Made by a program: the position numbers and the translations under genes. Positions 1 through 64,000 of a stretch of DNA of 64,000 bases are shown here, in pieces (the first letter of the stretch is position 1; each line of letters starts with the position of its first letter). A model generated the notes under the pieces. It worked only from the letters and a program-made list of their open reading frames with translations. It searched no databases and was not told where the DNA came from. Location: assembly GCF_018881835.1 (NCBI RefSeq), contig NZ_JACVPO010000001.1:310001-374000 (forward strand). The letters are read 5' to 3'. The DNA comes from Polynucleobacter hallstattensis. GTDB lineage: Bacteria; Pseudomonadota; Gammaproteobacteria; Burkholderiales; Burkholderiaceae.

Positions 1-6
1 TATGAA

Positions 7-1716
7 TTACGCCTTACCCGCAGCAGTTGATGGATTCAAGTTAGTTAAACGTCCACTTTCTGTACCAGCAGTTTCATCAATCACAGCGTTGATCAAGGCA
101 GGCTTGCCTTCAGCAATCGCTTTAGTCAATGCAGCCTCTAACTCCGCTGGGGTAGTCACGTAGTAACCAATACCACCAAACGCCTCAATCATTTTGTCGT
201 AACGGGCATTTTTCACGAATACTGTTGGCGCTACATCTGCGCCGCCAGTAGGATTCACGTCAGTACCACGGTACACACCGTTGTTGTTAAACACTACTGT
301 TGTGATTGGCAGGTTGTAACGGCAAATAGTTTCTAACTCCATACCGCTAAAACCAAATGCGCTATCGCCCTCAACCGCAACTGTAGGCAAGCCGCTCGTT
401 ACAGCAGCCCCAATGGCATAGCCCATACCGATACCCATAATGCCCCAAGTGCCAGAGTCAAAACGTTTACGTGGCTTGTACATATCAACGATTGCACGGC
501 AATAGTCCAGCGTATTTGCACCTTCGTTTACCAGGTTCACATCTGGGTTTAACTTGATCACATCACGAATAGCACGCAAAGCACCATGGAAGTTCATTGG
601 TGAAGCTTCTTTGGCTAATGTTTCAGCCATCTTCGCCATGTTCTTATCTTTTTTCTCGTTGATGGCGCTGATCCACTCGGAGGAAGGTTTTGGAACCGCA
701 GCAATACCTTTTAAGAGCTCGCCAACAACAGAGCCGATATCACCAATCAATGGAGCATCGATCTGTACGTTGCTATCCACTTCGTTTGATTGAATATCGA
801 TCTGAATAAATTTCTTAGGATCTTTGCCCCATGTTTTACCCTTACCGTGCGCAAGCAACCAGTTCAAACGCGCACCAACCAACATCACTGCGTCAGCCTC
901 AGCCAATACAAATGAACGTGCTGCAGAGGCAGATTGTGGGTGGTTGTCTGGCAATAAACCCTTAGCCATCGACATTGGTAAATATGGAATGCCAGACTTC
1001 TCAATCAATGCACGAATGTCAGCATCAGCTTGAGCATAAGCAGCGCCTTTACCCAACAAAATCAATGGACGCTTAGCACCCTTCAATACATTCAAGGCAC
1101 GCTCAATTGCATCAGGCGCAGGGATTTGACGTGGAATTGGGTCGATTACCTTGAAGATTGATTTTTTAGCTTCTTCAACAGGCATTGTTTGAGCCAACAA
1201 CTGTGCTGGCAAGTCAAGATACACACCGCCTGGGCGACCAGAAACAGCTGCACGAATTGCACGCGCAAAGCCGATACCGATGTCTTCAATATGATTAATA
1301 CGGTATGCAGCTTTGCAATATGGCTTAGCTGCATTGAGCTGATCCATCTCTTCGTAGTCACCTTGTTGCAAGTCAACAATCTCACGCTCGCTTGAACCAG
1401 AAATCAAAATCATTGGGAAGCAGTTCACAGTGGCATTTGCCAATGCTGTTAATCCGTTCAAGAAACCTGGTGCAGAAACAGTCATGCAGATACCAGGCTT
1501 TTGAGTCATATAACCTGCAATCGCTGCAGCGTTACCAGCATGCTGCTCATGACGGAAACCAATGAAGCGCAAACCTTCAGCTTGAGCCAAGCGGCATAGG
1601 TCGGTAATTGGAATACCAACGAGACCAAAAATGGTGTCTAAGTCATTTGCTTTTAAAGCATCGATGACGAGATGAAAACCATCAGTGACTTGGGTATTTT
1701 GATTATCTGTTGTCAT
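7..1716 (-). CDS. oxc: oxalyl-CoA decarboxylase
   Basis: Thiamine-diphosphate enzyme that decarboxylates oxalyl-CoA to formyl-CoA and CO2 in oxalate breakdown. At 569 aa it is about the usual length for the family. The N-terminal pyrimidine-binding domain carries FRHEQHAG, where Glu57 is the expected cofactor-activating glutamate. A central domain follows, then a C-terminal pyrophosphate-binding domain with the GDS...NNN thiamine motif near residues 449-479. The gene lies at the left edge, so a downstream formyl-CoA transferase, if present, is outside the window. A Crp/Fnr-type gene and a palindromic site lie upstream. Other acetolactate-synthase-like enzymes share the fold, but the overall match to Oxc is strong. 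Confidence 0.93.
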
Positions 1717-1741
1717 AGAAATTTATAGTTAATTACACCGC

Positions 1742-1762
1742 CCGAACGTAAAGTACGCTCGG
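1742..1762. promoter_or_regulatory. imperfect inverted repeat in oxc leader
   Basis: CCGAACGT (1742-1749) and ACGCTCGG (1755-1762) form an 8-bp inverted repeat with one mismatch and a 5-base spacer. It sits about 25 bp upstream of the oxc start codon. It could be an operator or a hairpin in the mRNA leader; the sequence does not decide between them. Confidence 0.35.
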
Positions 1763-1876
1763 TGCAATTTAGCTTTCGCTAACTGTCTCCAATTAAGTTA
1801 TTAGTAGTGCCACGGGTAACAAAATCTCGCCCGTTAAGGCTGGTATGAATGTTAGGCTCTGGGATCGGGTTCATCA

Positions 1877-1890
1877 TTGACTTCGGTCAA
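1877..1890. promoter_or_regulatory. Crp/Fnr-type binding site upstream of oxc
   Basis: TTGAC-TTCG-GTCAA is a perfect 5+5 palindrome with the 4-base spacer typical of Fnr/Dnr/FixK-type sites (consensus TTGAT-N4-ATCAA). It lies about 160 bp upstream of oxc and just downstream of a Crp/Fnr-type gene, so the neighbouring regulator is the obvious candidate ligand. This is inference from pattern and position only. Confidence 0.45.
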
Positions 1891-1926
1891 TTTCCCCTGA
1901 AATCTAGAAACATCTAGGCCTGCTAT

Positions 1927-2544
1927 TTAGACAAAGAGCTCTTTATGCTTTGTTTTAAGGCGGCTCAATGTCTCTGGGGAGAGATTAAGGTAAGCAGCCA
2001 GCTCTTTTTTGGGGAGCAACTCAAATAAGCCTTCGTATTTACGCAAAAACCGCTCTACCCGACCTGGTGCATCAAGCATATGCAGGGTGATGGTATGCGC
2101 CATGATCTCACTCATTAAGCGCATTACTTCAAACTCAAAGCTCTCTTTGATGGGCTTATGGGCATCTAGAAATTCAGCCCACTTCTTCAGGGGCATACGG
2201 GCAACTCGCGCCTTGGTAACCGAGGCAATGCTATACGGGGCAGCCGTCTTCAGACGCCAAGCTGCATAACTTGTTTCAATATCTTTTTCGATGGCGAATC
2301 GCAAAATCATTTCTTTTGCATCTGCACTAGAGACAATTCGCTTCAAAATCCCATCTAAAACAAAATATTGCTCCATCTGATGGTCACCTTGATGGAGCAG
2401 GATTTCTGATTTTTTAAGGTCTGAAATCACTAAATGACGCTCTAAATCAGCCATCGCTTCAGGATCCAGGCTTTTTAACACCGAGTTTTGGCTCAACTGC
2501 AAACGAATCAGGTTTTTTTCGGGGTGTTTGTCTAATGCTGTCAT
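1927..2544 (-). CDS. Crp/Fnr family transcriptional regulator
   Basis: A 205-aa protein with an N-terminal cyclic-nucleotide-binding-like beta-barrel (about residues 20-120, including EILLHQGD and YFVLDGILKR). A long dimerisation helix follows, then a C-terminal winged helix-turn-helix (PKKELAAYLNLSPETLSRLK, about 178-197). No cysteines are visible, so an Fnr-type iron-sulfur cluster is unlikely and the effector is unknown. It is encoded upstream of and in the same direction as oxc, with a 210-bp gap holding a Crp/Fnr-type palindrome. It may therefore control oxalate decarboxylation, but the target is inferred. Confidence 0.85.
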   Translation of the reverse strand: MTALDKHPEKNLIRLQLSQNSVLKSLDPEAMADLERHLVISDLKKSEILLHQGDHQMEQYFVLDGILKRIVSSADAKEMILRFAIEKDIETSYAAWRLKTAAPYSIASVTKARVARMPLKKWAEFLDAHKPIKESFEFEVMRLMSEIMAHTITLHMLDAPGRVERFLRKYEGLFELLPKKELAAYLNLSPETLSRLKTKHKELFV

Positions 2545-2625
2545 GAATCCTTGTTCCTAGAGGGTGCATTGTAGGCTTTTTTGACATTCAAAACGGTTTA
2601 AACCCTATTGATAGGATAGAATTGA

Positions 2626-2822
2626 ATGGTCGTGGTGCTTTGTTGCAATGCAATAAAGTTAAACGGGAAACACTAAACGTGTGCTGCCCCCGCAACGGTA
2701 AGTAAATGCATCCTAACCTCGAGGTTAAGGTGTCAGGAGTCTGAATAAGCCACTGTGCGCGTCAATTGCATGGGAAGGCCAGATTCTGATGTTTACTAGC
2801 CCGGATACCGGCCAAGACAGGT
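2626..2822 (+). ncRNA. cobalamin riboswitch
   Basis: The leader carries the hallmarks of the adenosylcobalamin riboswitch in order: GGGAAAC near 2668, the CCCCCGCAACGGTAAG box near 2688-2703, GCCACTG near 2748, GGGAAGG near 2772, and the B12 box AGCCCGGATACCGGCC near 2798-2813. It lies upstream of btuB in the sense orientation, so B12 should repress the uptake operon. The ends are approximate. Confidence 0.95.
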
Positions 2823-2836
2823 GGAATTTTGCGGAC

Positions 2837-2935
2837 GGGGACCTTCGCGCGCCGATGAAGCATCCCCTGCCAAGCTGGCATGGTGCCCAATTGACGCCTG
2901 AGCTCTCACAATCGAAATTCTGTTCGACCCAGCTT
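2837..2935 (+). promoter_or_regulatory. structured leader (possible riboswitch expression platform)
   Basis: Between the B12 box and the btuB start are two stems. GGGGA (2837-2841) can pair with TCCCC (2863-2867), enclosing CTTC/GAAG. AAGCTGG (2872-2878) can pair with CCAGCTT (2929-2935). No T-tract follows, so translational control is more likely than termination. The pairing was found by eye, not by energy calculation. Confidence 0.4.
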
Positions 2936-2977
2936 ACGGGGAAGTTAGCTAGGTGATTCGAAGGCAGAAGGTTCATC

Positions 2978-5083
2978 ATGAAACAGCAGTTCAGTAATAA
3001 GACGATACTCGCCCTACTTTGTGGCGCAGCAATCACACTCAGCACAACATCGTTCGGACAAAACTCACAGTCAACAGTCATTGTCTCGGGATCACGTTTT
3101 GAAGAAAACCTCAACGAAGTTCCAGCGAATGTTCAGGTAATCACCCGAGAGGAGATTGCAGAATCAACGTCTAGCAATATCCCTGATATTTTGTCCCAGA
3201 TTGGCGGCTTGAATATTAGAAATACTGCTGGCGGGCAATTAAATCTGGGTGCCACAGTTGACATGGGTGGGTATGGACCAACAGCAAACAGCACGACCCT
3301 TATTCTGGTCGATGGTCAGAGAATTAATTCCATTGATTCGTCTAACGTATCTTGGGAGTCTATTCCGCTAGATTCAATTAATCGAATTGAAATTTTACGT
3401 GGAGGTGCAAGCGTTCAGTACGGTAACGGAGCCTTGGGAGGAGTTATCAACATCATAACCAATGGTGGGAGCAGAAATCTCAATCAAGCATCTACCAGCT
3501 TTGGAAGTTTTAACACCCTAGTAAATAATGCTATTTTAAGAAACACTTTTGACCAAACAACATTGCAATTAAGTGCCAATACTTCAAACACAAATGGTTG
3601 GCGGCAGAATTCAGCTGCAAATGCATATGCATTTGATGCAAAGGTAACTCAATCCCTTGGCGGAAAAGATAGCGTTTATGCTGATGTTTTTTACAGCTAC
3701 TCAAACCAACAAATGCCAGGAGGAACTCTAGGGCAAGTTGGTCAAGGGAATCCACAGCTTGCCAAATTCAATAATATTGGATCAGGAAATACCGTCAGCA
3801 ATACTGGCTTTAGAGTTGGTATAGCCAAAGAATTAAACAACATTTTTAATCTCGAGGTGGATGCTTTTTATAGCAACAAAGCTACTTTTTTTAACCAGCC
3901 GTATTACTCTTCTACTGCATCAGGCGTTGGCAGTTCTCCGACTATTAGCCCATCTTTTACTAACTATGATGGATGGCAAGCTAACTTCACCCCCCGCATT
4001 AAGGCCAACTTTGGCTCATTGGGAACGGGTGTTGTGGGGTATGAATTTAATAAAGCAAATCAGTCATCAGATAGCACTTATAGTGCGGTAATGAATGCAG
4101 TTGCTCCTGATCAATACGCTGTAGTAAGCCCGTTGGCAAGCTCGACGAATGCAAGTCTTTATAACCAATCGGTATATTTCATTGGAAAACTCCCTGTAAC
4201 TCGTGACGTTAACTTGGATGGGGGTTATAGATATCAAACGCAAAGCGCCAGCGCAAATGGAGTGAGCATTTGGTATGGCTCTACTAATTCCAATCCAAAC
4301 CAAACCTATTCTGCAAATGCCGGGGATCTAGCATTAAATTTCAGGTACCTTGATGGGCAACGAATTTACCTAAAATGGAATCAATCCTATCGCTTTCCAA
4401 ATGTGGATGAATTTTGGGGTTGGTCTAGCGCTGGGGGAAGTCCAAGCTTTGGCGGAATTTTACGACCCCAAACTGCGCAAACATATGAGTTTGGAGGAAA
4501 TTGGCAATTACTCAAAACCAATTTGACTGCCTCAGTTTTCACCTCAGTTTCACAAAACGAGATCTTATATAACCCCGCCACCTACATTAACTCTAATTCG
4601 CCATATGAAATCAACAGAAACGGTGCGAACTTAAATTTTCTTTCCGCTATGACTTCTCAACTTTCTATCGGTGGTGGCGGTACAGTACAGAATGCTTTTT
4701 ATGCTAACGGGCCTTATCAAAATCAGGCCATTGCACAAGTACCGAACTTATTGCTCAATGCAAGGGCGATTTATGTACTAAACAGTAATTGGTCACTTGG
4801 TGGCGTAATGAATTATGTAAGCAATCAACGTTATGATGCTGCCCCAGCCTACTATAGCAGTCTTAACGTCATGCCATCCTACACAGTTGGCGATGTGTAT
4901 GCGAACTATAAGACGGGTAGCTGGGAAACTCGTTTAACTGTAAAGAACATTGGTAATGCGCAATACTCAACATACGGAGGCTATGGCTACGTTCAGTTGC
5001 CAAGTAACAGCAGCAGTAATAGTTATTACTACTATGCCAATGATCCCAGATCAATTTATATCAGCGGTAAATATACTTTTTAA
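2978..5083 (+). CDS. btuB: TonB-dependent outer-membrane receptor, BtuB type
   Basis: A 701-aa outer-membrane receptor, likely for cobalamin. Residues 1 to about 27 form a signal peptide. A TonB-box-like segment (STVIVSGSR) follows. The plug domain (about 45-155) includes VQVITREEI, LILVDGQRIN and EILRGGASVQYGNGALGGVINI. The rest is a beta-barrel ending in the aromatic C-terminus ISGKYTF. The substrate is assigned from the cobalamin riboswitch in its leader and the btuF-btuC-btuD genes that follow. The start ATG is preceded by GAAGG. Confidence 0.9.
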   Translation: MKQQFSNKTILALLCGAAITLSTTSFGQNSQSTVIVSGSRFEENLNEVPANVQVITREEIAESTSSNIPDILSQIGGLNIRNTAGGQLNLGATVDMGGYGPTANSTTLILVDGQRINSIDSSNVSWESIPLDSINRIEILRGGASVQYGNGALGGVINIITNGGSRNLNQASTSFGSFNTLVNNAILRNTFDQTTLQLSANTSNTNGWRQNSAANAYAFDAKVTQSLGGKDSVYADVFYSYSNQQMPGGTLGQVGQGNPQLAKFNNIGSGNTVSNTGFRVGIAKELNNIFNLEVDAFYSNKATFFNQPYYSSTASGVGSSPTISPSFTNYDGWQANFTPRIKANFGSLGTGVVGYEFNKANQSSDSTYSAVMNAVAPDQYAVVSPLASSTNASLYNQSVYFIGKLPVTRDVNLDGGYRYQTQSASANGVSIWYGSTNSNPNQTYSANAGDLALNFRYLDGQRIYLKWNQSYRFPNVDEFWGWSSAGGSPSFGGILRPQTAQTYEFGGNWQLLKTNLTASVFTSVSQNEILYNPATYINSNSPYEINRNGANLNFLSAMTSQLSIGGGGTVQNAFYANGPYQNQAIAQVPNLLLNARAIYVLNSNWSLGGVMNYVSNQRYDAAPAYYSSLNVMPSYTVGDVYANYKTGSWETRLTVKNIGNAQYSTYGGYGYVQLPSNSSSNSYYYYANDPRSIYISGKYTF

Positions 5084-5109
5084 TCAACTTAAAGAGTAAA
5101 AAATAAAAA

Positions 5110-6003
5110 ATGCAGCTATCAACTCGCCCACGCTGTTTATCAAACGTGGTTACTTTATTTTTGATTGGCTTCTCTTTAGCAGTATTCGCTGAAAGTATTT
5201 CGGTTACCGATGACAGTGGTATCGCAGTGTCATTGAACAAGCCACCTGAGCGTGTTGTTAGTCTTTTACCGTCTTTAACAGAATCTGTTTGTGCGTTAGG
5301 CAAGTGTTCCACCTTAATTGGAATTGATCGCTTTTCCAATTGGCCCAAATCGATTGAAAACTTACCCAAATTGGGAGGTATGAGTGATATTAATATTGAA
5401 CGCATTGTTCAACTCAAACCTGATGTTGTATTACTAGAGAAAGCTTCACCTGTAATTGCGCGACTAAATGGATTAGGTATTAAAACTTTTGCGTTTGATA
5501 TTAAATCTATGGGCGATGAGCAACGCGCTCTTCAAAAGCTAGATAGTCTTCTAGGAACTTCTGAGGGTGCCCGGGTTTGGAATCAGATTCAGCAACAAAT
5601 CACTCGCGCCAATAAAAAACTCCTATCAAGAGATAAAAAAATTAGCGTTTACTTCGAAGTAAATTCCGCACCCTTTGCAGCTGGAAGAAACTCATTCATC
5701 GGAGACATTCTGACTCGCTTAGGCCTGGTAAATATTATTCCCGAGTCTTTGGGGCCTTTTCCTAAAATCAATCCGGAGTTTGTTGTTCAATCAAATCCCG
5801 AAATCATTCTGCTAAGCACGTCCACTCTCTTAGATATCCAGAATCGTCCGGGATGGAAATCGATACCTGCAGTAGCAAAAAATCGCGTCTGTATTTTTAC
5901 GGCCGATCAAAATGATGTCTTAGTTCGCCCTGGACCCCGAATGGGGGAGGCTGCGCTGATTATTTCTGAGTGCATTCAAGAGAAGATGTCATCATCTCGA
6001 TAA
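5110..6003 (+). CDS. btuF: cobalamin ABC transporter substrate-binding protein
   Basis: A 297-aa periplasmic binding protein of the helical-backbone metal/B12 family. A hydrophobic signal peptide covers about residues 1-28 (ending VFAES). Family features include RVVSLLPSLTESVCALG, the LGGMSDINIERIVQLKPDVVL segment and a C-terminal VRPGPRMGEAALIISECI helix. It starts 27 bp after the btuB stop and its stop codon overlaps the btuC start (TAATG), which indicates one operon. It would pass B12 from the periplasm to BtuCD. Confidence 0.88.
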   Translation: MQLSTRPRCLSNVVTLFLIGFSLAVFAESISVTDDSGIAVSLNKPPERVVSLLPSLTESVCALGKCSTLIGIDRFSNWPKSIENLPKLGGMSDINIERIVQLKPDVVLLEKASPVIARLNGLGIKTFAFDIKSMGDEQRALQKLDSLLGTSEGARVWNQIQQQITRANKKLLSRDKKISVYFEVNSAPFAAGRNSFIGDILTRLGLVNIIPESLGPFPKINPEFVVQSNPEIILLSTSTLLDIQNRPGWKSIPAVAKNRVCIFTADQNDVLVRPGPRMGEAALIISECIQEKMSSSR

Positions 6004-6980
6004 TGAAAAATAATCACTTTCAAGGCAAGCTCACCGGCCTCATTGCTCTTAGCCTTTTGCTGATCTCACTAGGAACCATTCTTGGTAGCAGTGGCATGAA
6101 TTGGAATTTTTCTCATACCGATCCAGCAATCTTGTTTGATATCCGGCTACCTCGTTCACTTGGTGCTTTTTTCGCTGGGGCCTTATTAGGACTTGCAGGC
6201 GGTATTGCCCAAAGCCTCTTTCGCAATCCCTTAGCTGATCCTTATTTATTGGGTAGTGCATCCGGAGCATTACTTGGGGTTGCTGGCATCCTTTGCTTCG
6301 GCTATCTTGGTAGCACTTGGTTGGAAATGATTGGTTTGAATGGTGGCGCATTTATTGGCGCTCTATTTGGCGTGTTGGCATCCCTACTCTTGGCAGGTGG
6401 ATATCAAAGCTCCTTACGACTCTTGCTATCCGGAGTGGTTATTAGCGTGATCTTGGGAGCGGCAAACTCTTTATTCACATTCATTCGCCCTGACCTATTT
6501 CAAAGCATTCAATCCTTTATGTTGGGCAACACCACACTGTTGAGTTGGTCTGGTGTCGAAATCATGGCCATCGCTTTAGTGCTTTGCCTACTTGTCACCC
6601 TCATCATTAGCCCTGTACTCGATGCGCTATCACTAGGTGAAAATACAGCTCGTACTTTAGGCTTACCTCTAGATCAGTTGCGCCTAGTATTGATTGGCAT
6701 TCTGGCTCTTGCAACTGGGTGCGCTGTTGCTCAAACCGGCTTGATTGCTTTTGTTGGATTAGCGGCTCCGCACTTGGTTAGAAAGTTTTCTGGCGGACGG
6801 CAACGAGTACAGCTTGTATTCTCCTGTTTAGGTGGCGGAATCTTGTTACTTACTTCAGATCTGATTGCGCGCACCCTCTTTGCTCCAATTGAAATTCCGG
6901 TTGGCCTTGTCACTGCAGTCTTGGGTGGCCTCTATTTGCTGATACTACTAAGAAGAACATCTCTTGGAGGGCGCCCGTGA
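6003..6980 (+). CDS. btuC: cobalamin ABC transporter permease
   Basis: A 325-aa inner-membrane protein of the FecCD/BtuC family with about ten membrane helices. Conserved segments include RLPRSLGAFFAGALLGLAGG, NPLADPYLLGSASGA and GLIAFVGLAAPHLVRK. I chose the ATG at 6003, which overlaps the btuF stop (TAATG), over an in-frame ATG at 5970 that would add 11 residues inside btuF. Its end overlaps btuD by 4 nt (GTGA). It forms the membrane channel of the B12 importer. Confidence 0.92.
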   Translation: MKNNHFQGKLTGLIALSLLLISLGTILGSSGMNWNFSHTDPAILFDIRLPRSLGAFFAGALLGLAGGIAQSLFRNPLADPYLLGSASGALLGVAGILCFGYLGSTWLEMIGLNGGAFIGALFGVLASLLLAGGYQSSLRLLLSGVVISVILGAANSLFTFIRPDLFQSIQSFMLGNTTLLSWSGVEIMAIALVLCLLVTLIISPVLDALSLGENTARTLGLPLDQLRLVLIGILALATGCAVAQTGLIAFVGLAAPHLVRKFSGGRQRVQLVFSCLGGGILLLTSDLIARTLFAPIEIPVGLVTAVLGGLYLLILLRRTSLGGRP

Positions 6981-7738
6981 AAACCCACCAGCTCAATGTA
7001 TATAGAGGTCCATGCGCCATTCTCTCTAATTTAAATTTAGATATTCCACAGGGAAAATGGACCAGTGTTATTGGGCCTAATGGCGCAGGTAAGTCATCCC
7101 TCTTACAAGCGATAACTGGCTTACTCAAGTGGGATGGCTCAATAACCATTGACGGTGTAGATATATCTGCATTTACTAAAAAAGATCTTGCTAAAAAAAT
7201 AGCTTGGCTTGATCAGGGCTCGAGCACTCCAGATGAACTAGGTAACTCGCTCAGCGTCTATGAGGTCGTCATGTTAGGGCGACTACCTCATCAAGGCTGG
7301 CTAGATTTATCCTCTGAAACTGATCATCTATTGGTCGAGCAGGCCTTGAAGCAGAGCGATGCTTGGCATTTACGCCAACGCCCTCTCCAGCAACTATCCG
7401 GAGGCGAGCGTCAACGAATCTTATTGGCGCGCCTGCTTGCTGTGGATTCCGATATTCTTCTAATGGATGAACCTCTCGCCAACTTGGACCCCCCTCATCA
7501 AGCCGATTTTTTGCAATGGCAAGGCCATTTACTGGGGCAAGGTAAAACCTTGGTAACCGTTTTGCATGAGATTCATTTTGCACTCCGGGCTGACTATCTG
7601 ATCATGCTCAATAAAGGCAAACTGCATTTTCAAGGATCCAGTCAGGATCCTGCAACCCATCAAGCCCTGATTGCCCTATTTGATGGCCGTATTCGATTAG
7701 AAAAGCTTGGTGGAGATTGGATAGCTTTACCCAACTAA
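6977..7738 (+). CDS. btuD: cobalamin ABC transporter ATP-binding protein
   Basis: A 253-aa ATPase with Walker A GPNGAGKSS (about residues 33-41), ABC signature LSGGERQRILLAR (about 138-150), Walker B ILLMDEPLANLD (about 159-170) and the switch histidine in VLHEIH. It starts with GTG and overlaps btuC by 4 nt, so the two are translationally coupled. It powers BtuC and closes the riboswitch-controlled operon. Confidence 0.92.
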   Translation: MKTHQLNVYRGPCAILSNLNLDIPQGKWTSVIGPNGAGKSSLLQAITGLLKWDGSITIDGVDISAFTKKDLAKKIAWLDQGSSTPDELGNSLSVYEVVMLGRLPHQGWLDLSSETDHLLVEQALKQSDAWHLRQRPLQQLSGGERQRILLARLLAVDSDILLMDEPLANLDPPHQADFLQWQGHLLGQGKTLVTVLHEIHFALRADYLIMLNKGKLHFQGSSQDPATHQALIALFDGRIRLEKLGGDWIALPN

Positions 7739-7789
7739 GCCCAAAATCGGGGGTTCCACAAAGCAATTCCCTAAGGCTACAATGCTTAA

Positions 7790-8074
7790 ATGACCGAGCA
7801 CACTCCTCACGTCCCAAGTGACTCAACTGAATCTGATCCGATAGCCGTATCTCTGCAACGGCTAGCCGGAAAAATTCAGCTGATTTCTGATGCCGTAAAA
7901 GTACTGCATCAGGATCGCATTCAACTTGAGACTAAGATTGAGGATGCACAAAAACGAGTTCAGCATATTTTAAGTCGCCTGCCAGAGCAGAGTGATGGCC
8001 GTCAATTGAACTTGCTCAGCGAGCCTGTGACACCAACTAATCCAGAGGATGACAATGAGCCAACAACGCATTGA
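7790..8074 (+). CDS. small coiled-coil protein upstream of zapA
   Basis: A 94-aa acidic protein. Residues about 20-65 are predicted by eye to form one amphipathic coiled coil (VSLQRLAGKIQLISDAVKVL onward). Both ends are low-complexity and polar. It overlaps zapA by 20 nt. A similar small coiled-coil gene often precedes zapA in beta- and gammaproteobacteria, so a cell-division role like ZapB is possible. There is no recognisable catalytic motif. Confidence 0.6.
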   Translation: MTEHTPHVPSDSTESDPIAVSLQRLAGKIQLISDAVKVLHQDRIQLETKIEDAQKRVQHILSRLPEQSDGRQLNLLSEPVTPTNPEDDNEPTTH

Positions 8075-8417
8075 AGTAACCCTCGCCGGTCAAAAAATTA
8101 CTTTAGCCACGAGCACTGAACATGAGCCACTACTTCGTGCAGCCTGCACATTAGTTGATGAGCAAATTCAGCTAGCAATTAATGGTGGTAACCGTAGCAT
8201 TGAACGTGCCAGCATGATGGCCGCACTAAAGATTGCAGGCGACCTCATTAAGCTACAAACTGCATCTCAACTTGCTTCCGCACAGAGCATTTCATCCAAC
8301 TCCAATTCAGAAGAGATTACTCGACTCCAAAATGAAATTTATGCTCTGGAAGATCAAGTAGATGCCCTGATGCAAACCCTTTCCCTGCCTGGTTCGCCAA
8401 GGCCAATAGTTCCTTGA
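8055..8417 (+). CDS. zapA: cell division protein ZapA
   Basis: A 120-aa Z-ring-associated protein that cross-links FtsZ filaments. The N-terminal globular part (QRIEVTLAGQKITLAT, then EPLLRAACTLVDEQI) and the C-terminal coiled coil (EEITRLQNEIYALEDQVDAL) match the family. The ATG at 8055 has AGAGG six bases upstream; an in-frame ATG at 8049 would overlap that site. 6S RNA follows, which is the usual neighbour in this group. Confidence 0.88.
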   Translation: MSQQRIEVTLAGQKITLATSTEHEPLLRAACTLVDEQIQLAINGGNRSIERASMMAALKIAGDLIKLQTASQLASAQSISSNSNSEEITRLQNEIYALEDQVDALMQTLSLPGSPRPIVP

Positions 8418-8597
8418 ACCGATGCGCAAGCATCAGGAACGATCTTTACACTGCGGGCGTGAGCGTTTCGAATTTTCACAGTGGCAGCTTCGCGCTGTTC
8501 ACTCCCTGAACTTCTTAATGCACCCGAAACAGAGTAGCCGTTCCACCTTGAACCTTAGGGTTCAGGATGACGGCCTAGCGGCTAAGGCGGGGAATTC
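8400..8597 (+). ncRNA. ssrS: 6S RNA
   Basis: The stretch after zapA resembles 6S RNA, which mimics an open promoter and binds the sigma-70 RNA polymerase. The clearest match is the 3' half, CACCTTGAACC then GGGTTCAGG (8545-8566), followed by a GGCCTAGCGGC-type segment, parallel to the E. coli 3' half. The 3' GGCGGGGAA near 8587-8595 could pair with TTCCCTGCC at 8381-8389 inside zapA, so the true 5' end may lie a little further left. The ends are approximate. Confidence 0.78.
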
Positions 8598-9416
8598 ATG
8601 TCAATAGCCGATATCGCCATGCTGATGTTATGTGGAAGCATATCGGGCTTCCTAGCAGGCCTCTTAGGCATTGGGGGCGGCATGATTTTGGTCCCATTCA
8701 TGATTGTGGTTTTTAATCATCTAGGGTTTGGCCAAAACATCATCGTACATATGGCTATTGCAACTGGCATGGCTACTATCCTCTTCACCACTACTTCAGC
8801 TATTTGGGCGCATCACAAACACAACTCTATTGATTGGAAGTTAGTTGCAGCACTTAGTCCTGGTCTAGTCATTGGTAGTTTGGTTGGTGGTAGTGAGATT
8901 TTTGAGGCAATCAATACTTCTTGGTTATCTCTTTTCTTTGCCATTTTTATTGTCTACACCTCAATTCAAATGATCATCAATAAAAAACCTTCGGCCGGGC
9001 GAGAATTACCCGGTGCCGTTGGTCTTTTCTCATTTGGAGCACTAACGGGTGTCATTGCGAGCTTAGTAGGTGCAGGCGGGGCATTTATCACAGTGCCATT
9101 TATGCTTTGGTGCAACGTCAAACCACATACTGCGATGGCCAGTTCTTCAGGCTTAGGATTTCCGATTGCAGCCGCAGCAACGATCGGTTACATGTATGGA
9201 AGTTGGGGCAACCCTAACCTTCCCGAAGGTTCACTTGGATTTGTTTACGTTCCAGCGGTACTCTGCATTGTGGCGGTAAGTATATTTACCGCCCCACTGG
9301 GCGCAAAGATGGCCAGAAAACTCAATGTAGCTCAACTCAAACGCATCTTTGGTGTCATGCTCTTTATGCTTGCAGCATTCATGTTTAATGAAAGCCGCAA
9401 GGCATTTGGTTTGTAA
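8598..9416 (+). CDS. TauE/SafE family membrane permease
   Basis: A 272-aa inner-membrane protein with about eight hydrophobic helices and the family's two internal repeats, each with a glycine-rich loop (GLLGIGGGMILVPF near residue 21 and LVGAGGAFITVPF near 155). Members export or import sulfite, sulfoacetate or other organosulfonates and some organic anions; the substrate here is unknown. The start codon directly follows 6S RNA, and its ribosome site (AAGGCGGGG) lies in the RNA's 3' end. It converges with the malonyl-CoA synthetase gene. Confidence 0.85.
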   Translation: MSIADIAMLMLCGSISGFLAGLLGIGGGMILVPFMIVVFNHLGFGQNIIVHMAIATGMATILFTTTSAIWAHHKHNSIDWKLVAALSPGLVIGSLVGGSEIFEAINTSWLSLFFAIFIVYTSIQMIINKKPSAGRELPGAVGLFSFGALTGVIASLVGAGGAFITVPFMLWCNVKPHTAMASSSGLGFPIAAAATIGYMYGSWGNPNLPEGSLGFVYVPAVLCIVAVSIFTAPLGAKMARKLNVAQLKRIFGVMLFMLAAFMFNESRKAFGL

Positions 9417-9434
9417 GAGACTCTCTTACCGCTC

Positions 9435-10958
9435 TTAGTTAGTGTATTGCTGACGCAGAATATTCTTCTGAACCTTGCCCATTGCGTTACGAGGTAAGTC
9501 AGAAACAATCTCTAAACGCTTTGGAATCTTAAAATTGGCAATTTGTGTTTTTAGTGTTGCGATCATGGCATGCGCGTCCAGCTTGACGCCTGCTTTTGGG
9601 ACCACTACCGCCATCACCGCTTCACCAAAATCAGGATGCGGAATACCAATCACAGCGCTCTCATCTACACCATCCATATCATCGATAAAACTTTCGATCT
9701 CTTTTGGATAGACGTTATAACCACCAGAAATGATTAAATCCTTGCTGCGACCAACGATACAGAGGTAATCCTTGGGTGCTTTTCCACCATTAGCATCACC
9801 ACCCCAGCGACCAACGTCACCAGTCTTAAACCAGCCGTCTTTAGTAAATTCTTCGGCAGTTTTTTCTGGCATGCGCCAGTAGCCCTTAAATACATTTGAG
9901 CCCTTTACTTGAATGCTACCGATTTCATCAAGGCCGCAAGGCTTATTGTCTTCATTCACTACACGTACTTTGACGCCAGGTAGAGGTAAGCCAACCGACC
10001 CGCCTACGCGATTACCTTTGTGTGGATTAGAAACAAGCATCACGGTTTCACTCATGCCATAGCGCTCAAGAATTGGCTGGCCAATGACTTCTTTGAAAGA
10101 ATTAAATGTTTCCGTCAGCAATGGCGCAGAGCCCGACACAAACAGACGCATATTACGCGCAACACTCTTATTAAAGTTTTTATCCGCAAGTAGGCGTACA
10201 TAGAAAGTAGGCACACCCATCATCACAGTCGAATTTGGCATGTGATGAATCAGTTGCGCAGTGTCCAAACGTGGCAACCAAATCATTTTGCTGCCGTTAA
10301 TTAATGCTCCATGCGCAGCCACAAATAATCCATGTACGTGGAAGATTGGAAGGGCATGTAATAAGACATCGCCTTTTTTCCAACCCCAAAACTTCTGCAA
10401 CACTTGCGCATTACTTCCCAAGTTCTTGTGGGTCAGCATTGCGCCCTTGCTGCGACCGGTTGTGCCGGAGGTATACAAGATAGCCGCTAAATCATCATCC
10501 TTTACAGCAACAGTTTTGAACTGATCACTTTGACCAGCAGAACGCTCAAGCAAAGTGCCCTTACGGTCTTCATCCAGAGTAAAGACATGCTTAGTACCTG
10601 CTTTAAAAGCCACCTTAGATACCCAGGAGAAGTTTTTGCTGCTACAGACAACTACCGCAGGCTCAGCATTCTCTAGAAAGTATTGAATCTCCGCCGCTTG
10701 ATAGGCAGTATTCAGAGGCAGATAAACATAGCCTGCTTTTACAGTTGCTAGATACAGAAAGAGGGCCTCAGGTGACTTTTCAACCTGAACAGCAATACGA
10801 GACCCTGCCGGTAATTTGAGGCTCTTCAGTAGGTTTGCCATCTTGGAAGTAGCGCGCTCCAGATCACTCCAGGAGTAGTACAAACCATCATGCGTTTCCA
10901 ATGCACAAGTCTGCTTATCTTTTGGAAAACCTGTTTCCAACAAGGAATATAAATTCAT
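9435..10958 (-). CDS. matB: malonyl-CoA synthetase (acyl-CoA synthetase family)
   Basis: A 507-aa adenylate-forming ligase that would convert malonate, ATP and CoA to malonyl-CoA. Motifs are the phosphate loop LYTSGTTGRSKGAML (about 163-177), ERYGMSE (about 296-302), the KTGDVGRWG hinge-side motif (about 381-389) and the C-terminal catalytic lysine in PRNAMGKVQK. Malonate is assigned because malonyl-CoA decarboxylase and a Bug-type binding protein lie just upstream on the same strand. Without that context it would only be a generic acyl-CoA synthetase. Confidence 0.86.
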   Translation of the reverse strand: MNLYSLLETGFPKDKQTCALETHDGLYYSWSDLERATSKMANLLKSLKLPAGSRIAVQVEKSPEALFLYLATVKAGYVYLPLNTAYQAAEIQYFLENAEPAVVVCSSKNFSWVSKVAFKAGTKHVFTLDEDRKGTLLERSAGQSDQFKTVAVKDDDLAAILYTSGTTGRSKGAMLTHKNLGSNAQVLQKFWGWKKGDVLLHALPIFHVHGLFVAAHGALINGSKMIWLPRLDTAQLIHHMPNSTVMMGVPTFYVRLLADKNFNKSVARNMRLFVSGSAPLLTETFNSFKEVIGQPILERYGMSETVMLVSNPHKGNRVGGSVGLPLPGVKVRVVNEDNKPCGLDEIGSIQVKGSNVFKGYWRMPEKTAEEFTKDGWFKTGDVGRWGGDANGGKAPKDYLCIVGRSKDLIISGGYNVYPKEIESFIDDMDGVDESAVIGIPHPDFGEAVMAVVVPKAGVKLDAHAMIATLKTQIANFKIPKRLEIVSDLPRNAMGKVQKNILRQQYTN

Positions 10959-10997
10959 TCGAGCCTTAAAAAACCAAACAATTAAAACAAGTATTAA

Positions 10998-11993
10998 TTA
11001 ATCTAACGTAGCACCAGATTTCTTAACCACACCAGACCAACGTGCTACGTCGGCACGAACCTGCCTGCCGAAAGCTTCACCATACAAATTAGGCGTATCG
11101 GAACCGTTCTTTTCCCAGATCGATTTGAGCTTCGGTGTATTCAAAGCCTTTTGTACTTCAACGATCATTTTGTCTACGATCGGTTTAGGAGTGCCGGCTG
11201 GAGCAAAAATAGAGTACCAAGTAGATACTTCATAGTCAGGCAAGCCAGCTTCCTTAAAAGTAGGCACGTTCGGAATCGCAGTTGAGCGCTTATTGGATGC
11301 CACGGCAATTGCTACTAACTTACCGGCATTAATTTGTGGGGCTGAAGTAGCAAGGCCATCAAACTCCAAGTCAATCTGACCAGCTAATAAATCATTCATT
11401 GCTGGGCCAGCACCACGATATGGAATATGGGTAATGAAAGTACCTGTTTGAATCTTAAATAATTCACCAGCTAGGTGATGAACTGTGCCACTACCCGCGC
11501 TAGCAAAATTATATTTACCTGGATTCTTTTTCATGAGCTCAATGAACTCTTTAGCATTGCGCGCACTCACGCGCTGTGGGTTCACTACCAATACTTGAGG
11601 AACGTTCGCCAACATAGCAACTGGAATAAAGCTCTTCTCGATGTCGTAATCTAAGTTTTTATACATCGAAGGTGCAATGGTGTGGTGGGTAGCACCGATG
11701 AACCAGGTGTAACCATCTGGAGCAGCCTTAGCGGCAACTGAGGCACCAACGGTACCGCCTGCGCCACCGCGGTTATCAATAATGACTTGCTTACCTAATT
11801 GCTCTGTTAACTGCGCAGCCAAAGGTCTTGCAAAAGCATCGGTTCCGCCACCAGCTGGGAATGGATTTAAGAATGTGATCTGCTTAGCCGGCCACTCTTG
11901 TGCAAACACTGTAAGTGGGGCGGCACAGACTAAAAAAGCTGCCTTCTTAAGCATGCCCAAAGAAAATGCTGACTTGTTTTTTTGATTAAACAT
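10998..11993 (-). CDS. Bug/TctC-family periplasmic solute-binding protein
   Basis: A 331-aa secreted binding protein. A signal peptide (about 1-31, ending TVFAQ) is followed by the Bug signature QITFLNPFPAGGGTDAFAR and by NRGGAGGTVGASVAAKA and PDGYTW. Bug proteins bind carboxylates, usually with TctA/TctB membrane partners. None are encoded nearby, so a partner elsewhere is needed. It lies between malonyl-CoA decarboxylase and malonyl-CoA synthetase on the same strand, so malonate or a related dicarboxylate is the likely ligand. Confidence 0.88.
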   Translation of the reverse strand: MFNQKNKSAFSLGMLKKAAFLVCAAPLTVFAQEWPAKQITFLNPFPAGGGTDAFARPLAAQLTEQLGKQVIIDNRGGAGGTVGASVAAKAAPDGYTWFIGATHHTIAPSMYKNLDYDIEKSFIPVAMLANVPQVLVVNPQRVSARNAKEFIELMKKNPGKYNFASAGSGTVHHLAGELFKIQTGTFITHIPYRGAGPAMNDLLAGQIDLEFDGLATSAPQINAGKLVAIAVASNKRSTAIPNVPTFKEAGLPDYEVSTWYSIFAPAGTPKPIVDKMIVEVQKALNTPKLKSIWEKNGSDTPNLYGEAFGRQVRADVARWSGVVKKSGATLD

Positions 11994-12100
11994 TTTGTCT
12001 CCTTTTGTATCAATCTTATGATTGACTTCATAGTTATAAATACAGCGCCCATTTTAAGGGCACTTAAGGCCTACTGCAAAAGTCCATACAAGGGAAAACA

Positions 12101-13405
12101 CTAGGGGACCATGAGGCGGCCTACAGCCCTGGAATACACGATTTCACCATTAGCAAAGCGCTCATGGTTGTCCTCCACGCTTCCTAGGTCATACAGGTAG
12201 TTGACCATCAAACCTGCGGATTGACGTAGCCCTTTGCGCGATAGATCGCCTGCCCAATTCACCAGATGCAATTTGGCACCATTACCCAAATGAAACTTGG
12301 CCACTGGGTTGCCATCGCGCCCAGTAGAGGCCAGCCCTAAATACATGCTCGCCAAGCTCAATAAAGCTGCTTTTTCTTTCTCTGAGGCTAGATCGGGGTG
12401 CCACCCGCCCGCCAATCGCTCAGCCCAAGACTGGCTCTCGAGTCCCAGTACTTCCAAAGCAGCATCTCGCGCCACCTTAAGGTTCGGCTTCAATCTATCG
12501 GCCGGCACGCCGTCACCTAAATTCGCACCAGCAGCCACCCAATCCATAAACCCTGGAATAGGCGACAAAGTCACAAAGGTTTTTATACTGGGAAACTCTG
12601 CATGCAATTGCTCGGCTACCCGCTTAATTAAAAAGTTACCCATCGATACACCGCGAAGTCCAAACTCGCAATTACTGATCGAATAAAAAACGGCGACTTT
12701 ATATTGAGATGCCTGATCTACTGTTTCTGCTTTTTTATCAACCAAAGGCGTGATCACCGTTGGAATCTCGGGTAGGAGCGCGACCTCCACAAAAATGAGG
12801 GGCTCACTTGGAAGTTGTGGATGAAAGAAGGCAAAGCAACGACGGTCAGGCTGCAGGCGACGACGCAGGTCATCCCAGCCATCAATCGCGTGAACGGCCT
12901 CATGTTGAATCAGCTTCTCAAGCACCTCAGCAGGGGACTTCCAGTCTACCTGGTGCATCTTCAGAAATCCCGGATTAAACCAAGAAGACAATAAGTGACG
13001 CATATCGAAATCTACGGCAGCCAACTCAGGCTTTTTATCTAGTAGCTGCAATAAATCACGGCGCATTTGCACTACAGCTGCAGTACCCTGACTGGCACGA
13101 TTTAAGCGGCGGAAGAATTCTTGGCGAGGAGACTCGGAAACTTTTTGCAACTGGATGTAATTGCGTGCGCTAGAGTCAGCTACAAAATTTTGCGCCGCTT
13201 TCAGAACTGCATCAGCTTGAGGGTTGAGCTTCTCAAATAGAAAGGTAAAGAATGAGACGTATTGATCTTTTGATAGCTTACGGTAATTATTAACTACATC
13301 GTCCGCCATGCTGAGCGCATTGGATTCTCCTCGCTCCGATATCAGGCGCTTGATAGCGTTATTTGCCTTAGACAAATTTCGAGCTTTAGTTAGCTTTTCC
13401 AGCAT
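12101..13405 (-). CDS. malonyl-CoA decarboxylase
   Basis: A 434-aa enzyme that decarboxylates malonyl-CoA to acetyl-CoA. The N-terminal helical domain covers about residues 1-150. The C-terminal acetyltransferase-like catalytic domain includes HEAVHAIDGWDDLRRRL, CFAFFHPQLPSEPLIFVEVA, YSISNCEFGLRGVSMGNFLI and a late FHLGNGAKLHLVNW segment. The domain order and length match bacterial malonyl-CoA decarboxylases. It is the first gene of a likely decarboxylase-receptor-synthetase operon that turns external malonate into acetyl-CoA. Confidence 0.9.
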   Translation of the reverse strand: MLEKLTKARNLSKANNAIKRLISERGESNALSMADDVVNNYRKLSKDQYVSFFTFLFEKLNPQADAVLKAAQNFVADSSARNYIQLQKVSESPRQEFFRRLNRASQGTAAVVQMRRDLLQLLDKKPELAAVDFDMRHLLSSWFNPGFLKMHQVDWKSPAEVLEKLIQHEAVHAIDGWDDLRRRLQPDRRCFAFFHPQLPSEPLIFVEVALLPEIPTVITPLVDKKAETVDQASQYKVAVFYSISNCEFGLRGVSMGNFLIKRVAEQLHAEFPSIKTFVTLSPIPGFMDWVAAGANLGDGVPADRLKPNLKVARDAALEVLGLESQSWAERLAGGWHPDLASEKEKAALLSLASMYLGLASTGRDGNPVAKFHLGNGAKLHLVNWAGDLSRKGLRQSAGLMVNYLYDLGSVEDNHERFANGEIVYSRAVGRLMVP

Positions 13406-13534
13406 GAATTACTTTCGATTGGTATGGAAATGGTCTGAAATTAGGCGGAATCAGTGAAAGTTCAATGCTTTTCCGAGGAATCCGGTTAATTTCGAAAAAT
13501 TAACTACAAAAGGCCTAGAAAATCGGATTTTTAA

Positions 13535-14332
13535 CTACTGATAAGCGCCTGTTTTCGTATTTACTCTCACTATAAGGTAAATTCCGAAAATGATCATAGG
13601 CACAGAAAGCCACTGACCCATCGAGAGACCAAGACCCAGGAGCCCCAAGAAGGCGTCTGGCTCTCGAGCAAACTCCGCCAAGAAACGGCAAACACCGTAA
13701 CCCAACAAAAATAAGCCTGAAATCTGCCCTACCCTACGCGGCTTACTGGAGTAAATCCAGAGAATGATGCCCAGGCAAATGCCCTCACCAAGAAACTGGT
13801 AAATCTGGGAGGGATGACGGGGAATAGTGTCAACTATTGGAAAAACCATAGCCCAAGGTAAGTCTGTCGGCCTTCCCCACAACTCGCCATTAATAAAGTT
13901 ACCTAAGCGGCCAAACGCTAAGCCAAATGGAACTAATGGCGCAACTAAATCACTCACCACAAAGAATGAAACCTTGCGACGATAAGCAAACCAGAGCAAA
14001 GCAAGCAACACACCTAGGAGCCCGCCATGAAAAGACATACCGCCTTCCCAAATCTTGAAAATACTCAAAGGGTTTGCAAAGTAGTAGCCTGGCATATAAA
14101 ACAGGGTGTAACCCAAACGTCCACCAAGCACTACGCCTAAAACACCAACAAATAAAAGATCCTCTAGATCTTTATATGACCACCCTAGAGATTGGTATCT
14201 CGGCGCGCGTATGCGCAAACGACCCAGCAATAAAAATTGAGCAAACGCCAAGAGATACATCAAGCCATACCAGTGAATGGCAAATGAGCCAATGCGAATT
14301 ACGGCAGGATCAAATTCGGGATGAATCAACAT
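13535..14332 (-). CDS. lgt: prolipoprotein diacylglyceryl transferase
   Basis: An inner-membrane enzyme of 265 aa from the chosen start. It moves diacylglycerol from phosphatidylglycerol to the lipobox cysteine of prolipoproteins. Seven membrane helices are expected. The Lgt signature is present as [20 protein letters not shown], along with HPSQIYQF and a GGMSFHGG loop. I start at the ATG at 14332 (MLIHPEFDP), the usual family N-terminus; the frame stays open 18 codons further, but that extension overlaps the end of holC. Confidence 0.94.
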
Positions 14333-14351
14333 GTTATGTGACGCAAAATAA

Positions 14352-14816
14352 TCAAGCTTTAGATTGATCGAAGTTATGCAACTCATGACCTAAGTCACGA
14401 TATGCTTTATAGCGCTCACGACCAGCAAGGCGCTCCGCTTCATCAATAGTCACAACCTCAACGATGCGAGGGAAGCGGGCAAGCAAACCTGGAACGTCAG
14501 AAGGCATACGCATGCCCAAATGAATCAATACATCTGCATGGGGAAGATGGGATAAAGCAGGTGACAGAAAATCATCTGCCAGCAAAATGGGTGTATCAAT
14601 TGCCACCTCATCTTCAATCAAGCAATGGGGCAAAAAATCTGTCGCACTAAATGCCCACAGTAATTCATCTAACTTTTTGAGAGCCGCTTTCTCGCCCACC
14701 ATCACAATATTGCGAACAGGCTCACCAACGGGGGTAGCACTCCAGATCTTGCGTGCTAAGCGACAAGCGTATTCCAGCTTATCGCTAACATTGCTATGAA
14801 AATCAATCCGAGCCAT
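14352..14816 (-). CDS. holC: DNA polymerase III chi subunit
   Basis: A 154-aa small subunit of the clamp-loader complex that links it to single-strand-binding protein. The HolC fold is visible: [20 protein letters not shown] with LARKIW at the N-terminus, a [16 protein letters not shown] segment and the late [13 protein letters not shown] helix. It lies directly between pepA (3 bp upstream) and lgt on the same strand; pepA-holC adjacency is common in proteobacteria. Confidence 0.88.
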
Positions 14817-14819
14817 GAA

Positions 14820-16424
14820 TTACTTTTGCTCTAGCAAGTAATTTACAAGCAAGGGAACTGGGCGCCCAGTAGAACCTTTCGCGGCGCCACTCTTCCATGC
14901 AGTACCTGCGATATCTAAGTGAGCCCATTTATATTTCTCGGTGAAGCGCGATAAGAAACAGGCTGCAGTCACGCTCCCTGCGGGACGTCCACCTATGTTA
15001 GCCACATCTGCAAAGTTCGATTTCAACTGCTCGTGATAAGCAGCATCCAACGGCAAACGCCACACAGTATCTAAAGAGGCATGACCTGCCTTCGTGAGTG
15101 AACTGACTAATCCCTCATCATCAGAGAAAACGCCGCTATGTACATGACCCAATGCAATGATGCAGGCGCCAGTTAAGGTGGCTACATCAATTACCGCTTT
15201 AGGCTTAAAGCGCTCAACATAAGTTAAGGCATCACACAGGATCAAGCGTCCTTCAGCGTCGGTATTGAGAATCTCAATCGTTTGCCCCGACATACTCTTT
15301 ACAATATCGCCAGGGCGAGTGGCGTTACCGGAAGGCATATTTTCACAAGTCGGAATCACGCCAATGACATTCTTTTTCAACTTCATCAAAGCTGTAGCGT
15401 ACATCGTGCCAATGACAGATGCAGCGCCGCACATGTCGTACTTCATTTCATCCATCGCCTCACCAGGCTTAAGAGAAATACCGCCAGTGTCAAAAGTAAT
15501 ACCCTTGCCCACCAACACAATTGGAGCCTCTCCTACTTTGCCACCCAGGTGACGCATCACAATAAATTGTGGCGGCGTATCAGAACCTTGGGCAACAGAT
15601 AAAAATGAACCCATACCTAAGGCTTCAATTTGCTTGCGACCTAAAACCTCAACCTTTAAGCCAGCCTTCTTACTTAAGCCTTGCGCCGCCTTACCCAAAT
15701 AAGTTGGCGTACAAATATTGGGAGGCAAGTTACCTAAATCTTTAGCTAAGTTCATACCCTCAACCATTGCAGCAGCCTCTGGAACTGCAGCCTTGAGCTC
15801 TTTAGCGCAAGCATCATTTCCTGCAAATGTGAGATGGTTAAAAGTATCTGCTTTATCTTTGACCTTGAACTTCATCGCCGGTTGGCGAACCCCAAAGCGA
15901 TACGCCTGATCACCAGCATACTGAATGGTCAAGCGGACTTCTTCGGCAATGAACTCTGCGCGATGGCCCAAAGCGAAACTTGGAATAAACCACAAAGCAC
16001 TTTGGATGGAGCCGCCGCTGAGTTGCTTCAATGCGGCGCGCGCAATTTTTGAATATGAGCTCAAACTTCGTGCGCTAGAGGGAGTAATGTCACCCAAAGA
16101 AACCAAAAGAATGCGTTTTACTTTCACTCCAGATGAGACCCAAGATTTTTCAGCACGAATCACACAGGTCGAGGCCTGCTGAGCATCAAGGTCACCAACG
16201 AGATTGGCGTGGGTAACAGAACCACCAAGCAGACGATCCAACTCGACTAAAAGTCCAGATTTGGATTTGGCGTTCGCTAAAGCATCTAAGTCCGCCTTTG
16301 AGTAGGCTAAAACCAAACAGTCGGAGCTCTGCGCCACTAAAGTGGCAAGGCCTGCTTTCAGCTGCTTAGGGTTATTCAGATCAGCTTGCGTGAAAATCTT
16401 GGTGCTAAATTGGATAGTCATCAT
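14820..16424 (-). CDS. pepA: leucyl aminopeptidase (cytosol, M17)
   Basis: A 534-aa metallo-aminopeptidase with two metal ions. The M17 signature NTDAEGRLILCDAL is present (about residues 373-386), with metal-binding VGKGITFDTGGISLKPG (about 289-305) and YDMCGAA. A longer N-terminal macro-like domain covers residues 1 to about 190. The gene starts a pepA-holC-lgt run and is divergent from lptF. In E. coli PepA also binds DNA; nothing here shows whether that applies. Confidence 0.94.
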   Translation of the reverse strand: MMTIQFSTKIFTQADLNNPKQLKAGLATLVAQSSDCLVLAYSKADLDALANAKSKSGLLVELDRLLGGSVTHANLVGDLDAQQASTCVIRAEKSWVSSGVKVKRILLVSLGDITPSSARSLSSYSKIARAALKQLSGGSIQSALWFIPSFALGHRAEFIAEEVRLTIQYAGDQAYRFGVRQPAMKFKVKDKADTFNHLTFAGNDACAKELKAAVPEAAAMVEGMNLAKDLGNLPPNICTPTYLGKAAQGLSKKAGLKVEVLGRKQIEALGMGSFLSVAQGSDTPPQFIVMRHLGGKVGEAPIVLVGKGITFDTGGISLKPGEAMDEMKYDMCGAASVIGTMYATALMKLKKNVIGVIPTCENMPSGNATRPGDIVKSMSGQTIEILNTDAEGRLILCDALTYVERFKPKAVIDVATLTGACIIALGHVHSGVFSDDEGLVSSLTKAGHASLDTVWRLPLDAAYHEQLKSNFADVANIGGRPAGSVTAACFLSRFTEKYKWAHLDIAGTAWKSGAAKGSTGRPVPLLVNYLLEQK

Positions 16425-16539
16425 GTCTTGAGGTATTTTTAAGTCAATTCAAGGAAAAAAATGGGTGTTTATCCATTATCCTCCGAGATACAGGTTCACA
16501 TCTTGATTGAGCCAATAACAGTGAACTCACCATTTATTC

Positions 16540-17655
16540 ATGATTTTTCACCAAGCCCTTCGCCGCGAACTCAGTTTTACGACTGGTGGTGTTTTTTTGG
16601 TCCTGGTTACCATCATGATTACCACTCTGGTTATCCGAATTCTGGGCTTTGCAGCCAATGGTGCCGTCAATCCAGAGGATGCACTCGTCCTCATTGCGCT
16701 GGCCACTCTTGGCTATATGGCCGTACTTTTGACAGTCTCCCTCTTTGTGGCCGTTCTGATGGTGCTAGTGCGTTGGTACAAAGATTCAGAAATGATTGTT
16801 TGGTTTGCTAGCGGCCTGAGTATTGCCAGCCTCATTCGACCCATACTGCGCTTTGCAACGCCGCTGATTGTCATCATTTCCCTTTTAGCCCTCTTTGTTT
16901 GGCCTTGGGCTAATCGCGAATCCACCATCATCAGCCAGCGCTTTCAGCAACGAAGTGATGTCTCTATGGTTGCTGCAGGCCAGTTTAGAGAGTCAGCCAA
17001 AGCCGAGCGCGTATTTTTTATTGAAGAGTTGGATGTTGATAAAAGCGAAGTGAAAAACATCTTTGCCGCAGAAACCAAAAATGGTCGCCTGAGTGTTGCC
17101 GTTGCCTCCACTGGATTTATTGAGAATGCAAAGGGTGGCGGTAAATCCATAGTGTTAAATAATGGCCGCCGCTACGAAGGAGTTCCAACGCAGCCTGATT
17201 TTAGGATTCTGGAGTTCGCCCAATACAGCACCAACATCCAAAACAAGAGCGCGCTCGATCCAGCGCCGCGTGATCGTGAAAAATCGGTATCTGAGTTGTT
17301 AAATGACCCCAATGCGGCCGCTGCTAATCCTAATCATGCTGAATTACTTTGGAGAATTGGTCTGCCTCTAATGGCACTCGGACTAGTGCTAATCGCCATT
17401 CCGCTTGCCTATGTCAATCCAAGGCTAGGTAATTACACGGCAATGTTTTATGCGGTATTGATTTACCTTATTTATAGCAACCTCTTAAACCTCACGCAAA
17501 ACTTTGTATCGCAAGGCAAGGTAAATGTTTTGGTGGCGGCTTGGCCTATACATGCCCTCGCTTTTGGCATCGCTTTTTTACTCATTCGCAATCGCATCAA
17601 CCCGTCTCTGAAGTGGTGGCGACGTCAACTACCCTCGTTCTTGGCCAATAGATGA
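16540..17655 (+). CDS. lptF: LPS export permease LptF
   Basis: A 371-aa YjgP/YjgQ-family inner-membrane subunit of the LptB2FG transporter, which extracts lipopolysaccharide for delivery to the outer membrane. It has three N-terminal helices, a periplasmic beta-jellyroll (about 125-270) and three C-terminal helices. FHQALRRELSFTTGGVFLVL at the N-terminus and GLPLMALGLVLIAIPLAYVNPR late in the protein are typical. It overlaps lptG by 4 nt (ATGA). The ATPase LptB is not in the window. Confidence 0.9.
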   Translation: MIFHQALRRELSFTTGGVFLVLVTIMITTLVIRILGFAANGAVNPEDALVLIALATLGYMAVLLTVSLFVAVLMVLVRWYKDSEMIVWFASGLSIASLIRPILRFATPLIVIISLLALFVWPWANRESTIISQRFQQRSDVSMVAAGQFRESAKAERVFFIEELDVDKSEVKNIFAAETKNGRLSVAVASTGFIENAKGGGKSIVLNNGRRYEGVPTQPDFRILEFAQYSTNIQNKSALDPAPRDREKSVSELLNDPNAAAANPNHAELLWRIGLPLMALGLVLIAIPLAYVNPRLGNYTAMFYAVLIYLIYSNLLNLTQNFVSQGKVNVLVAAWPIHALAFGIAFLLIRNRINPSLKWWRRQLPSFLANR

Positions 17656-18806
17656 AATATCTGTTTCCCTATATCTTTGAACGCTATTTAGCCAGGCAAA
17701 TTTATGCCGCCTTTGGTTTCATCCTATTTGCCTTAGTCACACTGTTCTTATTTTTTGACATCCTGAGTGAGCTTGGCACAGTTAAAGGTCAATACACCTT
17801 GCCACTAGCCTTGCTACATGTTTTATTAAAAGCACCAAGCCGCATTTCTGAAATCATTCCCATCGCTGGTTTGATTGGAAGCATCTATGTATTTGCGATG
17901 CTGGCAAGCCAATCTGAGTTCACCATCTTACGTATTGCGGGATTGGATATGCGCAGGGGCTTAAGCACCCTAGCGAAGATTTCATTACCTTTAATTATTG
18001 TGACGCTCGTGATGAGTGAGTGGCTTGGGCCTTACACCGAAAACCTATCTGATCAAATTCGCATGAAGGCTTTGGGCTCATCCTATAGCTCGCAATTTAA
18101 AACTGGGGTGTGGGTTAAAGATCGCTTACGTGATGAGGATGGTAGTGGGCCAATTAGGCCAGGAGTTCGCTATGTCAACGTTGGTAAGATTGAGCGGGAT
18201 AACGAAATCAAGAATATCCGCATGTATGAGTTTGATGATGCCTATCGCCTGCTCTCTATTAGAAGTGCCGTATCCGGACGCTTTGATCAAACTGGAACTT
18301 GGATTCTGGATGACGTCACCGAAACTCGCTTTAAGGAAACAAAACAAGCGGATCCCCTAAACCCAGTCTATTCAGCGCAAACTTTTGTTCACCCGATCAT
18401 CAGTCTAAATTCTGAAGTCACTCCACAAATTTTGAGCGTACTTTTAGTCAGCCCAGAAAAAATGTCGATCTTTAGTTTGGGTCGCTTCATTTCTCACTTA
18501 ACAGACAACAAACAAGATGCGCAAAGGCACTCCATTGCTTTTTGGAAAAAAGTAATTTATCCATTTACGATTTTTGTCATGCTGGCACTGGCCCTGCCAT
18601 TTGCTTACCTAAAGGTTCGGGCAGGCAGCGTTGGCATCAAGGTATTTGGCGGCATCATGCTGGGTATGAGTTTCCAGCTTTTCAACTCCCTCTTCTCAAA
18701 TGTGGGGCTTTTAGGATCATGGCCAGCGTTGCTAACTGCCCTCACACCCCCATTGGTGTATTTCATTTTGGCAATAGTGGGTTTGCGCTGGGTATCTAGA
18801 GCTTAA
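17652..18806 (+). CDS. lptG: LPS export permease LptG
   Basis: A 384-aa partner of LptF with the same layout: helices near residues 15-40, 60-85 and 100-125, a periplasmic domain, then three C-terminal helices. YIFERYLARQIYAAFGFILF and the AGLIGSIYVFAMLASQSEFT segment are characteristic. The 4-nt overlap with lptF implies coupled translation and a 1:1 complex. Its stop lies 62 bp before the CysB-like gene. Confidence 0.92.
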   Translation: MKYLFPYIFERYLARQIYAAFGFILFALVTLFLFFDILSELGTVKGQYTLPLALLHVLLKAPSRISEIIPIAGLIGSIYVFAMLASQSEFTILRIAGLDMRRGLSTLAKISLPLIIVTLVMSEWLGPYTENLSDQIRMKALGSSYSSQFKTGVWVKDRLRDEDGSGPIRPGVRYVNVGKIERDNEIKNIRMYEFDDAYRLLSIRSAVSGRFDQTGTWILDDVTETRFKETKQADPLNPVYSAQTFVHPIISLNSEVTPQILSVLLVSPEKMSIFSLGRFISHLTDNKQDAQRHSIAFWKKVIYPFTIFVMLALALPFAYLKVRAGSVGIKVFGGIMLGMSFQLFNSLFSNVGLLGSWPALLTALTPPLVYFILAIVGLRWVSRA

Positions 18807-18819
18807 TACCTCAAAATCA

Positions 18820-18853
18820 TATAGAATTTGATTCCTATATCGCAGTCGATATA
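18820..18853. promoter_or_regulatory. nested inverted repeats upstream of cysB-like gene
   Basis: TATATCG (18836-18842) and CGATATA (18847-18853) form a perfect palindrome with spacer CAGT, ending 15 bp before the LysR start codon. An overlapping outer repeat pairs ATATAG near 18820 with CTATAT near 18835. LysR genes are usually autoregulated through such sites, so an operator is likely; the exact promoter was not resolved. Confidence 0.45.
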
Positions 18854-18868
18854 AAGAATGGAATCCCT

Positions 18869-19810
18869 ATGAATCTGCATCAATTTCGATTTGTGCGTGA
18901 AGCTGTAAGACAGAACTTTAACCTCACCTCGGCCGCCAAGGCACTCTTTACCTCTCAGCCCGGGGTTTCCAAAGCCATTATTGAGCTGGAAGATGAGCTT
19001 GGCGTAGAAATATTCCGACGCCACGGCAAGCGCATTCGCTCCCTCACCGAACCCGGCAAGCGCATCCTGATTTCAATTGAGCGCGTTTTGGATGAAGTGG
19101 AAACTCTAAGAAGGGTTGGTAAAGACTTTGCTAGCCAAGATCAAGGTAACTTTGTGATTGCTACCACCCACACTCAGGCTCGTTATGCCTTGCCTAAGGT
19201 GCTGACTGAATTCACAAAACGCTTTCCTAAGGTACGGGTAAGTATTCAGCAAGGCAGTCCAGGTCAAATTGCGGAGCTGCTCATTCATGATCGCGCTGAT
19301 ATCGCAATCGCCACCGAAGGGATTGCCAACACCCCAGGCGTGCTGGCACTTCCAGGCTACCAGTGGCAACACGTCGTCATGGTGCCATTGAGCCACCCGC
19401 TCCTCAATCAATCTACGATCACCCTAGAAGAAATTGCGAAGTACCCGCTAATTACCTACGACAAAGCATTTGCAGGTCGAAGCAAGATTGATGCCGCTTT
19501 TGCACAACGCAATCTCAGTCCCGATATTATTTTGGAGGCGATTGATGCAGACGTCATTAAGACCTATGTAGAAACAGGGATGGGCGTAGGAATTGTTGCT
19601 GGCTTGGCCTACGATGCAGATCGAGATCGTAACCTCAAAGTCATTCCGGTTAGCCATCTATTTGGCAGCAATGTAACGCATCTGGGTGTAAAGCAAGGCG
19701 CCTATTTACGCTCTTTCGTGTACACCTTCATTGAACTATTCTCACCCACGCTCACCAAGAAAATCGTTGAGCAGGCCATGAACAGTGAATCCGAAACCTA
19801 CGAAATTTAA
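18869..19810 (+). CDS. cysB: CysB-like LysR transcriptional regulator
   Basis: A 313-aa LysR-type regulator. The N-terminal winged helix-turn-helix (about 1-60) contains NLTSAAKALFTSQPGVSKAI, which matches CysB/Cbl. The C-terminal effector domain includes FVIATTHTQARYALP and IQQGSPGQIAELL, conserved in CysB, where acetylserine or sulfate/thiosulfate acts. It probably controls sulfur assimilation genes elsewhere; none lie next to it, apart from a TauE/SafE permease 9.5 kb away. Cbl is the close alternative. Confidence 0.85.
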   Translation: MNLHQFRFVREAVRQNFNLTSAAKALFTSQPGVSKAIIELEDELGVEIFRRHGKRIRSLTEPGKRILISIERVLDEVETLRRVGKDFASQDQGNFVIATTHTQARYALPKVLTEFTKRFPKVRVSIQQGSPGQIAELLIHDRADIAIATEGIANTPGVLALPGYQWQHVVMVPLSHPLLNQSTITLEEIAKYPLITYDKAFAGRSKIDAAFAQRNLSPDIILEAIDADVIKTYVETGMGVGIVAGLAYDADRDRNLKVIPVSHLFGSNVTHLGVKQGAYLRSFVYTFIELFSPTLTKKIVEQAMNSESETYEI

Positions 19811-19893
19811 ACTTCAAATAAACACACACTACTTCGTGCTACTCTTTGACTTATAAATTGACATACTTTTTTCGCAAAACTAATTGAGCCTTT

Positions 19894-20871
19894 ATGAAAA
19901 ATCACCCGACATCGAACCTTAAGAAATATGCCTTCCTTTTAATGCTGGCGGTATCAAGCATCGGTTTTGCACAGACGCCGTATCCAAACAAGACTATCAA
20001 ACTTATCGTGCCTTTCCCACCAGGCGGATTGATCGATAACGTTGCCCGTTTAATTACACCAGCGCTCTCAACCGATCTTGGGCAAACCATTGTTGTGGAG
20101 AATAAGCCGGGTGCAGGAGGTAATCTCGGTGCCGCAGAGGTTGCAAAAGCCATTCCAGATGGATATACCTTGTTGATGGCGTCTCCTCCGCTTTCCATTA
20201 GTCCGGCACTTTACAAAAATCTCCCCTACAACCCAAGCAGCATCGAACCGATTGCTATTTTTGGGCAACTACCGAACGTGTTGCTTGTTAATCCAGACTC
20301 CGGCATCAATTCAGTAGCTGAATTAGTCAAGCGCGCAAAAGAGTCTCCAGGGAAGATGAATTACGGCTCCAATGGCAATGGCACCTCCCTAAATCTGAGC
20401 GCAGAGATGCTAAAGAGTCAAGCAGGTATTTATGTTGTTCACATCCCATATCGAGGATCATCTTTAGCGAATGTGGCACTAGTGTCTAAAGATATCGACT
20501 TTATGTTTGATAATCTTCCGCCAGCCCTTGGATTAATTAAAAGCGGAAAGTTAAAGGCGCTTGCTGTGACCAGCACCAGCAGAAATCCTGCGCTCCCACA
20601 AGTTCCGACAATGCAAGAGGCAGGCTTTCCTAACTTCCAGGTAACAGCCTATTTTGGCATCGCTGCACCCAAGGGTGTGCCGACAGATATTGCTGTGAAA
20701 TTACAAAATAGTATTCAAAAAACAGTGGCTCAAAAAGAAGTAGTTGACTCACTCTCTAGACTTGGAGCTACGGTCGATTTCATGAATTCAGCAAAGTCAG
20801 CTGAATTTATTAAGGCTGATGCCCAAAGATGGAAAAAGGTGGTTGATTACGCCAAAATTGAATTAGATTAA
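19894..20871 (+). CDS. Bug/TctC-family periplasmic solute-binding protein
   Basis: A 325-aa secreted receptor with a signal peptide (about 1-26, ending GFAQ). It has the Bug signature IKLIVPFPPGGLIDNVAR, NKPGAGGNLGAAEVAKA and PDGYTLLMA. It converges with a four-carbon sugar-acid catabolic cluster 19 bp away. This makes a sugar acid such as threonate or erythronate a possible ligand, but many Bug genes sit near unrelated loci. No TctA/TctB genes are nearby. Confidence 0.86.
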   Translation: MKNHPTSNLKKYAFLLMLAVSSIGFAQTPYPNKTIKLIVPFPPGGLIDNVARLITPALSTDLGQTIVVENKPGAGGNLGAAEVAKAIPDGYTLLMASPPLSISPALYKNLPYNPSSIEPIAIFGQLPNVLLVNPDSGINSVAELVKRAKESPGKMNYGSNGNGTSLNLSAEMLKSQAGIYVVHIPYRGSSLANVALVSKDIDFMFDNLPPALGLIKSGKLKALAVTSTSRNPALPQVPTMQEAGFPNFQVTAYFGIAAPKGVPTDIAVKLQNSIQKTVAQKEVVDSLSRLGATVDFMNSAKSAEFIKADAQRWKKVVDYAKIELD

Positions 20872-20890
20872 TTTAATTCACTTTAAGCAA

Positions 20891-21574
20891 CTACCAGTGG
20901 ACTGCAAATGCGGTCCGCAATTCATTTAACTGCACATCTGTAAGTGGATTAATCGCGCTTTTTTTCAAGAAAAAAAGTTTTGCTGTCTCTTCCAGTTCTT
21001 CTAGAGTAGCCATGGCAGAGGTAGGCGAACTATTCCAAACATACGGACCCAAACGTGACAGCATACAAGCGCGCAAAGGCGTCCCAGCTTCCCCATAAGA
21101 TGCAATTGCCCTCTCTACAAATTCAATAGTTTTGGTAGAGCCGGGGCTAGCATAAGGAATGCAGGGCACATGCCCTACTTTCATCACAAAATAGGGTGTG
21201 ATCGCAGGCAATAACTCGGCACGTGGTTCAACATCCGCACAGGGCTGAGATTCCAGTGTCAAGGCTACACAATGGGTGCTATGCGTGTGAATAATGCAAG
21301 ATATATCAGCATCAAATAATCTTGCTTTACTGTAAATAGCAGAGTGCAAGGCCATCGTCTTGCTGGCTTTATCCCCACTAACTTGGCGCCCCTGTATATC
21401 GATCTTCGACAATCGAGCAGGGTCCAGAAAACCAAGGCAAGCATCTGTGGGTGTAATTAAAAATCCATCCTGAAGGCGAACACTAATATTGCCTGCAGTA
21501 GCATGAACGTAGGATCGATCAAATAAGCTTTTACCAATCCTGCAAATTTCTTCTCTAGCGATTTGTTCGGTCAT
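20891..21574 (-). CDS. otnC: class II aldolase-like 3-oxo-tetronate 4-phosphate decarboxylase
   Basis: A 227-aa enzyme of the class II aldolase/adducin family. Features are the phosphate-binding segment HATAGNISVR, TPTDACLGFLDP, an acidic residue before the HTHSTHCVAL zinc histidines, and a third histidine in the VGHVPCIPYASPGS region. It would decarboxylate 3-oxo-tetronate 4-phosphate to dihydroxyacetone phosphate. The ATG at 21574 (MTEQIAREEI) lies 8 bp after the kinase stop; an upstream in-frame start would place 37 extra codons inside otnK. The role rests on the neighbouring OtnK. Confidence 0.8.
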   Translation of the reverse strand: MTEQIAREEICRIGKSLFDRSYVHATAGNISVRLQDGFLITPTDACLGFLDPARLSKIDIQGRQVSGDKASKTMALHSAIYSKARLFDADISCIIHTHSTHCVALTLESQPCADVEPRAELLPAITPYFVMKVGHVPCIPYASPGSTKTIEFVERAIASYGEAGTPLRACMLSRLGPYVWNSSPTSAMATLEELEETAKLFFLKKSAINPLTDVQLNELRTAFAVHW

Positions 21575-21582
21575 CTTAGTTT

Positions 21583-22845
21583 TCACAATTTCAAGAAAGC
21601 ATTTGTAAAAAACTCTGGCGCGCCAAAGTTTCCGGACTTCAATGCAAGATGCAGCGGTTGATTCCGAGCCACTGCGTAGCACCAAGGGACACCAGGATCA
21701 ATTTGGAGACCAATCTGCATTTGATCGATACCCAAGGCCTTTACACATGCACCTGAGGTCTCCCCTCCAGCAACTAGCAATTGCCCAACGCCCAGATCAA
21801 TCAAACCTTGAGCAACTAAACCTAAAAGATTTTCTACGGCACTTCCCGCTTCTTGAATCCCCAACAGTGATTGCACTGTTTTTACTTTTTCAGGACTTGC
21901 AGATGAGTAAATTAAGACGGGACCTAAGGAGAGGTGTGCTTTTGCCCAAGCTAAGATTTCTTTGAGCAATTGCTCTGTAGACTTCTGATTAAGTACAAGT
22001 GGATCAACGGCAAAAGTGGCTCCGCCTAAATTTTTGAAATGATCAACCTGAAGATTGGTAGTCTGTGAACAACTACCCGAAATAATTGCCCGATATCCGC
22101 TAGCAGGCGGAAGCTTGCTAGAACCTGGATGCGCGTCAATACCAAAGTTAGCGGGCAGTCCAACGGCAATACCAGAGCCCCCAGTAATGAGAGGCAAATC
22201 TTTTAGTGTTGGCGCAATGCGATATAAATCATCATTGGTAACTGCATCCACAATTGCAATTTGAGTATTTGATGATTTCAAGTGGGTCATTTTCAAGGAG
22301 ATTGCTTCGGCACCAGCAAGAACGTCTTGGTATTCGATTAATCCAACTCGATGGTTGCATTGAGCCTGCATCACCCTGACTAAATTTGCATCCGTCATTG
22401 GAGTCAAAGGATGATCACGCATCCCAGACTCACTTAAAAGCTGGTTCCCAACAAATAAATAACCCTTAAAGACACTCCGCCCGTTATCCGGGAAAGCCGG
22501 GGTTGCAATCGTAAAGTCAGTCCCTAAGGCTGCCATCAGCGCCTCTGTTACCGGACCAATATTTCCCTTGGGGGTACTGTCAAACGTAGAGCAATATTTA
22601 AAGAAGATCTGCTGCGCTCCTTGTGCAAGTAGATACTCCAACGCCTCTAATGATTGAGCTACTGCATCCTCAGGCTCAAGATTTCGAGATTTGAGCGCTA
22701 CTACAACTGCATCTAAATCAGCATTTAAACCACACTGTGGAATGCCAATGGCTTGCGCAACACGCATTCCATTTCGCACCAGGTTATTAGCCAAATCGGT
22801 GGCGCCTGTAAAGTCATCCGCAATGCACCCTAACAAAATACTCAC
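21583..22845 (-). CDS. otnK: four-carbon acid sugar kinase (3-oxo-tetronate kinase)
   Basis: A 420-aa two-domain kinase of the former DUF1537 family. The N-terminal domain opens with LLGCIADDFTGATDLANNLV, and FFKYCSTFDSTPKGNIGP and PAFPDNGR follow. The C-terminal nucleotide-binding domain has VAGGETSGACVKALGI. It would phosphorylate 3-oxo-tetronate for cleavage by the downstream decarboxylase. Its start overlaps the dehydrogenase stop by 4 nt, giving a compact dehydrogenase-kinase-decarboxylase operon. Confidence 0.87.
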   Translation of the reverse strand: MSILLGCIADDFTGATDLANNLVRNGMRVAQAIGIPQCGLNADLDAVVVALKSRNLEPEDAVAQSLEALEYLLAQGAQQIFFKYCSTFDSTPKGNIGPVTEALMAALGTDFTIATPAFPDNGRSVFKGYLFVGNQLLSESGMRDHPLTPMTDANLVRVMQAQCNHRVGLIEYQDVLAGAEAISLKMTHLKSSNTQIAIVDAVTNDDLYRIAPTLKDLPLITGGSGIAVGLPANFGIDAHPGSSKLPPASGYRAIISGSCSQTTNLQVDHFKNLGGATFAVDPLVLNQKSTEQLLKEILAWAKAHLSLGPVLIYSSASPEKVKTVQSLLGIQEAGSAVENLLGLVAQGLIDLGVGQLLVAGGETSGACVKALGIDQMQIGLQIDPGVPWCYAVARNQPLHLALKSGNFGAPEFFTNAFLKL

Positions 22846-23741
22846 TGTGATGCTTTCGGTAACTCGATACCAGGGAAAATTTTAATGACAGCGCTATCAT
22901 CTTCCTTCGCAAAACCAGCGGTCGATGCCTGCATAAACATTTGGTGCGCAGTCGATGAAAGCGGCAAGGGAAACTTACTAGCACGAGCCATATCCAGAAC
23001 AATCCCCAAATCCTTAACAAATATATCCACCGCAGATAAAGGCTCATAGTTAGCTGCCAGCACATGTGCCATGCGATTCTCAAACATCCAGCTATTACCA
23101 GCACTATGGGTAATCACCTCGTAGAGTGCATTTGCATCCACGCCCTCTCGCAAACCTAGCGCCATCGCCTCGGCAGCAGCTGCAATATGAACGCCTGCAA
23201 GAAGCTGATTAATAACTTTCACCTTGCTGCCAATACCTGCCTTATCGCCTAAACGATAAACAGTCCCTGACATTGCATCAAGGATAGGATTAGCTAGCTG
23301 ATAAGCGGTGGCATTGGCAGAAGTCATCATTGTCATTTCACCAGAGGCAGCTTTTGCCGCTCCACCAGATATGGGGGCGTCGACATACAAAATATCTTTT
23401 TCAGCGAGACGGGACTCAAATGCAATCGAAATATTCGGATCTACTGTAGAGCACATCACGAAAACACTTTGGGGCTTTAATGAATTGACCAAGCCAGGAC
23501 TTGTTGACGAGCCGAACAAAACTTCTTCAGTTTGAGCGGCATTCACCACCACTGAAACAACTACGTCACAAATTGAGCCGAGTTCTTCAATGGAATTACA
23601 GGAAGTACCTCCAGCATCACAAAACCGACGAGCAACATCTGAACGCACATCAAATACGTATAAGTCAAAACCCGCCCTACGGAGAGATGAGGCCATGCCA
23701 GAACCCATTGCACCCAGGCCGATTAATCCTACTTTTTTCAT
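22842..23741 (-). CDS. ltnD: L-threonate/3-hydroxyacid dehydrogenase (beta-hydroxyacid family)
   Basis: A 299-aa NAD-dependent dehydrogenase. The Rossmann motif GLIGLGAMGSGMASSL lies near residues 5-20, DAPISGGAAKAASGEM is the substrate-binding loop, and the catalytic lysine is in GSKVKVINQLLAG (about 172-184). The family covers 3-hydroxyisobutyrate, tartronate-semialdehyde and L-threonate enzymes. Adjacent OtnK and OtnC favour L-threonate (LtnD). It is the first gene of the operon. The isomerase OtnI, which the known pathway needs, is absent here. Confidence 0.82.
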   Translation of the reverse strand: MKKVGLIGLGAMGSGMASSLRRAGFDLYVFDVRSDVARRFCDAGGTSCNSIEELGSICDVVVSVVVNAAQTEEVLFGSSTSPGLVNSLKPQSVFVMCSTVDPNISIAFESRLAEKDILYVDAPISGGAAKAASGEMTMMTSANATAYQLANPILDAMSGTVYRLGDKAGIGSKVKVINQLLAGVHIAAAAEAMALGLREGVDANALYEVITHSAGNSWMFENRMAHVLAANYEPLSAVDIFVKDLGIVLDMARASKFPLPLSSTAHQMFMQASTAGFAKEDDSAVIKIFPGIELPKASQ

Positions 23742-23859
23742 TATTTAATCTCGTTTAGTTTATTTTTTATGCTTGAGAGAAGCTTTTAATGGCAATAATC
23801 ATAGCAAAGGCAGCCTAAGCACCTAATTGGACTGGGCTTAGAAATAAAAAGAGGGGAGA

Positions 23860-23944
23860 TGGTGCCCCGGGGCGGACTTGAACCGCCACGCCTTGCGGCA
23901 CCGGATTTTGAGTCCGGCACGTCTACCAATTCCATCACCGGGGC
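23860..23944 (-). tRNA. tRNA-Leu (CAA)
   Basis: The reverse strand reads GCCCCGG...CCGGGGCACCA, a full acceptor stem with CCA encoded. The anticodon arm CCGGA-CTCAAAA-TCCGG gives anticodon CAA (codon UUG). The T arm reads GGCGG-TTCAAGT-CCGCC. The 85-nt length with a variable arm fits a class II leucine tRNA. Confidence 0.97.
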
Positions 23945-24085
23945 AGGTGTTTGCAGTGGAAATACTGCATTGAAGCTTACTAAGAGGTGAGAGTGTAACA
24001 AAAAAGTTGTAGGACCCCGATTCTTAGCCTCAGAAGACCTTAAAATAGGTTCTTCAAGCCACATTACTCAAAAGGACTTACCCGT

Positions 24086-24805
24086 ATGGCCGGCCATTCG
24101 AAATGGGCCAACATTCAGCACCGCAAAGGACGTCAAGACGAAAAGCGCGGGAAGATTTGGACCAAACTCATTAAAGAAATTACGGTTGCAGCTAAATTAG
24201 GTGGTGGCGATATCGCTACAAATCCCCGTTTGCGCCTTGCGATCGACAAGGCTAAAGATGCCAATATGCCTAATGACAATGTGCAACGGGCAATTCAGCG
24301 CGGTACCGGTTCCCTGGAAGGCGTTAACTACGAAGAAATTCGTTACGAAGGTTACGGCCTTAATGGGGCTGCCATCATTGTTGATTGCTTAACCGATAAC
24401 CGCACCCGCACTGTTGCTGAAGTACGTCATGCATTTGCAAAAAATGGTGGCAATATGGGCGCCGAAGGTTCGGTTGCCTTTATGTTCAAACACTGCGGTC
24501 AGATGTTGTTTGCGCCAGGCACCAACGAAGACCAACTCATGGAGATCGCGCTAGATGCTGGCGCAGAAGATGTCATCACTCATGATGATGGTTCATTTGA
24601 GGTACTCACCCCAGTGCCTGAATTTCCTAAGGTACAGGATGCACTTCACCAAGCGGGCTTAAAAGCAGAACTAGCAACAGTGACAATGCGCCCTGAAACT
24701 GAAACTGAACTCGAAGGTGATCAAGCAGAGAGCATGCAAAAACTATTAGATGCGCTTGAGAACTTGGATGATGTTCAAGAAGTATTTACGAACGCCTCTT
24801 TGTAA
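24086..24805 (+). CDS. yebC: YebC/PmpR family transcription/translation factor
   Basis: A 239-aa protein with the invariant N-terminus [18 protein letters not shown] and [14 protein letters not shown], then [12 protein letters not shown] and the [17 protein letters not shown] core. Members bind DNA, and some have been linked to relief of ribosome stalling at proline runs. It begins a conserved housekeeping run, 47 bp before purD, and is divergent from tRNA-Leu. Confidence 0.95.
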
Positions 24806-24852
24806 TCGGCCAGCTTTTTAACACTAATTATTAATACATCTTTTAGCCCTTT

Positions 24853-26130
24853 ATGAAAATTCTTTTAATTGGTTCTGGTGGTCGTGAACATGCATTGGCA
24901 TGGAAGCTAGCGCAATCTCCACAAGTTCAAACCGTATATGTAGCCCCGGGCAATGGCGGTACGGCCACTGCAAAACAAAATGCAGCCGGCATTCAAAACC
25001 TACCGATCTCAGACCTTCAAGAATTGGCGGACTTTGCTAAACGTGAAAAGATTCACCTCACCGTAGTGGGCCCTGAGGCGCCATTGGCTGCCGGTATTGT
25101 GGATGTATTTCGCAACAATGGCTTGCGCATCTTTGGACCTACTCAGTTAGCAGCCCAATTAGAGTCTTCCAAAGATTTCTCTAAAGCATTTATGAAACGC
25201 CATGGTATCCCAACAGCGGAGTATCAGACTTTTTCAAATGCATTAGAGGCTCACGCTTACATTAATGCTAAGGGCGCGCCCATCGTTATTAAGGCGGATG
25301 GTCTGGCTGCAGGCAAAGGTGTAGTTGTGGCAATGAATTTAGATGAAGCTCATGCAGCTGTCGACATGATGCTGGCTGATAACAAACTGGGGAATGCTGG
25401 CGCACGCGTAGTCATTGAAGAATTTCTGACTGGTGAAGAAGCGAGCTTTATTGTTCTTGTTGATGGAAAACATGTTTTAGCTTTAGCAACTAGCCAAGAT
25501 CACAAGCGCCTGCTCGATGCTGATCAAGGCCCCAATACTGGTGGCATGGGGGCTTACTCCCCTGCTCCAGTGGTTACCCCAGAAATTCATGCACGCGCCT
25601 TACGCGAAGTCATCATGCCGACAGTTAAAGGCATGGAGGCTGATGGCATTCCATATACTGGCTTCCTCTATGCGGGTCTCATGATTTCCCCCGATGGGAA
25701 GATTAAGACTTTAGAATTTAATTGCCGTATGGGCGATCCAGAAACACAGCCAATCATGGCTCGCCTGCGGAGCGATCTCGTAAACGCACTTGATCATGCT
25801 ATTGACGGCACACTCAATGAGGTGGAGCTGGAGTGGGATCGTCGTACCGCTCTAGGCGTGGTATTGGCAGCTCACAATTATCCCGATACTCCGCGTAATG
25901 GCGATGTCATTACGGGCATCCCTGCTGATACTGAAGATCAATTCACCTTTCATGCTGGCACAAAGTTACAGGATGAGAAGCTCGTCACCTCGGGTGGTCG
26001 TGTGATGTGCGTCGTGGGTCTATCGGATACCGTTCGCGGTGCGCAACAAAAAGCCTATGAAGCGATTGCTCAGATCCAATTCGATGGCATGCAATATCGC
26101 AAAGATATTGGCTATCGGGCAGTGAAATAA
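24853..26130 (+). CDS. purD: phosphoribosylamine-glycine ligase
   Basis: A 425-aa GARS enzyme that joins glycine to phosphoribosylamine in purine synthesis. It starts with [18 protein letters not shown]. The ATP-grasp domain (about 105-320) has [14 protein letters not shown], and the family signature [11 protein letters not shown] is near 295. The C-terminal adenylosuccinate-like domain ends at residue 425. Length and motifs are typical. Confidence 0.97.
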
Positions 26131-26156
26131 CTCTAACTACGAAGGACTTTTCATCC

Positions 26157-27092
26157 TTGTCATCTACTGAACAGACTCAAATTAATATTGCAGAACTAGA
26201 ATCTTATTTTTTAGGTCTGCAAGATCGCATCACTACTGCAATGAGTACGCTCGACGGCAAAGCCTTTGTGGTGGATGCTTGGGAAAAGCCTGAAGATAGC
26301 AAGCTGCGGGGTTATGGACGTACTTGTACTTTAGATAGCGGCAATATATTAGAAAAAGGTGGCGTGGGCTTTTCTCATGTTCGCGGGGATCAAATGCCTC
26401 CTTCAGCATCACACCATCGCCCAGAAGTCGCTGGACGTAGTTTTGAAGCCATGGGCGTTTCTTTGGTCTTTCACCCAAACAATCCCAAGGTGCCAACCAC
26501 CCATATGAATGTGCGTTGCTTTATCGCGCAAGCTCCCGATAAAGAGCCCGTTTGGTGGTTTGGAGGCGGCTTTGATCTTACCCCCTACTATGGCGTTGAT
26601 GAGGACTGTAAACACTTTCATCAAACCGCTAAAGATGCTTTAGACCCGTTTGGCAAAGAGCTGCATCCTAAATTCAAAAAATGGTGTGATGAATATTTTT
26701 ATCTTAAGCATCGTGAAGAGCCCCGCGGTATTGGTGGCGTGTTCTTTGACGACTTCAATGAACTGGGTTTTGAGCAGAGCTTTGCCATGACGCGTGCAGT
26801 TGGCGATGCATTTATTGAAGCTTACTTGCCGATTGTGGAGCGTCGTTATCAAGACAGCTTCACCTCAGAAGAAAAAGCATTTCAAGAATACCGTCGTGGA
26901 CGTTATGTGGAGTACAACCTATTATTTGACCGAGGCACCATTTTTGGCCTGCACTCTGGCGGGCGCACAGAGTCTATTTTGATGTCTATGCCACCCGTAG
27001 TGCAGTGGTGGTACAACTGGCAGCCAAAACCAGGGACACCAGAAGCAAAGCTTTACGACTACTACCTTAAGCCACGCGACTGGCTTGCCTAA
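26157..27092 (+). CDS. hemF: oxygen-dependent coproporphyrinogen III oxidase
   Basis: A 311-aa aerobic heme-pathway enzyme that decarboxylates coproporphyrinogen III to protoporphyrinogen IX. Signature stretches are [31 protein letters not shown] and [19 protein letters not shown]. The likely start is TTG at 26157, with GAAGGA ten bases upstream; it gives a length close to E. coli HemF. It ends immediately before the nadD ATG (TAAATG). Confidence 0.96.
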
Positions 27093-27797
27093 ATGATCTC
27101 AGAACATTTGGTTACCCTAAAAAAAATTGGCATTCTAGGCGGTACGTTTGACCCACCCCATCTTGGTCACCTCAAACTGGCCATGCATTTTGCAAAGCTT
27201 CTGCACCTTGACACTCTGCTCCTCATCCCCAGTGGCGAGCCTTGGCAAAAAAGTTCTGGCATCACGCCAGCGGAAATTCGCCTTGAGCTCACTGAAGCGG
27301 CGTGCGCTGATTTAGCCAGGGCACTTCTGTATCTAAAAATACCAACTCAAATTGGGGTTGATCGCATCGAAATTGATCGTGCAGGTCCAAGCTATGCGAT
27401 CGATACAGCCAAAGCCCTGAGAGATCGTTTTGGGCCTCAGGTCAACTTAACTTGGCTAATGGGAGCAGACTCTTTTATTAATCTTCCTTCCTGGAGGTCT
27501 TGGGATCAATTATTGGGCCTAGTAAATTTCGCGGTTGTTAGCAGGCCCAACCATGAACTGTCTACCCAAATCAGCCCTGAAATTAAGGCTTTATTAGAAA
27601 AGCATCAATGTATTGATGCAAATGCCATTGAAAAAAGTCTGTTTGGACGCATCTACTTAGATAACAGTCTATCGGTTGACCTTTCCTCTACCGAACTTCG
27701 AAATCAACTTAAAAGCGCATCTCGTGAGGAAATTGCATTTAAGCAGATTCCCGCTCACGCTTTAGAAATCATTACAAATTTAGGTCTGTACAAGTAA
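27093..27797 (+). CDS. nadD: nicotinate-nucleotide adenylyltransferase
   Basis: A 234-aa enzyme that makes deamido-NAD from nicotinate mononucleotide and ATP. The N-terminal GILGGTFDPPHLGHLKLA contains the nucleotidyltransferase HxGH motif. Later LMGADSFINLPSWRSW and the C-terminal SSTELRNQL match the NadD family. It starts on the base after the hemF stop, so translation is coupled. It is followed by rsfS, the usual partner. Confidence 0.94.
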   Translation: MISEHLVTLKKIGILGGTFDPPHLGHLKLAMHFAKLLHLDTLLLIPSGEPWQKSSGITPAEIRLELTEAACADLARALLYLKIPTQIGVDRIEIDRAGPSYAIDTAKALRDRFGPQVNLTWLMGADSFINLPSWRSWDQLLGLVNFAVVSRPNHELSTQISPEIKALLEKHQCIDANAIEKSLFGRIYLDNSLSVDLSSTELRNQLKSASREEIAFKQIPAHALEIITNLGLYK

Positions 27798-27851
27798 TCA
27801 GGCTAAGATCACCCTTATATACAAAAATCTCAGAAAAATATTAAATAAACT

Positions 27852-28241
27852 ATGGAATTAACTAAATTACAACGTGTCGTGATCGACGCCCTGGAAGATG
27901 TCAAAGCACAAGATATTCGCGTTTATGACACCACTAAACTCAGCGAGTTATTTGATCGCGTAATCATTGCCACCGGTACCTCCAACCGCCAGACTAGATC
28001 GTTGGCCATGTCAGTTAAAGAAGCTGTGAACGCTAAAGGCGGAGAAGTGATCTCCGTTGAAGGCTTGGAGACTGGTGAATGGGTACTCGTCGATTGCGGC
28101 GATATCGTGGTTCATATTTTGCAACCTGCACTGCGCGCTTATTACCAATTGGAAGGTATGTGGGGTGCTAAGCCAGTTCGCGTCAAATTGGCAGCGGACA
28201 AGGGTCTTGTGAAGGCAAGCGAACCCGACGACGAAGAGTAA
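27852..28241 (+). CDS. rsfS: ribosome silencing factor
   Basis: A 129-aa RsfS/Iojap protein that binds uL14 on the large subunit and blocks subunit joining in slow growth. The core is visible as [35 protein letters not shown] and [19 protein letters not shown]. It lies between nadD and rlmH, as in most proteobacteria. Confidence 0.95.
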
Positions 28242-28251
28242 TGCTTTAGCA

Positions 28252-28695
28252 ATGCGTTTAACGATTGTTTCTGTTGGCCACAAAATGCCAGAATGGGTTG
28301 CAACTGCAACCCATGATTACATTAAGCGCATGCCCGCAGATTGCAGCATTGAAATTAAAGAGATCAAGCCTGATCTCAGTCCAGCCAAAGAGGCCGTCAA
28401 AATTGCAGCGGCTATTCCGAAAGGCTCTCGGGTGATTGCACTGGATGAGCGTGGCAAAGATCAGACCACGCAAAATCTAGCTACCCAGTTAGCAGGCTGG
28501 CGACAGGAAGGTTTTGATATTACCTTTTTGATTGGTGGTGCTGATGGACTCGATCCCAGCCTCAAAGAGAATGCTCAAGCGATGTGGCGCCTCTCAAGCC
28601 TAACGTTACCCCATGCTATGGCTAGAGTCTTGTTAGTTGAGCAACTCTATCGAGCTTGGACTATTTTGCAAGGTCACCCCTATCACCGCGAGTAA
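28252..28695 (+). CDS. rlmH: 23S rRNA pseudouridine-1915 N3-methyltransferase
   Basis: A 147-aa SPOUT-family methyltransferase. It begins [16 protein letters not shown]. The SAM-binding knot has [26 protein letters not shown] and [22 protein letters not shown]. The C-terminus LQGHPYHRE is the usual ending. It lies 10 bp after rsfS, and the maf start follows its stop by 7 bp. Confidence 0.97.
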
Positions 28696-28702
28696 ATCAT
28701 TG

Positions 28703-29326
28703 ATGTTCCCCTACATTTACCTTGCTTCACAAAGTCCACGACGCCAAGAGATACTCAAACAGATTGGCGTCAATTTTGAAATGCTGGTTGCAGCACCTGG
28801 TGAAGATACGGAAACCCTTGAGACACCCCTTCCTAATGAAAAGGCGCGCACTTACGTTGAACGAGTTACCTTTGCCAAAAGTGCTATTGCCTTAGCCAGG
28901 TGGCAAAAAAGCGGTAAGCCTTGGGCGCCTATCTTGTGTGCAGATACTACCGTCAGCCTACCTAGCAATCCAGATGGTGAAATTCTCGGAAAACCAAATG
29001 ATGCTACTGATGCCACGCGTATTCTAAAAATGCTCAGCGGTCAAACGCATCAGGTTTTAACTGCAGTTGCACTCACAACTGATCCCAAAATAAATCCATT
29101 GTGTTTGGTACAAGTATCTGAAGTGGAATTTGCCCGCCTAACTGAAGCTCAAATTGAGAGCTACATTCAGAGTGGCGAACCTTTTGGTAAGGCTGGAGCA
29201 TATGGCATTCAAGGTCTTGGTGGGGCTTTTATTCCTTCTATTAAAGGCAGCTATAGCGGTATCATGGGATTACCCATTTTCGAAGTTAACCAATTATTAG
29301 ATTTTGCAAAAGTCGCCCGCATATGA
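28703..29326 (+). CDS. Maf family nucleoside triphosphate pyrophosphatase
   Basis: A 207-aa house-cleaning enzyme that hydrolyses non-canonical or methylated nucleotides. It has the Maf N-terminal signature IYLASQSPRRQEILKQIGV, CADTTVSLPSNPDGEILGKP and the late KGSYSGIMGLPIFE. I start at ATG 28703; a longer in-frame start at 28637 overlaps rlmH by 59 bp. It overlaps rng by 4 nt. The C-terminal pattern suggests the dTTP/UTP subgroup, but that is tentative. Confidence 0.92.
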   Translation: MFPYIYLASQSPRRQEILKQIGVNFEMLVAAPGEDTETLETPLPNEKARTYVERVTFAKSAIALARWQKSGKPWAPILCADTTVSLPSNPDGEILGKPNDATDATRILKMLSGQTHQVLTAVALTTDPKINPLCLVQVSEVEFARLTEAQIESYIQSGEPFGKAGAYGIQGLGGAFIPSIKGSYSGIMGLPIFEVNQLLDFAKVARI

Positions 29327-30786
29327 ACGAAGAAATTCTGATTAACATCACCCCCCAAGAAACACGGGTGGCACTAATTCAGCAAGGCGCTGTTCAAGAG
29401 CTTCAGATTGAGCGTACACGTCAACGCGGTATCGTCGGCAATATCTATTTGGCTAAAGTGGTGCGCGTACTTCCTGGCATGCAGTCTGCCTTTATTGAGA
29501 TCGGCCTAGAGCGCACTGCATTTATGCATGTTGCTGACATTACTCAAAATAACCCTCAAGCTCAGATCGAAAAACTGCTCTTTGAAGGCCAAAATGTTTT
29601 AGTGCAAGTTCTGAAAGATCCCTTGGGAACCAAAGGTGCACGTCTCACCACCCAACTCAGTATTGCTGGTCGAAACTTGGTTTATCTACCACCAGCTGGT
29701 ACAGATGTAACCACCGAGAAATATATTGGCGTCTCCCAAAGAATAGATCAACCAGAAGAACGGGAAGCCATCAAGGTGCGCCTTGCAGGACTCATGCCCG
29801 CCGACGAAAAAGGTGGGATCATTGTGCGTACTAGCGCACAAGATGCCAGTGATACTGAACTCAAGCACGACATGCACTACCTGCGTACAACCTGGGAAAA
29901 GATTCGTGAGGCCGTAAATCACAAGGCCGCGCCTAGCTTGCTCTATCAGGACCTCAGTCTAGCTGAACGTGTATTACGAGATCTTGCTAGCGAAGAAACT
30001 ACAGAAATTCGGGTGGACTCAGCCGAGAACTTTGAAAAACTCAAAGGGTTCGCTACGCTGTATATGCCAAATTTATTGGATAAGCTTACACTGCACCGTG
30101 GTGAGCGTGCCTTATTTGATTTATTTGATGTTGATGCTGAAATTAATAAAGCACTTGGCAGAAGAGTAGATCTCAAATCGGGTGGCTACCTGATGATTGA
30201 CCAAACAGAATCCATGACTACGATTGACGTCAACACCGGAAGTTATGTCGGCGCACGTAATCTTGATGACACCGTATTCAAAACTAATCTTGAAGCCGCC
30301 CAAGCTATTGCCCGTCAGCTGCGCTTGCGCAATCTTGGCGGCATCATCATCATTGACTTTATTGATATGTTGAGCAAAGACCATCAAGAATCGGTTTTGC
30401 ACGAACTCAAGCGCAATTTAGAACGCGATCATGCTCGCACCTCGGTGAATGACTTCTCTTCATTGGGCCTGGTGGAGATGACACGTAAACGTACTCGGGA
30501 ATCTTTAGCCCATATTACCTGTGAGCCATGCACTACTTGCCAAGGTAAAGGTGAAATCAAAACTGCGCAAACGGTTTGCTATGAGATTTTGCGAGAGATT
30601 GTGCGCGAGCATCGCCAATTTAACCCTCGAGAATTTAGAATCGTTGCCGCACCCGACGTGATTGATCTTTTCCTCGAGGAGGAGAATCAGTTCTTGGCAC
30701 AGTTGGGTGACTTTATTGCTAAGCCCATCAAGCTTCAGGCAGAAGGCAGCTTCCGCCAAGAACAGTACGATATTGTTCTCAGCTAA
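29323..30786 (+). CDS. rng: ribonuclease G
   Basis: A 487-aa endonuclease of the RNase E/G family acting in 16S rRNA 5' maturation and mRNA decay. An S1 domain (about 35-125) is followed by RNase H-like and DNase I-like domains. TTIDVNTGSYVGARNLDD and the catalytic-site IIIIDFIDM are visible. The zinc-link cysteines are in CEPCTTCQGKG. It lacks the long degradosome-scaffold tail of RNase E, which supports RNase G. Its end lies 7 bp from the convergent msbA. Confidence 0.94.
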   Translation: MNEEILINITPQETRVALIQQGAVQELQIERTRQRGIVGNIYLAKVVRVLPGMQSAFIEIGLERTAFMHVADITQNNPQAQIEKLLFEGQNVLVQVLKDPLGTKGARLTTQLSIAGRNLVYLPPAGTDVTTEKYIGVSQRIDQPEEREAIKVRLAGLMPADEKGGIIVRTSAQDASDTELKHDMHYLRTTWEKIREAVNHKAAPSLLYQDLSLAERVLRDLASEETTEIRVDSAENFEKLKGFATLYMPNLLDKLTLHRGERALFDLFDVDAEINKALGRRVDLKSGGYLMIDQTESMTTIDVNTGSYVGARNLDDTVFKTNLEAAQAIARQLRLRNLGGIIIIDFIDMLSKDHQESVLHELKRNLERDHARTSVNDFSSLGLVEMTRKRTRESLAHITCEPCTTCQGKGEIKTAQTVCYEILREIVREHRQFNPREFRIVAAPDVIDLFLEEENQFLAQLGDFIAKPIKLQAEGSFRQEQYDIVLS

Positions 30787-30793
30787 TGATTGA

Positions 30794-32557
30794 TTAAGCG
30801 TTCGAAAACTGAATACGATGCAAGTTGGCATATAAACCATCTTGAGCAATCAACTCTTCGTGTGAACCATTCTCAATCACATGACCATGCTCTAGCACCA
30901 CAATCCGATCAGCATGCTCAATAGTTGATAAACGATGGGCAATAACTAAAGTAGTTCTACCGGCCATCAAACGCTCTAAAGCATCTTGCACTTGACGCTC
31001 GGATTCGGAATCGAGTGCCGAGGTTGCCTCATCCAAAATCAGGATAGGCGCATCTTTGTAGATAGCTCTCGCGATAGCCAAACGCTGACGTTGACCGCCT
31101 GATAAACGATTGCCGTTATCACCAATTTGAGTGTCAATACCTTCGGGCATCTCTTTCATGAGCGCAGATAAGTTTGCCGCTTCAAGCGCTTCGATGACAC
31201 GTCCACGATCAATGCCATCCGCACCCGTAGCGCCATAGGCTACGTTTGCCGCAATACTGTCATTGAATAAAATCACATCCTGACTCACAAAAGCGAGTTG
31301 TTTACGCACATCAGCCAGCACAATATTCTCAAGAGGAGTGTCGTCCAAGAAAATTTGTCCACTGGTCGGCCTAAAGAAACGCGGCAATAAATTGACTAGC
31401 GTAGATTTACCACCGCCAGACGGCCCTACAAAGGCAACCACTTCACCAGGCTTAATATTCAAACACACGCCAGTGAGAGCATCTTTACGTCCAGCCTCTT
31501 GCTGATATGAGAAACCAACGTCTTCAAACCGAATTGCGCCCTTGGCTTTGCTTAGAGGCTTCATATTCTCCTTGCGAGATTCATCCTCCTCGAAGGGTTG
31601 ATCCATAAGGGAGAAGATCATTTCCGCAGCAGTTAAGCCGCGTTGCAAAGGCTGATTAATATCAGCGAGATGTTTAATCGGCGAGATCACTAACAACATA
31701 GCAGTAATAAAAGAGGCAAAGCCACCAACCGTTGTACCCTCAGTGGCAGACTGCATCAAGGCAATAACCAAGACGATCGAAAGGGCCATAGAAGCAATGA
31801 GCTGGGTAATTGGCTGATTCAAGCCGCCAGCAACTGCTGATTTCAAGGCAAATTGACGAAGACGATCCGCTTTTTCCATAAAGCGACCCATCTCGTATTC
31901 TTCAGCACCATGCACCTTCACGATCTTATACCCGGCTGCAGATTCTTCAACAATGTAAGCGAGCTCGCTAGTCATTGTTTGTTGCTCACGATTCAGTGAG
32001 CGCAAGCGTTTATTAATCCTTCCAATAATGAAGGCAATAATTGGGAAAATCATCAAGACTACTAATGTCAGTTGCCAATTTAGGTAAATCAAGTAGCCAA
32101 TTAATCCAATCACGGTAAGAGAATCGCGTACCAAACTAATCAACACACTTCCCATAATAGAGAGAGCATTATTCACCTCAAAAACTACCGCATTAATTAA
32201 GCTGGATGCAGAGTTCTTTTGAAAGAACGTCGTGCTTGAATGCAGTAATGCCTTAAACATCTGCATACGCATCTTCAGCAAAACAGCATTGATCACGCGA
32301 TTTAAAAGATAGCTAGACAAAAATTGCGCCATCCCTCGCACAAAGGCTAGGCCGACCAAGAAAACGGGTACTAGCCAGAGTTTTTGATCCATCTGACCGG
32401 TGAAACCACGATCTAGCAGAGGCTTCATGAGGGCCGGCATAGAGGTTTCTGCACCAGCAACCAGCGCCATGGCCAATATAGAGCCAATAATCAAGCCAAT
32501 ATGGGGCTTGAGGTACTGAATTAAGCGATTTAGGGCGGTACGGTCTTGAGCATTCAT
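30794..32557 (-). CDS. msbA: lipid A export ATP-binding/permease protein MsbA
   Basis: A 587-aa ABC half-transporter that flips lipid A-core across the inner membrane. Six membrane helices cover residues about 15-310. The ATPase domain has Walker A GPSGGGKST, signature LSGGQRQRLAIARA and Walker B ILILDEATSALDSES. I start at ATG 32557 (MNAQDRTALNR). The frame is open for 91 more codons, but that stretch is antisense to the glycosyltransferase gene and looks non-coding. Neighbouring LPS-core genes support MsbA over other exporters. Confidence 0.92.
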   Translation of the reverse strand: MNAQDRTALNRLIQYLKPHIGLIIGSILAMALVAGAETSMPALMKPLLDRGFTGQMDQKLWLVPVFLVGLAFVRGMAQFLSSYLLNRVINAVLLKMRMQMFKALLHSSTTFFQKNSASSLINAVVFEVNNALSIMGSVLISLVRDSLTVIGLIGYLIYLNWQLTLVVLMIFPIIAFIIGRINKRLRSLNREQQTMTSELAYIVEESAAGYKIVKVHGAEEYEMGRFMEKADRLRQFALKSAVAGGLNQPITQLIASMALSIVLVIALMQSATEGTTVGGFASFITAMLLVISPIKHLADINQPLQRGLTAAEMIFSLMDQPFEEDESRKENMKPLSKAKGAIRFEDVGFSYQQEAGRKDALTGVCLNIKPGEVVAFVGPSGGGKSTLVNLLPRFFRPTSGQIFLDDTPLENIVLADVRKQLAFVSQDVILFNDSIAANVAYGATGADGIDRGRVIEALEAANLSALMKEMPEGIDTQIGDNGNRLSGGQRQRLAIARAIYKDAPILILDEATSALDSESERQVQDALERLMAGRTTLVIAHRLSTIEHADRIVVLEHGHVIENGSHEELIAQDGLYANLHRIQFSNA

Positions 32558-32567
32558 ATAATGAATT

Positions 32568-33347
32568 ATGCCCACCTTATCCGTCATACTCATCACTCGC
32601 AATGAAGAGGCCAATTTGGCCGATTGTTTGGCCTCCCTAGAAGGGATTGCCCAGCAAATCGTGGTGGTCGATACCAATAGCACCGATAACACCCTAGAAA
32701 TCGCTAAAAAGCATGGGGCGCTTATTAGCCAGCCAGCCGACTGGCCTGGATTTGGCACCCAAAAAAACCGTGCCTTAGACCTGGCCACCGGTGACTGGGT
32801 ACTCTCCTTGGATGCGGATGAGCGACTCACCCCCGCCCTCAGAAGTGAAATTCTGACGGCTATCCATCATTTAGCCCATGTTGACTGTTTCGCAATTCCT
32901 CGCCTATCTTGGTATTGCGGTCGTTTTATTCGACATTCCGGCTGGAGTCCGGATTATGTAGATCGATTGTTTAAGCGCGGAACTGCCCGCTTCTCAGATG
33001 ATCTGGTTCATGAGCGGCTGATCCCTAATGGGCAAGTAGCCAAGCTAGAGAATCCAATGCTGCATTTCAGCTTCATGAACTACTCACAAGTGCTCCAAAA
33101 ACTAGATCGCTATTCAACAGCTTCAGCAGAGCAGGCATTTTCTAAAGGTAAAAAGAGTAGTCCATTAACTGCAGTACTTCATGGTATTTGGGCTTTTACT
33201 CGTACCTACTTCATACGACTTGGTTTTCTGGACGGCCCTCAGGGTTTTGCATTAGCAATCTCGAATGGGCAAGGAACCTACTATCGCTATATGAAGTTGT
33301 GGCATTTACACCAAGAAGCGAACTCCAATAACTCCCTCAGTAAATGA
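32568..33347 (+). CDS. family 2 glycosyltransferase, WaaE/KdtX-like (LPS core)
   Basis: A 259-aa GT-A glycosyltransferase. It begins PTLSVILITRNEEANLADCL, has VVDTNSTDNTLEIAK, and the metal-binding LSLDADERLTP near residue 84. QKNRAL and GWSPDYVDRLFKR are typical of the WaaE group that adds glucose or heptose to the inner LPS core. The start codon is only 10 bp from the divergent msbA start. It overlaps the next gene by 4 nt. Confidence 0.86.
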   Translation: MPTLSVILITRNEEANLADCLASLEGIAQQIVVVDTNSTDNTLEIAKKHGALISQPADWPGFGTQKNRALDLATGDWVLSLDADERLTPALRSEILTAIHHLAHVDCFAIPRLSWYCGRFIRHSGWSPDYVDRLFKRGTARFSDDLVHERLIPNGQVAKLENPMLHFSFMNYSQVLQKLDRYSTASAEQAFSKGKKSSPLTAVLHGIWAFTRTYFIRLGFLDGPQGFALAISNGQGTYYRYMKLWHLHQEANSNNSLSK

Positions 33348-34123
33348 TCTCTGTTCTTCTAGCGACCTATAACTGGCCGCAGGCCCTCAAACTCTGTCTT
33401 GAGTCACTTAGTACTCAAGTAGATTTCCATTTTGAAATCATCATTGCCGATGATGGCTCAAGCACAGACACCAAAGATCTCATAGAAGACATCCAGAAAA
33501 ATTTCCCAGTAAAAATCACTCATTTGTGGCAAGAAGATCATGGATTTCGTAAGACCCGCATTCTTAATCAAGCCATTCAAGCAGCGTCCGGTGAATATCT
33601 AGTATTTCTTGATGGTGATTGCATTGTTCAACCCGACTTTATTGCGCAACATCGCGCACTGTCGCTGGTGAGCCATTTAGTAACAGGTAGCCGTGTCATA
33701 CTGAACGACGATCTCAGCAAGCAATTGCTTTCATGGCCCCACTGGGATTTTAAGAAATTCACCGATAACCTATTAAGCTATCGACTATCCGGTGGTATTA
33801 ATAAGTACTGGCCCCTCAAAGTCAAGTTGGGTAATGGCGCCTGGCGTAATTACAAAAAATTTGTCTGGCGTCGTATTAAAGGTTGCAATATGGCGTGTTG
33901 GAAAGCTGACGCTCTGGCGATAGGTGGCTTTGATGAGACTATGACAGGCTGGGGACACGAGGATGCTGATTTTGTTTTCAGACTTCAAAACAAAGGCTTG
34001 ATTCGTAAATCCGGATCCTGGGCAACTGAGGTCTTGCACCTCTACCACCGCATCAATGATCAATCCAATGCTGCAGAAAATGCGCGTCGCGTCCGTGAAA
34101 AAATTCTGGCTAAAGCTCTGTAG
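33344..34123 (+). CDS. family 2 glycosyltransferase with C-terminal galactosyltransferase-like region
   Basis: A 259-aa GT-A enzyme. It begins ISVLLATYNWPQALKLCLES, has IIADDGSSTDTKDLI and the DxD-like FLDGDCIVQPDFI near residue 92. The later GFDETMTGWGHEDADFVFRL is the C-terminal glycosyltransferase signature. It overlaps the previous gene (ATGA) and precedes a family 9 glycosyltransferase, so it probably acts in LPS core or O-antigen assembly. Donor and acceptor cannot be read from the sequence. Confidence 0.84.
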   Translation: MISVLLATYNWPQALKLCLESLSTQVDFHFEIIIADDGSSTDTKDLIEDIQKNFPVKITHLWQEDHGFRKTRILNQAIQAASGEYLVFLDGDCIVQPDFIAQHRALSLVSHLVTGSRVILNDDLSKQLLSWPHWDFKKFTDNLLSYRLSGGINKYWPLKVKLGNGAWRNYKKFVWRRIKGCNMACWKADALAIGGFDETMTGWGHEDADFVFRLQNKGLIRKSGSWATEVLHLYHRINDQSNAAENARRVREKILAKAL

Positions 34124-34143
34124 GATTCAGTTACATTAGCCCT

Positions 34144-35301
34144 ATGACTGCATTCTCAGCGCTCAAGCCTAAAAAAGTTTTATTTATTGCGACTCGCCAA
34201 ATTGGAGATGTCCTTGTCACTACGCCACTAATTTCACAAGCACGTGAATTATGGCCAGATGCGGAATTTCACTTCTTAGGCTACCGCGGTAAGCTTGAGA
34301 TGCTCAAAGGCAATCCTGATATTGCTCAGATCATTGAAACCTCAGATCGCCCCAAGCTTGGGGAATATTTCACTTTATTTTTTAAACTCTTTCAACATTA
34401 TGATTTAGCAGTGGTTACGCAACCCAGTGATCGCGCCTATTTCTATGGCTTAGCAGCAGCTCATCACCGAGTGGGTGTACTAGGTGGCCATCCTCAAGGA
34501 CTCACTGAGCAAGATAAAGCTAAGAAAAGTAAGAGCGCCAAACAAAATGCCTGGAAAAAAACTATCAGCCTGCATACAGTTGACGTAAATTATTTTGCAC
34601 AACATGTCATTACTGAAAAGCTTCGTCTACTCGAGATCTTTTATAAAAGTCCACTGGAATTATTTAAGAAACCAATCTCGGTAACAGCTCCCGCTGGTGA
34701 TCCGATTACCCCAAGCATTGCCGCTCAACTTCACTCGCCTTACGTAGTGGTTCACCCCGGGCCTTTAACCGCATATAAGCGTTGGCCACTTGCGTATTGG
34801 CAAACATTGCTGACATGGATTGCAAAACAAGGGTGGCAAGTGGTACTGAGCGCATCTCCCGCAAAGCAAGATCTACAACTCAATCAAGATATTCTTTCAT
34901 TGCTTGATAAAGAAGTCCGTAAACATGTCGTTGATACCGCGGGCCAGCTCACTATCCCACAGGCGGGAACACTCATTCGTGGAGCGATCGCTTATGTTGG
35001 AGTAGACACCTCTATTACGCACTTAGCAGCCGCATGCAATACGCCCACCATTGCCCTATTCGGTCCAACACCACCCACCAACTTTGGGCCATGGCCTAAT
35101 GGTTTTGTTGGTGAACAGCCATATCAGTTAAGAGCTCGCTCGCAGACAGTTGGTAACGTCACAATCCTACAAGGGCCTGGTGAATGCGTCCCCTGCCGCA
35201 AAGCAGGTTGCGAGGATCGTGCAAGTAGCAAAAGCGAATGCTTGGACCAGCTAGAGCCAAACCAAGTGATTCAAGCACTACAAAGCGCTATAAAGAAATA
35301 A
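34144..35301 (+). CDS. family 9 glycosyltransferase (heptosyltransferase-like)
   Basis: A 385-aa GT-B enzyme of the heptosyltransferase family (WaaC/F/Q). The N-terminal KVLFIATRQIGDVLVTTPLI, the nucleotide-sugar site YVVVHPGPLTAYKRWPLAYW and the late YVGVDTSITHLAAACNTPTI, then LFGPT, are typical. The C-terminal part has four closely spaced cysteines (CVPCRKAGC...C), seen in WaaQ-like members. It is the third gene of a glycosyltransferase run and converges with dnaE, 13 bp away. Confidence 0.86.
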   Translation: MTAFSALKPKKVLFIATRQIGDVLVTTPLISQARELWPDAEFHFLGYRGKLEMLKGNPDIAQIIETSDRPKLGEYFTLFFKLFQHYDLAVVTQPSDRAYFYGLAAAHHRVGVLGGHPQGLTEQDKAKKSKSAKQNAWKKTISLHTVDVNYFAQHVITEKLRLLEIFYKSPLELFKKPISVTAPAGDPITPSIAAQLHSPYVVVHPGPLTAYKRWPLAYWQTLLTWIAKQGWQVVLSASPAKQDLQLNQDILSLLDKEVRKHVVDTAGQLTIPQAGTLIRGAIAYVGVDTSITHLAAACNTPTIALFGPTPPTNFGPWPNGFVGEQPYQLRARSQTVGNVTILQGPGECVPCRKAGCEDRASSKSECLDQLEPNQVIQALQSAIKK

Positions 35302-35314
35302 AACTGATGCTCGC

Positions 35315-38300
35315 TTAGAGGTACTGAACTTGAACAGTATTAGATTGCTTGGCTGCCAAAATTTGATTCAAACTATGTAAGCAAGCGTCATCTGGATAAA
35401 TTCGGAGCTCTTCCGGGAACTGCATCAGACAGGCTCCACCACTGGTGGTGACTACAGCAGTAAGCATTAAGCCCTTCATGCCTTCGCTAGCGCTTGGCAT
35501 CGAAGCTACCGCAGGACCTAGCTTAGGATCGCGTACCCGGTTGCTCATCAAGTAAGGTCCAATTTGGCTACGTAAGGATTTGAGATCAATTGCTGAATCG
35601 ATCGACAGATGCAAGTTGCGTGCAAACCGCATACGGGCTCCCGTAATATCCATCACCGCCTCAGAAACGATTCTCACTCCACCAGAAAACTTATCCGGAG
35701 TGATATTGACCTTAGCCACCAGCAACTCATCTTCTTTGAGCCAAGAACGATTGGGTTCATAGACTTCGCTGTAAAGAGTCACTTCAATCGCAGCAGTACC
35801 ATCATCAATGGTTGCAATCATCATACGTCCACGCTGACCAGTCAGCATCCGAGCGGAGGTAATAATGCCGGAGATCAACTGATCCTTGCCCTCAGTTACC
35901 TTGGCCAATGGCTGGCGAATGAAATGCGCCGTTTCGTCGCGATAGGCGTCAAACATATGGCCAGTTAAACAAAGCCCAAGAGCACTCTTCTCATCTTGGA
36001 GACGTTTCTTTTCAGACCATGGTAATTCGCGAACTAGCTCTGGTAAATGACGATCGTCTTCTCCTGCCACCTCAAACAAGCTTACTTGATTAATTGAAGC
36101 TTCAGCTTGTTCGGCAGCTTCAATTGCGCGCGCAAGAGAAGCCAGTAGAGTAGATCGAATATCGTAAGGATTGCCACCAGCAGGAATGGAGTCCTTATAC
36201 AAGCTATCAAAGGCGCCAGCACGCATCAAAGCCTCAATCGCTCGACGGTTTACCTGTCTACGATCCACGCGTGCGCAGAAATCAAACAGATCCTTGAATG
36301 GACCGCCAGCTTCACGGGCCTTCACAATCACTTCGATTGCCGCTTCACCAGTTCCCCTAACCGCACCTAAACCATAGCGAATATGGCTAATAGGAGAATC
36401 CGGTGCCGCATCTGGTGCGCGCAATGGTGTGAACACGAACACGCCAGTATTAATGTCTGGTGAAAACACGCGAATATGATTTGCCAAACAATCGTCATAC
36501 AGAATCTTCACCTTATCGGTGTCATCCATTGCGAGCGATAAGTTGGCTGCCATAAATTCAGCGGGGTAGTAGGCTTTTAGCCAAGCAGTTTGATATGCCA
36601 AGAGCGCATAAGCAGCAGCGTGGGATTTATTAAATCCATAGCCTGCAAAACGCTCCATCAAGTCATAAATCTCGTTGGCTTTACCTTCAGTAATACCGCC
36701 AGCTTTTGCGCCATCACTAAAAATCTTGCGATGCTGCGCCATCTCTTCAGGCTTCTTCTTACCCATTGCACGACGCAACATATCAGCGCCACCGAGTGAA
36801 TAGCCGCCGATCATCTGCGCCATCTGCATCACCTGCTCTTGGTAAACCATGATGCCGTAGGTTTCTTGCAGAACGGGCTCAATGCGAGGATCCGGATACT
36901 CTACTTTTTGCCGCCCGTGCTTACGTTCAATAAAGTCCGGGATCAGGTCCATTGGACCAGGACGGTAGAGAGCAACAAGAGCAATAATATCTTCGAAGCG
37001 GTCAGGCTTAGCTTCCCGAAGCATGCCTTGCATGCCGCGACTTTCTAGCTGGAAGACGGCGACCGTATTAGCATTCTTTAAAACTTCAAAAGCCTTTTGA
37101 TCGTCGAGCAGAATTTCACCGATATTCCAATCTTTACGATCGGTATGTAACGTCTTAATCCATTTCTCAGCAGCCGCCAAAATTGTTAAGGTGGTTAAAC
37201 CCAGGAAGTCGAACTTCACCAGGCCAATCGCCTCTACGTCATCTTTATCAAACTGACTAATGACTGAACCACTCTCTTGGTCTTTGGAGTCTTTCGCCTC
37301 TTGGGTATAGAGCGGGCAAAAATCGGTTAAACGACCAGGCGCAATTAATACACCGCCCGCATGCATGCCCACGTTGCGAGTCATGCCTTCTAATTGCTGT
37401 GCGAGAGATAACAGTTGACGCACTTCATCTTCATTCTTTTCACGCTCGCCTAATTGCTTCTCTTCCTTCTTAGCCATTTCAATAGTCATGTACTGACCTG
37501 GCTTGTTCGGAATCAATTTCGCGATACCGTCAACGAAGTTATAGCCTTGCTCGAGCACGCGACCAACGTCACGGATTGCCGCACGTGCAGCCATCGTTCC
37601 AAAGGTCGCAATTTGACTAACCGCATCTTTTCCGTATTTATCTTTTACGTACTGAATCACGCGATCGCGCCCATGCTGGCAAAAGTCAATATCGAAGTCG
37701 GGCATCGACACCCGCTCAGGATTTAAGAAGCGCTCAAAGAGAAGGTTGTAACGCAGTGGATCAAGATCAGTAATGCCTAATGAATAGGCGACTAAAGAGC
37801 CAGCACCAGATCCACGGCCTGGACCTACAGGTACGCTATTATTTTTTGCCCAGTTAATGAAGTCCGCAACAATTAAGAAATAACCAGGGAAACCCATTTG
37901 AGCAATGGTCTTCACCTCAAATACCAGGCGCTCGTGATAGCGGGACTCTTCCTTGGCACGCTCTTCTGCGTCAGGGAAATTACGCTCCATATGACGCTTT
38001 AAGCCAATTTCAGATTGCTGCAATAAATAATCGTCGAGCGTAATACCTGGTGGTGTTGGGAAATCCGGCAAACGCGGCTGACCTAAAGTCAAAGAGAGGT
38101 TGCAGCGCTTGGCAATCTCCACTGAATTTGCAAGTGCAACTGGTAAATCTGCAAAGCGCTTTTCCATCTCCTCTTGAGATAAAAAATATTGCTCTTCATT
38201 AAATTTCTTGGTGCGACGAGGATTACCTAAAAGCTCACCTTCAGCGATACAGACTCGTGCTTCATGGGCTGTGAAGTCACTACGCTGCATAAACTGCACT

Positions 38301-38941
38301 GGATGCGTAGCAACAACCGGTAAATCCATTTCACTAGCAAGATGGCAAGCCAGTTGTAGTTGCTGCTCATCCTGAGGATGGCCACCGCGCTGTACTTCAA
38401 TGTAAAAAGCATTTGGAAATAAGCTCGCCCAACGCTTAGCAGCATCTTTCGCTAAATCTTCTTGACCAGCTAGGAGCGAAGCACCAACATCACCCCAGCG
38501 CCCACCTGAAAGTGCAATTAATCCATAAGACAGCGTTCTTTTTGCAGCTTTATCTTCAGCTTTTGAAGCTGGTTCGCTAAACCATTTCAGATCAATCTCA
38601 GCTCGACCTCGGGATTGATTCTCAAGGGAGGCTTTAGTCAAGAGCTGGCATAAATTGAGATAGCCGGAGTGATTTTGTACTAGAAGTAATAAACGATGAG
38701 GTTGATCTGGGTCTTGAGGATTACTCACCCAAACATCTGCGCCTGCAATTGGCTTAATACCGCCAGAGCGTGCAGTACTATAAAAACGAACCAGGCCAAA
38801 TAAATTACTTAAGTCGGTAAGGGCTAAGGCGCCCATGCCATCTTTTTCAGCAGCAGCTACCGCATCGTCAATGCGAACGACGCCATCCGTAATTGAAAAC
38901 TCGGAATGGACGCGCAGATGAACAAAACGGGGTGAAGCCAT
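35315..38941 (-). CDS. dnaE: DNA polymerase III alpha subunit
   Basis: A 1208-aa replicative polymerase. The N-terminal PHP domain begins FVHLRVHSEFSITDGVVRID. The polymerase active site includes GPGRGSGAGSLVAY and the catalytic aspartates in MPDFDIDFCQHGRD (near residue 415). A helix-hairpin-helix and an OB-fold (about 990-1070) follow. It is the DnaE1 type, not DnaE2/ImuC. Its start codon is 15 bp from the divergent gluQ start. Confidence 0.96.
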   Translation of the reverse strand: MASPRFVHLRVHSEFSITDGVVRIDDAVAAAEKDGMGALALTDLSNLFGLVRFYSTARSGGIKPIAGADVWVSNPQDPDQPHRLLLLVQNHSGYLNLCQLLTKASLENQSRGRAEIDLKWFSEPASKAEDKAAKRTLSYGLIALSGGRWGDVGASLLAGQEDLAKDAAKRWASLFPNAFYIEVQRGGHPQDEQQLQLACHLASEMDLPVVATHPVQFMQRSDFTAHEARVCIAEGELLGNPRRTKKFNEEQYFLSQEEMEKRFADLPVALANSVEIAKRCNLSLTLGQPRLPDFPTPPGITLDDYLLQQSEIGLKRHMERNFPDAEERAKEESRYHERLVFEVKTIAQMGFPGYFLIVADFINWAKNNSVPVGPGRGSGAGSLVAYSLGITDLDPLRYNLLFERFLNPERVSMPDFDIDFCQHGRDRVIQYVKDKYGKDAVSQIATFGTMAARAAIRDVGRVLEQGYNFVDGIAKLIPNKPGQYMTIEMAKKEEKQLGEREKNEDEVRQLLSLAQQLEGMTRNVGMHAGGVLIAPGRLTDFCPLYTQEAKDSKDQESGSVISQFDKDDVEAIGLVKFDFLGLTTLTILAAAEKWIKTLHTDRKDWNIGEILLDDQKAFEVLKNANTVAVFQLESRGMQGMLREAKPDRFEDIIALVALYRPGPMDLIPDFIERKHGRQKVEYPDPRIEPVLQETYGIMVYQEQVMQMAQMIGGYSLGGADMLRRAMGKKKPEEMAQHRKIFSDGAKAGGITEGKANEIYDLMERFAGYGFNKSHAAAYALLAYQTAWLKAYYPAEFMAANLSLAMDDTDKVKILYDDCLANHIRVFSPDINTGVFVFTPLRAPDAAPDSPISHIRYGLGAVRGTGEAAIEVIVKAREAGGPFKDLFDFCARVDRRQVNRRAIEALMRAGAFDSLYKDSIPAGGNPYDIRSTLLASLARAIEAAEQAEASINQVSLFEVAGEDDRHLPELVRELPWSEKKRLQDEKSALGLCLTGHMFDAYRDETAHFIRQPLAKVTEGKDQLISGIITSARMLTGQRGRMMIATIDDGTAAIEVTLYSEVYEPNRSWLKEDELLVAKVNITPDKFSGGVRIVSEAVMDITGARMRFARNLHLSIDSAIDLKSLRSQIGPYLMSNRVRDPKLGPAVASMPSASEGMKGLMLTAVVTTSGGACLMQFPEELRIYPDDACLHSLNQILAAKQSNTVQVQYL

Positions 38942-38956
38942 GAGATCATTTTAGCT

Positions 38957-39910
38957 GTGCCGAACTTCAAAAACCCCTCACCCCCAGCCGACGGCTATCG
39001 CGGGCGATTTGCCCCCTCGCCCACTGGCCCGCTTCATGCGGGATCGCTTGTTGCTGCCCTAGGAAGCTGGTTAGATGCCCGTAAAAATCACGGGAAATGG
39101 CTACTCAGAATGGAGGATTTAGACACTCCCCGCAATATTTCTGGGGCGGATCAAGAAATCCTGCGCCAATTGCTTGCTTGCGGCCTCACTTGGGACGAGG
39201 AACCAACTTGGCAATCCAAGCATCAAGAGCGCCATAAAAAGGCTCTGGAGCGCTTAAATCAGCTCCAAATCATCTATCCCTGCACCTGCTCTCGACAAGG
39301 CATTGCAAACGCCCTAGAAGCTCGTGGCGTAATGACCCCCCGCAATCATGAGATGGTCTACCCCGGAACCTGTAGACCTCATGAACTCTTCTCATACGAT
39401 GAAGGAGAGAGATCATCAACCGAAGTGGCTTGGCGACTTGCCTTGCCACCCGGACTCAGCATTCATTTTGAAGATCTAGCCCTAGGTAAACAAACTCAAG
39501 ATCTCAATCGAGAAGTAGGAGATTTTGTCCTGCATCGCCGAGATGGCATATTTACCTATCAACTGGCCGTCGTAGTGGATGATGCCGAGCAAGGAATTAC
39601 GCATATTGTGCGCGGGGCAGATTTACTGGATAACACAGCACGACAAATTTATCTGCAAAGGGTCTTGGGACATAAAACTCCGAGCTACCTGCATCTACCA
39701 CTAGTGCTTGATGAGCATGGCGAAAAACTCAGTAAGCAAACTTTGGCAAGCGCCATTCATACTGAGAATGCGCAGCAGGCTTTACAAGAGTTACGCAGAG
39801 CCGCTAGGCATTTAGGGCTGAGGGATCTTCCGGATGGAGAAGAAACTTCGATTGCACAGTGGCTTTTGGCAGCCACCCAGGCTTGGGACAGAAAAGTTAT
39901 TTTTTCTTAA
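38957..39910 (+). CDS. gluQ: glutamyl-Q tRNA(Asp) synthetase
   Basis: A 317-aa paralogue of glutamyl-tRNA synthetase that glutamylates queuosine in tRNA-Asp. The class I motifs are PLHAGS in RFAPSPTGPLHAGSLVAAL and KLSKQ near residue 258. The zinc site has CTCSRQ and CRPH. It lacks the C-terminal anticodon-binding domain, as expected. GTG is the likely start. queG, for queuosine synthesis, lies 8 kb away. Its 3' end overlaps the convergent helicase gene by 14 bp. Confidence 0.93.
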   Translation: MPNFKNPSPPADGYRGRFAPSPTGPLHAGSLVAALGSWLDARKNHGKWLLRMEDLDTPRNISGADQEILRQLLACGLTWDEEPTWQSKHQERHKKALERLNQLQIIYPCTCSRQGIANALEARGVMTPRNHEMVYPGTCRPHELFSYDEGERSSTEVAWRLALPPGLSIHFEDLALGKQTQDLNREVGDFVLHRRDGIFTYQLAVVVDDAEQGITHIVRGADLLDNTARQIYLQRVLGHKTPSYLHLPLVLDEHGEKLSKQTLASAIHTENAQQALQELRRAARHLGLRDLPDGEETSIAQWLLAATQAWDRKVIFS

Positions 39911-41315
39911 AGCCGCCAAGTAAAGCGCCAAGCGCTGGTTTTGCGGGAGTAATCCCCACTTTTTTCTCTGTAGAATTTACAGACTCTGATGCTGACTTAA
40001 CTACAGCGCTAGGCTCATAAGGCTTGTAGAAAAATGGATCTGACATTTTTGCTGGCACATCTGATCTCGACGAAGTCCTACTGGGTACGGGGCGTGAGTT
40101 GCCTTCAGGCAACGGCTGAATGTCTAACTTGCGCTTCATCAACTTTTCAATATCGTCGAGTAAACGTTTTTCACTGGCATCAACCAATGCAATTGCATCG
40201 CCCTTACTGCCAGCGCGACCTGTACGACCAATACGATGAATAAAATCTTCCGCATTAAATGGCAACTCGTGATTAATTACGCAAGGCATAGATGGAATAT
40301 CTAGACCACGAGCGGCCACATCAGTTGCAACCAAGGCCTCGATCGCTCCTGACTTAAATGCATCTAGAGTTAGAGTGCGTTCACCCTGACTCTTGTCACC
40401 ATGAATCGCACCAGCTTTAATACCATCACGCTCCAATGAGCGAGCTAGCCTTGCACAACCTAAACGGCTGTTGGTAAAAATAATGCACTGACGAGATAAG
40501 CCCAGGCGAGTACGCGCTTCAAGCACTTTCACAATCGCCTGTTGCTTATCAGCACTAGCCACCATATGGACTACTTGCTTAACAGTATCTGCCGCAGCAT
40601 TTTGGCGCGCCACCTCAACAGTCACCGGCGTGCGCAAATAACTTTGTGCCAGCTTCTTAATCTCTGGTGAAAATGTAGCGGAGAACAACAGAGTTTGGCG
40701 CTGAGCCGGAATCAAATCAATGATGCGCTGCAAGTCAGGCAAGAAGCCCATATCGAGCATGCGATCGGCTTCGTCTAGCACCAGAATTTCTACTTGAGAC
40801 AGGTTGGCCACTTTAGAACCAATGTGATCAAGCAAGCGTCCCGGGGTAGCAATCAAAATCTCTACACCGCCACGTAGTGTGGCCACTTGCTCTTTCATAT
40901 CTACGCCACCGTAAACCACGGCAGCACGCAAATCGGTGTGTTTGGAATAACTTGCTGCATTCTCAGCAACCTGAACAGCCAGCTCACGCGTTGGTGTTAA
41001 GACCAAAGCACGGATTGGATGGCGAGCAGGGGAAGCGCTGCTGCTAGCGTGGCGCAGAATCTTTTGAATAATGGGCAGAACAAAAGCAGCCGTTTTGCCG
41101 GTACCTGTTTGAGCCGCGCCCATCAAATCGGTTCCCGCCAAAACGTGCGGAATCGATTGCGCTTGAATCGGAGTTGGAATGCTGTAACCCTGCTCAGAAA
41201 CCGCTTTTTGAATCTTTGGATCTAAACCAAAGTCAGCAAAGGTAATTGTTGCTGGGGTGGCGCTACTCTCAGTAGCGCCGGTAGAGGAATTTATTTCAGG
41301 AACAGTATTTGTCAA
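39897..41315 (-). CDS. rhlE: DEAD-box RNA helicase, RhlE-like
   Basis: A 472-aa ATP-dependent RNA helicase. The Q motif is in FADFGLDPKIQKAVSEQGY. Motif I is AQTGTGKTA, motif Ia PTRELA, motif II VLDEADRMLDMG, motif III SAT, and motif VI HRIGRTGRAG. A basic, low-complexity C-terminal tail follows residue about 380, as in RhlE-type proteins involved in ribosome assembly and RNA turnover. The specific subfamily is less sure than the DEAD-box assignment. Confidence 0.9.
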   Translation of the reverse strand: MTNTVPEINSSTGATESSATPATITFADFGLDPKIQKAVSEQGYSIPTPIQAQSIPHVLAGTDLMGAAQTGTGKTAAFVLPIIQKILRHASSSASPARHPIRALVLTPTRELAVQVAENAASYSKHTDLRAAVVYGGVDMKEQVATLRGGVEILIATPGRLLDHIGSKVANLSQVEILVLDEADRMLDMGFLPDLQRIIDLIPAQRQTLLFSATFSPEIKKLAQSYLRTPVTVEVARQNAAADTVKQVVHMVASADKQQAIVKVLEARTRLGLSRQCIIFTNSRLGCARLARSLERDGIKAGAIHGDKSQGERTLTLDAFKSGAIEALVATDVAARGLDIPSMPCVINHELPFNAEDFIHRIGRTGRAGSKGDAIALVDASEKRLLDDIEKLMKRKLDIQPLPEGNSRPVPSRTSSRSDVPAKMSDPFFYKPYEPSAVVKSASESVNSTEKKVGITPAKPALGALLGGFKKK

Positions 41316-41321
41316 GGTAAC

Positions 41322-41729
41322 TTACAGAATGGCTGCAATGCCGGCCTTTGCGGTTTCGGCATCCTCAGTCGATTTAACGCCGGAAACGCCGACTGCGCCG
41401 ATGGTAAACCCGTTTACCTCGATATTGACGCCACCTTCCAACATGCCTGAAATATGCGGGGCAGATAAAAAGGAAGTACGGCCATTATTAATAATCTCTT
41501 CGTATACACGACTCTCACGCTTACCCAGTGCAGCAGTACGCGCTTTTTCTTGAGCGATGTAAGCAGAGACAGGAGCGCATGTATCACGACGGATCAAACC
41601 TAAGAGATGACCACCGTCGTCACAGACAGCAATCGTCACAGCCCAGTTATTGGCAGCAGCGTGCTTGTCAGCGGCATCCAAAATCTTTTGAACATCGGTC
41701 TGGGTTAAATACGGTTTAGTTGCCAACAT
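41322..41729 (-). CDS. GlcG/HbpS-like heme-binding domain protein (DUF336)
   Basis: A 135-aa protein of the GlcG family. It has LTQTDVQKILDAADKHAAAN at the N-terminus, VCDDGGHLLGLIRRD, and the glycine-rich C-terminal NGFTIGAVGVSGVKSTEDAE. GlcG sits in the E. coli glycolate operon and HbpS binds heme in Streptomyces; the exact role is unsettled. It precedes rhlE by 6 bp but is functionally closer to the glyoxylate genes to its right. Confidence 0.85.
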   Translation of the reverse strand: MLATKPYLTQTDVQKILDAADKHAAANNWAVTIAVCDDGGHLLGLIRRDTCAPVSAYIAQEKARTAALGKRESRVYEEIINNGRTSFLSAPHISGMLEGGVNIEVNGFTIGAVGVSGVKSTEDAETAKAGIAAIL

Positions 41730-41800
41730 GATTACTCTCTCTGTCTCGAATATGTTTTATTTGATGAAACTGCTATCTTTATAAGTGCTTGAATTATAAA

Positions 41801-41845
41801 GGGTGTAAGCCAGTGGATTCGCTAGCCGACACCCCATTTACACCC
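41801..41845. repeat. inverted repeat between aminotransferase and GlcG-like gene
   Basis: GGGTGTAA (41801-41808) and TTACACCC (41838-41845) are perfect 8-bp arms around a 29-base loop. They sit just after the aminotransferase stop on the minus strand. No clear T-tract follows in that direction, so it may be a weak terminator, an mRNA-stability hairpin or an operator for the GlcG-like gene. Confidence 0.4.
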
Positions 41846-41855
41846 AACTTACTGA

Positions 41856-43040
41856 TTATTTTAGAAATTCTTGGGCAGCAACAACACCGCTTGACTTGGG
41901 CTTATAGCCCATCGCACCCAAACTCATCTCTACCCCGCTCAGCGCGGCCATCAGACTAAGCTCATTGCAATCCCCTAAATGACCAATGCGGAAGGCCTTA
42001 CCTTTGATTTTTCCAAGGCCTGTACCTAGGGATAAATTGAACTTCTCTAGGGCATGCTTGCGCAGAACATCCGCATTCATGCCTTCTGGAGTAGTAATAC
42101 AAGTAAGTACTGGCGAGTAGCAATCTTTATCTTGACACTGGATTTCTAAGCCCCATGCATTAACTGCTTCGCGACAAGCTGCCGCCAAACGTTGATGACG
42201 GGCAAAGATAGTGTCTAGACCTTCGGCCATCATCATATCGATTGCTTCATGCAGGCCATACATTAAATTGGTGCTTGGAGTGGTTGGCCAATAACCTGAT
42301 TTATTGGACTCCAAAATTTCATCCCAAGCCCAATAAGACTTCGGCATCTTGTTGGTTTTGCTGACTTCAATTGCTCTGGCTGACAAGGCATTAAAACCAA
42401 TACCAGGAGGCAACATTAATCCTTTTTGCGACCCAGAAACAGTCACGTCAGCGCCCCATTTGTCATGCTCATAGTCCGCAGAGCCTAAGCCAGAAACGGT
42501 ATCAACCAATAACAAAGCCGGGTGCTTCAGTGAGTCAATCGCCTTACGAACTGCCTCAATATTCGAAGTAACGCCAGTAGAGGTTTCGTTATGAACTACA
42601 CAAACTGCCTTGATTTCATGTCCAGCGTCTTTGCGTAAACGCTCTTCAATTACTGATGCATCTACACCCCAACGCCAAGTATCTTGACCAGGCTTACCCA
42701 CTACCTCAACATTTAAACCGAGACGCTTACCTAAGGCAAACCACAAGTTAGCAAACTGGCCGGTTTCATAGAAGAGCACCTTGTCGCCAGGGTTAAGGAC
42801 GTTTACCAAAGCGCCTTCCCATGAACCCGTTCCAGAGGCAGAGTAAACAATGACTGGTTGCTCGGTCTTAAAAATCTTTTTAATGCCATCTAAAACCTTG
42901 AGACCAAATTCCCCAAACTCGGGACCACGGTGGTCGATGGTTTGATAGCTAATCGCCCTCAGAATCCGCGAAGGTACCGGGCTTGGACCGGGGATATGTA
43001 AGAAATGACGCCCCGAGAGGTGGTTATCTAGTTTTAGCAT
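41856..43040 (-). CDS. serine-glyoxylate (alanine-glyoxylate) aminotransferase
   Basis: A 394-aa class V PLP aminotransferase. HIPGPSPVPSRILRAI opens the protein. YSASGTGSWEGALVN lies in the cofactor pocket, and the PLP lysine is in VSGSQKGLMLPPG near residue 200. WAWDEILESNKSGYWPTTPS is typical of the serine-glyoxylate group. It would turn glyoxylate and serine into glycine and hydroxypyruvate. It is divergent from a GntR regulator and an FAD/Fe-S 2-hydroxyacid dehydrogenase, which fits glycolate/glyoxylate use. Confidence 0.88.
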   Translation of the reverse strand: MLKLDNHLSGRHFLHIPGPSPVPSRILRAISYQTIDHRGPEFGEFGLKVLDGIKKIFKTEQPVIVYSASGTGSWEGALVNVLNPGDKVLFYETGQFANLWFALGKRLGLNVEVVGKPGQDTWRWGVDASVIEERLRKDAGHEIKAVCVVHNETSTGVTSNIEAVRKAIDSLKHPALLLVDTVSGLGSADYEHDKWGADVTVSGSQKGLMLPPGIGFNALSARAIEVSKTNKMPKSYWAWDEILESNKSGYWPTTPSTNLMYGLHEAIDMMMAEGLDTIFARHQRLAAACREAVNAWGLEIQCQDKDCYSPVLTCITTPEGMNADVLRKHALEKFNLSLGTGLGKIKGKAFRIGHLGDCNELSLMAALSGVEMSLGAMGYKPKSSGVVAAQEFLK

Positions 43041-43108
43041 GCTGAGTCTCGCTTGGTTTTTGTAGTTAATCTTGTGGCTTAGTGTAAGTCACTTTTGGGC
43101 AATTTACA

Positions 43109-43124
43109 ATTTTGTATGCAAAAT
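43109..43124. promoter_or_regulatory. GntR-type operator 1
   Basis: ATTTTGTATGCAAAAT is a 16-bp near-perfect palindrome in the divergent region between the aminotransferase and the GntR gene. Such TTGTAT/ATACAA-like sites are typical for FCD-subfamily GntR repressors. A related core occurs 80 bp away. The binding protein is inferred from adjacency. Confidence 0.5.
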
Positions 43125-43192
43125 AATTATCAAATAGTCAAAAAAATAAGCTATTTACAGCGTAATTTATGCTTCTAGATGCGTTATAGTAA

Positions 43193-43207
43193 TTATGTAT
43201 ACAAATT
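43193..43207. promoter_or_regulatory. GntR-type operator 2
   Basis: TTATGTATACAAATT contains the perfect palindrome TGTATACA (43196-43203), which shares the TGTATRCA core with the site at 43109. It lies next to a TATAGT -10-like element and about 18 bp before the GntR start codon, well placed for autorepression. Confidence 0.45.
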
Positions 43208-43220
43208 TAAGGCATTTCAA

Positions 43221-43904
43221 ATGATGCTCACAACACCAGCAAATACACAAAACTTGCATGAAGCGATCTTCCTTAAGCTCAGGGCTTTATTGGTGGAGGG
43301 CGCCATTACGCCTGGTAGTAAGCTCAATGAGCGTGAGCTAGCAGAGCAGCTCAATGTCTCACGCACTCCTATCCGCGAGGCAATTCGACGCTTGGCCGCT
43401 GATGGACTGGTTGAGTTAATTGCTAACCGTGGTGCTATTGCCGTTCAACTGAGCAGAGACGACATCATTCACACCTTTGATGTAATCGCCAATTTAGAAG
43501 GCTTTTCTGGAGAACTAGCAGCACAAAATATTAGTGATCAAACACTGATTGAACTTGAAGCACTCCAATATGAAATGATGGCCTCGTATGCCCGTAGAGA
43601 TTTATCTAGCTACTATCGACTCAATCTCAAAATTCACCAAGCTATTAATCACGCAGCGAACAATCCTGTCCTGAGCCAACTATTTAGCCAAGTCAATGCT
43701 CGCATTGAAGCGCTCCGCTTTCGCTCTAATCAAGATGGCGTCAAATGGGAAAAAGCCGTTGAAGAACATCAAGAAATGTTGGACGCATTAAAGGCTCGCG
43801 ATAGCGTGCGGATGCGCAAGGTCATGATGCAGCATGTAATGAATAAACGTGATGTCGTGATTCAATTAATTGACTCAGAATCTAAAGAGAAGGTTGCAGC
43901 ATGA
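43221..43904 (+). CDS. GntR family transcriptional regulator (FCD subfamily)
   Basis: A 227-aa regulator. The N-terminal winged helix (about 10-70) has ITPGSKLNERELAEQLNVSR and TPIREAIRRLAADGLVE. The all-helical FCD ligand-binding domain (about 85-210) carries the expected DVIANLEGFSGELAA, HQAINHAANNP and EEHQEMLDAL segments, which supply metal-binding residues. I start at ATG 43221 because the longer frame from 43179 runs through operator-like DNA. It overlaps the dehydrogenase by 4 nt and probably senses a 2-hydroxy acid or glyoxylate-related ligand. Confidence 0.9.
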   Translation: MMLTTPANTQNLHEAIFLKLRALLVEGAITPGSKLNERELAEQLNVSRTPIREAIRRLAADGLVELIANRGAIAVQLSRDDIIHTFDVIANLEGFSGELAAQNISDQTLIELEALQYEMMASYARRDLSSYYRLNLKIHQAINHAANNPVLSQLFSQVNARIEALRFRSNQDGVKWEKAVEEHQEMLDALKARDSVRMRKVMMQHVMNKRDVVIQLIDSESKEKVAA

Positions 43905-46900
43905 ACAAGCCAGTTGATTTGCCATTGCCTGAATTTGTTGCCAATAAGGCAGAGCTTGCTAAACGCCTGAAGCAAGAAACTTCTGGCGAGGTCATGACAG
44001 ATATAGCTAGTCGTGGGCGTTATGCAACCGATGCATCGATCTACCAAGCCATGCCAGTTGCCGTCTTCATTCCTAAAACAGCTGAGGACATTGCGACGGC
44101 GATTCAGATTGCAGCTGACTTAGGTATTCCAGTTCTGCCTCGTGGTGGAGGTACTAGTCAGTGCGGACAGACTACCGGCACATCACTTGTTATCGATAAC
44201 ACTAAATACTTTCGCAAACTCCTGCATGCAGATCCAATCAAGGCCACAGCAATTGTTGAGCCGGGCATTGTGCTCGATCACCTCAACGCTGCACTCAAGC
44301 CACACGGCCTTTGGTACCCAGTAGACGTTTCTACTGCAGGACAAGCAACCATTGGCGGCATGGCAGGTAACAACTCTTGCGGCAGTCGATCAATTGCTTA
44401 TGGCAACATGGTGCACAATGTTTTAGGTATTGATGCCTGGCTAGCAAATGGACAGGTAGCTAGCTTTGGAAATTACGCCCATAGTTCTGGTGCTGCAAAA
44501 CAATTGGGTGACTTTGTTAAGGGGCTTGCTAATACATTACAACCTGAGATCGAGGCACACTTCCCCAAAGTCTTGCGTCGTGTCGCTGGCTATAACCTAG
44601 ATGTATTCCATCCACAAAGCGAGCTTCCCTACACCCAAGACGGTAGTGTTAACTTAGCCCACTTATTAGTGGGCAGTGAAGGCACATTAGCGTATTTCAA
44701 ATCACTTGAGCTGAAGTTAGCACCATTACCGCAACATAAAGTACTTGGAGTAGTGAACTTTGCAAGCTTCTTCAAGGCAATGGATAGCGCGCAACATATC
44801 GTTAAGCTTGGGCCTACCGCTGTTGAGTTAGTCGATCGCACCATGATTGACTTGGCGCGCCACAATCCTAGCTTTAAGAAAACTATTGAGACTGCACTGA
44901 TTGATGCTAGCGCTCAAACGCCTGAGGCTATCTTATTAGTAGAGTTTTCGGGCGAAGCGCATGCCCCACTGCTTGAGAAATTAAAGTCTTTACAGGATCT
45001 GATGGGGGACCTAGGGCTTGCGGGATCGGTAGTTGCGATGCCTGATGCTAGTTTGCAAAAGAATCTGTGGGAAGTGCGTAAGGCTGGCCTGAACATCATG
45101 ATGAGTCTAAAAGGTGATGGCAAGCCAGTAAGCTTCATTGAGGATTGTGCAGTTCCACTAGAGAGTCTTGCTGAATACACTCAAGCACTGACAGATGTAT
45201 TTTCAAAATACGGTTCACGTGGCACTTGGTATGCACATGCTTCCGTCGGCACCCTCCATGTCCGTCCTATTTTAGATATGCGTCGCGATGGTGCACAAAA
45301 GATGCGCGCAGTTGCCGAAGAAGCCTCTGTCCTAGTTCGCAAGTACAAAGGTGCTTATAGCGGTGAACACGGTGATGGACTCTGCCGAGGTGAATGGATC
45401 TCTTGGCAATTTGGTCCAAATATTACGCAGGCCCTCGCTGAAATCAAACATGCTTTTGATCCCAAGGGATTATTTAATCCCGGCAAGATCGTTAACCCAC
45501 CAAAGATGGATGATGCGAGTAACTTCCGCTTTCCACCGAGCTACAAAGTAATTCCGCTGCAACCAGCCTTAGATTGGTCTACCTGGAATGTACAGAACAA
45601 TCCCGTTACTGAAGAAACTAGTGCACCAGGCTCTGGCGGCGATCCTGCGATGGGCTTCGCTAAAGCAGTAGAGATGTGTAATAACAATGGTCATTGCCGT
45701 AAGTTTGATGCGGAAGTGATGTGCCCAAGCTATCGCGTTACCCGTGATGAAAAGCACCTCACCCGTGGTCGCGCCAATACATTACGCCTAGCTCTCTCTA
45801 ATCAACTAGATATAAAAGACGGGGGCTCACCACTCGCTAGCGACGCTATTAAAGAAGTGATGGAACTTTGCGTTAGCTGTAAAGCTTGCCGCCGTGAATG
45901 CCCTACTGGCGTTGATATGGCGAAGATGAAGATCGAGTTTTTATCTGCTTACAAGAAGCGAACTGGTCATACGATGCGCGATCTAGCGGTTGCCTATTTG
46001 CCAAAATATGCCCCTATCATCAGCAGTATTCCAGGGCTTCCCGCCTTACTCAATCTTCGCAACCACATTACGCCTATTGCTAAATTACAAGAATGGGTCA
46101 TGGGTATTTCTGCACAAAGAAGTCTGCCGATCTGGAAAGCAAAAAACTTCTGGAACAATCCAAGTGCAATTGCACCCTATCAATTTACCCCCGCAGAACT
46201 GAGCAAATTAGATGCAAATGGTAATAAGGGAGTGGTGTTATTAGCTGATACCTTCAATGCCTATTTTGAGGACGAGAACTTACGTGCGGCTCTACAAGTT
46301 TTACAAGCGGCTGGATATCGTGTTCACATTCCTCAAAAGACCAAAGCTCCAAGTGATAGTAACAATACCTGCTCCAAAGAATTTTGCTGTGGTCGTACTT
46401 ACCTAGCAGCTGGAATGGTCGATAAAGCCAAAGCAAGCCTAGATGAATTAGTCAATCATCTAGCTCCATTTGCAGAAAAAGATATCCCCATTATTGGTCT
46501 AGAGCCCTCCTGTCTTTTCACCTTAAAGGACGAAGCATTAGTGATGGGCTTTGGTGAGCGCGCAGTTACTGTTAGTAAGCATGCGCAGCTCTTAGAAGAA
46601 TTTTTAGCAAGTGAGGCCAAAACAGGCAAACTTAAACTGTCACTGAAAACGGCAACGCGCCCTGTGCTATTTCATGGCCATTGCCATCAAAAAGCATTTG
46701 CTGCTGTCACGCCTGCAATGGAACTTCTGAAACTTATTCCGAATGCAGAGCCTAAGCTAATTGAGTCTTCCTGTTGCGGCATGGCTGGTAGCTTTGGTTA
46801 CGAGGCTGAGCACATTGAAGTCTCTAAGCAAATGGCAGAAGCTAGCCTCTTACCCGCGATTCGTAAAGCACCAAATAGTTGGGTAGTCGCAGATGGCACC

Positions 46901-46978
46901 AGCTGTCGCCACCAGATTGCTGATGGCACCCAAAGAGACGCTGTACATATTGCCAAGATCTTGGCAGCCCATCTCTAA
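43901..46978 (+). CDS. FAD-binding and Fe-S 2-hydroxyacid (D-lactate/glycolate type) dehydrogenase fusion
   Basis: A 1025-aa membrane-associated-type oxidoreductase. The N-terminal FAD_binding_4 domain (about 45-270) has LPRGGGTSQCGQTTG and GGMAGNNSCGSRS. An FAD-oxidase C-terminal domain follows to about 540 (YSGEHGDGLCRGEW). A ferredoxin-like part has CNNNGHCRK and CVSCKACRRECPTGVD. The C-terminal CCG-type region has GHCHQKAF and ESSCCGMAGSFGYE. It resembles GlcD fused to GlcF, or E. coli YdiJ. Neighbours point to glycolate, D-lactate or D-2-hydroxyglutarate as substrate; which one is open. Confidence 0.87.
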   Translation: MNKPVDLPLPEFVANKAELAKRLKQETSGEVMTDIASRGRYATDASIYQAMPVAVFIPKTAEDIATAIQIAADLGIPVLPRGGGTSQCGQTTGTSLVIDNTKYFRKLLHADPIKATAIVEPGIVLDHLNAALKPHGLWYPVDVSTAGQATIGGMAGNNSCGSRSIAYGNMVHNVLGIDAWLANGQVASFGNYAHSSGAAKQLGDFVKGLANTLQPEIEAHFPKVLRRVAGYNLDVFHPQSELPYTQDGSVNLAHLLVGSEGTLAYFKSLELKLAPLPQHKVLGVVNFASFFKAMDSAQHIVKLGPTAVELVDRTMIDLARHNPSFKKTIETALIDASAQTPEAILLVEFSGEAHAPLLEKLKSLQDLMGDLGLAGSVVAMPDASLQKNLWEVRKAGLNIMMSLKGDGKPVSFIEDCAVPLESLAEYTQALTDVFSKYGSRGTWYAHASVGTLHVRPILDMRRDGAQKMRAVAEEASVLVRKYKGAYSGEHGDGLCRGEWISWQFGPNITQALAEIKHAFDPKGLFNPGKIVNPPKMDDASNFRFPPSYKVIPLQPALDWSTWNVQNNPVTEETSAPGSGGDPAMGFAKAVEMCNNNGHCRKFDAEVMCPSYRVTRDEKHLTRGRANTLRLALSNQLDIKDGGSPLASDAIKEVMELCVSCKACRRECPTGVDMAKMKIEFLSAYKKRTGHTMRDLAVAYLPKYAPIISSIPGLPALLNLRNHITPIAKLQEWVMGISAQRSLPIWKAKNFWNNPSAIAPYQFTPAELSKLDANGNKGVVLLADTFNAYFEDENLRAALQVLQAAGYRVHIPQKTKAPSDSNNTCSKEFCCGRTYLAAGMVDKAKASLDELVNHLAPFAEKDIPIIGLEPSCLFTLKDEALVMGFGERAVTVSKHAQLLEEFLASEAKTGKLKLSLKTATRPVLFHGHCHQKAFAAVTPAMELLKLIPNAEPKLIESSCCGMAGSFGYEAEHIEVSKQMAEASLLPAIRKAPNSWVVADGTSCRHQIADGTQRDAVHIAKILAAHL

Positions 46979-46997
46979 AACAGGATGTCAATACTAG

Positions 46998-47342
46998 TTA
47001 ACGAATAACACCGTACGCTAGCATCAGCAAGGTTCCAGTCAATAGGGCTGGAACAAGACGGTGTGTTGGCTTTGAAACCATCACACCAATACTTAAGGCA
47101 CAAATCAGAAGTCGAATCCATACGGGTACGGTTGATAAGAGGCCAATCGGCATGAGGACCATTCTGACAACGAGGGCCGCTACCATCGCATAAGTGACGG
47201 CAGAAAGATAGCGAAAGATTTCGCTCTCTTGATTAATTCTTTTAGCGAGCAAAACACCAATGGCACGACAAATATAAGTTCCAATTGTGGCGCCTGCTAA
47301 GGCAATCCACAAACCCCAGCCTTGGAGGCTAGCATTCATCAA
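46998..47342 (-). CDS. azlD: branched-chain amino acid exporter small subunit (AzlD)
   Basis: A 114-aa protein with about four hydrophobic helices, of the AzlD/YgaH family. GATIGTYICRAIGVLLAKRI and AVTYAMVAALVVRMVL are visible. It is the small partner of AzlC; together they export branched-chain amino acids or analogues. It overlaps azlC by 4 nt. The substrate is not known here. Confidence 0.85.
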   Translation of the reverse strand: MMNASLQGWGLWIALAGATIGTYICRAIGVLLAKRINQESEIFRYLSAVTYAMVAALVVRMVLMPIGLLSTVPVWIRLLICALSIGVMVSKPTHRLVPALLTGTLLMLAYGVIR

Positions 47343-48124
47343 CTGATCACCCCCGCCCTTTTGCGCAGCACTTTACGATCAAATACATAAGCGATCGTTC
47401 CTCCTACTAGACCAGTGGTCAGCAAGCTGGTGTCGCGATCTAAGAGAAAGAAAAAGGGGCCCAATACAAAACCTAGGCCAATGGCGATTCGGTTAACCCA
47501 AGGCTTGACTTCGGTAAAGGTCAGCAAAAAGAATAATGGGTTAATGAAAACGAGGCCAAGCGTGACGTACGGCGGCACGACACCTGCCAATAAATAGCCA
47601 AGGATAGTGCCCGGAATAGAAATAATCCAGCACAGCAAACCAAGACCAATGAAATAACTCGAGCGGTGCCTCGCTTCAATCGTCTGAAACTCGCGCATAG
47701 AAATAGCCCAAGCAGTCATTGCTAGCAGATGTACCGAAGCATAAAGCCCATGATTACGATCTTTTTCATGAAACTGGGGAAAGAGCGTCACTGTCATCGT
47801 GATGAAGCGCGTAGAAGTTAAAGTCACTGCGAGGGCAATAGCAATAACTGATGATCCGGTAATTGCCATCTCAAGTAAAACCACTTGACCAGGTAATGCA
47901 AACATGAAGAAGCTGGTGGCAGTGGTAAACCAAGCATCCATACCGCTAGTTTTACCCATCGCACCAAAGCCCACCATGCCAGCAAAGAGCACCATAGCAG
48001 GTGCACCAGCCGCATCCCGAATACCTGCCCAAAAAGCCTCACTGCGATTTTTATAGCGCTGCACCACTGAGGCTTCTGGCTTGATTTCACTGGGGTCTAT
48101 AAAAGGTTGATCGGCTGATGACAT
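47339..48124 (-). CDS. azlC: branched-chain amino acid exporter large subunit (AzlC)
   Basis: A 261-aa membrane protein of the AzlC/YgaZ family. GIRDAAGAPAMVLFAGMVGF, the SFFMFALPGQVVLLE segment and SVHLLAMTAWAISMREFQT match the family. It is encoded directly before azlD on the same strand, and the 4-nt overlap indicates a two-subunit exporter. Confidence 0.85.
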   Translation of the reverse strand: MSSADQPFIDPSEIKPEASVVQRYKNRSEAFWAGIRDAAGAPAMVLFAGMVGFGAMGKTSGMDAWFTTATSFFMFALPGQVVLLEMAITGSSVIAIALAVTLTSTRFITMTVTLFPQFHEKDRNHGLYASVHLLAMTAWAISMREFQTIEARHRSSYFIGLGLLCWIISIPGTILGYLLAGVVPPYVTLGLVFINPLFFLLTFTEVKPWVNRIAIGLGFVLGPFFFLLDRDTSLLTTGLVGGTIAYVFDRKVLRKRAGVIS

Positions 48125-48166
48125 ACTTTGATTGTAAGAGTTACTACGTACTTTGCCAAAAAATAC

Positions 48167-49261
48167 TTAGCAACTCAGCGCCCAATCGATGTGCTCAGCT
48201 ACCAAGGCATCTGCCAAAGGTAAGGCGCCTTGCAAAGCCTGCCGCAGGAGATCTTTATCTGATTCGGATAGATCATCAGCTGCTAAAGCATTCCCCATGG
48301 CCACTGCTAAGTTTCTGCGCCACCTAGAGTAGCCAATGCGACGAATAGCACTACCCTCATGGCGTCTCTCAAATTGATCCTCAGTCCAAGACCACAGTTG
48401 CAAAAGACTCGCCTTTCCGAGGCCATGGCGTTCAGCAAAATCTGGCAAGGCTGTGCGTTGAGCAAATTTATTCCAAGGGCAGATCAATTGGCAATCATCG
48501 CATCCGTAAACACGATTACCCATCGCCCTACGAAACTCCACCGGAATGGCATCTGGATTCTCAATCGTCAAATACGAAATACAGCGTCGCGCATCTAATT
48601 GATAAGGCGCAGTAATGGCTTGTGTGGGGCAAACGTCTATACAAGACTGACAAGTTCCGCAATGCGACTCCTGTTCTTGATCTACAGGTAACGGAACATC
48701 AACGAGGATCTCACCTAAAAAGAATGTCGATCCAGATTCACGATTGAGTAACAAGGTATGTTTGCCTCTCCAACCCAAACCTGCCTTACGAGCTAACTCC
48801 ACTTCCATCAAGGGTGCAGAATCAGTAAACACACGATAGCCAAATGCTCCAATCTGTTTCTCAATCATTTGAGCAAACTCTTGCAAACGATTGCGCATCA
48901 CCTTGTGATAGTCACGCCCACGGGCATACATCGATACCACTGCTTGAGTAGGATCTCTTAATCTGCCCCATTCATGATCGAAGTCTATTGCAGGGGATAA
49001 GTAATTCATGGTGACGCAAATGACCCTCACCGTACCCGGAACTAAGAGGCTTGGATCCGAGCGTACTTGAGCATGCTTGGCCATATATTCCATCTGACCG
49101 TGCCGCCCTTGTGCAAGCCAGTCATTCAGACGTTCAGTTGCGATACCAAGATGGGTATCAGTAATACGCAAGTCATCAAAACCCAATTTTCGAGACTGCT
49201 CACCCAGCCATTCACGCAGATTAGCCTGATCAACAGAGTTAGGTATTTGAGAAGAAGTCAT
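48167..49261 (-). CDS. queG: epoxyqueuosine reductase
   Basis: A 364-aa cobalamin- and Fe-S-dependent enzyme that makes queuosine from epoxyqueuosine in tRNA. Features are YARGRDYHKVMRNRLQEFA, the cobalamin-side DSAPLMEVELARKAGLGW with RGKHTLL, and two ferredoxin motifs CGTCQSCIDVCPTQAI and CDDCQLICPWN. It is divergent from tsaE. Cobalamin dependence connects it with the B12 uptake operon earlier in the window. Confidence 0.95.
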   Translation of the reverse strand: MTSSQIPNSVDQANLREWLGEQSRKLGFDDLRITDTHLGIATERLNDWLAQGRHGQMEYMAKHAQVRSDPSLLVPGTVRVICVTMNYLSPAIDFDHEWGRLRDPTQAVVSMYARGRDYHKVMRNRLQEFAQMIEKQIGAFGYRVFTDSAPLMEVELARKAGLGWRGKHTLLLNRESGSTFFLGEILVDVPLPVDQEQESHCGTCQSCIDVCPTQAITAPYQLDARRCISYLTIENPDAIPVEFRRAMGNRVYGCDDCQLICPWNKFAQRTALPDFAERHGLGKASLLQLWSWTEDQFERRHEGSAIRRIGYSRWRRNLAVAMGNALAADDLSESDKDLLRQALQGALPLADALVAEHIDWALSC

Positions 49262-49304
49262 TAGGAATACAGAATGTAGCTTAATAATTGAATAAACTAG
49301 GCGA

Positions 49305-49817
49305 ATGGCTCAGAATTCATTTACTCAACATTGTAGGCAAGAAGCGGATACAGCTGCTTTAGCGCAAAAGCTTGCCTCAAGTCTAGGCCATCTTTTTCAG
49401 GCAGATCAAAGCGCTCACCTCAATATCTCACTAGAAGGTGATCTTGGAGCTGGCAAGACTACCTTTGCCCGCCATCTCATACAAGGCCTAGGATATGAGG
49501 GCCGAGTGAAGAGTCCAACCTACACCTTATGTGAACCCTATCCGCTCATCATCCATGGGAAGACTCTAGCGATCAACCACTTTGACCTCTATCGCATGCG
49601 AGATCCCTTGGAATGGCAAGAGGCCGGCTTTGCGGAGTATTTTGATGAGCCTGGATTCTGTTTAGTGGAGTGGCCAGAAAAAGCTGAAGGGACGCTGCCG
49701 GTTTTTGATATTGAAATTCATCTGATGGCTAGTACGGATGAAAGTGAAAGAAATATCCTTTTCCAAGCAAGTTCAATTCAAGGAATGACTGTTCTCGATA
49801 AGATGAACATCTCATAG
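49305..49817 (+). CDS. tsaE: tRNA threonylcarbamoyladenosine ATPase TsaE
   Basis: A 170-aa P-loop protein needed for t6A tRNA modification together with TsaB, TsaD and TsaC. The Walker A motif is EGDLGAGKTTFARHLIQGLG (about 45-64). Then come VKSPTYTLCEPY, the INHFDLYRM segment and CLVEWPEKAEG. It is divergent from queG and starts 2 bp before amiC on the same strand, the usual arrangement. Confidence 0.94.
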   Translation: MAQNSFTQHCRQEADTAALAQKLASSLGHLFQADQSAHLNISLEGDLGAGKTTFARHLIQGLGYEGRVKSPTYTLCEPYPLIIHGKTLAINHFDLYRMRDPLEWQEAGFAEYFDEPGFCLVEWPEKAEGTLPVFDIEIHLMASTDESERNILFQASSIQGMTVLDKMNIS

Positions 49818-49819
49818 CA

Positions 49820-51157
49820 ATGAGTAAGCCCCCCATCAATTCCTCTAGAAGAGAGCATCTCAAAACTTCAGCAAAGATGATGGGCTTCATTCTCTTCTTT
49901 ACTGAAATGGATATTGCTTGGGGAGCCAAAATTCTCGGTGTTCGTATTTGGCCGGCGGAGGATTACACGCGTATTACCCTTGAATCGGATAAAGCGCTTC
50001 CCATTACCCAACAACTGCTTACCAATCCTGATCGTTTGGTGGTCGATGTTCAAGGTATGGAACTCAATTCCACCCTGAAAGACTTAGTGGCTAAAGTAAA
50101 GTCGAATGACCCATACGTGTCACAGATTCGGGTGGGGCAGTTCCAACCCGGTATGGTGCGGCTGGTATTTGATCTCAAAGAGCCTGTGAAGCCACAGCTT
50201 TTCACGCTAGATCCTATAGCGGAATACCAATACCGCATGGTGCTCGATCTCTACCCTGCTACACCACCAGACCCTTTAATGGAGTTAGTCAAAAGTAGTG
50301 CCCGCAAAGAAAGCGCCTTGGATAAAGCCAATGAAGAAATTGACTTGATTGCGCAGTTCGCTACAAAAAAAGAAAAGGATGCACCCAAGGCTCCAGTGGC
50401 GCAAGCCATTCCAGATGTAAAAGAAGCTTCTACAAAATCCAAACATAAGCGCCTCATTACCATTGCAATTGATGCAGGGCATGGTGGAGAGGATCCAGGC
50501 GCTATTGGCACCATGGGCTCTAAAGAAAAGCATGTTGTTCTCTCGATTGCTAGACGCTTACGCGACAAAATTGAGAGTGATCCTTATATGCGCCCTTTCC
50601 TCACGCGAGATGGTGATTACTTTGTGCCCCTGCATACGCGAGTACAAAAGGCACGTCGCGTTGAAGCCGATTTATTTGTCTCGATTCACGCAGATGCATT
50701 TATCGAACCGAGAGCAAAAGGTGCTTCGGTCTTTGCTTTATCTCAAATGGGTGCAAGTAGTACGACAGCACGCTGGATGGCCAATAAAGAAAATTCATCT
50801 GATTTGATCGGTGGAATCAATATCAAGACGCAAGATAAACAGGTAGCCAATCTATTGCTCGATATGTCGACTACCGCCCAGATTAAAGACTCACTTCAAG
50901 TAGGCACTTCCATCCTCAAGCAAATCAGTGGATTTGCCCCACTACATAAACCAAAAGTTGAGCAAGCCAGCTTTGCTGTTCTGAGAGCTCCAGATATTCC
51001 ATCCATCTTGGTGGAGACGGCCTTTATCAGCAACCCTCAAGAAGAAGCGCGTCTCAATGATGATGCCTACCAAGACCGAATTGCTGAAGCGATTATGAGG
51101 GGAATTAAGGACTATTTCTCTAAAAATCCACCCGTTGCTAGACGCGCAAACGCATAG
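49820..51157 (+). CDS. amiC: N-acetylmuramoyl-L-alanine amidase
   Basis: A 445-aa periplasmic zinc amidase that splits daughter-cell peptidoglycan. The N-terminus has a twin-arginine-type signal (SSRREHLKTSAKMM then a hydrophobic run), as in AmiC. An AMIN septum-targeting domain (about 38-140) and a linker follow. The Amidase_3 domain starts at about 214 with AIDAGHGGEDPGAIG and holds DLFVSIHADAF and ILVETAFISNPQEEARL, with the zinc histidines and catalytic glutamates. It starts 2 bp after tsaE. Confidence 0.93.
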   Translation: MSKPPINSSRREHLKTSAKMMGFILFFTEMDIAWGAKILGVRIWPAEDYTRITLESDKALPITQQLLTNPDRLVVDVQGMELNSTLKDLVAKVKSNDPYVSQIRVGQFQPGMVRLVFDLKEPVKPQLFTLDPIAEYQYRMVLDLYPATPPDPLMELVKSSARKESALDKANEEIDLIAQFATKKEKDAPKAPVAQAIPDVKEASTKSKHKRLITIAIDAGHGGEDPGAIGTMGSKEKHVVLSIARRLRDKIESDPYMRPFLTRDGDYFVPLHTRVQKARRVEADLFVSIHADAFIEPRAKGASVFALSQMGASSTTARWMANKENSSDLIGGINIKTQDKQVANLLLDMSTTAQIKDSLQVGTSILKQISGFAPLHKPKVEQASFAVLRAPDIPSILVETAFISNPQEEARLNDDAYQDRIAEAIMRGIKDYFSKNPPVARRANA

Positions 51158-51243
51158 CACTCTTGTAAGTACAAGGGCTTGAAGGCAGACGCCTACTGAC
51201 CCGGGAGCGCCCATAAACTTCTTGCTATAATCTTCATTTTACT

Positions 51244-51319
51244 GGGTCGGTAGCTCAGTCGGTAGAGCAGCGGACTTTTAATCCGTTGGTCGCGAGTTCG
51301 AATCTCGCCCGACCCACCA
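51244..51319 (+). tRNA. tRNA-Lys (UUU)
   Basis: GGGTCGG...CCGACCCACCA gives a complete acceptor stem with CCA encoded. The anticodon loop CTTTTAA between GCGGA-like stems gives anticodon UUU. The D loop (AGCTCAGTCGGTAGAGC) and T arm (CGAGTTCGAATCTCG) are intact. Length is 76 nt. Its 3' part is copied imperfectly 593 bp downstream. Confidence 0.98.
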
Positions 51320-51352
51320 AGCATTACTAAGCCTCGCTCTGCGGGGCTTTTT
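51285..51352 (+). repeat. direct repeat, left copy (tRNA-Lys 3' end plus terminator)
   Basis: This segment runs from just after the anticodon stem of tRNA-Lys through CCA and the terminator. It recurs at 51878-51945 with a fixed offset of 593 bp and roughly eight mismatches. A repeat starting inside a tRNA 3' half is the usual form of an integrase attachment site. Confidence 0.85.
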
Positions 51353-51353
51353 T
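51330..51353 (+). terminator. intrinsic terminator after tRNA-Lys
   Basis: AGCCTCGC (51330-51337), loop TCT and GCGGGGCT (51341-51348) form an 8-bp stem with one G-T pair, followed by a run of T to 51353. It ends the tRNA-Lys transcript. Confidence 0.92.
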
Positions 51354-51395
51354 ATTGCCTGCGATATCCTTTAAAAATAACTCTTTCAGGCATGC

Positions 51396-51432
51396 TTTAG
51401 GGTCATTTATTAGTTATGAAATCGACCCTAAA
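51396..51432. promoter_or_regulatory. perfect inverted repeat upstream of VbhA-like ORF
   Basis: TTTAGGGTC (51396-51404) and GACCCTAAA (51424-51432) are perfect 9-bp arms separated by 19 bases; the right arm ends 17 bp before the small ORF's ATG. The spacer holds a TATGAA -10-like sequence. The layout fits an operator over a promoter, as in autoregulated toxin-antitoxin genes. Confidence 0.5.
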
Positions 51433-51449
51433 TCCACTAAAATGGATAA

Positions 51450-51647
51450 ATGTTAGTTAAGCTTGCCACTACACAACAACTTCGCCAATACATTGCTTCC
51501 AACGCTTTAGCCAACGCTCGCATCGAAGGCATCGCCCTGACTGAGCGGCTTCAGAAAAGCCTGACTGATTATGTATCCGACAAAAAGAGCATTGTGAAAC
51601 TAATAAAGGAAGCTAAGCAACGCTATGCTGTAAATCTAATCAGATGA
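51450..51647 (+). CDS. VbhA-like small antitoxin candidate
   Basis: A 65-aa protein. NALANARIEGIALTERLQKS followed by a short helix and IKEAKQRY resembles VbhA-type antitoxins, small helical proteins that block Fic AMP-transferases through a glutamate in an (S/T)xxxE(G/N) motif. Here the matching region is NARIEG, with the glutamate and glycine but asparagine at the S/T position. No Fic gene (HPFxxGN) is seen nearby, so this would be an orphan. It lies between the tRNA-Lys repeats. The family call is by eye and tentative. Confidence 0.5.
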   Translation: MLVKLATTQQLRQYIASNALANARIEGIALTERLQKSLTDYVSDKKSIVKLIKEAKQRYAVNLIR

Positions 51648-51674
51648 CAACTGCAATGAGTAAGAAAATTAGCC

Positions 51675-51872
51675 ATGACTACCCCTAGCAAAGACATTCG
51701 TAATTCTCTGGATCCCGATATCGCTGGATCCTACTACGCTATGCAACGAGCGGGGCAAGCAGCAATCGACTTGGCAATACAAACCAATACGGCAATCGTA
51801 ACTACTGTTGACGGCAAGATTGTTCGGATCACAGCTGCTGAACTGATTAAACAGCGCCAACTTAGCGCCTAA
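51675..51872 (+). CDS. small protein of unknown function in the tRNA-Lys element
   Basis: A 65-aa protein that I do not recognise as a named family. The middle (AGQAAIDLAIQTNTAIVTTV) and DGKIVRITAAELIKQR form a helix followed by two likely beta strands, a layout seen in small accessory proteins near toxin-antitoxin genes. It starts 27 bp after the VbhA-like ORF on the same strand, so the two are probably co-transcribed. It ends 5 bp before the decayed tRNA-Lys repeat. Confidence 0.5.
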   Translation: MTTPSKDIRNSLDPDIAGSYYAMQRAGQAAIDLAIQTNTAIVTTVDGKIVRITAAELIKQRQLSA

Positions 51873-51877
51873 GTATT

Positions 51878-51945
51878 GTTGATCGAAAGTTCAAATTTCG
51901 CCCGATCCACCAAGCATTACTAAACCTCGCTCTGCGGGGCTTTTT
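51878..51945 (+). repeat. direct repeat, right copy (decayed tRNA-Lys 3' end plus terminator)
   Basis: This copy of 51285-51352 keeps CACCAAGCATTACTAA and the terminator stem, but has several changes, mostly G-to-A or C-to-T, including some that break T-arm and acceptor pairing. No 5' half is present, so it is not a tRNA gene. The second terminator stem (51925-51940 with T run to 51945) still looks functional. Confidence 0.82.
51925..51945 (+). terminator. second copy of the tRNA-Lys terminator
   Basis: CCTCGC (51925-51930), loop TCT and GCGGGG (51934-51939) form a stem followed by C and five T. It would end transcription of the two small ORFs. Confidence 0.8.
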
Positions 51946-51975
51946 ACTGCCCAAAGTCTATGAGATCATAGAACC

Positions 51976-53382
51976 ATGACCAGCAAACTGTATGAATCAT
52001 TTCTTAAAAAGAATCCAAGCCCTCAAGAGCGGCTTAATTTAGGAAAATCGATTCGCAAAGAGGTTGATCGCTCCTCAATTGGGCAATTTACCGAAGTGAG
52101 CAAGCGCCAAGGCCCAATTGAGATTCTGCTTGCTCAAGCTAAAACCCGAATTCCTGAGTATGTTCCAATTCGCCATGCTCGCATGGCGGCCGATCCCTTT
52201 GCGTTTTTTAGAGGTGGCGCTGCAACTATGGCGCATGACTTATCAAAACTCCTAAGCCCTTCCATTCAAGTTCAATTATGTGGAGATATGCACGTTAGTA
52301 ACTTTGGGTTCTTTTCCACAACTGAACACCAATTAGTCTTTGGAATTAATGATTTTGATGAAACGCTTCCCGGAAATTTTGACTGGGATTTAAAGCGGCT
52401 GACAGCAAGCGCGATGATTGCCGTGAAGTTGCTTGGTCAAGATCAAGCTTATGGAGAGGATATTGTGCGAAATATCTCCAGAGCATATAGAAATAATCTT
52501 CATCAATATGCTTCTATGCCCTACATTGATCTCAAACGTTCGTATATAGATGAAAAATCATTGACAAGTGTCGCCGCAAAAAATGCAAATGCTGCAAGCC
52601 AAAAGTATTTAAAGGGTTTATTAGATAAGGCTCGGAAAAATAGTGGCCATGGCATGCTTGGAAAACTAACCGAATTAAGTGACGAGGGAATTCGACTCAT
52701 CAATAATCCTCCGCTCATAGAGCATCCCGAATTTTCACCTCATGGAACAAGAATTACTGTGCTTAATGACGAAGGTTTAAATTCCTATATTCAATCTTTA
52801 GCGCCAGATCGAAGACATTTATTGGAATGCTACAAATGGATTGATTGGGCAAGAAAAGTTGTTGGGGTTGGTAGTGTAGGTACTGCTTGCTGGGTAATGT
52901 ACTTTGAGGGGCTTGATGCAAATGACCCACTTTTCCTCCAAACGAAACAGGCGCAAAAGTCTGTTCTGGCTTCCTTTTTCCCAGATACGCAATTTAAGTC
53001 CGAGGGAGAGCGTGTTGTTCATGGGCAATGCTTAATACAAGGCGCTCCAGACCTCTTTCTCGGCTTTGGAAAAACAGTAGAATCCGATTTTTATGTAAGA
53101 CAACTGCGCGACATGAAAGGTGGAATTTCAGTTGGGGGAGACGGCATCAACACGAAAGTATTTCCTGACTTTGCAAAACTCTTTGGATGGGCATTAGCTA
53201 ACGCCCATGCCCGATCAGGAGATCCTGCAGTTCTTGCCGGCTACTGCGGAAAAAGCGAAGCCCTAGATGATGCTCTCGTCAAGTTCTCGATTGCTTATAG
53301 CAAACAGAATGAGGCTGACTATGCCACATTTTTAAGAGCAATTAAATCGGGCAAAGTCTCTTGTGCTACAGAGAATTTTTAA
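51976..53382 (+). CDS. DUF2252 family protein
   Basis: A 468-aa protein of the DUF2252 family, which has a kinase-like fold of unknown substrate. RHARMAADPFAFFRGGAATM near the N-terminus, QLCGDMHVSNFGFF and INDFDETLPGNFDWDLKRL are the conserved parts; the last resembles a kinase catalytic/metal site. The C-terminal QLRDMKGGISVGGD and LFGWALANAHARSGDP also match. It sits directly right of the tRNA-Lys repeat with its own start 30 bp later, so it may be part of the acquired region or simply adjacent. Confidence 0.82.
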   Translation: MTSKLYESFLKKNPSPQERLNLGKSIRKEVDRSSIGQFTEVSKRQGPIEILLAQAKTRIPEYVPIRHARMAADPFAFFRGGAATMAHDLSKLLSPSIQVQLCGDMHVSNFGFFSTTEHQLVFGINDFDETLPGNFDWDLKRLTASAMIAVKLLGQDQAYGEDIVRNISRAYRNNLHQYASMPYIDLKRSYIDEKSLTSVAAKNANAASQKYLKGLLDKARKNSGHGMLGKLTELSDEGIRLINNPPLIEHPEFSPHGTRITVLNDEGLNSYIQSLAPDRRHLLECYKWIDWARKVVGVGSVGTACWVMYFEGLDANDPLFLQTKQAQKSVLASFFPDTQFKSEGERVVHGQCLIQGAPDLFLGFGKTVESDFYVRQLRDMKGGISVGGDGINTKVFPDFAKLFGWALANAHARSGDPAVLAGYCGKSEALDDALVKFSIAYSKQNEADYATFLRAIKSGKVSCATENF

Positions 53383-53463
53383 GATCTAGCTACTGAACAA
53401 AAAATTCATATCTGTATTTAGAGCTCGATGCTGAGATTACAAGTATTAACTTTGTGATAAATA

Positions 53464-53889
53464 TCAATCACTGCTCTCATAAGCTGCTAGCTTTGCCTTT
53501 AACTGACGCTCTTCCTGAAACCGCTCTGTTTCATCTCGAATGATTGCCGCTATTGCAATAGCTTGCTTTTGCTCATCAAATAACATACTTACTGAGAATG
53601 CAATTGAAATAGAGCGTCCATCTTTATGCACTGCAGGGACTCTCAGTAAAGTATGTCCATACTTAGTTTGCCCAGTCTGAATGGTATGAAAGTAGCCTTT
53701 CGAGTGACGCTCTCTAAAGCGCTCAGGCGTGATGATGCTGAGCGTTTTACCCAAAGCTTCATCGGGAGTAAATCCAAAGATCCGTTCGGCAGATACATTC
53801 CAAAATAAGATATTTTCATCTCGGTCAGAAATAATGACTGCTTCACCTAGTTGTGTAACCAGCGCTTTAAAATCTAAGTCAACTGACAT
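53464..53889 (-). CDS. PAS domain protein
   Basis: A 141-aa single-domain sensor. The PAS fold covers about residues 8-125: AVIISDRDENILFWNVSAER, IFGFTPDEALGKTL, then VHKDGRSISIAFSVSMLFDE and a C-terminal helix with DETERFQEERQLKAKL. No output domain is present, so it would have to act on a partner protein. Ligand and partner are unknown. It is flanked by genes on the opposite strand and seems to be a single unit. Confidence 0.8.
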   Translation of the reverse strand: MSVDLDFKALVTQLGEAVIISDRDENILFWNVSAERIFGFTPDEALGKTLSIITPERFRERHSKGYFHTIQTGQTKYGHTLLRVPAVHKDGRSISIAFSVSMLFDEQKQAIAIAAIIRDETERFQEERQLKAKLAAYESSD

Positions 53890-54038
53890 ATAAATAGTCT
53901 TTGCTATTAAGTTGTATCAATACTAATGTAACAGTAAATGCCACCCTAAAGTGGTATCACTAAAAACTAGCCTATCAGGCAAGATTAGCCAAAGGCTTTT
54001 ATGATGGGATCTTCCGTTATTTAAGAGGTCACTCCCAC

Positions 54039-55556
54039 TTGTATTTCAGCAAATATATTTTTCCTTTGTGGATGAAGCTCAGCTTATGCATCGGAGTAGC
54101 CCTCAGCTGCTCCGTAATGGCGCAGCCTATAGAAAAAAATACCGTAGTTGGGTCAAAGCGTTTTACAGAAAGCTACGTGCTCGGGGAGCTGGTCAATCAA
54201 ACATTACGGGATGCTGGCGTTCAAGCCATCCATCGGCAAGGCCTTGGCAATACTGCGATTGTCATTCAAGCACTGACAACGGGTCAGATTGATGTTTACC
54301 CAGAGTACACCGGTACCATTCTGCGAGAAATTCTAAAACGCTCAGAAACCCTAGCATCACTGAGCGAGCTCAATGTTTGGCTTAAGCCTAAGGGCTTAAA
54401 AGTAGTGGTACCACTTGGGTTCAATAACACCTATGCACTTGCCATGAGGGCAGAGCAAGCTAGAACTTTAGGCCTAAAGCGTATCAGCGATATTGCAAAC
54501 CTCAGCACTGAGCAGCAAGCCACTTTGCGAATCGCCTTATCTCCAGAATTTAAGACTCGGGCGGATGGTTGGTCTGCGCTGGTTAAAAATTACCGCCTAA
54601 CAATGAAGCCAGGGAAAGTACTAGAGCATGGCCTAGCCTACGATGCTCTGGCACGAGGCGATGTCGATATTGTGGACGCCTACTCCACTGATGCGGCGAT
54701 TGCGCAAAAGAATCTGGTTCTATTGGAAGACGATAGGGGGGCATTTCCACGCTATGATGCCGTGTTGTTAATGCGCTCTGATTTTGATGAAAAGCCCTTA
54801 CAAAGCTTAGAGGGGAAATTAGACGAAGTCACCATGGCCAAACTTAATGGATTGGCTGAGTCAGGCCTTAGTTTTGAAAAAGTGGCAAATATTTTTTTAA
54901 ACGCAAGCGTAAATGATCAGCAGAGTCAAACCCAGCTCTCTCGGTTTTTTAAGCTACTCTTTGGTTCAGATTTTTTGACCACTCTGCGTGATCATGTTCT
55001 GCTTGTAGCGATCTCTTCAACGATGGCTCTTCTTGTCGGAATTCCTCTAGGCATTCTGGCCTATCGAAGACCCCGATATGCAGCTTGGATTTTAGGGGCT
55101 ACTGGTATTTTGCAAACCATACCTTCACTTGCACTGCTGACGATATTGATTGCTTTACTAGATCAAATAGGGGCTGTGCCAGCAGTTTTAGCCCTATTTC
55201 TATATGGCCTACTGCCCATTGTGAATGCAACCCACATTAGTTTGGTGGAGGTTCCATCCAATCTCAAAGAAGCAGCGCTGGCTCTTGGCTGTAATGAGTG
55301 GCAGTTACTATTGTCAATCGAGCTTCCGTTTGCTCGGCCCGTCATCATGACGGGTTTGGCATCAGCAACCGTGATTGGAGTTGGTACCTGCACCCTAGCA
55401 GCGCTAGTGGGTGCCGGCGGATTTGGTGATCGCATAGTAGCTGGGCTGGCCGTAAACGACCACGCGCTGATGCTTGCTGGAGCCATCCCAGCCGCTATGC
55501 TGGCTCTGTTAGCGCAAATGATTCTGACGCCAAAACACAAATCAAAAAATATCTAG
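54039..55556 (+). CDS. fused substrate-binding protein and permease, betaine/choline/ergothioneine ABC type
   Basis: A 505-aa protein. A signal/anchor segment is followed by an OpuAC-like binding domain (about 30-285; VGSKRFTESYVLGELV, TGQIDVYPEYTGTI, YDALARGDVDIVDAYSTDA). A permease domain with about five or six helices follows (ILQTIPSLALLTILIALLDQ, then ALALGCNEWQLLLSIELPFA). Here the binding domain comes first. TTG at 54039 has AAGAGG upstream; ATG 54072 is the alternative. No ATPase gene is near. The ligand could be betaine, choline or ergothioneine/selenoneine, the last suggested by the neighbouring sen genes. Confidence 0.85.
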   Translation: MYFSKYIFPLWMKLSLCIGVALSCSVMAQPIEKNTVVGSKRFTESYVLGELVNQTLRDAGVQAIHRQGLGNTAIVIQALTTGQIDVYPEYTGTILREILKRSETLASLSELNVWLKPKGLKVVVPLGFNNTYALAMRAEQARTLGLKRISDIANLSTEQQATLRIALSPEFKTRADGWSALVKNYRLTMKPGKVLEHGLAYDALARGDVDIVDAYSTDAAIAQKNLVLLEDDRGAFPRYDAVLLMRSDFDEKPLQSLEGKLDEVTMAKLNGLAESGLSFEKVANIFLNASVNDQQSQTQLSRFFKLLFGSDFLTTLRDHVLLVAISSTMALLVGIPLGILAYRRPRYAAWILGATGILQTIPSLALLTILIALLDQIGAVPAVLALFLYGLLPIVNATHISLVEVPSNLKEAALALGCNEWQLLLSIELPFARPVIMTGLASATVIGVGTCTLAALVGAGGFGDRIVAGLAVNDHALMLAGAIPAAMLALLAQMILTPKHKSKNI

Positions 55557-55591
55557 TATTTGATTTGCTTCGGCCTTATTTGAGCCTTGTT

Positions 55592-55978
55592 TCAGACTTC
55601 TTTCGGGGGCCTATGCATTGCGCAAATCTTATTGCCAGCGGGATCTCTTAACCACACTATATAAATAGTTCCAGCGACACCTTCGCGGTAGCCTGGGTCA
55701 CCCTCACATGACGTCCCACCATGCGCAACACCAATGGCATGAAAGGCATCTACATCAGCCATCGATTTAGCAGCAAAGCCAATCGTTCCGCCATTGGCAT
55801 GAGTAGCTTCCTTGCCATCAATAGGCTTAGTGATTGCAAAAACGCCACCAGGGCCACGATAAAAATATTTATTATGACTGAAGCTTCCAGGCTTAACTCC
55901 CAATGCCCCTAAGGCGGCATCATAAAAATCTCTAGAGACCTCCAAATCATTTGCACCCAACATAATGTGACTGAACAT
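55592..55978 (-). CDS. VOC family (glyoxalase/bleomycin resistance-like) protein
   Basis: A 128-aa single vicinal-oxygen-chelate domain protein. FSHIMLGANDLEVSRDFYDA opens the first beta-alpha-beta-beta-beta unit. The second includes ATHANGGTIGFAAKSMADVD and YIVWLRDPAGNKICAMH near the end. Such proteins can be metal-dependent lyases, dioxygenases or thiol-transfer enzymes; this one has no clear function from sequence. It is divergent from senA across a 350-bp gap. Confidence 0.85.
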   Translation of the reverse strand: MFSHIMLGANDLEVSRDFYDAALGALGVKPGSFSHNKYFYRGPGGVFAITKPIDGKEATHANGGTIGFAAKSMADVDAFHAIGVAHGGTSCEGDPGYREGVAGTIYIVWLRDPAGNKICAMHRPPKEV

Positions 55979-56328
55979 AATTTTCCTTATTTAAATACAT
56001 GTACTAAAAATGACTACGATTGGACTGGCCTGACAGGCTGAAAAGAAATAATGTGTCAGGTGTTAGCGCAAATTGGCTTTTATGAGACTCATGACATCAT
56101 CATAAAATTGCTGCAACCTTCTTTTAATCAGAAATATAGAGCGCATGGAATTGATCTTTGATGAATCTAAAAAAGTGCTATTTAGTGGTCTTCTACAGTG
56201 CAATAACTCACCTATAAAGCGATAATACGCACTAGCCTGATATTTGCAGTATCTTTGAGAAAAACCCTATATTTGAATGCTGAAATGAGTCGCCTGCTGC
56301 ACTCTCAAGATTTACCTAAAAATACTGT
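55979..56328. other. intergenic region between VOC gene and senA
   Basis: A 350-bp AT-rich gap. The only clear structure is the short perfect repeat GCCTG-A-CAGGC at 56028-56038. The region must hold the promoters of the VOC gene and the senA operon, but I could not fix -35/-10 boxes with confidence. I see no RNA gene or missed ORF in it. Confidence 0.5.
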
Positions 56329-57498
56329 ATGTCCGAATCCTTAAGCAACGATTATCCTCTCTACACTCCGCATCCACCCGGGTCGACCTTGGCTCTGTGG
56401 CTAGAGGAAAGTAACCGCATCACCCGTCAGATTCTGAGCAATATTTCGGCAGCAGATCAGATGGTTCCCCAACTCAACATTCTGAATCCCCCGCTGTGGG
56501 AATTGGGTCACTTAACCTGGTTTCATGAATTCTGGGTTCATCGCGATGGCCAAGAGAGTAAGCCATCATTCATGCAGAACGCTGATTACTTATTTAATTC
56601 CTCAGAGATGGCACATCAAGATCGTTGGTCCACTCCAATGCCATCCTTAGATAGCTTACTGGAATACAACCACAGCGTCATTGAAGCCACCCAAGAGTTA
56701 CTGCGCGCACCAATCGACAATAAAGTTGCCTACTTTATCCAGCTGGCAATCTTGCATCAGGATATGCACAATGAAGCATTTGCCTATATGTGGCAGACCA
56801 TGGGACGCCCTATTCCTTTTACCCCCTTTACTCCCTTCACTAAAGAGAGCAAGTTGGAGACCAATCCGCAAACCTGGATTCATTTCCCAAAATCAACAAT
56901 ACAAGCAGGTTCCGAGCAGGGCTCCGGCTTTATTTTTGATAATGAAAAGTGGCTGCACTCTGTTGACCTACCCGCATTTGATATTGCGAGTACACCCGTC
57001 ACCAATGGCGACTATCTAAACTTCCTAGAATCACCAAGTCATCTTGCCCAGTCCACGCCTGTAGCACCACCCTCTCACTGGAAAAAGGATGGAGCTGTTT
57101 GGTTGGAGCGAATGTTTAATCAATGGCTACCTTTAAATCGCGCAGCGGCTGTTCGTCATATTAGCTATTTAGATGCTCAGCGTTTTTGTGAGCACCATCA
57201 AGTACGCCTACCTAACGAATATGAGCTTGGCCTATTAATGTCGCAAAAACAGGGGGCTTGGCAATCATCTAATTTATGGGAATGGACTAGCAGCACTTTT
57301 TCACCCTTCCCAGGATTTAGTGCCGATCCCTATGTCGACTACTCACAGCCCTGGTTTGATGGCAGCTATCAGGTGCTTAAGGGTGGCAGCTCGTTTACCC
57401 CTGATCGCTTGAGAAGAGTGGCATTTCGTAACTTTTATCAAGGTCAGAGAAGCGATCATTTTTGCGGCTTTCGTACGTGTTTACTCCAAATTGAGTAA
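56329..57498 (+). CDS. senA: selenoneine synthase (EgtB-like) SenA
   Basis: A 389-aa non-heme iron enzyme of the EgtB/SenA family. The N-terminal DinB-like domain supplies a probable three-His iron site: His61 in LGHLTWFHEF and His143 and His147 in HQDMHNEA. The C-terminal sulfatase-modifying-factor (FGE) domain has VRLPNEYELG, NLWEWTSSTFSPFPGF and FCGFRTC. EgtB makes a C-S bond to hercynine; SenA uses a selenosugar for a C-Se bond. I call it SenA because selD follows 51 bp downstream and senB is in the same cluster. Confidence 0.85.
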   Translation: MSESLSNDYPLYTPHPPGSTLALWLEESNRITRQILSNISAADQMVPQLNILNPPLWELGHLTWFHEFWVHRDGQESKPSFMQNADYLFNSSEMAHQDRWSTPMPSLDSLLEYNHSVIEATQELLRAPIDNKVAYFIQLAILHQDMHNEAFAYMWQTMGRPIPFTPFTPFTKESKLETNPQTWIHFPKSTIQAGSEQGSGFIFDNEKWLHSVDLPAFDIASTPVTNGDYLNFLESPSHLAQSTPVAPPSHWKKDGAVWLERMFNQWLPLNRAAAVRHISYLDAQRFCEHHQVRLPNEYELGLLMSQKQGAWQSSNLWEWTSSTFSPFPGFSADPYVDYSQPWFDGSYQVLKGGSSFTPDRLRRVAFRNFYQGQRSDHFCGFRTCLLQIE

Positions 57499-57549
57499 GC
57501 TCATGATGTTGCGGTAACTACTACTTTTAATCTGAATTGTTAATACTTT

Positions 57550-58596
57550 ATGACTACACCTTATAACGGTCGCCTTACCTCTCTTTCTCACGGCGGAGGC
57601 TGTGGCTGCAAGATTGCACCTGGCGTCTTAAGTGACATCCTGAAGGCCTCACCAATGCGCAATCTACCCGCTGCTTTGTTAGCGGGTTCCGATAACAACG
57701 AAGATGCTGCCGTTTACCAGATAAATGAAAATCAGGCGATTGTTGCTACGACGGATTTCTTTATGCCAATCGTAGATGATCCATTTGAGTTTGGCCGTAT
57801 TGCTGCCACCAATGCAATTTCTGACATTTATGCAATGGGGGCTCAGCCCCTGTTTGCACTAGCCCTACTGGGCATGCCAATTCAAGTTTTACCTTTAGAA
57901 GTGATCCAGCAAGTGACTGCTGGTGGCGAATCCGTCTGTAATGATGCGGGCATCATGATTGCTGGTGGTCACTCTATTGATACGGTAGAGCCAATTTATG
58001 GCCTTGTCGCGATTGGTGTAGTCGACCCAAAAAAGTTGAAACGTAACAGCGGTGCTCAAGCAGGCGATAGCATCATCCTCAGTAAGCCCTTAGGTGTAGG
58101 CATTCTTTCTGCAGCACTAAAGAAAGAAGTTCTCTCTGATGCGGGTTACAAAGAGATGATTGCCCTCACCACAAAACTGAATAAGCCAGGTGTGGCACTC
58201 TCCCAGCTAAATGGTGTACATGCCTTAACCGATGTCACGGGCTTTGGCCTTGCAGGGCATTTGCTAGAGATGGCACGAGGCTCCAATTTAATGGCCAAGA
58301 TCGACTGGGATGCTATTCCAGTTGTGAAGGAAGCAATTGAGCACGTCAAAGCAGACATCTTTACCGGCGCATCTACGCGCAATTGGGCTGGCTACGGCAA
58401 AGAAATTCAGCTCGCGAGCAACCTAGAGCTATGGCAACAAAATGTGCTTACCGATCCACAAACCAGCGGTGGTTTACTGATTGCTTGCGCACCAGAGCAA
58501 GAGTCTGAAGTCTTATCAATTCTCAATGCAGGCGGCTTTGCTAGTGCTCAAAAAATCGGTCAGTTCGTAGCGGGTACGGGCTTGTCTGTCGCCTAA
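57550..58596 (+). CDS. selD: selenide, water dikinase (selenophosphate synthase)
   Basis: A 348-aa enzyme that makes selenophosphate from selenide and ATP. The active-site GGGCGCK motif has Cys18, Cys20 and Lys21, so this is a cysteine form and not a selenocysteine one. ATTDFFMPIVDDPFEFGRIA, NAISDIYAMGAQPLFALALL and LTDVTGFGLAGHL are typical. In the three-gene selenoneine clusters this protein is called SenC. Its place between senA and egtD fits that role; it could also serve selenocysteine or selenouridine synthesis. Confidence 0.94.
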   Translation: MTTPYNGRLTSLSHGGGCGCKIAPGVLSDILKASPMRNLPAALLAGSDNNEDAAVYQINENQAIVATTDFFMPIVDDPFEFGRIAATNAISDIYAMGAQPLFALALLGMPIQVLPLEVIQQVTAGGESVCNDAGIMIAGGHSIDTVEPIYGLVAIGVVDPKKLKRNSGAQAGDSIILSKPLGVGILSAALKKEVLSDAGYKEMIALTTKLNKPGVALSQLNGVHALTDVTGFGLAGHLLEMARGSNLMAKIDWDAIPVVKEAIEHVKADIFTGASTRNWAGYGKEIQLASNLELWQQNVLTDPQTSGGLLIACAPEQESEVLSILNAGGFASAQKIGQFVAGTGLSVA

Positions 58597-58608
58597 AGAA
58601 TTGAACCA

Positions 58609-59538
58609 ATGAAAAATACTTTGACTGAAGAGTTGCTGGTCAGCCTTAGCGCTGATAAGCCATCGATATCGCCAAAGTTTTTTTATGATGATGTCGGATC
58701 ACATCTATTTGATGTGATTACACTGCTCAATGAATACTATCCAACTCGCACAGAGAAATGGATTATGGTTGCCTATCGGCGTGAGATTGCTGATGCTGTA
58801 GCTCATTGCGACGTTTTGGTAGATCTAGGTGCCGGTAATTGCGCCAAAGGAAGTCAACTTTTCACTAGTATTAAGCCAAAACAATATAGAGCGCTCGATA
58901 TTTCAAAAGAATATTTAGAGGCTGCTGTTGCTGATCTAGAAAAGCAGTTCCCTCAAATTGAGATGTCAGCTCAGGCCGTCGATCTGAGCTTGCCACTAAC
59001 GTTTCCTGAACTTCAAGCGCTTCGGAAAGTATTTTTCTACCCAGGTTCCTCAATCGGCAACTTTGATCCCGAAAAAGCAGATCAGTTTTTTATAAATCTT
59101 GCTCAGGAGTGCTACGGGAATGGCGGGCTTTTAATTGGAGTCGATCTAGTTAAAGATACACAAACCCTAAACCTAGCCTACAACGACCCTTTGGGAGTTA
59201 CTGCCGCATTTAATTTGAATGCCCTGCTAAACGTCAATCGACTGATTGGCAGCAACTTTAAACTTCAGGATTGGGAGCACTACGCTTTTTATAACGCTTC
59301 TCAGTCCCGTATTGAGATGCATCTGCGAGCACGATCTGATGTGCAGGTGACTCTGCCGAGCAATGGAAGTCAAGATCATATTATTTCCTTTAGTAAAGGC
59401 GATTTAATTCATACTGAAAATAGCTACAAATACACCCAAGAAAATTTCGTAGAAAAACTTCGTCGTGCTGGATTCACTGATATTCAATGCTGGACCGATC
59501 CAAAAAAGCACTTTTTAGTTTGCTTTGCAAATACCTAA
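58609..59538 (+). CDS. egtD: L-histidine N(alpha)-methyltransferase
   Basis: A 309-aa SAM-dependent enzyme that trimethylates histidine to hercynine. Family features are KFFYDDVGSHLFDVI, the YYPTRTE motif, LVDLGAGNCAKGSQL in the SAM site, FFYPGSSIGNF, GVDLVKD, AYNDPLGVTAAFNLN and the C-terminal YNASQSRIEMHLRA. It starts 12 bp after selD on the same strand, giving a senA-selD-egtD operon. Hercynine is the acceptor needed by SenA. Confidence 0.94.
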   Translation: MKNTLTEELLVSLSADKPSISPKFFYDDVGSHLFDVITLLNEYYPTRTEKWIMVAYRREIADAVAHCDVLVDLGAGNCAKGSQLFTSIKPKQYRALDISKEYLEAAVADLEKQFPQIEMSAQAVDLSLPLTFPELQALRKVFFYPGSSIGNFDPEKADQFFINLAQECYGNGGLLIGVDLVKDTQTLNLAYNDPLGVTAAFNLNALLNVNRLIGSNFKLQDWEHYAFYNASQSRIEMHLRARSDVQVTLPSNGSQDHIISFSKGDLIHTENSYKYTQENFVEKLRRAGFTDIQCWTDPKKHFLVCFANT

Positions 59539-59547
59539 TTGGCCTAA

Positions 59548-60507
59548 TTAATTCCCAAGTAGCTGAATCATCAACTCTTGAATGGATTGCATCTCTCGGT
59601 TAGGACTTACGAGATCTCTGCGAGTATCAATCTGTTTTTTTAGTGCAGAGTAAAAATCAGGCATGGTTTCAGCACGAGATAGCAAGCTTGCAAGTTCAAC
59701 CTCATTACCTACCGGATAGTAGCCCAGATAGTCATCTCCAAGCAGACCTCGATTCCCCGGAATATCCGAAGCAATCACTGGTACCCCTAGTGCTATTGCC
59801 TCTGAAACCACATGAGCACCGCCCTCCATTCGACTGGAAATCACCATCAGACGACTCTGAGAGAGCGCCTTTAATGTATCGACATGACTTAGCTCGCCAA
59901 TCCATTGGTAATGCTCTAGATTTTCGTTATACCCAAGAGCAGCACGCTCCATTTGCTCATTCATGGCCATACCTAAATGTAGAACGCTGATTTTAGAATT
60001 TAATGGCAACAGGGGAAGGCTGCGGGCGATACAAAAGGGATCTTTCTCCTCCCTTAGATGACCAATCACTATTATTTGAAAATCCGCACTCAGAATTTTA
60101 TTGGGAATATCAACCCGAACCGATTGATAAATTACTCGGGCTTTATGTCGCAGATACGCTGGAATTGAATCTAAGGCCGAGGACTGCAAGACGATCAATT
60201 GATCTGCCACTTCCATTGAGCGCAGGACTTCAACATGGTCTGCCATATCTCGATACAAATCAGTACCTGTTAAAACCAAGGTAATAGGCCGATTAGGGTG
60301 CTGCTCATGAAACGCCATCATCGATGAATGACTTCGATAGGCATGCAAGGCTATCAGCATGGCGGCATCTTCACCTGACCAGGATTCAGTCACTACAACT
60401 GCATAGCCAAGCTTCTCCAAGAAATCCTGCCAGCGTAGCGCCGTGATCCGGTTTCCGTGCAGACTACCTGATGGTGCCGGCGTTACGATTTCAATAAGGG
60501 ATTTGAT
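59548..60507 (-). CDS. senB: selenosugar synthase SenB (family 4-like glycosyltransferase), non-canonical start
   Basis: A GT-B glycosyltransferase of the SenB type that would join selenophosphate to a nucleotide sugar. The N-terminal IVTPAPSGSLHGNRITALRW and the C-terminal MEGGAHVVSEAIALGVPVIA and SDIPGNRG fit. The first in-frame ATG/GTG/TTG is TTG at 60418-60420, but it lies after the conserved PAPSGSLHGNR region. The open frame continues back to a stop at 60535-60537 with no usual start codon. ATC at 60505-60507, six bases after an AGG, gives 319 aa; ATT at 60493-60495 is the alternative. The gene converges with egtD (9-bp gap). Confidence 0.78.
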   Translation of the reverse strand: MKSLIEIVTPAPSGSLHGNRITALRWQDFLEKLGYAVVVTESWSGEDAAMLIALHAYRSHSSMMAFHEQHPNRPITLVLTGTDLYRDMADHVEVLRSMEVADQLIVLQSSALDSIPAYLRHKARVIYQSVRVDIPNKILSADFQIIVIGHLREEKDPFCIARSLPLLPLNSKISVLHLGMAMNEQMERAALGYNENLEHYQWIGELSHVDTLKALSQSRLMVISSRMEGGAHVVSEAIALGVPVIASDIPGNRGLLGDDYLGYYPVGNEVELASLLSRAETMPDFYSALKKQIDTRRDLVSPNREMQSIQELMIQLLGN

Positions 60508-60622
60508 GTTGAACCTATTAAAAAGTACTGTTTTTTATACATCTAATGGTAATGGAGATTTACTATGCCAGTTGAGATACCCCGCAGTAATCCCTACCGA
60601 TTTAATTGCCTGCAAATACACT

Positions 60623-60656
60623 ATAGTTAAACATATTCCGCTATACCTATTAATAG
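60623..60656. promoter_or_regulatory. ATAG/CTAT motifs upstream of oxyR
   Basis: ATAG (60623-60626), CTAT (60641-60644) and the perfect 10-bp palindrome CTATTAATAG (60647-60656) lie within 50 bp upstream of the oxyR start, in the divergent region with senB. OxyR sites are built from ATAG/CTAT units, though the spacing here does not match the full E. coli consensus. Autoregulation and control of senB are possible. Confidence 0.35.
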
Positions 60657-60669
60657 CCCAAGGACGTAA

Positions 60670-61596
60670 ATGACTCTTACTGAACTTCGCTACATCGTCG
60701 CAGTTGCACGTGAACGCCACTTTGGAAGAGCGGCAGATGCCTGCTTTGTGTCCCAGCCTACACTATCAGTAGCCATCAGAAAGCTAGAGGAAGAACTCAA
60801 TACGCAAATCTTTGAGCGCACCAATACCGAGGTTGCAATGACTAGCCTCGGCTCACTGATTGTGGACCAGGCTCAAAGAGTGCTTGAAGAAGCTAACTCC
60901 TTAAAGCACTTAGCAAAGCATGGGCAAGATCCTCTATCTGGCCCACTCAGGCTTGGTGCGATCTATACCATTGCACCTTACCTATTGCCCAGCTTAGTGC
61001 GAGTTGCACGAGAGCGCCTGCCTCATGCCCCTTTATTTTTAGAAGAAAACTTCACCGTTCGCCTTCTTGAAGTTTTACGTCAAGGGGCTTTAGATTGCAT
61101 AGTGATTGCAGACCCTTTCGCAAGCACAGGACTTAATCAAATTGATTTGTATGACGAACCTTTTTTAGTGGCGGTACCTAAAGGTCATCCTTGGGAAAAT
61201 AGACCATTCATTCCGCATCGGGAGCTAAAAGAGCAAAATACTTTGTTACTAGGTACTGGGCACTGTTTTCGAGACCATGTGCTTGGTGTCTGCCCAGAAT
61301 TGAATCGCTTAGGCTCTGGAACCACGATTGGGGAGCAGCGTAGCTTTGAGGGTTCATCCCTGGAAACTATTCGACAGATGGTAGCTAGTGGCATCGGTAT
61401 TTCAGTACTACCGAGAACGTCCGCCTCTGATAATGCATCCGCAGATCAACTCATTCGCTATATTCCATTTGAAGACCCTATTCCAACCAGACGAGTTTGT
61501 CTCGTCTGGCGGAAAAACTTCCCACGCGCCGCTGCTATGGATGAACTAGCTGAAGTAATTCGTCAATGCGCCTTGCCAGGCGTTCAGTATCTTTAG
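60670..61596 (+). CDS. oxyR: hydrogen-peroxide-responsive LysR regulator OxyR
   Basis: A 308-aa LysR-type regulator. The N-terminal helix-turn-helix has RHFGRAADACFVSQPTLSVA. The redox cysteines fall exactly at Cys199 and Cys208 (GTGHCFRDHVLGVCPE), as in E. coli OxyR, where peroxide forms a disulfide between them. It is divergent from senB across 162 bp and followed by the DUF3501/Fe-S pair on the other strand. This places the selenoneine genes beside a peroxide-stress regulator. Confidence 0.94.
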   Translation: MTLTELRYIVAVARERHFGRAADACFVSQPTLSVAIRKLEEELNTQIFERTNTEVAMTSLGSLIVDQAQRVLEEANSLKHLAKHGQDPLSGPLRLGAIYTIAPYLLPSLVRVARERLPHAPLFLEENFTVRLLEVLRQGALDCIVIADPFASTGLNQIDLYDEPFLVAVPKGHPWENRPFIPHRELKEQNTLLLGTGHCFRDHVLGVCPELNRLGSGTTIGEQRSFEGSSLETIRQMVASGIGISVLPRTSASDNASADQLIRYIPFEDPIPTRRVCLVWRKNFPRAAAMDELAEVIRQCALPGVQYL

Positions 61597-61611
61597 GATC
61601 TATTGCTTGCT

Positions 61612-62196
61612 TTAGCTCAGATCAGAAACAAGCGAAGCCAATGTTTCTGAAGGGAGAGTTTGCACATGCATCGGGTAGCCTTTATGGTCACAGCCGACCA
61701 TCATCTGAGCGCCGGCCTTTAGTGCCATCTTCATATCGCCTGTGAGATCAAAGCGCATGAAATGCACTGCAGATGTTTTCTCGGCAGTAGAGCGCTCCAA
61801 GTCTTCGTCAGCAATTGCATAGACACGTGGCTGACCTTCGACCTCAATAAAGATCTTGTGCTCTATGCCCACTAACTTCGCAAGCGCAACTTTACGATCT
61901 GCTTCATTGGGATATTCAATCATCATAGTGGCTTTGAAATCTGATCCACTAGGTACCAACGGGTTGTAAGCGTTCAACTCATCTTCGATACCGCTCTCTT
62001 CAAATGTTTTTTCTACACGTAACATCTCTTGAATTTGATAGCGCATTAAAAACTCATTCTCAAAAATCAGTGTTACGTGATCTCCAAGGTGAACGGTTCG
62101 AAGGCGACGTTCTTTAATCGCCTTTTCACGAAAAACGGGACGCTCTTTGTGGTAAGTCTCAAGACTTAAAAGACTATCGCGTGTAATGATTCCCAT
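61612..62196 (-). CDS. DUF3501 family protein
   Basis: A 194-aa protein of the DUF3501 family, unknown function. HLGDHVTLIFENEFLMRYQI, the MLRVEKTFEESGIEDELNAY stretch and AVHFMRFDLTGDMKMAL are characteristic. In many proteobacteria this gene follows an Fe-S oxidoreductase and lies near rubrerythrin. Here it comes 27 bp after the oxidoreductase, so the pair forms an operon. It has one cysteine near the C-terminus (VGCDHKGY). Confidence 0.85.
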   Translation of the reverse strand: MGIITRDSLLSLETYHKERPVFREKAIKERRLRTVHLGDHVTLIFENEFLMRYQIQEMLRVEKTFEESGIEDELNAYNPLVPSGSDFKATMMIEYPNEADRKVALAKLVGIEHKIFIEVEGQPRVYAIADEDLERSTAEKTSAVHFMRFDLTGDMKMALKAGAQMMVGCDHKGYPMHVQTLPSETLASLVSDLS

Positions 62197-62223
62197 ACTG
62201 CTATCTTCCTCTATTTGTATAAA

Positions 62224-63561
62224 TTAAAGACCATATGCTTTTGCAAGCAAGGTCAATGGGTGAGCCATCTCGGACTTAGGTAAACCCAACTCTTCCATAC
62301 CCTGCTCAATATGATGACCCGCTAGCTGACAGTCAGAACTAATATAGTTTGGCTCTTCCTCCGCCATTCTTCTGAACACAGGCTTACCAATTTTCATTGC
62401 CATTTCATGGAACTCTTTCTTCACACCCCAAGTACCTGAGTGTCCTGAGCAACGCTCCACAACATTTACCTCAGTACCGGGCACTAGCTTCAGAGTTTCC
62501 GCAGTTTTTTGACCTACGTTTTGAACCCGCGAATGGCAAGCCATATGGTAGCTAACCTGTCCGAGCTCTTTACTAAAATCCTTCTTCAATAGGCTATCCG
62601 AATTTCGCGCCATAAAGTATTCAAAGGGATCCCACATCGCCTCTTTCACCAATTGCGTGTCAGCACAATCAGGGAACATGAGTGGCAACTCTTGCTTAAA
62701 CATCAAAGTACATGATGGGATTGGCGTCAAGATGGCATAACCTTCACGCGCCAACTTAGCCAACTTCGGAATATTTTTTTCCTTGTTCTGCGCAACAGAC
62801 TCTAAGTCACCCAACTCGAGCTTAGGCATGCCGCAACAAGCTTCTTTATCCACAAGCTCATATGGAATAGCATTGTGTTTCAGAATCTTGATGAGATCTT
62901 GCCCGATGCCTGGCTCGTTGTAATTGATATAGCAGGTGGCATAGATAGCAACTTTTCCAGGCGTCTTGACTCCATCCACTACTGGTAAATTTTCAGATTT
63001 CTCAGCTAGCTGCGGGAATGTCTTAGGAGCATATTCAGGGATCCAAGCATTTTTATCTACTCCCAAGGCGCCCTCCATCACCAAACGTGCAAGCCCAGTG
63101 CTATTCACAGCATTGACTGCTTGCGTAACGATTGGAATACCAGCAAAGTGGCCAAGCTTATCTGTAGAGGAGAGCAGCTTGTCGCGGAAGGTGGCTTTGT
63201 CGTCCTTGAAATTCACTGCCTTTGCACGAAGCATTAAGTGAGGAAAATCAATATTCCAAGGGTGTGGAGGAACATAAGGACATTTGGTCATGTAGCAAAC
63301 ATCGCACAGGTAGCATTGGTCAACTACCTTTTGGTAATCGGCCTTATCAACCTGCTCCATCTCCAAATCTTCAGTAGCATCTACCAAATCAAAAAGGGCT
63401 GGGAATGACCCACAAAGACTGACACAGCGACGGCAACCGTGACAAAGATCGAAGACACGCTCCATCTCAGCTTCTAGATCGGCTTTATCGTAAAACTTGG
63501 GGTTTTGCCAATCCAAAGGATGTCTGGTTGGAGCTTCTAAACTACCTTCGCGAGTTGTCAT
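62224..63561 (-). CDS. Fe-S oxidoreductase with CCG domains (GlpC/HdrD-like)
   Basis: A 445-aa cytoplasmic iron-sulfur protein. Two [4Fe-4S] motifs lie near the N-terminus (CHGCRRCVSLC and CYLCDVCYMTKCP). CCG-type cysteine regions follow (EACCGMPKLELGD, then YHMACHSRVQN and ERCSGHSG). The family includes the glycerol-3-phosphate dehydrogenase C subunit and heterodisulfide reductase D. It is encoded with DUF3501. In this pairing it is often linked to rubrerythrin and peroxide defence, but no rubrerythrin gene is visible in the window. Confidence 0.85.
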   Translation of the reverse strand: MTTREGSLEAPTRHPLDWQNPKFYDKADLEAEMERVFDLCHGCRRCVSLCGSFPALFDLVDATEDLEMEQVDKADYQKVVDQCYLCDVCYMTKCPYVPPHPWNIDFPHLMLRAKAVNFKDDKATFRDKLLSSTDKLGHFAGIPIVTQAVNAVNSTGLARLVMEGALGVDKNAWIPEYAPKTFPQLAEKSENLPVVDGVKTPGKVAIYATCYINYNEPGIGQDLIKILKHNAIPYELVDKEACCGMPKLELGDLESVAQNKEKNIPKLAKLAREGYAILTPIPSCTLMFKQELPLMFPDCADTQLVKEAMWDPFEYFMARNSDSLLKKDFSKELGQVSYHMACHSRVQNVGQKTAETLKLVPGTEVNVVERCSGHSGTWGVKKEFHEMAMKIGKPVFRRMAEEEPNYISSDCQLAGHHIEQGMEELGLPKSEMAHPLTLLAKAYGL

Positions 63562-63985
63562 GTATGTCCTCTACTATTTGAGCGTATGCAATGCATTAAT
63601 TTTGTAGGGCTAAGTTTAGAGCTCAGCCAGTCGATAGTGAAATTGTATTAATTAACAATCTTCATAGAAAATACCTAATTAGTTTGATCGACCCCACTTA
63701 GATAGTCTCTTAATTGATTAATAATAGGTAGTGACCACTAACTTTTATTCAACTCCATCCCCCAGTCAACGCATTGGATAGCAAAAAACCTCAAAAAATA
63801 GCTCTAAATAGCGTTACATTTTATTAATTGATATTTGCTTATCAGTTGTTTTTAGCTATCAAGTCAATACAAAAATATGATTATTCAAATCTACAGATTT
63901 GTTCATAATCATCGTCAGGTGAACCTTATAGAGCTAGTAACTTAGCGAATCACCCAATTTCAACTAACCGTTTTTAGGAGTCAAT
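63562..63985. other. AT-rich intergenic region
   Basis: A 424-bp gap between divergent genes. It is markedly AT-rich with many TTAATT and ATTAAT runs. I found no ORF, no tRNA and no convincing OxyR, NtrC or sigma-54 site by eye. Promoters for both flanking genes must lie here. Confidence 0.5.
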
Positions 63986-64000
63986 CATGGCTAAAACTGT
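63986..64000 (+). CDS. start of a gene cut by the window edge
   Basis: ATG at 63986 with AGGAG seven bases upstream begins MAKT and then runs off the window. The strong ribosome site makes a real start likely. Four residues are not enough to name the product; glutamine synthetase and histone-H1-like proteins in this group can start in a similar way. Confidence 0.6.

Follow-up and report, generated by a model that had tools for sequence, protein, structure and literature searches.

Selenoneine is a selenium antioxidant, and its sen cluster was reportedly described in Variovorax paradoxus by Kayrouz in 2022. Here we analyze the corresponding genes in a 64,000-nucleotide stretch of DNA (the window) from Polynucleobacter hallstattensis, a member of a widespread freshwater genus. 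The Variovorax cluster is documented in PMC9814287 and in the accessible parts of PMC10702425 and PMC10891094, the last of which maps nine residues of Variovorax SenB. For translation initiation, the closest described cases are infC and Streptomyces sigR. According to the accessible part of PMC5472188, infC, which is subject to autoregulation by IF3, starts with ATT in Escherichia coli and with ATC in Streptomyces, and the IF3-repressed GTC start of Streptomyces sigR, which was shown experimentally, illustrates that a non-canonical codon can act as a regulatory element. The accessible part of PMC10158994 describes IF3 as strict about the start codon, where nothing but strong pairing at the third base is tolerated, with rising IF3 disfavoring AUC read by the weaker-pairing UAU and AAU anticodons and AUU read by CAU; the natural AUC–CAU pair differs from these.

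The locus of the window (Table 1) resides in a genome of 2.1 Mb. The initial annotation proposed that senA, selD, and egtD share one strand and that senB converges on them, and the open reading frames were found as described: the first three genes run head to tail with gaps of 51 bp (senA–selD) and 12 bp (selD–egtD), and the end of senB faces that of egtD across 9 bp. Its interpretation of the genes as a selenoneine locus is supported by the SenA tree, by the SenB family score and residues, and by genome searches, with the protein identities assigned by sequence. We therefore regard the window as probably carrying a complete sen locus, a new member of a pathway that has already been published, although no report of selenoneine genes in Polynucleobacter was found in open-access PMC among the matches listed. 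Like the Variovorax system, it encodes homologs of SenA, SenB, and SelD/SenC and retains the nine mapped SenB residues. It carries egtD between selD and senB, with senB convergent, an arrangement reported here without a gene-order comparison to Variovorax. The two differ in that window SenA is identical to the Variovorax SenA segment at only 124 of 321 aligned residues and falls below its NCBIfam cut-off, and in that window senB starts with ATC. A scan for sigma-70-type promoters found one site (8.9 expected), a terminator scan found none (3.7 expected), and an Rfam search gave no match.

Table 1. Features of the sen locus and its surroundings, in window coordinates.
Feature	Coordinates	Strand	Basis
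OpuAC-permease fusion, subunit of a quaternary-amine-type ABC importer	54039-55556	+	family; sen-associated in the genus
senA, selenoneine synthase with DinB-like and FGE domains, His61/143/147	56329-57498	+	family, domain, structure match, tree
selD (senC), selenide, water dikinase, cysteine form	57550-58596	+	family match
egtD, histidine N-alpha-methyltransferase	58609-59538	+	family match; sole EgtD found in genome
senB, selenosugar synthase (Se-glycosyltransferase), convergent to egtD	59548-60507	-	family, structure match, residues
ATC (AUC) start codon of senB, inferred	60505-60507	-	comparison of senB genes
AGG, Shine-Dalgarno-like, 6 nt ahead of the senB ATC	60514-60516	-	AGG/AAGG in 20/21 senB
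TAA in frame upstream of senB	60535-60537	-	ATG/GTG/TTG absent from there to codon 30
OxyR-like LysR regulator, 162 bp from senB and divergent from it	60670-61596	+	OxyR 270 bits, cut-off 329

The best family for the 56329 protein was SenA (NF041186), at 398.1 bits and thus below the cut-off of 420, as is also the case for the SenA proteins of genus loci L064 and L068. The protein carries both the FGE domain and the three histidines (His61, His143, and His147) noted at the outset, the latter aligning with Variovorax SenA histidines, and a DinB-like domain is present as well. Nevertheless, TIGR03440 (EgtB) also matches it, and the genes could in principle constitute an ergothioneine locus of the EgtB type next to an unrelated glycosyltransferase. 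We give this reading almost no credence. The EgtB match reaches 212.7 bits against a cut-off of 360, whereas the one scanned EgtB of the genus scores the opposite way (EgtB 481, SenA 322 bits), and the egtB_X signature yields 67 bits in window SenA (cut-off 71) versus 20 in that EgtB. In a tree of 85 rows, which was rooted at its midpoint and represents Variovorax by a partial sequence, the seven EgtB rows of the genus split off with support of 100/100 on a branch that is 3.19 changes per site long, and the 56329 protein lies on the SenA side with Variovorax SenA, apart from EgtB. The family score far below cut-off, the reverse-scoring genus EgtB, and the tree led us to reject the EgtB identity for this protein. 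The wider alternative is further opposed by a SenB protein above its cut-off and by the presence of SenA in 41 of the 43 genus genomes with a predicted selenate-binding protein above cut-off. Despite its sub-cut-off SenA, the locus is filed as a putative sen locus on the basis of the tree, SenB, SelD, and context.

The nearest solved structures to SenA are 8ryz and 8k5i, both selenoneine synthase, and OvsA is the next match, at 181 bits compared to 185 bits for SenA, a small gap. This proximity, together with relatives that retain senB and selD but lack SenA and any EgtD above cut-off, would fit a locus that makes another selenium product, for example ovoselenol (via OvsA) or a bare selenosugar. 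We consider such a product very unlikely, given that SenA is both the best family and, if narrowly, the better structure match, and that the neighboring EgtD implies hercynine, the SenA substrate. SelD was matched by two families at 513 and 421 bits (cut-offs 299 and 125), and its annotation as the cysteine form holds, with HGGGCGCK, which we take to be the catalytic-cysteine motif, present and in-frame TGA absent. EgtD exceeds its TIGR03438 cut-off (341.1 bits versus 290.9).

The SenB protein scores 378.7 bits with TIGR04348, whose equivalog cut-off is 300, and its nearest solved structures are 8k5u and 8jjn (Se-glycosyltransferase). Nine residues (N19, T22, H55, R58, T80, T82, R152, K155, and E228) are invariant in 10 genus rows and align with the nine mapped Variovorax residues, such that N20, T23, K158, and E231 of Variovorax SenB correspond to N19, T22, K155, and E228 here. 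With a score above the cut-off and all nine checked residues kept, the 59548 protein does not belong among unrelated glycosyltransferases. The rest of the genome, which the initial annotation had marked for inspection, yielded no SelA, no EgtB above cut-off (a remote 33.6-bit match only), and no second EgtD, the single EgtD being the locus copy. It does encode MnmH (tRNA 2-selenouridine synthase) outside the locus and, on the other contig, a binding protein predicted to serve a selenate ABC transporter.

Homology to SenB extends to about position 60507, where the codon is ATC, a non-canonical start, and the first canonical in-frame start is TTG at 60420 (codon 30), beyond the conserved N19 and T22. 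We therefore compared start codons for senB, senA, selD, egtD, and infC. The senB set comprised 21 distinct genes, the window's own counted, that are at least 65% identical and have a readable N-terminus. Nineteen loci with an unrecognized N-terminal motif or a contig ending within the gene were set aside, among them L048, L124, L145, and the broken L083, all at least 65% identical, and the count likewise excludes G027 senB and the G179 fragments. A split senB (L047) was retained in the start count and in the substitution analysis below but was omitted from the SenB tree by length. Codon 1 is ATC in 20 of the 21 genes and ATT in the other, and AGG or AAGG lies closely upstream in all but one (L045). 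From the upstream stop to residue 7, 17 genes have no ATG, GTG, or TTG; in nine, namely that of the window and those of 8 of the 20 relatives, this absence extends to residue 15; and in 11 a stop codon occurs within three codons upstream of codon 1. The genes at 20 of the same loci served as controls: senA starts with ATG in 20/20 and selD in 19/20 (in L047 the selD match starts at residue 18 and no start codon was found), whereas egtD starts with ATG in 13 and GTG in 6 of the 19 loci with a match.

It is conceivable that senB starts elsewhere, either downstream at GTG 8 or TTG 30, or at an upstream TTG or GTG where one is present. A GTG occupies codon 8 in nine of the 21 genes (8 of the 17 that are startless to residue 7), an upstream in-frame TTG or GTG could start four of them, and such codons would be picked by any caller that accepts ATG, GTG, and TTG alone (TTG 60420 here). 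However, the nine genes devoid of a canonical start up to residue 15 include the window's, initiation at TTG 30 would remove N19 and T22, and the spacing of the Shine-Dalgarno-like motif fits codon 1. Moreover, pN/pS for senB codons 2–29 is 0.14, based on 210 non-independent pairs, whereas the two remaining frames of that strand give 1.7 and 2.2 and senB codons 30–110 give 0.25. This strong purifying selection indicates that codons 2–29 are translated in the senB frame, and initiation at another codon is accordingly judged very unlikely. The comparative data instead point to AUC as the codon at which translation of senB begins, conserved throughout one clade of Polynucleobacter. No report of an AUC start for senB was found in open-access PMC among the matches listed.

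In the SenB tree, the species with the non-canonical start form one clade of 20 rows (19 ATC, 1 ATT) with support of 100/99, and a different genus clade has TTG at the same codon in 13 rows. Note that the triplet by itself proves nothing, because five other rows (L058, L096, L097, L170, and L188) carry ATC or ATT at codon 1 while also having a canonical start that could be used. The AUC start could be real but neutral, that is, fixed once in the ancestor of the clade, adequate for initiation, and devoid of a regulatory role. A single origin indeed covers the main clade, with 20/20 rows on one branch, and the RNA fold at the senB start is not unusual (z 0.33). Against neutrality, there has been no reversion to ATG or TTG among 20 rows that have diverged to 65% SenB identity, even though one or two base changes would restore these codons, and ATT with no canonical alternative to residue 7 is found in two further lineages (L056 and L061). 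We hold neutral fixation to be a serious contender, at somewhat less than even odds.

The alternative that the AUC start has a regulatory role draws on infC. In all 30 genus loci compared (L197-L226, the best 30 of 161 genomes with a match), this gene opens with ATC and has no canonical in-frame start above, and the same holds in the genome of the window. Since IF3 is itself encoded by infC, a gene with an identical AUC start, the start of senB is probably weak and IF3-repressed, and we consider it likely, by analogy, that senB is poorly initiated. The two genes share the ATC codon, the lack of a canonical in-frame start, and the same genome, but senB encodes a metabolic enzyme and its control by IF3 is inferred. 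The likeness to sigR in the accessible part of PMC5472188 lies in a conserved start outside the set used by gene callers and in a stress-related gene, whereas sigR has GTC rather than ATC and encodes a sigma factor.

Among 60 loci of the genus (L034-L093) that were picked from SenA and EgtB hits, seven being EgtB loci and several being truncated at contig ends, the order senA-selD-egtD-senB occurs in 41, including the window and the broken L083. The presence of egtD within the cluster therefore stands as first proposed, but the emphasis on its being built in is weakened, since the order recurs in these loci and egtD is near senB elsewhere. At least 9 of 48 further loci (L148-L195), nearly all outside the genus, have egtD within 6 kb of senB, a lower bound because some loci are cut by contig ends. 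These belong to Alcaligenaceae, Rhodocyclales, and others, and two of the nine are weak matches (30 and 37% identity). The egtD-containing arrangement is thus shared rather than unique. In 23 of the 41 same-order loci, selD and egtD are separated by 3.4 kb, and in the five that were read (L037, L044, L056, L063, and L080) the gap holds four genes for a PhnCDE-like transporter of the predicted selenate type; the binding protein of L037, the sole one scanned, passes TIGR04553 (‘putative selenate’). The window locus has no such insert, and the binding protein of this family is the one encoded on the other contig. In L078, a four-gene PhnCDE-like transporter lies between selD and senB.

SenA was found at E < 1e-50 in 55 of 186 genus genomes, and 49 of the 57 with SenB above cut-off have it. 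These counts, together with the coupling to the selenate-binding protein, characterize the sen cluster as a patchy but ordinary trait of the genus. Several loci depart from the common form. Five (L096 in G111, L097 in G155, L098 in G127, L099 in G128, and L100 in G054) have senB and selD with no SenA match and no EgtD above cut-off, and their genomes may possibly make a bare selenosugar or another selenium metabolite. Decay is seen in L083 (G050), where senA and senB are broken alongside an intact selD; in L091 (G077), where only a senA remnant remains next to selD; and in L047 (G034), the locus with the split senB. Clusters of senA-egtD-senB without selD occur in L064 (G001) and in L065 and L066, both in G126; selD lies 19 kb from the G001 cluster and 13 kb from the first of the two in G126. 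In L064, an ATP-grasp-like gene with weak family matches overlaps the start of senA.

The OxyR-like gene diverges from senB in the window and in five of its eight nearest relatives (L035-L042). Its product is a possible regulator, although a simple-pattern scan of the senB-oxyR gap revealed no OxyR-type site. The OpuAC-permease importer has either sen genes or the selenate transporter as neighbors, and its orientation relative to them varies. At the threshold of E < 1e-50 for both SenA and OpuABC matches, it is present in 35 of 186 genus genomes, and SenA is found in 31 of these 35 compared to 24 of the 151 non-carriers (raw counts that ignore kinship). By comparison with the accessible part of PMC9732360, it resembles the ergothioneine importer EgtUBC in its fused binding domain and permease and, by alignment, in its cage tyrosines and Asn and in its Lys, Thr, Arg, and Glu contacts. 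However, its domain order is reversed, and EgtU G244 and F293 are replaced by Phe42 and Tyr, respectively, as in the betaine binder ProX. Identity with EgtU was therefore rejected on these two determinants, and betaine, hercynine, ergothioneine, and selenoneine all stay candidate cargoes.

Taken as a whole, we assign a probability of about 85% to the explanation that the window carries a complete sen locus whose senB has an AUC start that is probably weak and IF3-repressed and whose SelD is probably shared with MnmH. By analogy with characterized homologs, EgtD would trimethylate histidine to hercynine, SelD would make selenophosphate, and SenB would attach selenium to the sugar moiety that a UDP-sugar supplies. 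SenA would then couple the selenosugar oxidatively with hercynine, and the resulting selenoxide would break down to selenoneine. SelD of the window locus probably also feeds MnmH, which makes tRNA 2-selenouridine, and because of this second use a weak senB start would spare selenophosphate. Repression of the AUC start by IF3 would thereby cap the flow of selenophosphate into selenoneine. That this limitation is the purpose of the weak start is our interpretation, and neutral fixation is about as likely. We propose only tentatively, and with rather less than even confidence, that in this one clade translation initiation acts as the gate through which selenium is committed to selenoneine, so that the level of IF3 would set the balance between selenoneine and tRNA 2-selenouridine.

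These findings place a selenoneine locus in Polynucleobacter, whose genomes are small and whose SelD probably has two selenium uses. For at least nine of the genomes examined, the sequences predict that gene callers recognizing only ATG, GTG, and TTG would shorten SenB or put its start in the wrong place. If true, the conserved AUC start would be a rare natural case in a metabolic gene, beside infC, and senB would make it possible to test directly if metabolic flux is tuned by weak start codons.
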